This document shows positions 1 to 35,562 of a stretch of 35,562 nt of DNA, in pieces. Positions within the stretch are counted from its first letter, which is position 1, and each line of letters opens with the position of its first letter. Below the pieces are notes generated by a model, which saw nothing but the letters and a program-made list of their open reading frames with translations, made no database searches and was not told the DNA's origin. This DNA comes from an uncultured Porphyromonadaceae bacterium (GTDB taxonomy: Bacteria > Bacteroidota > Bacteroidia > Bacteroidales > Muribaculaceae): NCBI GenBank assembly GCA_947176935.1, contig CAMWSP010000003.1, positions 1 to 35,562 of the forward strand, read 5' to 3'. The translations under genes were made by a program, and so were the position numbers.

Positions 1-835
1 GTGTTACGGAGCTGGCCTCAATGTTTTTAGAGAGGAAGAGCGAGCCCATTTCGGAGAATTTGGCGGCGCTTTCGGTTGTTAGATAGCGCACCGAGCCGCC
101 GCGACTGATGCGGGCCGACATTTCGGGGTGGCGTTCGAGGTAGTTTTCGAGCGATTTGGCCACAATGTCGCCCTGAGTGACGATTTTGACCTCCGGTGGC
201 ATGAATTTGCGGATTTTTCGCAGCAGCAGGGGATAGTGGGTGCATCCGAGCAGTGCGGTGTCGATCCGGCGGTCGCGGTTGAGCAGCGTGTCGATATATT
301 TTTCAACGAAGTAGTCGGCGCCGGGATTGTCGAATTCGCGGTTTTCGACCAGCGGCACCCACAGGGGACACTCCTGGCCAACGGTTACGAAGCCGGGATA
401 GAGTTTGGCTATTTCCATGTCGTAGCTCTTGGAGCGGATGGTGCCGGGGGTGCCGAAAATGCCGATATGGCCGGTGCGGGTGTATTGGCCGATGGCTTCG
501 ACAGTGGGGCGGATGACTCCGAGGACTCTCCGCTCGGGGGCGATATGGGGCAGGTCGAGCTGCTGGATGGAGCGCAGGGCCTTGGCGGAGGCGGTGTTGC
601 AGCCGAGGATAACCAGCTGGCAGCCGAGTTCAAACAGCCGCTGAACGGCCTGGAGAGTGAACTGATAGACGACCTCGAAGGAGCGGGTGCCGTAGGGGGC
701 GCGGGCGTTGTCGCCCAGGTATAGATAGTCCGGCTCCGGCATGTGGCGCCGGATGGATTCGAGTATGGTTAGGCCCCCATAGCCGCTGTCGAAAACGCCT
801 ATGGGGCCCGGGGTACGGATTTCGGAAAGTTTCAC
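1..835 (-). CDS. murI: Glutamate racemase, truncated at window start (3' end missing)
   Basis: Reverse frame open from GTG at 835 to the window edge, not listed in the ORF track. My translation: VKLSEIRTPGPIGVFDSGYGGLTILESIRRHMPEPDYLYLGDNARAPYGTRS...LVILGCNTASAKALR...LLGCTHYPLLL. Contains the racemase signatures VFDSGxGGL, GCNTA and GCTHYPLL. Confidence 0.95.
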   Translation of the reverse strand, partial: MKLSEIRTPGPIGVFDSGYGGLTILESIRRHMPEPDYLYLGDNARAPYGTRSFEVVYQFTLQAVQRLFELGCQLVILGCNTASAKALRSIQQLDLPHIAPERRVLGVIRPTVEAIGQYTRTGHIGIFGTPGTIRSKSYDMEIAKLYPGFVTVGQECPLWVPLVENREFDNPGADYFVEKYIDTLLNRDRRIDTALLGCTHYPLLLRKIRKFMPPEVKIVTQGDIVAKSLENYLERHPEMSARISRGGSVRYLTTESAAKFSEMGSLFLSKNIEASSVT

Positions 836-836
836 T

Positions 837-1265
837 TTATTTGTTTTGCTGCTTGAGCAGGTCGCGGATTTCGGTCAGCAGGACTTCTTCGTTGGAGGGA
901 GCGGGAGCAGGAGCGGGGGCTTCGGCTTCTTTCTTTTTGAATTTCATCATTACGCGCAGGGCCACGAAGATGCTGAATGCGATGATGAGGAAGTCGACAA
1001 CGTTTTGGATGAACATGCCGTAGTTGAGAGTGACGGCTTCCTTGACAACTTCCTGAGTGGTGGGGTCGAGAACGGCGTCGTGGAGAGTGGCCTTAAGTTC
1101 GGTGAAGTTTACGCCACCGGTGAGCAGGCCGACAACGGGCATGATGATGTCGTTGACGAGCGACGAGACGATTTTGCCGAACGCACCGCCGATGATAACA
1201 CCGACTGCCATGTCGATAACGTTGCCTTTCATAGCAAAGGCCTTGAAGTCTTGAATAAAGCTCAT
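837..1265 (-). CDS. mscL: Large-conductance mechanosensitive channel MscL
   Basis: 142 aa; [48 protein letters not shown] is the classic MscL N-terminus/TM1. Confidence 0.97.
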
Positions 1266-1307
1266 TTTTCGGTTAGGGGGGAGTTAGATGTTAAGTTATT
1301 ATGTTGT

Positions 1308-2543
1308 TTATACTTTTTTCATAAAGGAGTCTTTGAAGCCGAGGAAGTAGAGAACGCCGTCGAGTCCGATGGTTGACAGGCTCTGTTCGGCCGTGGCCTT
1401 GACTTTCGGCTTGGCATGGAAGGCGATACCGAGGCCTGCGGTTGCGAGCATTGGCAAATCGTTCGCTCCATCACCAACAGCTATGGTCTGCGCAATGTTC
1501 ACGTTTTCGACCTGGGCGAGGAGCCTGAGGAGCTCGGCTTTGCGGCGACCGTCGACTACTTCGCCGACGTAACGCCCTGTCAGATGGCCGGTTGAGTCGA
1601 CTTCAAGTTCGTTGGCATAGACATAGTCGAAACCGAATTTTTGTTTCAGGTAGTTGCCGAAGTATGTGAAGCCGCCCGAGAGAATTGCGGTTTTATAGCC
1701 GGCGCGTTTCAGAACGTCCATCATCCGCTCGAGGCCTTCGGTGAAGGGGAGGTTTTCGGCAATATCTTTCATGACCGAAATGTCGAGGCCCTTGAGCAGG
1801 GCAACGCGCTGGGTGAAGCTTTCGATAAAGTCGATTTCGCCGCGCATTGCGCTTTCGGTTATGGCTTTGACCCGGTCGCCAACACCGGCGCGGATTGCGA
1901 GTTCGTCGATAACTTCGGTTTCAATGAGGGTGGAGTCCATGTCGAAGCAAATCAGGCGGCGGGTGCGGCGGAAAACGTTGTCTTCCTGAAAGGAGATGTC
2001 GACGTCGTTTTTCGACGCGATTTCCAGGAACCGCCGGCTGAGGCCGAGGCGGTCGGCGGGATTGCCGCGGACGGCCATTTCGATGCAGGTTTTGGACTTG
2101 GAGTCGCAGTTGTCGCTTTTGAGCGAGATGCGGCCGGTGAGGCGCTTGATGTTTTCAATGTTGAGCCCTTCGGAGGCTACTTCGGCGGTGAGGCGCGCGA
2201 TATGGTCGGCGGTGAGCCGGCGGCCGAGCATGGTGATGATCCATCGGCTCTTGCCCTGCATGCTGACCCATTTTTCGTAGTCGTCGACCGCAGTTGGGGT
2301 GAAGCGGATGTTCAGGTTCAGCTCGGCGGCTTTGAAGAGCATGTCTTTGAGGATATTGCCGGAGGTTGTGGCGTCGGTCTTGATCAGGATGCCGAGCGAA
2401 AGATAGTGGTGGATGGTGCTCTGGCCGATGTCGAGAATCGAGGCGTTATAGTGGCCGAGAATTCCGGTTAGCGCCGACGTTACGCCGGGGCGGTCAACGC
2501 CGGTTATGTTGATGAGAATCAGTTCTGTTGAATTATCTGTCAT
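1308..2543 (-). CDS. serB: Phosphoserine phosphatase SerB with N-terminal ACT-type region
   Basis: HAD motif CFDMDSTLIETEVIDELA, SGGFTYF, VGDGANDLPML. N-terminal ITGVDRPGVTSALTGIL is ACT-like. Start placed at the internal ATG (MTDNSTEL) at 2543 instead of the ORF-track 2624, because the extension lies inside the upstream gene and has no family similarity. Confidence 0.93.
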   Translation of the reverse strand: MTDNSTELILINITGVDRPGVTSALTGILGHYNASILDIGQSTIHHYLSLGILIKTDATTSGNILKDMLFKAAELNLNIRFTPTAVDDYEKWVSMQGKSRWIITMLGRRLTADHIARLTAEVASEGLNIENIKRLTGRISLKSDNCDSKSKTCIEMAVRGNPADRLGLSRRFLEIASKNDVDISFQEDNVFRRTRRLICFDMDSTLIETEVIDELAIRAGVGDRVKAITESAMRGEIDFIESFTQRVALLKGLDISVMKDIAENLPFTEGLERMMDVLKRAGYKTAILSGGFTYFGNYLKQKFGFDYVYANELEVDSTGHLTGRYVGEVVDGRRKAELLRLLAQVENVNIAQTIAVGDGANDLPMLATAGLGIAFHAKPKVKATAEQSLSTIGLDGVLYFLGFKDSFMKKV

Positions 2544-3336
2544 GGTTATGATAAGCGATGAGTCCGGAAATGGGACGTTCTTGAATCTGCTCGATGGTGA
2601 AGCCGCGCAGGGAGGCGGCGGCAATCAGCTGCGGGGCCAGGGCCTTGGCCACTCCGCCGATAACGGAGAGGCGCTGCGTCAGCTTATAATAGTTGCTCAT
2701 TGCGGCAAACAGGGAGTCAAGTTCTTCGCCGATGAGGTCGCTGAGGTGTTCGGCGTGGTCGAGGATGAAGGGCATCAGCGATGCGAGAAACGCGTTGGCT
2801 GCGGGGCGGCGATAGACGCGCTCGAGAATTTCGGCGTAGGTCATGCCGAGGAATCTTTCGAGTTCGGGGCGCAGCTTACCGGTTCGGTAAACGAGTCGGA
2901 GCAGGCGTTTGCCGAACGAGGCGCCGCTGCCTTCGTCGCCGAGGATGAAGCCGAGCGGGGGCATGTTTGAGGTCAGTTCGCGGCCGTTGTAGAGCGCGGA
3001 GTTGCTGCCGGTGCCGAGAATGAGGGCCAGGCCGGGTTTGGAGCCGAACAGGGCGCGGGCGGCGCCGAGCATGTCGGACGCCACTTCTACGCAGGCGCCG
3101 GCGGGGAAGGCCGAGGCTACTTTGGAGCACACGTCGGGGCTGACGCATCCGGCGCCGTAGTAGAATATTTCGTCGGGCCGGAGCGGGCCCAGGGCGTCGG
3201 CAAATGCCGCGCTGAGCTCGTGGTCGCTGAGCATGAGGGCGTTGATTCCGGGAGTTTCGAAAATGCGCACTGAGCCGTCATCTTCAATGGTGGCCCACTG
3301 CACTTTGGTGCTTCCGGCGTCGGCGATAATCTTCAC
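2533..3336 (-). CDS. BadF/BadG/BcrA/BcrD-type ATPase, N-acetylglucosamine kinase-like
   Basis: MKIIADAGSTKVQWATIEDDG (phosphate-1 motif), LILGTGSNSALYNG, LGFILGDEGSGASFGKRLL, VIGGVA. GTG start at 3336. Overlaps the serB start by 11 nt. Confidence 0.85.
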   Translation of the reverse strand: MKIIADAGSTKVQWATIEDDGSVRIFETPGINALMLSDHELSAAFADALGPLRPDEIFYYGAGCVSPDVCSKVASAFPAGACVEVASDMLGAARALFGSKPGLALILGTGSNSALYNGRELTSNMPPLGFILGDEGSGASFGKRLLRLVYRTGKLRPELERFLGMTYAEILERVYRRPAANAFLASLMPFILDHAEHLSDLIGEELDSLFAAMSNYYKLTQRLSVIGGVAKALAPQLIAAASLRGFTIEQIQERPISGLIAYHNHDR

Positions 3337-3340
3337 GGTT

Positions 3341-6300
3341 TCAGAGAATGGCTTTGGTTGAGGTTACGGTGCCGCCGGCAGCGACTGCTTTTATGAGGAG
3401 AACGCCCTGAAACGCAGCAGGCAGCAGAAGCATGGGGCCGTTGGCCGATGCTATTTCACGGCCCTGGATGTCGTAGGCCACAATGGAGATTGCTCCGGGA
3501 GCGATTACCTTGCCATTACTGACGCGCACGGGGCCGGAGGTCAGTTGGGCGGCTTCGATGGCGCCTTCGTCCTGGCGGGTGTTGGTGTTGGTATAGTTGG
3601 CGTCGTAGGTGAACTCAACGGTGTCGCCGGCTTTGAGGTCGGCCATGTCGATGGTTTTGGTTCCGGTGAGGGTGTTGATGGTAATCAGCGGGGAGTCGAT
3701 TTCGGCGCCGTTGAGGCTGACGTGGAGGTGTTCGATGTCGGAGTTTCCGATTTTGAGTGTGCCGCCCTGGTTGGCCACGAGCTTGGCGGTTGCGATCCGG
3801 CCGTTTTTCCAGGATGCGCCGAAGGTTACGTCGCCGGCGGCTTTCAGGCCGTTGATTTCGCCTTGTTTCCAGGTTGAGGGGAGGGCGGGGAGCATGTAGA
3901 TGCCACCGTTGCGGCTCTGCAGGAGCATTTCGGTAATGCCGGAGCAGGCGCCGAAGTTGCCGTCGATTTGGAAGGGGGAGTGGGAGTCAAACAAGTTGTT
4001 GTAGACGCCGGAGCCGTTGGTGTGGGTGGAGCAGAGGGCGTTGCGCAGAATCTTGCGGGCGTGGTCGCCATCCTGAGCACGGGCCCAGAGGTTGATTTTC
4101 CAGCCCATGGACCAGCCGGTTGCGCCGTCGCCGCGCAGAATCATGGAGTTTACGGCGGGCTGGAACATTGGGTGGCCGGGTTCGACCTGGGAGTAGGGAT
4201 AGAGGCACATCAGGTGGCTCATGTGGCGGTGGCCGTCCTGGCCGGCGTTGTAGGCGCTGTATTTCCATTCGCGCAGAATCGGGGTGCCTTTGGCCAGCGA
4301 GTTGTTGTTCCAAACCTTGGTGTATTCCTCAGAAGCGAGGCCTCGGTCGAGGTTATCGTAGTAGGCTTGGAGTTTGGCTTTGTCGGCAGCGGAGATTCCG
4401 CATGCTTCGAGGCCGAGGGTGTCGATGGCCTTGAGGGTGTTGGAGAAGAGGTCGACGAGAATCTGCTGGGCGTGGGCGGTGGCGTTTTCGGAGCCGGGGC
4501 CGTGTTCGGGCGAGTATTCCTTGGGGGCTTCCCAGGAGCCGTCGGCGCCTTTGACGAGGCGTTCCATCCAGAATTCGCAGGTGCTCCAGATTGTGGGGAA
4601 CGCGCGCTTGAGGAAGTCTTTGTCGAGGGTGTAGTCATAGTGCTGGAACAGGTGGGAGCAGCACCATGCGTTGGCAATGGTGTAGTTGTGCATGAAGGAG
4701 CCGGAGCCGCCGAAAATGTTTGATTCGGTGAAGAATGTCCAGCCTTTGGTCTGGCCGGCGCCTTTGGCGAGTTTCTGCCAGGTGTCGTGTTCGGTGGCCT
4801 GGCTGATGAGGTAGTTGAGCAGCGGCAGGTGGAGTTCGCTGAGGTTGGTTGGCTCGGCGGGCCAGTAGCACATCTGCAGGTTGATGTTGTTGTGGATGTC
4901 GGCGTTCCAGGGGGCGATCTGACCGCCGTAGGGGGCGGCGGCGGTGAATCCGCTCCAGATTCCCTGAAGGTTATTGGGCACGTCGACGCCGCGGCTCGAA
5001 CCTATGTGGAGGTAGCGGCCATAGTGGAAGTAGAGCTGCTCGAGGAAGCGCACGTTGTTGTCGTCGGCGTTGACGTTGCTCTTGGTGGTGTTTTGGTAGT
5101 AGGTGATGAGCTCGTCGGTGGGCTTGTCGTTGACCGAGCCGGTCAGGTCGAAGTCCACGCGGTTGAAAATGGCCTGATAGTCGGCCACATGGTCGGCCAG
5201 GACGGCATCCCAGCCCTTGGCGGCGGCGTTTGCCGCGCAGGCGGCTACGTTGCCGGTCAGTGCGTCGGTGTTGGAGGTGAAGTTTGAGGCGTGGAGGTCA
5301 TAGTCGGTGCCGGCGGCGATAACAACGAAGATCTGGTCGGCGCCTTTGACGGTGATGCCGGTGGCGTCGGCGGTCATGGTTGCGTTAGGACCCGTGGGTA
5401 CGATTTTGATGCAGCTGGCAAAGGAAACGGTTTCAAATTTGCCGCCGTAGGTAATGGTGCCGTCGGCATTGTAGGTGACGGGCGATTTGATGTAGCCGGC
5501 GGCCATGCCGGGCACTTCGGTGAACTTGACGTTAATGGCGCCGGGAGTCGAGGCGGAGAGCAGGGCGGCAACGACGTTGTCGGGGTAGGAGGCGAGGAAG
5601 CGGCGGGTGAATACCGTGCCGGCGGCGTTTTCGTAGCTGACGTTGGAGGTGGCGTCGGTCAGGTCGAGGTTGCGCCAATAGTTTTTAACGCCGTTGTCTT
5701 CCCAGCCGAAGCCTTCTTCTTCGAGCGAGTTGATTTTCAGCGAGCCGAAGTTTTGGTAGCAGCCATAGTTGGAGCCGTTGTCTTCTTTTTTGCCGGTCCA
5801 GAGTGTCTTTTCGTTAACCGAGATGTCTTCCTGCATAACACCGCCGAGAAGCGTTGCGCCGAGCTGGCCGTTGCCGATTGGCAGGCCGAGGTCCATCCAT
5901 TTCTGGGGGTGCGAGCCGATGGAGTAGGTGGCGGTGGTACCGGGGCGGGTGTACCAGAGGCTCAGTTTGTGTTCGGGGCGATAGGTTGTCGAGCCTTCAT
6001 AGGCGTATTCTTCGGCGGGGAGGTCGGCCATGGTCATGAATTGGAGCGCGTTGCCGGTTTCGGTTTCGCCGCCGGTCCAGAAGCCGATTTCCTGATGGGC
6101 GGCGTTGGCGCCTTGCCAGAGGTTGAAGTAGCCGTTGTAGCCGTTAGGTTTGATTTCGAGAGCGGGCCAGTAGGCGGTCGACGGGGTTTCGCGCAGCGAG
6201 AATCCTTTGTCGTAGGGATCGTCCGAGGCATAGAGCCGGGCGTCGTCGCCTGAGCCCTGCGGCTTGAGATATTCACCGTTTTTGTTGACAATCTGGAAGT

Positions 6301-6946
6301 TGGAGGCATTGCCGACAAGTTTCCAGAGCTTGGAGGGAACGGGGTTTACGGATGCTTCGCGTTTAACCTTGTTGCCGACGCCCTGCGAGGTGACAACGGC
6401 CTTGTTGTTGCAGAATTGGATGTAGTACCATTCGGGGTCAGCCTGGTCGGCGGTTGCGAATTCAGGCATTGCCGTGCTGATGAAGTTCAGTTTGTTGTTA
6501 TTGTCGGCCGAATTCCACTCGCCGAGTTCAACGCCGACGCTTGTGCCGCCCCATTGGTTCATGGCTTTGCCGGCGGAGTTGGCGTTGCGGCGGATTTCCC
6601 AGCATTCACCCAGGTCTTTGATGCTCAGCGAAACGGCATCGCTTTCGTTGGACACTGCGGTGAAGCGGTCGCCGGAGAAACCTACGTAGCGGCCGGCGGC
6701 ACTCTTCATCTTGAAGTCGGAGGGTGTGCCGATAAGTTGCCAGCGCAGCGCGTTGGCGCCTCCGGCGTCGGCGGTGATGAGCTTGCCAACGCCGTTATCT
6801 TTCAACACATGGCCACCGGTGGTGAATTTAACCTGATGCCACACCGGCGAGTCGGCCGATGAAAAAGTTGGCTCGTTGGCAGCGGAAACGACCATGGCCG
6901 AAATCAGGCCCATGGCACTGAGCAAAGATTTGAAATTGAATTTCAT
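3341..6946 (-). CDS. Secreted glycoside hydrolase family 95 (alpha-L-fucosidase-like) with N-terminal accessory modules and C-terminal sorting-like domain
   Basis: WMDLGLPIGNGQLGATLLGGVMQEDISVNEKTLWTG, PWNADIHNNINLQMCYWPAEPTNLSE, EYSPEHGPG, SPFQIDGNFGACSGITEMLLQS are GH95 motifs. Signal peptide MKFNFKSLLSAMGLISAMVVSAANE supports start at 6946; the upstream extension to 7003 would overlap the predicted promoter. Confidence 0.92.
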   Translation of the reverse strand: MKFNFKSLLSAMGLISAMVVSAANEPTFSSADSPVWHQVKFTTGGHVLKDNGVGKLITADAGGANALRWQLIGTPSDFKMKSAAGRYVGFSGDRFTAVSNESDAVSLSIKDLGECWEIRRNANSAGKAMNQWGGTSVGVELGEWNSADNNNKLNFISTAMPEFATADQADPEWYYIQFCNNKAVVTSQGVGNKVKREASVNPVPSKLWKLVGNASNFQIVNKNGEYLKPQGSGDDARLYASDDPYDKGFSLRETPSTAYWPALEIKPNGYNGYFNLWQGANAAHQEIGFWTGGETETGNALQFMTMADLPAEEYAYEGSTTYRPEHKLSLWYTRPGTTATYSIGSHPQKWMDLGLPIGNGQLGATLLGGVMQEDISVNEKTLWTGKKEDNGSNYGCYQNFGSLKINSLEEEGFGWEDNGVKNYWRNLDLTDATSNVSYENAAGTVFTRRFLASYPDNVVAALLSASTPGAINVKFTEVPGMAAGYIKSPVTYNADGTITYGGKFETVSFASCIKIVPTGPNATMTADATGITVKGADQIFVVIAAGTDYDLHASNFTSNTDALTGNVAACAANAAAKGWDAVLADHVADYQAIFNRVDFDLTGSVNDKPTDELITYYQNTTKSNVNADDNNVRFLEQLYFHYGRYLHIGSSRGVDVPNNLQGIWSGFTAAAPYGGQIAPWNADIHNNINLQMCYWPAEPTNLSELHLPLLNYLISQATEHDTWQKLAKGAGQTKGWTFFTESNIFGGSGSFMHNYTIANAWCCSHLFQHYDYTLDKDFLKRAFPTIWSTCEFWMERLVKGADGSWEAPKEYSPEHGPGSENATAHAQQILVDLFSNTLKAIDTLGLEACGISAADKAKLQAYYDNLDRGLASEEYTKVWNNNSLAKGTPILREWKYSAYNAGQDGHRHMSHLMCLYPYSQVEPGHPMFQPAVNSMILRGDGATGWSMGWKINLWARAQDGDHARKILRNALCSTHTNGSGVYNNLFDSHSPFQIDGNFGACSGITEMLLQSRNGGIYMLPALPSTWKQGEINGLKAAGDVTFGASWKNGRIATAKLVANQGGTLKIGNSDIEHLHVSLNGAEIDSPLITINTLTGTKTIDMADLKAGDTVEFTYDANYTNTNTRQDEGAIEAAQLTSGPVRVSNGKVIAPGAISIVAYDIQGREIASANGPMLLLPAAFQGVLLIKAVAAGGTVTSTKAIL

Positions 6947-7000
6947 AGAGTGGAAACCGGATATTTTTAATGGTTTAGGGTAATCAGATATTTGAGAATG

Positions 7001-7031
7001 CAAAGATAGTTAAAAAATCCTTTAGCGCAAA
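7001..7031 (-). promoter_or_regulatory. Predicted Bacteroidetes-type sigma promoter for the GH95 gene
   Basis: Minus strand TTTG (7031-7028) - 19 nt - TATCTTTG (7008-7001), matching the TTTG / TAnnTTTG consensus. Confidence 0.7.
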
Positions 7032-7093
7032 ACTTTTGCCGAGTTAATCTTGTTCTAAAGGCAAAACAACAAACGATAAACAAACTAAGTGAT

Positions 7094-7669
7094 ATGAAAT
7101 ACATCCAGCCGGAACTTCCCTATGATGCCGCCGCACTTGCTCCTGCAATCAGCGAGGAAACTGTCAGATTTCACTATGGCAAGCATGAGAAAACGTATAT
7201 CGACAATCTCAACGCTATGATTAAAGATACGCGTTTCGAAAATCTCAGCCTTGAGGAAATCATTACTGAAAGCGATGGCTCTTTGTTTAATAACGCCTCG
7301 CAGGCGTGGAACCATATTTTCTACTTCTTTTCGCTCAGCCCCGACGGGGGAGGCGAGCCCGGAGGCGATCTGCGCAAGGCAATCGACCGAGATTTCGGCT
7401 CGTTTGAAAAGTTTAAGGAAGATTTCGTAAAGGCCGGAACTTCGCTCTTTGGCAGCGGTTGGGTCTGGCTGGCGGCCGACACTGAGGGCAAGCTCTTTAT
7501 CCAGGCTACCTCAAACGCCGGCAACCCGATGACTACCGGGCTGATTCCCCTGCTGACATTCGATGTCTGGGAACACGCCTATTATCTGGACTATCAGAAC
7601 CGGCGCGCCGATGCCCTGAATGCTCTCTGGAGCATTGTTGACTGGGACGTTGTTGAAAGCCGCTACTGA
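7094..7669 (+). CDS. sodB: Superoxide dismutase (Fe/Mn family)
   Basis: FHYGKHEKTYIDNLN, NNASQAWNHIFYF, GSGWVWL, and metal-ligand motif DVWEHAYYLDYQNRR. Confidence 0.96.
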   Translation: MKYIQPELPYDAAALAPAISEETVRFHYGKHEKTYIDNLNAMIKDTRFENLSLEEIITESDGSLFNNASQAWNHIFYFFSLSPDGGGEPGGDLRKAIDRDFGSFEKFKEDFVKAGTSLFGSGWVWLAADTEGKLFIQATSNAGNPMTTGLIPLLTFDVWEHAYYLDYQNRRADALNALWSIVDWDVVESRY

Positions 7670-7689
7670 TACTGATTTAAGAAAATACA

Positions 7690-7780
7690 AGAAAGCAATA
7701 AGCATAATGTGATGAATGGAGAGAGAGGCACGCGTGAGCGCCCCTCTTTTTCTCGTTTGTCACATTGCTGATTGCTTTCT
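7690..7780. terminator. Large imperfect inverted repeat between convergent sodB and the tyrosine kinase gene; probable bidirectional terminator
   Basis: Left AGAAAGCAATAAGCATAATGTGA (7690-7712) pairs with right TCACATTGCTGATTGCTTTCT (7760-7780; reverse complement AGAAAGCAATCAGCAATGTGA). Confidence 0.5.
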
Positions 7781-7810
7781 GCGGTTCAGGCCGCGGCTCC
7801 GAAGGCGGGA

Positions 7811-10255
7811 TTATTTTTTGTGTTTGCGCTTCGAGGATGAATGGTAGCCATAGCCGTAGCCATAGTTGCCGTAAATGCCGTGGACCGAGTCGGTTGCGTT
7901 GAGAATGAGCGCCAGGTTGTTATAGCGGTGCGAGTCGTAGAGCTGGCGGAGCACCTTGAGGTCGCTCTTTTCGAACAGGCCGCTGCGCATAACGAAGATT
8001 GTCATGTCGATATACGGGTTGAGCAGGCGCGCATCGGCCACGATTTCGATAGGGGGACAGTCGAAAACAACGTAGTCGTAGCGTTCGCGCAGTTCGTCGA
8101 CGAGTTTTTCCAGATTGGGCGAATAGAGCAGCTCGGTGGGGTTGGGCGGAGTCAGGCCTTCGGGCAGGAGGTCGAAGTTTTCAATGCCTTCAATGTTCTT
8201 GACAATCAGGTTGTCGAGGTTGGTTTCCTTGCCAATCAGATAGTCTACGATGCCCTTGCGCGGCGAGCCAGCGTTCTGGCTCACGGTGCCTTTGCGCAGG
8301 TCGAGGTCAACGAGTATGGTCTTTTTGTTTTTGATTGCGAAAATCGACGCGGTGTTGAGGCTGACAAAGGTCTTACCGGAGCCGGCGTTGAGGCTGACAA
8401 CCATGATGGTGCGGCCTGATTCCGAGTTCTGGCGATGGTTCATCGAACCCATGAAGTCGATGTTGGTGCGAATCATTCGGAAGGCCTCGTTGGTGATGTC
8501 CTTGGCGTGGGGACGCACAAGAATTTCACGCGGACCTGTGGGCTCGGATTTCAGGCGCGAGCTGTGCGAGCGTGCATGTTGCGGAACGTCGGCCAGCGGC
8601 ACTTCGCCCAAGAAAGGTATGGCCAGGTCTTCGATGTCGCGGCGGGAGCGCACTTTGGTGTTCATGACCTCGCGCAGGTAGATGATGGCCGTTGGAATCA
8701 GCAGGCCCATTACGATTGCGAGCAGAAGAATCATTTTCTTGTTGGGCGACGTTGCGTTGGGCGCGCCGTAGGGCTCGGTTATCATGCGGGTGTTATACAT
8801 CGTGAAGGTCTGCGACAGTTCGTTTTCTTCACGGCGCTGGAGCAGGAACAGGTAGAGGCTTTCCTTTACTTTCTGCTTGCGTTCCTCGCTCATCAGGTAT
8901 TTGGCCTGACCGGGGGCGGTTGCGAGTTTGTTCTGAGTGTTGCTGTCAACGAGCGAAATGGCTTTGTAGCGCTTGTTGAGGGCCTCGAGGGCGGCGTCGA
9001 CCGACGAGAGGATGGCGTCGCGGGTACGCATGATGGCGTCGGCTTTCTGGCGCATCATGGGTGACTCCTCGGGGGTGGTTTCCAGACGGAAGTTACGTTC
9101 GGAAACGGCGCGGTTATATTCGGTTACCAGTGTCTGGATGTTGGTGCCGCCAATGTCGGCAGTTGCGGGGAGCAGGCGGGTAATGTCGCCCGCAGCGAGT
9201 TCGCTCTTGAGGTAGTGGCCTATGGCGATTTCCTGCGAGAGCTGGTTCAGCGCCTTCTGATTTTCGCTGCTTTGGTTGAGATATAGGGTTGCCATGGCAT
9301 CCATGTCGAGCATGCGGTGCGACGACTTGAACTGGGTGATGTTGCTTTCAACGTTGCCGAGCTCTTCTTCAATCATCATCAGGCGCTCGTCGATAAACTT
9401 CGAGGTTGCCATGGCGATTTTGTTGCGGTCGGCAATCCAGAGCTGATTGTAGGCTTCGACTATTTCGGTCAGAATGTTGTCGGCTTTCTTGGTGTTGCCC
9501 TCGGTAATCGAGAGGGTTATGATGTTGCCGTTATCTGCGTCGTATTCGCTTTTGACCTGCTCGCACAGGGCGCGTGCGGCGGCTTTCACCGTTTTATGGG
9601 CGTAGGTTATGCTTGTTGGAGCGGGGTTGCCCTTGGCGTCGGGCTTATCGATGAATTCGGTGGGTTTGACAATGAATGTTCCCACGGGAGTTTTTACTTC
9701 CTGGCCGAACTTGGCTTCAACGGCATCGCCGCTGACTCTTTTGCCTTTTGATTTGAAGCCGGACAGGGTTACACCGGTTTTCGCGTCGTTGATTTTGATT
9801 TTGAAACCATAGGAGAGCCTGGGGTCGGCGTTGGTCACGGAGTCGATGCGTTCAACGCTGACTGGCGAGTTCTGGTAGAGCTCAACTTTGCGCAGGCCGC
9901 GGCGGGTGGTGTAGACATTGTTGAGGTTCAGGCGACTAACGACCGTTTCCATGATCTGCGGAGAGGTCATGACGAACATTTCGTTGAGCGTTTCGCTCGG
10001 AACCGGGTTCACGCCGAGCATTGAAAGGTCGGCGCCGATGCTTTGCGAGGAGTCGTCTTTGAGCAGGATTTCGGTTGAGCGCGTATAGCGCGGAGTGGCG
10101 GCAAGCAGGTAGAATACGGCCAGCACGATGCAAACGCCAAGCGAAGCCACATACCAGAGCCATTTGGCTTGCATCTGGCGATAGAGGTCAATTAAAGAAA
10201 GGTTTGACTCTTCGGGTTCGGTGGCAGGGGTCTGACCTTTAATTGTTTCTTCCAT
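7811..10255 (-). CDS. Polysaccharide biosynthesis BY-type tyrosine autokinase (Wzc-like, Wzz plus ATPase domains)
   Basis: N-terminal Wzz-like domain with TM (WYVASLGVCIVLAVFYLL), second TM near residue 500, Walker A VVSLNAGSGKTFVSLNTA, Walker A' TILVDLDLRKG, YDYVVFDCPPI, C-terminal Tyr cluster GIYGNYGYGYGYHSSSKRKHKK. Confidence 0.93.
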   Translation of the reverse strand: MEETIKGQTPATEPEESNLSLIDLYRQMQAKWLWYVASLGVCIVLAVFYLLAATPRYTRSTEILLKDDSSQSIGADLSMLGVNPVPSETLNEMFVMTSPQIMETVVSRLNLNNVYTTRRGLRKVELYQNSPVSVERIDSVTNADPRLSYGFKIKINDAKTGVTLSGFKSKGKRVSGDAVEAKFGQEVKTPVGTFIVKPTEFIDKPDAKGNPAPTSITYAHKTVKAAARALCEQVKSEYDADNGNIITLSITEGNTKKADNILTEIVEAYNQLWIADRNKIAMATSKFIDERLMMIEEELGNVESNITQFKSSHRMLDMDAMATLYLNQSSENQKALNQLSQEIAIGHYLKSELAAGDITRLLPATADIGGTNIQTLVTEYNRAVSERNFRLETTPEESPMMRQKADAIMRTRDAILSSVDAALEALNKRYKAISLVDSNTQNKLATAPGQAKYLMSEERKQKVKESLYLFLLQRREENELSQTFTMYNTRMITEPYGAPNATSPNKKMILLLAIVMGLLIPTAIIYLREVMNTKVRSRRDIEDLAIPFLGEVPLADVPQHARSHSSRLKSEPTGPREILVRPHAKDITNEAFRMIRTNIDFMGSMNHRQNSESGRTIMVVSLNAGSGKTFVSLNTASIFAIKNKKTILVDLDLRKGTVSQNAGSPRKGIVDYLIGKETNLDNLIVKNIEGIENFDLLPEGLTPPNPTELLYSPNLEKLVDELRERYDYVVFDCPPIEIVADARLLNPYIDMTIFVMRSGLFEKSDLKVLRQLYDSHRYNNLALILNATDSVHGIYGNYGYGYGYHSSSKRKHKK

Positions 10256-10282
10256 TATTCGTTGTGTATTCTATTTAGCTTG

Positions 10283-11122
10283 TTAGCGGCTCAGGGTGAT
10301 TGCGAAGGTTGCGATTGTGATTGCCAGCGAAGCCAGCGAGGTCCAGAAGCCAACGCTCTTGAAGGTGTTTTCGTTGAGGGTGCTCTGGCCGGAGCGTACT
10401 GAGTTGGGTTCTACGTAGATTATGTCGTTCTGCTGAACGTAGTAGGCGGGAGATGAGAGGAAGTCGGTTCCGCGCATGTCGATCTGGTAGGCTTTGCGGG
10501 TGCCGTCGGGCTGTTCGCGGAGAACCCACACTTTGTCGCGGCGGCCGTAGATGCTCAGGTCGCCTGCGGCCGACAGGGCTTCGAGCACTGTCATGTCGTC
10601 TTTGCTGATGCTGTATTTGCCGGGCTTGGCAACTTCACCGATTGCCGAGAACGACAGGTTGGCGAACTGAACGGTTACGTTCACTGTGTTGTCCTTGACG
10701 AGGTGGGCGTTGAGAATGCGCTCTTCAACGGCTTCGGAAATCTGCTGGCGGGTGAGGCCGGCAACGTGGACGGAGCCGATAATCGGAATGCTGATGTTGC
10801 CCTGTTTGTTGACGGTGTAGGGGAGAACGGTAGTGTTGTTCTGAACCTGAACGCCAACGCCTTCAATCATTTGCGGGCGGCCGGCACCGGCCATCAGCGA
10901 CAGGCGAGCGGCGGTTTCGGGATCGGAGGTGCTGACATAAACCATGATTTCGTCGCCGGGCTGAATTTTAATGGGCTCGGCAACTGCCTGGGAAATAGTG
11001 GCTTCGGGGGTGAGATTTTGGAAGTACAGCACCTCTTTTTCGGCGCTGCATCCGGTCAGAGTCAGTGCGATGAGCGCTATGCCGCCAAGTGCGGTAAATG
11101 CGTGCTTAATCTTGCTGAACAT
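10283..11122 (-). CDS. Polysaccharide export outer-membrane lipoprotein (Wza-like, Poly_export/SLBB)
   Basis: Lipobox IALTLTGCSAEKEVLYFQNL, IKIQPGDEIMVYVS, SIPIIGSVHVAGLTRQQISEAVEERI, GEVAKPGKYSISKDDMTVLEALSAAGDL. Start set at MFSKIKHAF (11122). Confidence 0.92.
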   Translation of the reverse strand: MFSKIKHAFTALGGIALIALTLTGCSAEKEVLYFQNLTPEATISQAVAEPIKIQPGDEIMVYVSTSDPETAARLSLMAGAGRPQMIEGVGVQVQNNTTVLPYTVNKQGNISIPIIGSVHVAGLTRQQISEAVEERILNAHLVKDNTVNVTVQFANLSFSAIGEVAKPGKYSISKDDMTVLEALSAAGDLSIYGRRDKVWVLREQPDGTRKAYQIDMRGTDFLSSPAYYVQQNDIIYVEPNSVRSGQSTLNENTFKSVGFWTSLASLAITIATFAITLSR

Positions 11123-11202
11123 GAGAGGTTTATGTTTGAAGAGGTTCGGTTTATGTGATGATTGTGATAGTGTGCTCTGCGCACACAAGTGTTTAGAGAG
11201 CG

Positions 11203-11210
11203 CAAATTTA
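11203..11210 (-). promoter_or_regulatory. Predicted -7 element (TAAATTTG) for the wza-like/kinase operon
   Basis: Minus strand TAAATTTGCGC, with TTGT about 19 nt upstream. Confidence 0.55.
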
Positions 11211-11255
11211 AGAAATTTTTGCGTATATAACAACACTCCCGCTATAAAAAACGGG

Positions 11256-12251
11256 TTATATGTTCTTAATCATGGAGAATCGGCGTTTTCCGCGTAAAAA
11301 ATATTCCACCAGAATGTTCGGTCGCGTGGCAATGAGGTTTTGGGTGGCGTTGGCCGGTTTGGCGTCGGGTGCCATGCGCCGGTAGTCGTTGTGGGCTTTC
11401 AGAATGGCTTTGGCGTCGGCGAAATTCAGCGAGGCCACGCTCTTTGCCCAGGCTATGGTGTCGAGCAGTCGGCGCCGGTTGAGCGCGCTGCGCCGGTCGG
11501 CTTCGGGCAGGTTTTTGTGGAGCAGCAAAAGATTATTGCGGAAGTTCAGGTAGGTTTTGCGCGGGTTGCCCATGGGGAGCGAACCGCCGCCCAGATGCTC
11601 TACCTCGGCTGCCGGAACCACTGCGATTTCCATTCCGGTAAGGCGCATGCGCCAGCAGAGGTCGATTTCCTCCATGTGGGCAAAGAAGCTCTCGTCGAGC
11701 CCTCCGACGGCGCGGTAGGCCTCGGTGCGCACCATCAGCGCGGCGCCGGTGGCCCAGTCGCAGCGCATGGGAGAATCGTATTGCCCGGAGTCGGTTTCGA
11801 CTGTCGAGAAGATGCGGCCGCGGCAGAATGGATAGCCGTTGCGGTCAAGGAATCCGCCTGCGGCGCCGGCGTATTCAAATTTTTTCGGGTTGTGCCAGCT
11901 CAGGATTTTAGGCTGGCAGGCACCGACTTTAGGCTCCGATTCCATGAAGTCGAACAGGATGCGGTCCCAGCCCTTGCGCGGCGCCACATCGGAGTTGAGC
12001 AAAATGGTGTAGGGCGTGGTTATCTGCTCCAGCGCCAGATTGTAGCCACCGGCGAAACCATGGTTTTCGGAGAATTCGATGGTTGGCAGGCCGAGCCAGC
12101 GCACATAGTCGAGCGAGCCGTCGGTCGAGCCATTGTCGGCCACTATGACTTCCGACAGCTCCAGGTCGGTGGCCTCCAGAACCCGCGGCAGGTACTCTTT
12201 GAGCAGGTTCATGCCGTTCCAGTTGAGAATAACAACGCTTATTTGCTTCAT
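11256..12251 (-). CDS. Glycosyltransferase family 2
   Basis: ISVVILNWNGMNLLKEYLPRVLE, VIVADNGSTDGSLDYV, NHGFAGGYNLAL, ILLNSDVAP, ATGAALMVRTEAYRAVGGLDESFFAHMEEIDLCWRM. Confidence 0.93.
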   Translation of the reverse strand: MKQISVVILNWNGMNLLKEYLPRVLEATDLELSEVIVADNGSTDGSLDYVRWLGLPTIEFSENHGFAGGYNLALEQITTPYTILLNSDVAPRKGWDRILFDFMESEPKVGACQPKILSWHNPKKFEYAGAAGGFLDRNGYPFCRGRIFSTVETDSGQYDSPMRCDWATGAALMVRTEAYRAVGGLDESFFAHMEEIDLCWRMRLTGMEIAVVPAAEVEHLGGGSLPMGNPRKTYLNFRNNLLLLHKNLPEADRRSALNRRRLLDTIAWAKSVASLNFADAKAILKAHNDYRRMAPDAKPANATQNLIATRPNILVEYFLRGKRRFSMIKNI

Positions 12252-13525
12252 ACAACGGTAGCTAAGAATTTATCGGCATCGTCGCTGAGCGAGTCGAGCC
12301 TTACGTTGACAACTTTGTTGGCCAGGTCGGGGCGCTGTCCGGCCAGTTCTATGCGCAGGTAATTATCTGTGAATCCGCCGGCTTTGCCGTGGCTGACGTG
12401 TTCAATCAGCGCCGGACGCACCTGCCCGACAAAAGGCTCGGAAAAGGCGCGCTGCTTGGCGGTGGAAACGTTGGTCATTACCTGCATGCGGCGGTGCTTT
12501 TCCTCCTGACTGACAACGAGGTCTATGTCGGTCAGGGCGCGGGTTCCGGGGCGTTCGGAGTAGGGGAACACATGGAGCCGCGAAATCGGCAGGGATTCCA
12601 CAAAGTCGCGGCTTTGGCGGAACAGTTCGTCGCTTTCGCCGCGGGCGCCGACTATCAGGTCAACTCCGATAAAGGCATGGGGCATGGCGGCTTTGATTTT
12701 GTTTACCTTGTCGGCAAACAGGTCGGTGCGGTAGTGGCGGCGCATCAGGCGCAGAACCTCGTCGGAACCACACTGCAGCGGGATGTGGAAGTGGGGCATG
12801 AACCGGCGGCTACCGGCCACGAAGTCAATGATTTCGTCTGATAGCAAATCGGGCTCGAGCGAGCTGATACGGTAGCGCTCAATGCCTTCGACCTTGTCGA
12901 GCTCGCGGCAGAGGTCGAGGAAGTTTTTGTCGGTTCCGTTGCCGAAGTCGCCTATGTTGACTCCGGTGATAACTATTTCCTTGCCACCCTCGGCGGCCAC
13001 CTGCCGCGCCTGCTCGACCAGCTGCTCTATGGAGCCGGAGCGCGAGCGCCCGCGGGCAGCCGGAATGGTGCAGTAGGTGCACCAGTAATTGCAGCCATCC
13101 TGCACCTTGAGGAAATAGCGGGTCCGGTCGCCGCGCGAGCATGAGGGCATGAATTCGCGCAGGTTCTTAGAGGGTTCGACCGGGTCGGGTGCGGCGCCGC
13201 AAACGAAGTCGGCAATGCGCAGTTTGTCGTTGATACCTACTACCATAGCCACTCCGGGCAGAGCGGCGACCTCGACCGGGCGCAGCTGGGCGTAGCAGCC
13301 GGTGACTATTATCTGCGCCTGAGGGTAGCGGGTGTGGAGCGACCGGATGAGCCGCCGGCATTTGCGGTCGGCTTCGGCGGTTACGGAGCAGGTGTTGACT
13401 ATGCAGAAGTCGGGCGTTTCGCCGGGGTTTATACGCGCAACACCGCGGTCAGCCAAAGCTGCCGCGATGGTGCCGGTCTCGGCGAAGTTGAGCTTGCAGC
13501 CGAGTGTGGAATAGGATGCTTTCAA
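12248..13525 (-). CDS. mtaB: tRNA (N6-threonylcarbamoyladenosine(37)-C2)-methylthiotransferase MtaB
   Basis: STLGCKLNFAETG, NTCSVTAEADRKCRR, VTGCYAQ, radical-SAM CNYWCTYCTIPAARGRSRS, FPYSERPGTRA. TTG start at 13525; 4-nt overlap with the GT2 gene. Confidence 0.92.
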   Translation of the reverse strand: MKASYSTLGCKLNFAETGTIAAALADRGVARINPGETPDFCIVNTCSVTAEADRKCRRLIRSLHTRYPQAQIIVTGCYAQLRPVEVAALPGVAMVVGINDKLRIADFVCGAAPDPVEPSKNLREFMPSCSRGDRTRYFLKVQDGCNYWCTYCTIPAARGRSRSGSIEQLVEQARQVAAEGGKEIVITGVNIGDFGNGTDKNFLDLCRELDKVEGIERYRISSLEPDLLSDEIIDFVAGSRRFMPHFHIPLQCGSDEVLRLMRRHYRTDLFADKVNKIKAAMPHAFIGVDLIVGARGESDELFRQSRDFVESLPISRLHVFPYSERPGTRALTDIDLVVSQEEKHRRMQVMTNVSTAKQRAFSEPFVGQVRPALIEHVSHGKAGGFTDNYLRIELAGQRPDLANKVVNVRLDSLSDDADKFLATVV

Positions 13526-15505
13526 TTATTTGATAGCGTTTGTAACTTTCAGGTTTGTGATTTTGGAGTTGAAGTTGCCGGCTTGGTCGAGCGGGAACAC
13601 CAGGGTGCGCACCTGAGCCATTTTCTTCTTCATGTCGTAGGAGAGCCAGCGAACGTTCAGGTCGTCAACCAGTTTGCCGTTGACGTAGAACTTGGTGCCT
13701 TCGTTGTTGCCGGTGACTTTAACGTGAATCTTTTCGCCGGGGCGAACGTCGTGGCGGAAAGTGTTGAGGTGGCCTTCGCGCGAGAAGCCCATAAGGCCTT
13801 CGATGGGGTCACAGAGCCAGAAGGTTGCGTTGGGGCTTTCGAACAGTTTGGTGCCTTTGGCTTCGCTGGCGCCTTCGAGGTCGAATTCAACAGTGTAGTC
13901 ATAGCCGATTTCTTCCAGGGGGAGCTTCGATCCGGGTTTAACTACGTCAATGGCAAGCACTTCGCTTACTTCGCCGGGTTTGCCCTGGCGGGCGAGGTAG
14001 TTCACACCGGGGGCTTCAATCATTTTCGAGCTGCGTTCAATGAATTCGTCGTAGGGCACGCTGACGTTTTCGGCACTCCAGGTTTTGGCGGCCATGGTGG
14101 GGAGAGCGTGCTTTACGCGGTGAGCTATATCCTTAACGGTCAAGCCGTTGTTGGGGTGGTCGTTCCACACGGCAAACATGCCGCCGCGGATGCTCTGCTT
14201 GGCGGTGTCGGGGCTGAAAGTGATGTTGCCGATGGTGGCGGGGGTCCACTTGTCGTAGAGCAGTTTTGTGTTCAGATAGTCGTAGTAGTAGCCGGCTTTG
14301 GGCACGATGTAAACCCAGCCGTCGGGAATCGCAACCAGCTGATAGCCAAGCTCAATCATGTCGCGCGGGTTGGCGTAACCGTTGCTCCAGGCATACATCA
14401 GAACGTTGTCGGTCTGTACGGGAGTTTTGCCTTTTGCGTGTGTCAAAGAGCCCCAAATTGCGGGCATTTTTCCGAATTTTGTGGTATATTTTATGTATTT
14501 ATCGGTAAACGCGCGGAACTGTTCCATGGTCAGCGAGTCGCCCTGATATTCGTCGGTGCCGATGTGGAAAATGGGGCCGGAGAACACGGGGTCGTCGCCG
14601 CCGATGTATTCGGCAATCAGAGTGTCGAGGAATTCATAGGTCTTGGGATTGTTGATGTCGAGATGGTCGCGGCCGTTGCGTCCGGAGCTGGCGATTTCGG
14701 GGATATATTTTGTGAATGCCAGCGAGTGGGCGGGGAAGTCGAATTCGGGAATGATTTCAACGCCTTTGGAGGCGGCATATTTGATGAGGTCGCGGAATTC
14801 CTGCTTGGTGTAGGAGCCGTCGCGGGCGGTCAGGCCGGGGAACTTGTCGGACTCCATGCGGAACGCCGACTGGGTTTTGTCCCAATCATTGTCGAAGTAG
14901 TAGGGGAAGCCGTTGTCGTTAAGGTGAATGTGCAGGGTGTTCATCTTGTAGTAGCTCATGGTGTTGATCAGAGCATAGATGTAGTCCAGCGGAATGAATT
15001 TGCGGCCGGTGTCGAGCATGAATCCGCGCATGCCATATTGCGGAGCGTCGGCGATGGTGCCCACGGGGAGGGCCAGGCCGTCGGCGGAGTTCTCGGTCAT
15101 TTGCAGCAGGGTGCGGGTTGCCCAGTAGAGGCCTTCGGCGGTGGGTGCGGAGAGCAGAACGCCGGTGGGGGTTACGCTGATGGTGTATGCCTCGCTGTTG
15201 GCAGCCTTTTTGTCGGCTTTAATCTGCAGCGAAATGTCGCCTTTCTTGGCTTTTTCGGCAACTACGGGGAGCTCGGTGCCGGTAAGGGTGGTGTAGTCCT
15301 GACCCAGCTGACGGGCGATTTCCTGAACCGCAGGGTTCTTGGGGTCGGCAACGATGCGCGTTGCGCCGGCCTGGGGGGTAAACATTCCGTTGCCGCCTTT
15401 CCAAGTGGCAACTTCGGGAACGGTAAACGGTTTGGGGTTAGCGGCGAAGGTTGCCGAGGTGCCCGCCAGCAGCAGGGCCGCGAGCAAAGTAGATTTGATG
15501 TTCAT
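13526..15505 (-). CDS. Secreted GH20 beta-N-acetylhexosaminidase-like enzyme with C-terminal concanavalin/LamG-like region
   Basis: Signal peptide; RGFMLDTGRKFIPLDYIYALINTMSYYKMNTLHIHLND, VEIIPEFDFPAHSLAF, catalytic-pair motif FHIGTDEYQGD; C-terminal KLFESPNATFWLCDPIEGLMGFSREGHLNTFRHDVRPGEKIHVKVTGNNEGTKFYVNGKLVDDL. Confidence 0.9.
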   Translation of the reverse strand: MNIKSTLLAALLLAGTSATFAANPKPFTVPEVATWKGGNGMFTPQAGATRIVADPKNPAVQEIARQLGQDYTTLTGTELPVVAEKAKKGDISLQIKADKKAANSEAYTISVTPTGVLLSAPTAEGLYWATRTLLQMTENSADGLALPVGTIADAPQYGMRGFMLDTGRKFIPLDYIYALINTMSYYKMNTLHIHLNDNGFPYYFDNDWDKTQSAFRMESDKFPGLTARDGSYTKQEFRDLIKYAASKGVEIIPEFDFPAHSLAFTKYIPEIASSGRNGRDHLDINNPKTYEFLDTLIAEYIGGDDPVFSGPIFHIGTDEYQGDSLTMEQFRAFTDKYIKYTTKFGKMPAIWGSLTHAKGKTPVQTDNVLMYAWSNGYANPRDMIELGYQLVAIPDGWVYIVPKAGYYYDYLNTKLLYDKWTPATIGNITFSPDTAKQSIRGGMFAVWNDHPNNGLTVKDIAHRVKHALPTMAAKTWSAENVSVPYDEFIERSSKMIEAPGVNYLARQGKPGEVSEVLAIDVVKPGSKLPLEEIGYDYTVEFDLEGASEAKGTKLFESPNATFWLCDPIEGLMGFSREGHLNTFRHDVRPGEKIHVKVTGNNEGTKFYVNGKLVDDLNVRWLSYDMKKKMAQVRTLVFPLDQAGNFNSKITNLKVTNAIK

Positions 15506-15530
15506 GATTGAATTTATAGGTTATTTTCCG

Positions 15531-15538
15531 CAAAGGTA
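15531..15538 (-). promoter_or_regulatory. Predicted -7 element (TACCTTTG) for the GH20 gene
   Basis: Minus strand TTGG - 20 nt - TACCTTTG upstream of the ATG at 15505. Confidence 0.5.
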
Positions 15539-15577
15539 CGCAAAAAAACTCGAATCTCCCAATTCCCGCCGGAATTT

Positions 15578-15793
15578 TCAGCCATTTATAAGGTATTCAT
15601 CAACTATGGCCGGATCGCCGAGCATTGACAATAAGGAGCCCGGCCGGCGGAAATCAGCGTATGTTTGGCTTCTTATGAATCTGGTGAATGCTTCGTAGGT
15701 CGGTATATTCAGGGTTTTGGCCAAACGGCACACTATGGTTCCAGTCTGGCTGGCCGTAAGAATCCGGTGCAAAATTTTTTCTCGTTCACTCAT
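15578..15793 (-). CDS. Small helical protein, third gene of DUF3990 cassette (DUF3791-related by appearance)
   Basis: 71 aa MSEREKILHRILTASQTGTIVCRLAKTLNIPTYEAFTRFIRSQTYADFRRPGSLLSMLGDPAIVDEYLING; overlaps the DUF3990 gene by 8 nt (ATGAGTGA), which supports real translation. The pattern LAKxLNIxxYEAFxxFxxSxTY recalls small proteins found beside DUF3990 genes. Confidence 0.7.
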   Translation of the reverse strand: MSEREKILHRILTASQTGTIVCRLAKTLNIPTYEAFTRFIRSQTYADFRRPGSLLSMLGDPAIVDEYLING

Positions 15794-16298
15794 CGGGGCT
15801 TATGTTTTTGCAATCAATGAATTCCAAATATTTATCCACTATTTCCTGATTAAGAAGGCAAATCTGGTTTGTGGGCTTAAAGTACTTTAACCTTTTCAGA
15901 GCGTCTTCGGCGGAAATAAATCCTGTCATAAAGAGTCGGACCGTGTCAATGACCCGATCATCGGCCACGCCACCTTCAATATAGTCCAATCCCTGCCAGG
16001 GTTTTTCGCCGAGCCTGCTTAGGGTTACGAACTCAAGCCATTCCCGATCATATTGCTGAAAGATTCTGGAAGTGCAATTTTTCAGCAATTCGCGCTGCTT
16101 AAGATGATAGATGTTTACGCATGGTGCTTCGCGCCGGTTTGCCGAAATGTTGTTTGCCCAATCTTTAGCCTGGCTATAAATGGCGGTAACGTAGAATCCA
16201 GGACCGAAATCGAGATTCAATCTGCCGTAGTCAACCTTCGGAGAGGGAATAATATCGGTGCCACCATGGTAAACAGTCAGCACATCGTAGAGTTCCAT
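15786..16298 (-). CDS. DUF3990 domain protein (ADP-ribosyltransferase-like fold predicted)
   Basis: VYHGGTDIIPSPKVDYGRLNLDFGPGFYVTAIYSQAKDWA, REWLEFVTLSR, IEGGVADDRVIDTVRLFMTGFISAEDALKRLKYFKPTNQICLLNQEIVDKYLEFI follow the DUF3990 pattern (YHGs..., DFGkGFYlT, G.VADD, TNQ). Confidence 0.8.
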   Translation of the reverse strand: MELYDVLTVYHGGTDIIPSPKVDYGRLNLDFGPGFYVTAIYSQAKDWANNISANRREAPCVNIYHLKQRELLKNCTSRIFQQYDREWLEFVTLSRLGEKPWQGLDYIEGGVADDRVIDTVRLFMTGFISAEDALKRLKYFKPTNQICLLNQEIVDKYLEFIDCKNISPDE

Positions 16299-16314
16299 AT
16301 TTGTGGAGAGGCTT

Positions 16315-16569
16315 TTAGTGGTTGTTGAGGTATTCTCTGAGATATTCGAGGATTGTTTCCATGCTCTGAGTATGGAGGGTGTCGTAGTGTTTGAGGATGT
16401 ATCCCTCGGTCATATCCGCCGCTTCCATTTTGTCGAGCATTGTCAGGTAATCGCACTGTTCTGCTTCGGCCAATGCTTCGACGCATTGAGAAAGAAAGCC
16501 GAATTTGACTTCCTCTTCAGATAGCCTGATATATTTTTCGTTGGTGTTGGGGTCTACAATCTCTTTCAT
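16315..16569 (-). CDS. DUF3791 domain small protein, first gene of DUF3990 cassette
   Basis: 84 aa ending KFGFLSQCVEALAEAEQCDYLTMLDKMEAADMTEGYILKHYDTLHTQSMETILEYLREYLNNH; the YDxLHTQxxExI motif is typical of DUF3791. 16-nt gap to the DUF3990 gene. Confidence 0.78.
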   Translation of the reverse strand: MKEIVDPNTNEKYIRLSEEEVKFGFLSQCVEALAEAEQCDYLTMLDKMEAADMTEGYILKHYDTLHTQSMETILEYLREYLNNH

Positions 16570-16579
16570 AACTAAAACG

Positions 16580-16613
16580 AATCAGGCGCAGGCACGACGG
16601 CCTGCGCCTGATT
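16580..16613 (-). terminator. Perfect 13-bp hairpin after ppdK, probable intrinsic terminator
   Basis: AATCAGGCGCAGG (16580-16592) / CCTGCGCCTGATT (16601-16613), 8-nt loop, followed on the minus strand by CGTTTTAG. Confidence 0.75.
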
Positions 16614-16645
16614 ATTAGGAGTTATCGAATGTTCGAGAGAAGGGG

Positions 16646-19360
16646 TTAGTCTTCGATGGCGGCCTGCGCAGCGGCTACGCGGGCGATGGGCACGCGGAAG
16701 GGCGAGCAGCTGACGTAGTTCATGCCGAGTTTTGCGCAGAACTTAACGGAGCTGGGTTCGCCGCCGTGTTCGCCGCAGATACCTACCTTGAGGTCTTCGC
16801 GGGTTGCGCGGCCTTTCTTCACGCCCATTTCAACGAGCTGGCCAACGCCTTCCTGGTCGAGCACTTCGAAGGGGTCAACCTTGATGATGCCGTGTTCCTT
16901 GTAGAATTTGAGGAACTTGGGAGCGTCGTCGCGGCTGAAGCCGAAGGTCATCTGGGTGAGGTCGTTGGTGCCGAACGAGAAGAATTCGGCCACGGAGGCG
17001 ATTTCGTTGGCGGTGAGTGCAGCGCGGGGAACTTCGATCATGGTGCCTACCAGGAAGGGGAGCGATTCGCCCTTTTCGGCGAATACCTTAGCGGCAGTTG
17101 TGCGGATAACTTCGTTCTGGTTCTGGAGTTCCTTGAGCGAGCCAACCAGCGGAATCATGATTTCGGGCTTCACGTCGATGCCACGGGCTTTGACGGCGAG
17201 AGCGGCTTCGATGATTGCGCGGGTCTGCATTTCGGTGATTTCGGGGTAGGTGATGCCCAGACGGCAGCCACGGTGGCCGAGCATGGGGTTGAATTCTTCG
17301 AGGGAGTCAACTTTGGCTTTGACTTCTTCGAGGGTGAGGCCCATCTTTTCGGCGAGTTCTTTCTGGGTTGCGGTCTGATGAGGCACGAATTCGTGCAACG
17401 GCGGGTCGAGCAGACGGATGGTAACGCCGTAGCCGTCCATGGCTTCGAAGATGCCTTCGAAGTCGCCACGCTGCATGGGCAGGAGTTTGGCCAGGGCTGC
17501 GCGACGGCCTTCAACGTCGGAGGCGAGAATCATTTCGCGCACGGCGTCGATGCGGTTGCCTTCGAAGAACATGTGTTCGGTGCGGCAGAGGCCGATGCCC
17601 TGAGCGCCGAACTTGCGGGCCTGCTTGGCGTCGCGGGGGGAGTCGGCGTTGGTGCGCACGAGGGTTTTGGTGTACTTTGAGGCGAGGTTCATGATAGCAG
17701 CGAAGTCGCCGTCGAGTTCGGGTTCGGTGGTGGGCACCTGGCCGTCGTAAACGTCGCCGGTCGAGCCGTTGAGCGAAATCCAGTCACCTTCGTGATAGGT
17801 TTTGCCGCCCATGGTAACGGTCTTGGCTTTGTAGTCGATCAGGATTTCGCCAGCGCCGGAAACGCAGCATTTGCCCATGCCGCGTGCAACTACGGCTGCG
17901 TGTGAGGTCATGCCGCCGCGCATTGTCAGGATGCCCTGTGCAACGGCCATGCCGCGGAGGTCTTCGGGCGAGGTTTCGATGCGGACCAGAATAACTTTCT
18001 TTTTCTTTTCAGCCCAAGCTTCGGCTTCGTCGGCGGAGAATACGATCATGCCGGTAGCGGCGCCGGGCGATGCGGGCAGACCCTTGGCGGCAACTTTGGC
18101 GTGTTTGAGCGATGCTTTGTCGAACACGGGGTGGAGCAGCTCGTCGAGCTTCTGGGGTTCCATGCGGAGCAGGGCGGTCTTTTCGTCGATTTCGCCGGCG
18201 CGGAGAAGGTCCATGGCGATTTTCACCATAGCGGCGCCGGTGCGCTTGCCGTTACGGGTCTGGAGCATCCAGAGTTTGCCGTCCTGAATGGTGAATTCCA
18301 TGTCCTGCATGTCTTTGTAGTGGTCTTCGAGCTTGTGGGCGATGGCGATGAGCTCGGCGGCGCAGGTGGGCATGGATTCTTCGAGCGAGGGATATTTTTC
18401 AACGCGCACTTCTTCGCTGATGCCCTGGAGGGCAGCCCAGCGGCGTGAGCCTTCAACGGTTATCTGCTGAGGGGTGCGGATGCCGGCAACCACGTCTTCG
18501 CCCTGGGCGTTGATGAGGTATTCGCCGTTGAAAATGTTTTCGCCGGTAGCGGCGTCGCGGCTGAATGCCACGCCGGTTGCGGAGTTATTGCCCATGTTGC
18601 CGTAAACCATTGCCTGAACGTTGACGGCGGTGCCCCATTCTTCGGGAATCTGGTTCATGCGGCGGTAGAGGATGGCGCGTTCGTTCATCCAGCTGTCGAA
18701 CACGGCGCAGATGCCACCCCAGAGCTGTTCCCATGCGGAGTCGGGGAAGTCTTTGCCGGTAAAGTCCTTAACGGCGGCTTTGAATTCTTTTACGAGAGTC
18801 TGGAGGTCTTCAACGTCGAGTTCGGTGTCGAGCTTAACGCCTTTGGCTTCCTTCATTTTGTCCATGATTTCTTCGAAGGGATCAACGTCGGTCTTCGATT
18901 TGGGCTTCATGCCGAGAACAACGTCGCCATACATCTGAACGAAGCGGCGGTAGGAGTCCCATGCGAAGCGGGGGTTGCCGCTCTTTTCGGCGAGCGAGGC
19001 AACGGTTGCGTCGTTCATGCCGAGGTTCAGAACGGTGTCCATCATGCCGGGCATTGAAGCGCGGGCGCCGGAACGTACGGAAACGAGCAGGGGGTTGGTG
19101 GGGTCGTTGAATTTGCGGCCGGTGAGTTCTTCAACGTGAGCGATGGCCTTTTCAACGTCTTTCTGAATGCGTTTAACTACTTCGTCGCGGCCATACTGGG
19201 TGTACTCGGTGCAGACTTCGGTTGTGATGGTGAAACCGGGAGGCACGGGCATGCCCAGAAGGTTCATCTCGGCGAGGTTAGCGCCTTTGCCACCGAGCAG
19301 ATTGCGGTCGTTGGCATTGCCTTCGGCTTTACCGTTGCCGAATGTATAGACTCTCTTCAT
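16646..19360 (-). CDS. ppdK: Pyruvate, phosphate dikinase
   Basis: 904 aa; KRVYTFGNGKAEGNANDRNLLGGKGANLAEMNLLGMPVPPGFTITTEVC, phospho-His motif GGMTSHAAVVARGMGKCCVSG, GICGEHGGEPSSVKF. Confidence 0.98.
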   Translation of the reverse strand: MKRVYTFGNGKAEGNANDRNLLGGKGANLAEMNLLGMPVPPGFTITTEVCTEYTQYGRDEVVKRIQKDVEKAIAHVEELTGRKFNDPTNPLLVSVRSGARASMPGMMDTVLNLGMNDATVASLAEKSGNPRFAWDSYRRFVQMYGDVVLGMKPKSKTDVDPFEEIMDKMKEAKGVKLDTELDVEDLQTLVKEFKAAVKDFTGKDFPDSAWEQLWGGICAVFDSWMNERAILYRRMNQIPEEWGTAVNVQAMVYGNMGNNSATGVAFSRDAATGENIFNGEYLINAQGEDVVAGIRTPQQITVEGSRRWAALQGISEEVRVEKYPSLEESMPTCAAELIAIAHKLEDHYKDMQDMEFTIQDGKLWMLQTRNGKRTGAAMVKIAMDLLRAGEIDEKTALLRMEPQKLDELLHPVFDKASLKHAKVAAKGLPASPGAATGMIVFSADEAEAWAEKKKKVILVRIETSPEDLRGMAVAQGILTMRGGMTSHAAVVARGMGKCCVSGAGEILIDYKAKTVTMGGKTYHEGDWISLNGSTGDVYDGQVPTTEPELDGDFAAIMNLASKYTKTLVRTNADSPRDAKQARKFGAQGIGLCRTEHMFFEGNRIDAVREMILASDVEGRRAALAKLLPMQRGDFEGIFEAMDGYGVTIRLLDPPLHEFVPHQTATQKELAEKMGLTLEEVKAKVDSLEEFNPMLGHRGCRLGITYPEITEMQTRAIIEAALAVKARGIDVKPEIMIPLVGSLKELQNQNEVIRTTAAKVFAEKGESLPFLVGTMIEVPRAALTANEIASVAEFFSFGTNDLTQMTFGFSRDDAPKFLKFYKEHGIIKVDPFEVLDQEGVGQLVEMGVKKGRATREDLKVGICGEHGGEPSSVKFCAKLGMNYVSCSPFRVPIARVAAAQAAIED

Positions 19361-19417
19361 AGGTCTTGATTGTGGTTATTGTTGTGATGATTAAAGTATA
19401 GAGTTTGAATTATTCTG

Positions 19418-19425
19418 CAAATATA
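19418..19425 (-). promoter_or_regulatory. Predicted -7 element (TATATTTG) for ppdK
   Basis: Minus strand TTGA - 19 nt - TATATTTG. Confidence 0.6.
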
Positions 19426-19488
19426 GGAACTTTTTCGGGAATAGTCAACATTTCGGCCAAAAAATTGCACTTATAGGCGAAAAACAAT

Positions 19489-19515
19489 GAGAGGACCGCT
19501 TATGGCGGTCCTCTC
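19489..19515 (-). terminator. Intrinsic terminator of the 702-aa secreted protein gene
   Basis: GAGAGGACCGC / GCGGTCCTCTC 11-bp perfect stem with a 5-nt loop, followed on the minus strand by CATTGTTTTTCG. Confidence 0.8.
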
Positions 19516-19540
19516 TGAAGTTATTTGGGGATAGGTTGAA

Positions 19541-21649
19541 TTAGCGGTTGAAAACTTTAACGCCGTCAACGATGAAGATGCCCTTGCCGGCTTTGTTTAC
19601 GCGGCGGCCCTGGAGGTCGTAGATGCCGTTGGCTTTAGCCTTCGAAGCGGCAACTTCGCTGAGACCACCCTGCTGTTCGGGGTAAACGAGGAATGCGTTG
19701 GTGTCGGCATACCAGTTGTTGGAGGTGGGGGTCCAGTCAACGAAGTTATAGTCAGAACCGGCGGAACCACGGTGTATATTGCCGGTGTAGCGGTAAGTAT
19801 CGTACTTGCCGGTGCCGGGGTTCATGACGTAGTAGTCATATTCAGCGTGCAGGCGAACCTTGTTTTCAACGTCGAGTTCAAGACCGGCAGCGCCAATCAG
19901 TTCGAGCTCGTCTTCATTGGGCTGATACTGGCCTTCTTCGTTGGGGCAAGCCTGGAAAGTGAAGGGGCAAGCCAGGTCGGGGTCATCGGTAGTGGCCCAG
20001 CCATATTCTGTAATGCCGTTGGCATCACCGAGATATTCGTCGCCGCCGAGGAAGGTGTACATGTCGTGGTGCTGGCGGATGTAGCAGTTGTTGGTGGGGT
20101 TATAGAGCTTGAAGTAGGCGGTGCCGGGAATGTGAATGAGCTCCCAGATAGCGTCTGCTCTTTCGTAGTTTTCCTCAAGCATAGGAACTACACCCATGCC
20201 GTAGTAATCTTCGAAGGTGGGGTCTTCGTCGCAATAAACAGGCGAGGAACCCTGGCGATAGTAGATGCTGCCGCCGGCGCAGAGGAATGCGTTGCCGAGC
20301 TGGAGGTCGGGATCGACGGTTTCACCTTCGTTGACGAACTTGTTGAGGTCGCGGAGGGCAAGCTGGTTCTGGAAGCGAACCTGGCAACCTTGGCCGACGA
20401 GAGCTGCAGCTTCGGCGAGCTTCTGGTCTACGATAGCCTGAACGGTAGCAACGTATTCATCGCGGGTGCCGGGGTCCTTAACTTTGGAAAGGTCAGCACC
20501 TTCGCCATTCCAGTTTTGGCAGAACTGCTGGATTGCACGCAGCTGACCCTGAACTTCGGGATACCAGATAGCAGGAACTTTCAGCCAGCCTTCAATGGTG
20601 CTGATGTTGTTTCTGAACAGCAGTTTTGCATTTTCCATGGCTTTGTTTCGGAAACCTTCTTCAATAACAATGGTGTAGCGTTCCTTGGCGGCGTTGGCGT
20701 CGGCTTCGGAAGCTTCGTTAACGAAGAAGATAGAGCCGTTGTTTTCCCAGTGGTTCTTGTTGGAGGTGGTGGTTACGGGCGACCAAGTGCGGTCAACACC
20801 GGCGAAGCCATAGCGGTTGTAAACAACGTTGCCGTTGTCGTTGCGAACGGTGTCGCCGTTTTCGTCGAACTGGGGAGCATAGATGGCGATGTTGACATAG
20901 TTGTTCATGTCAAGACACTGGTTGCGGTGGTCAGCATCGTTCGAGATGGTATCTTTCAGTGAGAAAGCGAAAGCGGCATCGAAGTCTTCGGGGGTGAGGT
21001 GCTGGAGAATGGCTTCGCACCAGTCTACGGTGTCCTGAGTAGCCTCGAAAGCGGGCTTAACGGGCAGAACATAGTAGCGGTTGGTGGTGCTCATGTTGAA
21101 GTCCATGTTGGAGCGGCTGTAGCCAACTGCATCCTGAGCGGTTTTAGCAGTGGTGGCAACCGAACCAGAAATCACGGCGTTCTTAATCAGAACGGTGCCG
21201 GGATAAGCACGGCCACCGGCTACGAAGTACCAATATTCAGTATCCGAACTCTTGATTTCAGTGATGCCGTTTTTGATGCCGTTGGCGTCGACGCTCTGAA
21301 AGGGAGAGAAATCGAAGCCTTCGTCATTAGCGAACGAGAGCCACCAGTTACCGCCGAGGTTCGAAAGACCCATGTAGGGGCGGTCGGAGATTTTGGGGGT
21401 GGGGGTTACGCCGTCGGCCTGGAAAGCGGACTGATAGAAGCCGCCGCGGTCGGTGTTTACGGAGTCACCGTCCATGTTTCTCAGGGTACCGTTGGTGTAG
21501 TCAAGACGCATGGCGCGCATGTTGCGGATGCGGTAGTAATAATAAGTGCCGGCCTTTTCATCGCTCAGCTTCAGGCCGTTAACAACGTCCTGAGCATACA
21601 TCGAGCCTGCGCATAAGGCGAGCATGGCAAGAAGAGTAAATTTCTTCAT
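19541..21649 (-). CDS. Large secreted protein of unknown function with Bacteroidales C-terminal sorting-like motif
   Basis: 702 aa; signal peptide MKKFTLLAMLALCAGSMYAQ; C-terminus ANGIYDLQGRRVNKAGKGIFIVDGVKVFNR (T9SS-like/IYDLQGRRV motif). No catalytic family recognised. Confidence 0.85.
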   Translation of the reverse strand: MKKFTLLAMLALCAGSMYAQDVVNGLKLSDEKAGTYYYYRIRNMRAMRLDYTNGTLRNMDGDSVNTDRGGFYQSAFQADGVTPTPKISDRPYMGLSNLGGNWWLSFANDEGFDFSPFQSVDANGIKNGITEIKSSDTEYWYFVAGGRAYPGTVLIKNAVISGSVATTAKTAQDAVGYSRSNMDFNMSTTNRYYVLPVKPAFEATQDTVDWCEAILQHLTPEDFDAAFAFSLKDTISNDADHRNQCLDMNNYVNIAIYAPQFDENGDTVRNDNGNVVYNRYGFAGVDRTWSPVTTTSNKNHWENNGSIFFVNEASEADANAAKERYTIVIEEGFRNKAMENAKLLFRNNISTIEGWLKVPAIWYPEVQGQLRAIQQFCQNWNGEGADLSKVKDPGTRDEYVATVQAIVDQKLAEAAALVGQGCQVRFQNQLALRDLNKFVNEGETVDPDLQLGNAFLCAGGSIYYRQGSSPVYCDEDPTFEDYYGMGVVPMLEENYERADAIWELIHIPGTAYFKLYNPTNNCYIRQHHDMYTFLGGDEYLGDANGITEYGWATTDDPDLACPFTFQACPNEEGQYQPNEDELELIGAAGLELDVENKVRLHAEYDYYVMNPGTGKYDTYRYTGNIHRGSAGSDYNFVDWTPTSNNWYADTNAFLVYPEQQGGLSEVAASKAKANGIYDLQGRRVNKAGKGIFIVDGVKVFNR

Positions 21650-21734
21650 GGTGATGATAATTGAATGATTAGTAAATGATTAGAATTTTAATTTTAGGGT
21701 AAGGAGATGGCGATATTGCGGGAATATCCACTCG

Positions 21735-21765
21735 CAAATTTACACATTTTTTTACTGATTGCAAA
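21735..21765 (-). promoter_or_regulatory. Consensus Bacteroidetes promoter for the 702-aa protein gene
   Basis: Minus strand TTTG (21765-21762) - 19 nt - TAAATTTG (21742-21735). Confidence 0.75.
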
Positions 21766-21781
21766 TTTTTTAGAAAAATAA

Positions 21782-23755
21782 TTATCTCAGCCCCGTAATT
21801 TTAACAACTTTAGCACGGAAGTCGGTGGAATTTAACATTTTCTCTAAAGGGATGTGCAATCGGTAGCGCCAGTAGTGGTTGGGGTCGGCGGGTATATTTA
21901 TCTGCTCCTCGGCCGCTTGGGCGCGACGCAGTTCGCCCGAAGCGGCGAGCCAGTCCTGAATCGGGAATATGGCGAGCATTGCCGGCGATTTGGCGTGGGT
22001 TTCGAGGAACGATTCGCAGGCGCGGGGCGAGGAGTCGAGGCCTTCGTTTTCGAGCCATAGGCGCAGCGGGGGCATGTCGTGGGTGGAGGTGGTTGCCACG
22101 TTCATGCGGGAGTAGGCGAGCGGGTCGGCCAGACTGACGCCGAACTGCTTGGGCATGCGCTGCACCTCAAGGGCCAGAATGCGCTCCGAGTCGAGCACTC
22201 CGGGCACACAGGCGGGAATCATGCCGAGGTCTTCGGCGCAGGCCAGCATGGGGGTGGCGTTGACCAGCGCAGGGAGTTTCAGCAGGGCCGATTGGCGCCA
22301 GAAGTCGTTGTGGCGGTGGTAGAAAAAGTGCTCGTGGATAGCGCGGTAGGCCTGCTGCTGCGCGGGGTCGAGCTGTTGGAAAGCTTCGGTGTCGAAGCCC
22401 ATTATGCGCGGATGGTAGAGTCCGGGAGAGCGCGGGTCTTCAATGAAGAGCAGGTCGGTGGGGGAGCCGGCCGGAGCCTGAGCCATTGCGGGGTTGAATT
22501 CGAATCCGAAGGCGGATTGCATTTCGGCGGGCAGCATGGGGAGCGCCGGCGAAAAATGGCCGAGCAGGCCGGAGCTTACGCCGGCCGGAATTTCCCAGAT
22601 GCGGAAAAAGCCGAGAATATGGTCGATGCGGTAGGCGTCGAAATATCTGGCCATGGCTCCAAGGCGGCGGCGCCACCATTTGAAGCCGTCGGAGGCCATG
22701 CGCTGCCAGTTATAGGTGGGGAATCCCCAGTTCTGGCCGTCGGCGGCAAAGGCGTCGGGCGGAGCGCCGGCCGAGCTGTCGAGGTTGAAGAGTTCGGGGT
22801 ATTGCCAGGCGTCGACGCTGTCGGGGCTGACGCCGATGGGAATGTCGCCCTTGACGGCCACTCCGCGCGAGCGCGCATAGCGGCAGGCGTCGAGCAACTG
22901 CAGGTGGAGGTGATATTGCAACCAGGCGTAGAACAGGAAGTTGCCGTCGGCGTTTTGCAGCGCCAACTCGGCCACCAGGCCTGGCGAGTAGGGTTCGCGG
23001 CGTCCGGCATCGCGCAGCACCGAGTAGGCGCAGTAGGGCAGGAGCCATTCGGCGTTTTCGGCCACGAAGTCGGCAAATGGCCGCGAGGCGGTTTCTTTGC
23101 GGCCCGACTCATTATAGATTGCACGCGCGTAGGCTTCTTTCAGCGCGATAACGGCCGGATAGTCGACCGAGTCGGCGGCGTTGAGGCGCAGGCGCTCCTG
23201 CTCGAAGCATATGCGGGCTTCGGGGTCGGGGAGGTCGCCGAGCAGCTGCGGGCGCAGGTAGAGCGGATGGAGCGCGAAGGAGGATATGGCGCTGTAGGGG
23301 TAGGAGTCGCTGCTGGAGCGGGTCATGGTGGTGTCGTTGACCGGCAGAATCTGAATTATTTGCTGGCCGGTTGCGGCGGCCCAGTCAACCAGGAGCTTGA
23401 GGTCTTCGAAGTCGCCGCAGCCGCAGTCGGCTTCGGAACGGAGCGAGAACACCGGCACCGCCACTCCGGCGGCGCGCCAGGGTTCCTTGCCTCGGAAATC
23501 GAGCGGCCCGGGGGCGTTGATGCGGCGGTTGGGGCCTTCTTCCCATTGGTGTTCGTCGCCGCAGACAATCACGAACTTGAATTCAGTGTCGGCCGGCAGC
23601 GAGTCGGGGAGGTCGAGGGTCCAGAGCGGTATGCCCGAGCGCTTCATTTGCGGGGCTGCCGCAGGGTTCCAGTTGCCGAGCAGGGGGTGGGAGCCGCAGC
23701 AAACAACGCTTTGGGCCGGCTGCAGCAGGGGAGTCAGAACGCGGATAATGGCCAT
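21782..23755 (-). CDS. malQ: 4-alpha-glucanotransferase (GH77) with N-terminal CBM20
   Basis: N-terminal CBM20-like VVCCGSHPLLGNWNPAAAPQMKRSGIPLWTLDL...EFKFVI; GH77 VPVFSLRSEADCGCGDFEDLKLLVDWAA, YRIDHILGFFRIWEIP, ACAEDLGMIPACVPGVL, TSTHDMPPLRLWLE. Start at 23755 (MAIIRVLTP) because the extension overlaps nrdJ. Confidence 0.93.
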   Translation of the reverse strand: MAIIRVLTPLLQPAQSVVCCGSHPLLGNWNPAAAPQMKRSGIPLWTLDLPDSLPADTEFKFVIVCGDEHQWEEGPNRRINAPGPLDFRGKEPWRAAGVAVPVFSLRSEADCGCGDFEDLKLLVDWAAATGQQIIQILPVNDTTMTRSSSDSYPYSAISSFALHPLYLRPQLLGDLPDPEARICFEQERLRLNAADSVDYPAVIALKEAYARAIYNESGRKETASRPFADFVAENAEWLLPYCAYSVLRDAGRREPYSPGLVAELALQNADGNFLFYAWLQYHLHLQLLDACRYARSRGVAVKGDIPIGVSPDSVDAWQYPELFNLDSSAGAPPDAFAADGQNWGFPTYNWQRMASDGFKWWRRRLGAMARYFDAYRIDHILGFFRIWEIPAGVSSGLLGHFSPALPMLPAEMQSAFGFEFNPAMAQAPAGSPTDLLFIEDPRSPGLYHPRIMGFDTEAFQQLDPAQQQAYRAIHEHFFYHRHNDFWRQSALLKLPALVNATPMLACAEDLGMIPACVPGVLDSERILALEVQRMPKQFGVSLADPLAYSRMNVATTSTHDMPPLRLWLENEGLDSSPRACESFLETHAKSPAMLAIFPIQDWLAASGELRRAQAAEEQINIPADPNHYWRYRLHIPLEKMLNSTDFRAKVVKITGLR

Positions 23756-23760
23756 GGCAA

Positions 23761-26313
23761 TTAGCCGCACTTGCTGGTTCCGCAGGAGGTGCAAACAAGG
23801 CAGCCTTCCTGGTAGACGAGGGTTTCCTGGCCGCAGTTAGGACACTTATGGCCGCTGGCCGAGGTGCCGCTGGGCACATATTTTTTCAGCGCGCGTTCAA
23901 CGCCGGCTTTCCAGGTGTTGATGCTTTCGGAGTTGAGCTGCAGGCCGTCGACCATCTTGATTACCTGGTCGATGGGCATGCGGTAGCGGAGCACACCGGA
24001 AATCAGCTTGGCGTAGTTCCAGAATTCGGGGTTGAACTTGTCGGAGAGGCCTTCGATGGTTGTTTTGTGGCCGCGCTTGTTGACGAACTGGAAGTCGTAG
24101 CGCTTGTTGCCGTCTTCATCGATGGTCTTGATGATGTTGCCTCGGGTAACCGACTTGGGGAGGAACAGGCCGTCTTCATCGTCGTTGAGGCCGGTGAAGA
24201 TTTCGTAGGGGCGACCGTCGACCAGGCCGATAAAGGCAATCCATTTTTCCTTGTTGTTCTGGAAGCGCACAACGTCGGCTTCGAGCGACACGGGGCGCTT
24301 TTGCAGCAGCGGGCCTGCGCCTTCGGCTTTTTTCTTGTCTTCTTTGTTTTTGGGGGTGATGGCGTTGAGCACACCGGAGCGCGAGCCGTCGCGATAAACC
24401 GTGCAGCCCTTGCATCCGGCTTTCCATGCGCGCAGGTAGAGCTGATTGACGGTTTCCTCCGAAATGTTGGCCGGCAGGTTGATAGTTACGGAAATGGAGT
24501 GGTCGACCCACTTCTGCACGGCGCCCTGCATGTTGACTTTTTCGAGCCAGTCGATTTCGTTGGCGCTGGCGCCGGCATAGGGCGAGCGGGCCACCAGTTC
24601 GGCGATTTCTTCGGCGGTCATCTTGGCGGAGGGTTCGATGCCCTGCACCTTCATCCAGTCGAGGAACTTGGGGTGGTAAACGATGTATTCTTCGAATGCG
24701 TCGCCCGATTCGTCGACGTAATCGACGTGGACGTCCTTATCGTTGGGGTTCACCTTGCGGCGGCGCAGGTAGACGGGCATGAACACCGGCTCGATGCCCG
24801 ACGAGGTGCGGGTCATCAGCGACACGGTGCCGGTCGGGGCTATGGTGAGGCAGGCGATGTTGCGTCGGCCGGAGCGCTCCATGCGTTCCTTCAGGGCGGG
24901 GTCGGCGTCGAACAGACGGTTGATGAACGGGTTATTCTTTTCGCGTTCGGAGTCGTAAACCTCGAATTTGCCGCGCTCCTCGGCCATGGTGACCGACGAA
25001 TTGAAGGCGGCCAGGGCAACCGCGCGGTGAACGCTGACGCTCATGTCGGTGGCTTGGGCGGTGCCGTATTTCAGGCCCAGGGCGGCAATCATGTCGCCCT
25101 CGGCGGTGGTGCCCAGTCCGGTTCGGCGGCCCATGAGGGTGCGGGAGCGGATTTTTTCCCAGAGGTGGCGTTCGGAGTGCTTCACGTCGGCATCTTCGGG
25201 GTCGGCGTCGATTTTGGCGAGTATGGCGTCGATTTTTTCGATTTCGAGGTCGATGAGGTCGTCCATGAGGCGCTGGGCCTTGGCGGCATGGTCGGCCAGG
25301 CGCTCGAAGTTGAAGCGGGCCTGAGGGGTGAAGGGGTTGTCGACGTAGCTGTAGAGGTTGATTGCCAGCAGGCGGCAGCTATCGTAGGGGCAGAGGGGAA
25401 TTTCGCCGCAGGGGTTGGTTGAGATGGTGCGGAAGCCGAGGTCGGCGTAGCAGTCGGGGAGCGATTCGCGGGTAATGGTGTCCCAGAACAGCACTCCCGG
25501 TTCGGCTGATTTCCAGGCGTTATGAACAATCTTGCCCCAGAGCTTGGCGGCGTCGGTTTCGCGGGTTACCTGCGGGTTGGGCGAGTCGACGGGGAACTGC
25601 TGGATGAAGGGAGTGGCGGCTTCGGCGCAGCGCATGAATTCGTCGGTTATGCGCACGCTGACGTTGGCGCCGGTGATTTTGCCTTCGGTGAGTTTGGCGT
25701 CGATGAAGGCTTCGGAGTCGGGGTGGACAATGGAGGTTGTGAGCATCAGCGCTCCGCGGCGGCCGTCCTGGGCCACCTCGCGTGTGGTGTTGCTATATCG
25801 CTCCATGAAGGGGACGAGGCCGGTGGAGGTGAGGGCCGAGTTCTTGACGGGCATGCCTTTGGGGCGGAGCTGGCTCAGGTCGTGGCCTACGCCGCCGCGG
25901 CGCTTCATGAGTTGCACCTGCTCTTCGTCGAGCTTGAGAATGGCGCCGTAGCTGTCGGCGGGGTCCTCGAGGCCGATGACGAAGCAGTTGCTGAGCGATA
26001 CGGTCTGAAACGGGTTGCCGATGCCCGACATGGGCGAACCCTGCGGAATCAGATAGCGGAAATCCTTGAGGAGGGAGTAGATTTCCTCTTCCGACATCGG
26101 ATTGGGATATTTGGCTTCCATGCGGGCGAATTCAGAGGCAAGACGCCGGTGCATATCGTCGGGAGTGAGTTCGTAGATGTTGCCGAAGCTGTCTTTGAGG
26201 GCATATTTCGAGGCCCAGACGCGGGCGGCGAGTTCGTCGCCGTTGAAATAATTGAGCGTTGCGGAGTGAACTTTCTCCGGGTCAACGGGTATGTGTGATG
26301 ATTGAGGTTCCAT
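23761..26313 (-). CDS. nrdJ: Adenosylcobalamin-dependent (class II) ribonucleoside-diphosphate reductase
   Basis: MKRRGGVGHDLSQLRPKGMPVKNSALTSTGLVPFMERYSNTTREVAQDGRRGALMLT, NPCGEIPLCPYDSCRL, TIAPTGTVSLMTRTSSGIEPVF, C-terminal zinc ribbon HKCPNCGQETLVYQEGCLVCTSCGTSKCG. Start at 26313 (MEPQSSH). Confidence 0.95.
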   Translation of the reverse strand: MEPQSSHIPVDPEKVHSATLNYFNGDELAARVWASKYALKDSFGNIYELTPDDMHRRLASEFARMEAKYPNPMSEEEIYSLLKDFRYLIPQGSPMSGIGNPFQTVSLSNCFVIGLEDPADSYGAILKLDEEQVQLMKRRGGVGHDLSQLRPKGMPVKNSALTSTGLVPFMERYSNTTREVAQDGRRGALMLTTSIVHPDSEAFIDAKLTEGKITGANVSVRITDEFMRCAEAATPFIQQFPVDSPNPQVTRETDAAKLWGKIVHNAWKSAEPGVLFWDTITRESLPDCYADLGFRTISTNPCGEIPLCPYDSCRLLAINLYSYVDNPFTPQARFNFERLADHAAKAQRLMDDLIDLEIEKIDAILAKIDADPEDADVKHSERHLWEKIRSRTLMGRRTGLGTTAEGDMIAALGLKYGTAQATDMSVSVHRAVALAAFNSSVTMAEERGKFEVYDSEREKNNPFINRLFDADPALKERMERSGRRNIACLTIAPTGTVSLMTRTSSGIEPVFMPVYLRRRKVNPNDKDVHVDYVDESGDAFEEYIVYHPKFLDWMKVQGIEPSAKMTAEEIAELVARSPYAGASANEIDWLEKVNMQGAVQKWVDHSISVTINLPANISEETVNQLYLRAWKAGCKGCTVYRDGSRSGVLNAITPKNKEDKKKAEGAGPLLQKRPVSLEADVVRFQNNKEKWIAFIGLVDGRPYEIFTGLNDDEDGLFLPKSVTRGNIIKTIDEDGNKRYDFQFVNKRGHKTTIEGLSDKFNPEFWNYAKLISGVLRYRMPIDQVIKMVDGLQLNSESINTWKAGVERALKKYVPSGTSASGHKCPNCGQETLVYQEGCLVCTSCGTSKCG

Positions 26314-26382
26314 AATTGGCGCAAATTTACGCAAAAAATATTATTTACTCAATTTTTTTCACTAAATTTGCGCCAATTATGG
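26310..26382. repeat. Perfect 20-bp inverted repeat spanning both divergent start codons
   Basis: Left arm CCATAATTGGCGCAAATTTA (26310-26329) and right arm TAAATTTGCGCCAATTATGG (26363-26382) are exact reverse complements, 33 bp apart; each contains TAAATTTG and an ATG. Confidence 0.97.
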
Positions 26383-27293
26383 AAGAGAACAAAAAACCGA
26401 ATTTCGCGCCGCTGATTGCCGGCGCCGTGGTGGCCGTAGTAGTGATCGGCACCTTAGTGTGGCTTTTCATCAGCCAGAAGCAGCAGGCCGAAGAGGCGAT
26501 GCTCAAAGTTCAGGAACTCGAGCTGGCCAACGAGCAGTTGCAGCTGTCGAACGAATACGACGAGCTGTCGGCCTCGTTCGTGCAACACGAAGGGCAGATG
26601 GTGCTGTTTAATAACGACAGCATCCGCGCCGAGTATGAGGCCGCCAAAAACAAGGTTGAGGAACTGCGACAGGAACTCAAGCAGCGCGACAAGCTCTCGC
26701 AGCAGCGCATAGCCGAACTGCAGAAGGAAATCGCCACGCTCAAGGAAATCATGCGCCACTACGTTGAGCAAATCAACGAGCTCAACCAGCAGAACCAGGA
26801 GCTGCGCGAAAAGAACGAAACCCTGGAGCAGAGCAACCGCCAGCTGAGCAACCGGGTGGCCGAAACGACGTCGAAAAACCAGGTGCTGACCCAGCGCATG
26901 GAGCTGGCCGAGAAGCTCAACGTGAGCAGCGTGAGCCTGCAGGCGCTGAACTCCAAGGGCAAGACCGAAAAGAAGGTTAACAAAGCCAAGCAGCTGGCCG
27001 TTACGTTCACCATTCCGCAGAACAATTCGACTCCCGTTGGGCGCAAAACCATTTATCTGCGCATAACCACTCCCGAAGGCAACCTGCTGAAAGATAACGG
27101 CATCACCTTCTCCTTCGAGGGCACGACCCTGGAGGCTACCGCCAAGAAAGACGTTGAGTATGAAGGCAACGAGATTCCGGGAGTTACAATCTACTGGAAC
27201 AACAACGCCATGCTGACCCCGGGCAGCTACCGCGTGGAACTGTTTGCCGACAACTACCGCCTGGCCTCGCGCAATTTTGAACTCAGCAAATGA
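26379..27293 (+). CDS. Membrane-anchored coiled-coil protein with C-terminal beta-rich domain
   Basis: MEENKKPNFAPLIAGAVVAVVVIGTLVWLFISQKQQAEEAMLKVQELELANEQLQ: single TM then long heptad-rich coiled coil, then GRKTIYLRITTPEGNLL...PGSYRVELFADNYRLASRNFEL. Start at 26379 rather than 26316. Confidence 0.85.
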   Translation: MEENKKPNFAPLIAGAVVAVVVIGTLVWLFISQKQQAEEAMLKVQELELANEQLQLSNEYDELSASFVQHEGQMVLFNNDSIRAEYEAAKNKVEELRQELKQRDKLSQQRIAELQKEIATLKEIMRHYVEQINELNQQNQELREKNETLEQSNRQLSNRVAETTSKNQVLTQRMELAEKLNVSSVSLQALNSKGKTEKKVNKAKQLAVTFTIPQNNSTPVGRKTIYLRITTPEGNLLKDNGITFSFEGTTLEATAKKDVEYEGNEIPGVTIYWNNNAMLTPGSYRVELFADNYRLASRNFELSK

Positions 27294-28003
27294 TTAACGC
27301 ATTCTGGACCGAGCTGACGGCCACCGAGGTGACCACTGCCCAGGCATTGTTTAAGCTCTGCCTGGCAATGATTCTCGGCGCCAGCGTGGGCTACGAACGC
27401 AAGCGCAAGGGGCAGCCGGCCGGTTTGCGCACTTTTTCGCTGATAGCCATGGGCGCGTGCCTGGCCATGCTGGTGAGCATCTATGTTTGCCAGGAATATG
27501 TGGGGCTGAAAAACGGCGACCCCGGGCGCATAGCGGCCCAGGTGATTTCCGGCATCGGTTTTCTGGGCGCCGGCGCCATAATCCAGGCCAAGGGCTCGGT
27601 GCGCGGCCTGACCACCGCCGCCGGCATCTGGATGTCGTCGATTATCGGTCTGGCCGTCGGGGTGGGGCTATATCTGCTGTCGGTTTGCGCAACGCTGCTG
27701 ATTCTGTTTATCCTGGTGCAGCTCGAAAACGTTGAGCGTTGGCTGGAAGTTGGCTCCGAAAGCCGCATTATCCGCCTTAAAGTGAGCGGTATATGCACCG
27801 AGCTGGAGCCATTTCGCGAGATTCTCAGGCGCCACCACGGTCATCTGGTCAACACCTATGTGGACTATGACTACGCGGCGCAGACCACCCGCCTGAATCT
27901 GGTGGTTCTGCTGCGCGAAAACACCGACTATCCCGGCCTGTTTACCGAACTGTCGGAGCCCTATCCGACCGAGAGCATTTCCATTGCCAACCAGTTGGCA
28001 TAA
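27290..28003 (+). CDS. MgtC/SapB family membrane protein
   Basis: CLAMILGASVGYERKRKGQPAGLRTFSLIAMGACLAML, VISGIGFLGAGAIIQAKGSVRGLTTAAGIWMSSIIGLAVG. 4-nt overlap (ATGA) with the upstream gene. Confidence 0.94.
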   Translation: MINAFWTELTATEVTTAQALFKLCLAMILGASVGYERKRKGQPAGLRTFSLIAMGACLAMLVSIYVCQEYVGLKNGDPGRIAAQVISGIGFLGAGAIIQAKGSVRGLTTAAGIWMSSIIGLAVGVGLYLLSVCATLLILFILVQLENVERWLEVGSESRIIRLKVSGICTELEPFREILRRHHGHLVNTYVDYDYAAQTTRLNLVVLLRENTDYPGLFTELSEPYPTESISIANQLA

Positions 28004-28036
28004 TTCATTAACACATACACACATAAAAGTAAGCCA

Positions 28037-30250
28037 ATGATTGAATCGCTGATTTCAGATCTTGCGTATATAATGCTGCTTGCAGCGATAGTTACGCTGC
28101 TGTTCAAGTGGATAAAGCAGCCGGTGGTGCTGGGCTATATAGTGGCCGGCTTCCTGGCCAGCCCGAACTTCGAGCCGCTGCCGTCGCTGACAACCGCCGA
28201 AAACATTGACTTTTGGGCGGAGCTCGGCATAGTGATTCTGCTGTTCACCCTGGGCCTGGAATTCAGCTTCAAGAAACTGATGGGATGCGGCGGCTCGGCT
28301 ATCATAACCGCCATGGTGGTGATTTTCGGTATGCTCTGCACCGGTTTCAGCATCGGCCATCTGCTCGGGTTCAGCCATATCAACAGCATTTTCCTTGGCG
28401 GCATGATTTCCATGCAGTCAACAACCATTATTATCAAGGCATTGGGCGACCTGGGGCTGCGCCATAAAAAATTCTCATCGCAGGTGCTCGGAGTGCTGAT
28501 TGTCGAGGACCTGTTTGCGGTGTTGCTCATGGTTGTGCTGTCGTCGATAGCCGTGAATAACTCGGTCCAGGGCGGCGAGCTGCTGCTGAGCATGGCCAAA
28601 CTGGTGTTTTTCCTTGTTATCTGGTTCCTGGTGGGCACTTATGTGCTCCCGACCTTCCTCAACAAGGTGCGCCGGTTTCTCAACGACGAAACCCTGCTGG
28701 TTCTCAGCATGGGCCTCTGCCTGGGCATGGCGGTGTTCTCGGTTTATTGCGGCTTCTCGCTGGCTCTGGGCGCCTTCGTTATGGGTTCGATTCTTGCCGG
28801 AACGAGCTATGCCGAACGCATCGAGCATGTTCTCGGCCCGGTCAAGAACCTGTTTGGCGCGGTGTTCTTTATCAGCGTGGGCATGATGGTGAATCCGGGC
28901 GTCATAGCCGAATACTGGCGTCCGATTCTGCTGCTGTCGGCAGTGGTTGTTTGCGGCGGTCTGATTTTCGGCACCGGCGGCATGCTGCTGACCGGCCAGA
29001 CCCTGAAAGTTGCCTTGCAGAGCGGTTTCACCCTCACTCAAATCGGCGAATTCTCGTTTATCATCGCAACCCTCGGCACGAGCCTGGGTGTGCTCGATTC
29101 GTCGATGTATCCGATTATCGTGGCCGTTTCGGTAATCACTACTTTCACCACTCCCTACTTTATCCGTCTGGCCGACCCGACCTATAGCTTCGTGGCCGCC
29201 CATCTGCCCGAGCGGTGGAAATTTCTCATCGACCGCTATTCGACCAACAATGTCGAGGCCGGCAGCGAGTCGCGCCGCGTGTGGCAGGCGGTTCTCAAAC
29301 GCTACGCCTGGCGCATGTTGCTCTACAGCATCGTGCTCATAGCCATAGTGCTGGTTTCGTCGCTCTATGCGCGGCCGTTTATTTGCGGACTTATTCCGGG
29401 CTTCTGGGGCAGGCTGCTCAGCTGCGTCGTTACGCTCGGCGTTATGTCGCCCTTCCTGCTCGGCCTGACCTATCACTCCTCGCGCCGCTCGGAGCGCCAG
29501 CTGCTCATTGCCAACAACTCGCGGGCCCATGCGCCGCTGGTGGCCATGACTCTGGTTCGCCTGCTCATCTGCATTGCCTTTGTGGTCTACATTATCGGCA
29601 GCTACTTCGGCGTGTCGGCCGGCGTTATTTTCGGTGTGTCGCTGTTTGCGCTGTCGTTCGTGTTCGTGTCGCGCCGTGTTCGCCACCGCCTTGCGCGCAT
29701 CGAATCGCGCTTCCTCGATAATCTCAACGAGCGCGAACTGCGCCGCTCCGGCCAGAAGAATAACCTTGTGAGCAACATGCACCTGGCCTACGGAACAGTG
29801 GGCTATGACTTCCCCTTTGTGGGCGACCGCCTGAGTATAAGCAACGTTGGCCGCAAGTTCAACATCAACATCGCGTCAATTCAGCGCGGCGGCGAGGTGA
29901 TTCCGGTGCCCGGCGGCGACGAGCGCCTGTTTCCGGGCGATGTTGTGGGCGTTATCGGCACTGAAGAAAACATTTCCGCGTTCATGAACAGTCTGGAGCA
30001 GGGAAGCGAAGCCTCCTCGGCCGGCGGTCGTGGCGAAGAGGTGCGCTTTTCGTCGATTACTCTTTCGCCATCGTCGCCGCTGCCCGGCAAGACGCTCCGC
30101 GAGGCCGATTTGCGCAACCGCTACCACGCGCTGGTCGTTGCGCTTGAACGCGACGATTCGTTCGTTAAACTGAAGCCCGACGAGGCTTTCCGCGAGGGCG
30201 ACACGGTGTGGATCGTGGCTCAGCCGTCGGCCGCGCGCGCCCTTGCCTGA
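28037..30250 (+). CDS. Kef-type (CPA2) cation:proton antiporter with C-terminal RCK_C-like domains
   Basis: PVVLGYIVAGFLASPN, LGIVILLFTLGLEFS, GGMISMQSTTIIIKALGDLGL, LIVEDLFAVLLMVVLSS, GAFVMGSILAGTSYAERIEHVLGPVKNLFGAVFFISVGMMVNP; two C-terminal RCK_C-like stretches. Confidence 0.92.
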   Translation: MIESLISDLAYIMLLAAIVTLLFKWIKQPVVLGYIVAGFLASPNFEPLPSLTTAENIDFWAELGIVILLFTLGLEFSFKKLMGCGGSAIITAMVVIFGMLCTGFSIGHLLGFSHINSIFLGGMISMQSTTIIIKALGDLGLRHKKFSSQVLGVLIVEDLFAVLLMVVLSSIAVNNSVQGGELLLSMAKLVFFLVIWFLVGTYVLPTFLNKVRRFLNDETLLVLSMGLCLGMAVFSVYCGFSLALGAFVMGSILAGTSYAERIEHVLGPVKNLFGAVFFISVGMMVNPGVIAEYWRPILLLSAVVVCGGLIFGTGGMLLTGQTLKVALQSGFTLTQIGEFSFIIATLGTSLGVLDSSMYPIIVAVSVITTFTTPYFIRLADPTYSFVAAHLPERWKFLIDRYSTNNVEAGSESRRVWQAVLKRYAWRMLLYSIVLIAIVLVSSLYARPFICGLIPGFWGRLLSCVVTLGVMSPFLLGLTYHSSRRSERQLLIANNSRAHAPLVAMTLVRLLICIAFVVYIIGSYFGVSAGVIFGVSLFALSFVFVSRRVRHRLARIESRFLDNLNERELRRSGQKNNLVSNMHLAYGTVGYDFPFVGDRLSISNVGRKFNINIASIQRGGEVIPVPGGDERLFPGDVVGVIGTEENISAFMNSLEQGSEASSAGGRGEEVRFSSITLSPSSPLPGKTLREADLRNRYHALVVALERDDSFVKLKPDEAFREGDTVWIVAQPSAARALA

Positions 30251-30267
30251 CCTACCCCCCTCTCTGT

Positions 30268-32220
30268 ATGAAAAATTTGAAGCGATATATCCTTGCTGTC
30301 CTCCTCCTTTCCGGGGCGGCAACCCTTGGCGCGCAAACCGATGACCCGAAGCTGACCGGCACACCCATAGGCACCTCGCGCGGCTATCAGTATGAAAACG
30401 GCGGCCGGGTGGTCAACAACATACAGCACTATGCCTTCGACGGCGACCTCAACACTTATTTCGCCACCGATGCGCGCTCCTACACCTGGGTGGGGCTCGA
30501 CCTGGGGCGCCCTCATGTGATTACCCGCGTGGGCTGGTCGCCGCGCAACGACGGCGTTGGCCCCCGACGGGTGCGCACCGGCGTTATCCAGGGCGCAAAT
30601 TCCGAGGATTTTCTTGACGCGCTGCCAATATACGTTATCGGTGAAGACGGAGTCATAGGGCGCATGAGCTATGCCGACGTTGACTGCTCGCGCGGCTTCC
30701 GCTATGTGCGCTTCGTCAGCACCGGCGACGCGCGCTGCAACATTGCCGAGCTTGAGTTCTACGGCCACGAGGGCGAGGGCGACGATTCCGGCCTGTATCG
30801 TCCGACCAACCTGCCAACGGTGGTGGTAAACACCGTTGACGCCCGGGAACCCTATGATAAAACACACGACATTGCGGCCAATATTTTGATTCTCAACGAC
30901 GATGGCATCAACGTTGCCGCTCCCGGAACCATTCGCGAGCGCGGCAACGGCTCGCGCCAGTTCCCGAAAAAGCCATGGCGCCTGAAGTTCGACCAGAAGC
31001 AAACGGTTCTCGACGCGCCCGCAAAGGCCAAAAAGTGGACCCTGATAAATAACTACGGCGATAAAACGCTGATGCGCAATATGCTTGCCTTTGAAATGGC
31101 CCGCTGCCTCGACATGCGCTATGTTTCTTATTGTCAGCCGGTCGACGTTATTCTCAACGGCGAATATAAAGGTTGCTATCAGCTTTGCGACCAGCAGGAG
31201 GTCAAGGCCGGACGCCTCGACATAACCGAAATGGATTCCACCGACATTTCCGGCGTGGAGCTGACCGGCGGCTATTTCCTGGAAATCGATGCCTATGCCA
31301 ACGAGGAGCCGGCCGGGTCGTGGTTCACCTCGCAGAACCGCATACCGGTGACCATCAAGTCGCCCGACAATGGCGGCACTCCCGAGCAGTTCAACTATAT
31401 CCGCTCCTATTTCAACAAGCTCGAAAGCCTGGTCTATTCATCGGATTTCACCAATCCGCTCACCGGCTACCGCTCCATTCTCGACGTTGAGTCGTTTCTG
31501 CAGCATTTCATAGTCGGCGAGCTCACCGGCAACACCGACACCTATTGGAGCACCTTTATGTATAAGGAGCGCAACGACCCGACTATCTACACCGGGCCGG
31601 TGTGGGACTTCGACCTCGGCTTCGACAACGACTACCGCACCTATCCCGTCAACCAGTATTCCACCTATCTGTTCAATCAGAGTTCCGCCTCGGCTGCCGA
31701 CAATATGAAGAACTTTGTGCGTCGCATAATCTACGGCGACCCGCAGATAGCCTCCGACATCAGCCGCCTGTGGTCGCTGGCGCGCAACGACCGCAACCTC
31801 ACGGCCGACGCCCTCACCGGCTATGCCGACTCGCTGGCCCTGGTGCTCGACCAATCGCAGCAGCTCAACTTCAAGCGCTGGCCCATACTCAGCCAGCAGG
31901 TCCACATGAATCCGCGTGCACTGGGCTCTTATGCCGCCGAGGTCAATGCGGTTAAGAACTTTATCCGCCAGCGGTTCAGCAAGCTCGACGTTCTGATGCA
32001 CTATGATCCCAATCTTTCCGCGCTCTGCGAGGTTGAGGAGAGCATGCCGGCAGTCAGCGTTTCCGACGGCATGATAACGGTTGGCGGCGGAGTCAGGTTT
32101 ACGGTGGCCGGCATTGACGGCACCATCCGCTTCAGCGGCTGCGGCACCACGCCGCGCCTGCCCCGCGGCCTCTACATCCTCACCGCCGGCTCCCTCACCC
32201 GCAAAATCAACTCGAGATGA
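30268..32220 (+). CDS. Secreted CotH-like kinase-fold protein with N-terminal discoidin-like region
   Basis: Signal peptide MKNLKRYILAVLLLSGAATLGAQ; YFATDARSYTWVGLDLGRPHVITRVGWSPRN (discoidin-like); RERGNGSRQFPKKPWRLKF, NYGDKTLMRNMLAFEMAR, VILNGEYKGCYQLCDQQEV, GPVWDFDLGFDND (CotH motifs). Confidence 0.88.
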   Translation: MKNLKRYILAVLLLSGAATLGAQTDDPKLTGTPIGTSRGYQYENGGRVVNNIQHYAFDGDLNTYFATDARSYTWVGLDLGRPHVITRVGWSPRNDGVGPRRVRTGVIQGANSEDFLDALPIYVIGEDGVIGRMSYADVDCSRGFRYVRFVSTGDARCNIAELEFYGHEGEGDDSGLYRPTNLPTVVVNTVDAREPYDKTHDIAANILILNDDGINVAAPGTIRERGNGSRQFPKKPWRLKFDQKQTVLDAPAKAKKWTLINNYGDKTLMRNMLAFEMARCLDMRYVSYCQPVDVILNGEYKGCYQLCDQQEVKAGRLDITEMDSTDISGVELTGGYFLEIDAYANEEPAGSWFTSQNRIPVTIKSPDNGGTPEQFNYIRSYFNKLESLVYSSDFTNPLTGYRSILDVESFLQHFIVGELTGNTDTYWSTFMYKERNDPTIYTGPVWDFDLGFDNDYRTYPVNQYSTYLFNQSSASAADNMKNFVRRIIYGDPQIASDISRLWSLARNDRNLTADALTGYADSLALVLDQSQQLNFKRWPILSQQVHMNPRALGSYAAEVNAVKNFIRQRFSKLDVLMHYDPNLSALCEVEESMPAVSVSDGMITVGGGVRFTVAGIDGTIRFSGCGTTPRLPRGLYILTAGSLTRKINSR

Positions 32221-32777
32221 CTACTCCGAATTTTGCACAGCCTAAGACGAGCTATCGTAGCCTCTATGCTTTTCAGAAGGCAGAGGCTATCTATGACCTC
32301 ACTTACTTTTTCCTTTCCGGTCATGTTGCAAAAAGTGACCGAACTTACGACCAGATGCTTCAGGCGGCACGTTCAGGCAAGCAGAACATTGTTGAGGGAC
32401 GTGCGGATGCCGCTGCTTCGGTCGAAATGGAAATCAAACTTTATGGAGTGGCTCGCGGCAGCCTTCACGAGTTGCTCAATGATTATCTTGATTATATGCG
32501 GACTCGCAATATCCCTATATGGAAGCCTGGAGAAAATCCGCGCTTTAACAAATTACGCGAGGTTTGCAATACCCACAATGATGCTGCCTATTATTCCAGG
32601 TTGGCCCCGCGGCTCAATGATGAAGAGCTCTGCAACCTATTGGTTACCCTTATTCACCAAACTATTTCGATGATCGGGAAACTGATAGAGTTAGTCAAGG
32701 GCGACTTCTTGCGCAAAGGCGGCATCAAAGAGCAGATGCTCAAAGCCCGACTCGCTTACCGCAATGGCGAAAAATAG
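32217..32777 (+). CDS. Four-helix-bundle protein (S23/IVP-like) with suffix domain
   Basis: YRSLYAFQKAEAIYDLTYFFLSGHVAKSDRTYDQMLQAARSGKQNIVEGRADAAASVEMEIKLYGVARGSLHELLNDYLDYM matches the four-helix-bundle pattern (QMxxAARSxxxNIxEG). 4-nt overlap with the CotH-like gene. Confidence 0.85.
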   Translation: MTTPNFAQPKTSYRSLYAFQKAEAIYDLTYFFLSGHVAKSDRTYDQMLQAARSGKQNIVEGRADAAASVEMEIKLYGVARGSLHELLNDYLDYMRTRNIPIWKPGENPRFNKLREVCNTHNDAAYYSRLAPRLNDEELCNLLVTLIHQTISMIGKLIELVKGDFLRKGGIKEQMLKARLAYRNGEK

Positions 32778-32821
32778 CTAAAATAGCTAAAGTAGCTATG
32801 ATAGCTAATTTAGCTATTTTT
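32770..32821. repeat. Five TAGCTA units at exact 9-bp period forming a long palindrome; probable bidirectional terminator
   Basis: TAGCTA at 32775, 32784, 32793, 32802, 32811. Outer arms AAAAATAGCTAAA (32770-32782) and TTTAGCTATTTTT (32809-32821) are exact reverse complements. Confidence 0.9.
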
Positions 32822-32827
32822 TAGGGA

Positions 32828-35562
32828 TTAGTCGCCGCCGGTGTGGATGGGGCGGATGGGGAGGGCGTCGGGCTTGCCGTTGTCGCCGGTGTAGAGGTCA
32901 GCTTTGGTAAGGTAGTGGCCGTTGTAGTTGCCATAGTTGAAGTCAATGCCTATGGCGTTCGTGTTGTCTTTGTTCTCACCATAGTTGATCCAATAGCCGG
33001 CTCCCATCTGATTGGGAAGGTCCCATGCCAAAGGGCGATGGTTGTTGGTGTTGCCGGTAAGTCGGCCATCGAGAGAACCATAGCGCATCAGGCCATAAGC
33101 GGACCTATTTACGTTGCCGCCATTCTCCAAACTCCAGAAGCGAGATTTGCGGCGGGCATGGCCGCTGGCTCCCAACGGGAAGAAAATGTTTTTCGCGTCG
33201 GAGGTGGCGTAGGCAATCACACCGCGCACGCCGCATTTGTTTTTGACACCCTTGTTACCATAGTCCTTATAGGAATACGCGTCGGAGTTCATCAGGGTCA
33301 TTTTTGCGCTGTCGGCGTAGCAGATACCGAATGCCAGATTATAGTCGTTGGCGTAGTCTTTGCTGGCAAGACTCGTGCCTGCGGGCACTATACCGATTTC
33401 AAACAGGTCATCGAAGGTTGGCAGGCGATATGTGTTGGCCACATTCTGGTTGTGGTTGTTGAGCTTCATGTTTGTGAATGCATCTTCCGCGTCATTGGTA
33501 TTGCCGTTAATGGCAGTCCATTTCTTGAGAGTCCAGGTCGTATCGCCGGAGTTGCAAATCTTGTATGTTGCGCTTGAACTCGGTTCTTTGGCAAACGGGT
33601 AGTCTTCGTTGTTGCGTTCAAGAATCGGTTCGCTCAGGTCCCCGTAGCGGCGGAACAACGAGCCCACTGATAGTGGCGAGCGGCATAGGTCGGTCTGGTT
33701 ATAGACATTGAAGGTTGACCAGGTGAGTGAGCCATGTTCGCCGAGAGATGTGGGTGCATAGCCTTGGCGCACAAGAATCTTATGGACGCAGGTGTTGTTG
33801 TGGTATGTAACCGTTATCACCGCGCAGCGAACCTGCTCGGAGTTCTCCAGTGTGCCGTTTGGCATATAGGTGAATTGCACCGGGGTTTTGGTTCGGCCGG
33901 AAACGCTGGCGCCCGTGCCGGTGGCGGTTTGGCCGTTGGCTACCAGAGTTACGAGTCCGTCGGGGTCGTTTTCGATAGTTGCTGACCAAGGACCTTGCGA
34001 AATAACTTGGCGGAAGGTTTCTTTGCCGAATGCTAATTTAACGAGGAAGGGTTCGTCGTTGTTCCACGCGCGGTAGATTGCACGCGGATTGTCGACTCGT
34101 TCGGTCTGCATCACCACCGTGTAGGTAGATTCGCTGTATTCGTCGCCTTTGATTTTAGGTTTGCCGGAACCTTCAACGTATTTATAATGAGCAATGATTT
34201 TGACTTTTGCGAAGCGTTCGTGTTCGTAGAACGGGTTAGCGCCCGAGTAAACGGCCCATGAGTCGAGCGATTTTGCGCGGGTAAACAGCGGAATCTCGCC
34301 GACATAGTCAATTTCGTCGCGGTTATAGGGGTTGGTTGTGCGCGTAAAGGAGTAGCTGCCGTCGGTTTCGTTTACTCGCTCCACCGTACCGTCAACCCTG
34401 GGAATCTGGTTGTATTGACGGTAGTTGAGAGGCCCACCGAGGGCAAGTGTGCCTTGAAGATCTTTGTTCTCCGGGTTTTCTTGCGGTTTGAAGTAAGCAC
34501 GCCGGAATTTTCGAACAAGCGCAGTGAGTCGTTGAGTCAAGGTGCCTGTGTTTTCGCCGGCGCCGTCGCCACGGCCAAAGTCTTGCGAAACGGCCGACAC
34601 CTGACGCAGCGAAAGGAACCCGAATTCGGTGTTGGGCTTGATTTCGGAGTCGCGTTTATAGAATGCGTTTGTTTCCCAGCCTTTTTCAGCGGATTCAGAG
34701 GTAACCCATTTTGTGGCGAAATTGTTTTCGCCTTTCACTTGTTGGTTCCAGGCTTCGCTGTTATAGTAAACCGCACCGAGGTCGTTGTAGGGGCGCCATT
34801 CGTTGTCGACTATGATGGTTTCCAGGCTAACGAAGTCGTAGCCGGGCACCGGGGTGGCGCGCACGCTCATCGACGAGGGCTGGTTGTAGGTATAGGAAAC
34901 GTAGGCCGTGTCGGGGGAGAAGAGGCCGGGTTTGGCTTCTTCGAGGTAGTCGATGTGGAAGTCAATGTCGTTCGCGTTTTTGTTGAACTTCATTGTTAGG
35001 CGGTAGTGGTGGTTACGCTCGGCTTCGTAGTTGATTTTGGTGTCTTTGCCGAGCATGAAGCGGTAGGTTATGGCGCCTTTGCCGGGGTGGTTGCCGGAGT
35101 TACATTCATAGTAGGCCTCAACTTCGATGTAGCTGCCCCAGGGCATGCCGTCTTTCCAGCCTTTGTCGGTGTAGGCGTTGTCAACGAGGTTGCCGTTGTT
35201 GTCGTGCGAGCCGTCGTAGGTGCCGTCGGGGTAGGAAACCTGCGCGTTTTTGCCGCTGATGTCCTGGCGCTTGTCGGTAATGGTGCCTTCTTTGCCGTCG
35301 GGCTGCATGTTTTCGTAGAAATAGAGTGCTTCGGTGGCCTCGCTGTGTTCGGCGGCCAGACGCTGTTCGTAGGGAACGTAAACGTAGTTGCCGTTGGCGT
35401 CGGTTTTGCGCGGGTGGCGGTCGGTGTATAGGCCGTAGATGGTGTCACCGCAGGCAATCGAGGTCCAGTGGTGGTGGTCGTTTTTGGGGTCGCGGTCGGT
35501 GGCGGTCGCTTTGCCGAAGTAGAGCGTTTCGCCCTGCACCAGCTCGTTGGGGAGGGTGTAGT
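32828..35562 (-). CDS. DUF4906-like surface/fimbrial protein with C-type-lectin-like C-terminus, truncated at window end (5' end missing)
   Basis: Frame open from 35562 to TAA at 32828 (ORF-track start at 35539 is an internal GTG; YTLPNELV precedes it). NHHYRLTMKFNKNANDIDFHIDYLEEAKPGLFSPDTAYVSYTYNQ is DUF4906-like; TYRLPTFDDLFEIG...IFFPLGASGHARR...GAGYWINYGE...GIDFNYGNYNG...ALPIRPI resembles DUF1566/Fib_succ_major/FGE-type lectin folds. Confidence 0.78.
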   Translation of the reverse strand, partial: YTLPNELVQGETLYFGKATATDRDPKNDHHHWTSIACGDTIYGLYTDRHPRKTDANGNYVYVPYEQRLAAEHSEATEALYFYENMQPDGKEGTITDKRQDISGKNAQVSYPDGTYDGSHDNNGNLVDNAYTDKGWKDGMPWGSYIEVEAYYECNSGNHPGKGAITYRFMLGKDTKINYEAERNHHYRLTMKFNKNANDIDFHIDYLEEAKPGLFSPDTAYVSYTYNQPSSMSVRATPVPGYDFVSLETIIVDNEWRPYNDLGAVYYNSEAWNQQVKGENNFATKWVTSESAEKGWETNAFYKRDSEIKPNTEFGFLSLRQVSAVSQDFGRGDGAGENTGTLTQRLTALVRKFRRAYFKPQENPENKDLQGTLALGGPLNYRQYNQIPRVDGTVERVNETDGSYSFTRTTNPYNRDEIDYVGEIPLFTRAKSLDSWAVYSGANPFYEHERFAKVKIIAHYKYVEGSGKPKIKGDEYSESTYTVVMQTERVDNPRAIYRAWNNDEPFLVKLAFGKETFRQVISQGPWSATIENDPDGLVTLVANGQTATGTGASVSGRTKTPVQFTYMPNGTLENSEQVRCAVITVTYHNNTCVHKILVRQGYAPTSLGEHGSLTWSTFNVYNQTDLCRSPLSVGSLFRRYGDLSEPILERNNEDYPFAKEPSSSATYKICNSGDTTWTLKKWTAINGNTNDAEDAFTNMKLNNHNQNVANTYRLPTFDDLFEIGIVPAGTSLASKDYANDYNLAFGICYADSAKMTLMNSDAYSYKDYGNKGVKNKCGVRGVIAYATSDAKNIFFPLGASGHARRKSRFWSLENGGNVNRSAYGLMRYGSLDGRLTGNTNNHRPLAWDLPNQMGAGYWINYGENKDNTNAIGIDFNYGNYNGHYLTKADLYTGDNGKPDALPIRPIHTGGD

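What the first reader, a model, noticed from the sequence alone, without database searches (positions are those of the whole stretch)
15578..16569. Three-gene DUF3791-DUF3990-small-protein cassette: candidate ADP-ribosylation toxin-antitoxin or defence module
Sequence: three small minus-strand ORFs (84, 170, 71 aa) are packed with a 16-nt gap and then an 8-nt overlap, inserted between housekeeping ppdK and a GH20 gene. Family knowledge: the middle protein has the DUF3990 pattern (VYHGG...DFGPGFYVT...EWLEFV...GVADD), which is compatible with an H-Y-E ADP-ribosyltransferase core; the first carries the DUF3791 YDxLHTQ motif. Inference: a putative ART effector flanked by two small helical partners, with translational coupling fixing stoichiometry, looks like a tripartite toxin-antitoxin or anti-phage unit. 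I know of no experimental characterisation.
Basis: partly seen in the sequence, partly recalled or inferred. Interest (0 to 1): 0.72.

Follow-up and report, generated by a model that had tools for sequence, protein, structure and literature searches.

The report
ART toxin between two sister antitoxins
Three small genes in a gut bacterium look like a self-poisoning module, a toxin enzyme predicted to attach ADP-ribose flanked by two related small proteins that probably hold it in check; databases already list it as an untested phage-defence candidate, and here many relatives have lost the toxin yet kept both small genes, as expected of antitoxins.

Summary
In detail: DUF3791 (84 aa), DUF3990 (170 aa) and a 71-aa gene sit in one packed minus-strand cassette between ppdK and a GH20 gene. 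It is not a new system. PADLOC already lists it as the untested phage-defence candidate PDC-M13, and the DUF3990 conservation pattern matches the published Tox-ART-HYD2 toxin clade. The AlphaFold model (pLDDT 93.5) finds ADP-ribosyltransferase (ART) toxins ParT and MbcT first in the PDB, at modest scores.

What I add is evidence for toxin-antitoxin logic. Essentially every full-length DUF3990 gene in about 140 non-phage loci has both small partners, apart from four divergent loci and one sequence gap. The partners are homologous (hhalign P=93%, shuffles at most 2%; some third genes match DUF3791 in Pfam). Natural fusions join them to each other, to an XRE-type helix-turn-helix, or to the toxin. 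In 23 of 140 informative loci the toxin is deleted or broken while both partners survive, with at least 12 independent losses and no clear converse case. Best reading: an ART toxin held by a two-part DUF3791-family antitoxin. Toxicity, target, trigger and defence remain untested.

The parts
16315..16569 (-). Gene 1: DUF3791 (84 aa), predicted antitoxin subunit; relatives can carry an N-terminal XRE-type helix-turn-helix
   Evidence: PF12668 E=1.5e-10; PADLOC PDC-M13A E=7.6e-11; AlphaFold model pLDDT 94.8, no PDB fold match; HTH_3 fusions in L002, L017, L248
15786..16298 (-). Gene 2: DUF3990 (170 aa), predicted ADP-ribosyltransferase toxin; His11, Asp30, Tyr36, Trp87, Arg95, Asp105, Asp114 and Gln145 conserved
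   Evidence: PF13151 E=6.7e-40; PADLOC PDC-M13B E=3e-45; AlphaFold pLDDT 93.5 pTM 0.86; best PDB matches ParT and MbcT; conservation over 118 sequences
15578..15793 (-). Gene 3: 71-aa small helical protein, a divergent DUF3791 paralogue; predicted second antitoxin subunit
   Evidence: Profile-profile match to gene 1, P=93% against at most 2% in 20 shuffles; 3 of 23 family members match PF12668 and L195 gene 3 passes the Pfam cut-off; present in nearly all loci
16580..16613 (-). Perfect 14-bp hairpin followed by CGTTTTAGTT, probably the ppdK terminator; ends 10 nt before the gene 1 start codon
   Evidence: Terminator scan; RNA fold z = -7.3

Best explanation
The cassette is a chromosomal toxin-antitoxin module (PADLOC PDC-M13). 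DUF3990 is an ART-fold toxin of the Tox-ART-HYD2 type that uses NAD+ to modify or deplete something in its own cell. The two flanking proteins are both DUF3791-family and act together, probably as a heterodimer on the toxin, as its antitoxin; in some relatives the upstream one also carries a DNA-binding domain and so probably autoregulates the operon. Packing couples synthesis of all three. A trigger such as phage infection or loss of the carrier element would free the toxin. Shown here: gene order, partner dependence, paralogy of the partners, fusions, ART-like fold, conserved residues, repeated selective loss of the toxin. Inferred: enzymatic activity, toxicity, direct neutralisation, heterodimer. 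Unknown: target and trigger.
For: ART-like fold with ParT, MbcT, exotoxin A domain III and tankyrases as the top sensible PDB matches and ART-PolyVal phage proteins among the viral matches. The invariant residues match the published HYD2 motif H, D, GFY, W, R and its H/strand 1, Y/strand 2, D/strand 5 arrangement (strands). The toxin essentially never occurs without both partners in about 140 non-phage loci. The partners are homologous. They are fused to each other on plasmid pBF9343, gene 3 is fused to the toxin in L084, and an XRE-type HTH is fused to DUF3791 in L002, L017 and L248. The toxin is deleted or broken with both partners intact in 23 of 140 informative DUF3791 loci, with at least 12 independent losses; p about 3e-7 against a length-proportional expectation; partners in these pairs show dN/dS 0.01-0.09, like intact controls. 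DUF3990 is also the C-terminal domain of a Serratia Rhs effector protein (PMC4524185). Plasmid and restriction-modification contexts are typical of toxin-antitoxin and defence cargo.
Against: No experiment on any DUF3990-DUF3791 module was found in the held library. The best PDB E-value is only 0.024 and no fold hit passes 0.001. The predicted chemistry could be NAD+ hydrolysis or nucleic-acid modification instead. Most loci come from metagenome assemblies, so some of the ten frameshifted toxins may be assembly errors (the deletions are not). Timing of toxin loss is not resolved, so low dN/dS may predate it. No complex of toxin and partners was modelled.
Confidence: 0.78

Rival explanations
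1. It is primarily an anti-phage abortive-infection system: the same toxin and holding proteins, but with one partner acting as a phage sensor and phage infection as the normal trigger.
For: Catalogued as PDC-M13; PDCs were found by embedding in known defence systems (PMC10855318); here a cassette lies between hsdM and hsdS on a Moraxella plasmid. PDC-M13 is reported 3,324 times in rumen genomes (PMC13356809). ARTs can act in a three-gene defence module (CmdTAC, PMC11618068).
Against: Flanking genes are mostly housekeeping, with only scattered defence families (no control). No phage assay exists. Two other PDC systems showed no activity when tested in a native host (PMC12409345).
Confidence: 0.4
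2. It is mainly a selfish stabilisation module (plasmid addiction and chromosomal anti-addiction): solitary partner pairs persist because they protect the cell against incoming copies of the same toxin.
For: 69 plasmids carry it, 28 of them conjugative, including pBF9343, where it precedes a zeta-toxin gene; one lies near parA and rep genes. Toxin-less partner pairs are recurrent.
Against: Most copies seen are chromosomal and scattered. The same facts fit a general toxin-antitoxin module, and no stability assay exists.
Confidence: 0.3
3. The toxin is an enzyme with a regulatory rather than toxic role, and the small proteins are obligate chaperones or cofactors.
For: The tight three-gene packing fits a stoichiometric complex; no toxicity data exist.
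Against: The small genes repeatedly survive loss of the enzyme, which a dedicated cofactor or chaperone should not do; related domains are predicted toxins in polymorphic toxin systems.
Confidence: 0.1

Closest known systems
PDC-M13 (PADLOC-DB 2.0.0 phage-defence candidate)
   Same: Same three protein families in the same kind of three-gene unit; the PADLOC models match genes 1 and 2 strongly and the gene 3 family in most members
   Different: Nothing in kind; the window's own gene 3 matches only weakly (E=0.0027). PADLOC gives no mechanism; the paralogy of genes 1 and 3 and the selective toxin loss are observations made here
Tox-ART-HYD2 clade of polymorphic toxins and polyvalent phage/plasmid proteins (PMC3482391, PMC5512222)
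   Same: ART fold, conserved H, D, GFY, W, R pattern, H-Y-D arrangement; the authors mention a toxin-antitoxin class with this domain
   Different: Here a free-standing small cytoplasmic protein with two DUF3791-family partners; whether the authors meant this exact operon could not be checked (their 2015 review is not held)
RES-Xre toxin-antitoxin systems (ParT-ParS, MbcT-MbcA)
   Same: Small ART-fold toxin, best structural match; antitoxin family that can carry an Xre-type HTH
   Different: Different toxin family and catalytic pattern (H-Y-D with invariant Gln, not R-E-S); antitoxin is DUF3791 plus a paralogue, not DUF2384; three genes instead of two
CmdTAC (tripartite ART defence system, PMC11618068)
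   Same: Three-gene module with an ART toxin
   Different: CmdTAC has an antitoxin and a chaperone (general knowledge; only the abstract was listed); here both partners are homologous DUF3791-family proteins

Membership tests
PDC-M13 | First-gene, second-gene and third-gene models all matched in one operon | tested here: met
   Gene 1 PDLC04434 7.6e-11, gene 2 PDLC04438 3e-45; gene 3 weak alone (0.0027) but 18 of 23 relatives match M13C models
PDC-M13 | Protects against phage | not testable with these tools
   No published assay found
ADP-ribosyltransferase fold (Tox-ART-HYD2) | ART-like fold | tested here: met
   AlphaFold pLDDT 93.5; top PDB matches are ART toxins, prob 0.89 but E=0.024; Pfam places DUF3990 in the ART clan (PMC7955679)
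ADP-ribosyltransferase fold (Tox-ART-HYD2) | Conserved H (strand 1), Y (strand 2), D (strand 5) with D, GFY, W, R | tested here: met
   H11 99%, D30 100%, G34-F35-Y36 99%, W87 100%, R95 100%, D105 99% of 118 sequences; strands
   E86 58%, E89 22%
Type II toxin-antitoxin system | Toxin not found without its antitoxin, while antitoxins can be solitary | tested here: met
   Partners with essentially all full-length toxins in about 140 loci; 23 loci with partners and no working toxin
Type II toxin-antitoxin system | Toxin inhibits growth and antitoxin neutralises it by binding | not testable with these tools
   Needs expression and pull-down experiments
RES-Xre toxin-antitoxin | RES toxin domain with DUF2384 antitoxin | tested here: not met
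   Only DUF3990 and DUF3791 match in Pfam; similarity is of fold only

The most novel reading that the evidence does not exclude
A tripartite toxin-antitoxin design in which one ART toxin is neutralised by a heterodimer of two diverged copies of the same antitoxin family (DUF3791), made on either side of the toxin in one packed operon. The DUF3791 fold has no counterpart in the PDB by Foldseek, and toxin-less partner pairs persist as stand-alone protection modules.
Probability: 0.45. Interest if true: 0.68.

Novelty: new member of a known kind. Interest (0 to 1): 0.5.

Why it matters
PDC-M13 is reported thousands of times in rumen genomes and sits on conjugative Bacteroides plasmids, including pBF9343 of a genetically tractable strain, yet no function has been shown. 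The comparative evidence here turns a list of domains of unknown function into a specific, testable model: which gene is the toxin, which residues should matter, and that the two small genes act as one antitoxin. It also assigns a likely role to DUF3791 and identifies its hidden third-gene branch.

Tried and rejected
Single-sequence searches of the genome and viral collections with the window protein found nothing; an alignment was needed. DNA-level search of phages: no match. PDB sequence searches for all three families: nothing significant (the A3 hits are short stretches of designed repeat proteins). Foldseek with DUF3791: no match. H-Y-E triad with Glu86 or Glu89: rejected by conservation. 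Chance similarity between genes 1 and 3: rejected by shuffled and reversed controls. Toxin-less loci as a separate lineage: rejected, because the losses are scattered on the partner tree. A toxin plus gene 3 fusion model (L084) was dropped because the alignment misplaced the gene 3 rows. Defence-island enrichment of flanking genes was inconclusive, having no control. The ppdK-GH20 site: other relatives have different DNA downstream of ppdK, so no clean empty site was obtained.

Full report
WHAT IS THERE. Pfam confirms the first two. PADLOC-DB 2.0.0 matches all three to models of one phage-defence candidate, PDC-M13, the third only weakly; most relatives of the third gene match M13C and M13B models. 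PADLOC's letters appear to denote gene position, since both gene orders are covered; that is my inference.

IT IS A CONSERVED UNIT. The window's own 2.0-Mb assembly carries five DUF3990 genes and five DUF3791 genes; the other four toxins are only 25-38% identical to the window's. All 24 full-length loci from this genome and relatives have the same order, mostly with 4-nt ATGA overlaps. The 80 genome-collection loci (Bacteroidota, plus records labelled Clostridium, Clostridioides, Fibrobacter and Verrucomicrobia) have an upstream DUF3791 and a downstream gene 3, fused to the toxin in L084. Four phage-contig loci (L115-L118) and a Moraxella plasmid carry the permuted order toxin, gene 3, DUF3791. 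Three divergent toxins on large phage contigs (L126-L128) have no recognisable partners. L027, from another genus, has an orthologous cassette (59-76% identical) also downstream of ppdK.

THE TOXIN. AlphaFold gives a confident model (pLDDT 93.5, pTM 0.86). Foldseek's best PDB matches are ParT and MbcT, ART-fold toxins of toxin-antitoxin systems, then exotoxin A domain III and tankyrases. The E-values are modest (best 0.024), so this is agreement of a set rather than one strong hit. Among viral models, ART-PolyVal proteins rank high. This matches the published Tox-ART-HYD2 signature H, D, GFY, W, R (PMC3482391) and the H-Y-D arrangement over strands 1, 2 and 5 (PMC5512222); Asp105 directly precedes the fifth strand of the model. 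Gln145, invariant in a late strand of the sheet, is unexplained. DUF3990 lies in Pfam's ART clan (PMC7955679) and forms the C-terminal domain of a Serratia Rhs effector protein (PMC4524185).

THE PARTNERS ARE SISTERS. Profiles of gene 1 and gene 3 align over most of their length with probability 93% and E about 3e-7, against at most 2% in 20 column shuffles and 0.2% reversed. Independently, three of 23 gene 3 proteins match DUF3791 in Pfam (best 1e-10), one on a Parabacteroides plasmid passes the Pfam cut-off and is annotated so by NCBI, and the fused gene 3 domain of L084 matches weakly. Fusions tie the parts together: gene 3 plus DUF3791 in one 149-aa protein on B. fragilis pBF9343; probably DUF3791 plus gene 3 downstream of the toxin in L217 (weak scores); toxin plus gene 3 in L084; and an HTH_3 domain on DUF3791 in L002, L017 and L248. 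The DUF3791 model is confident (pLDDT 94.8) and finds no PDB fold.

THE TOXIN IS LOST, THE PARTNERS STAY. In a survey of 247 genomes of the same family, 150 DUF3791 matches were listed. After setting ten contig-edge cases aside, 105 have an intact toxin next to them and 35 do not. Of the 35, 13 have the toxin deleted (wholly or mostly) with both partners kept, 10 have a broken toxin with both partners kept, 4 keep only an N-terminal toxin piece and lack gene 3, 6 have DUF3791 alone, and 2 have a damaged DUF3791. Several deletions leave toxin remnants (L163, L181, L184, L186); L180 joins the partners at the ATGA overlap. Counting two loci outside that sample, 15 toxin-less pairs need at least 12 independent changes on the partner tree, close to random scatter. 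In the converse direction, among about 140 loci fetched because they hold a full-length toxin, no clear case of partner loss was found: L217 has a fused partner, L219 has a sequence gap, L221 has one in-frame stop in DUF3791, and L248-L251 have a divergent third gene. If single-gene damage fell in proportion to length, 23 of 23 hits on the toxin would have p about 3e-7 (13 of 13 deletions, 2e-4); the two samples are not identical, so this is a guide. Where synonymous change is not saturated, partners from toxin-less loci show dN/dS 0.01-0.09 against intact relatives, the same as intact pairs, though the timing of loss is unresolved.

WHERE IT TRAVELS. 69 PLSDB plasmids carry a relative, 28 typed conjugative. 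On pBF9343 it is followed by a small gene and a zeta-toxin gene. On the Moraxella plasmid it sits between hsdM and hsdS. In genomes most immediate neighbours are housekeeping genes, with scattered defence families.

MECHANISM AND CONFIDENCE. The simplest model is an ART toxin neutralised by a two-part DUF3791-family antitoxin, co-produced from one packed transcript and autoregulated in HTH-bearing forms. In the window the ppdK terminator hairpin ends 10 nt before the gene 1 start, leaving little room for a promoter after it, so expression by read-through or from a promoter inside that region is possible. Whether the module's benefit is phage defence, stabilisation of mobile DNA or both cannot be settled here. 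I put toxin-antitoxin at 0.78.

Noticed in passing
window 16580-16613 (-): A perfect 14-bp terminator-like hairpin after ppdK ends 10 nt before the DUF3791 start codon, so the cassette has little or no space for a promoter after the terminator.
   Followed up: partly
L193 (pBF9343) 6502-7615: After the toxin on this conjugative Bacteroides plasmid come an 86-aa gene and an overlapping zeta-toxin gene, possibly a second module stacked on the first.
   Followed up: partly
L194 (NZ_CP069435.1) 1457-5206: The permuted cassette lies inside a type I restriction-modification operon, between hsdM and hsdS, with overlapping genes throughout.
   Followed up: partly
L033, L106, L120-L123: Tandem cassettes or extra gene 3 copies follow one toxin.
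   Followed up: no
G191 and G199: Two related genomes carry 9 and 11 DUF3791 loci, many without an intact toxin.
   Followed up: partly
L126-L128: Divergent DUF3990 genes on large phage contigs have no recognisable partners and may be phage effectors.
   Followed up: partly
G001:C12 (L023) and G027:C8 (L022): Sub-threshold DUF3990 matches in longer proteins (about 208 and 366 aa) that resemble other ART-like proteins.
   Followed up: no
window 15786-16298, residue Gln145 of DUF3990: A glutamine in a late strand is invariant in all 118 sequences but is not part of the published HYD2 signature.
   Followed up: partly
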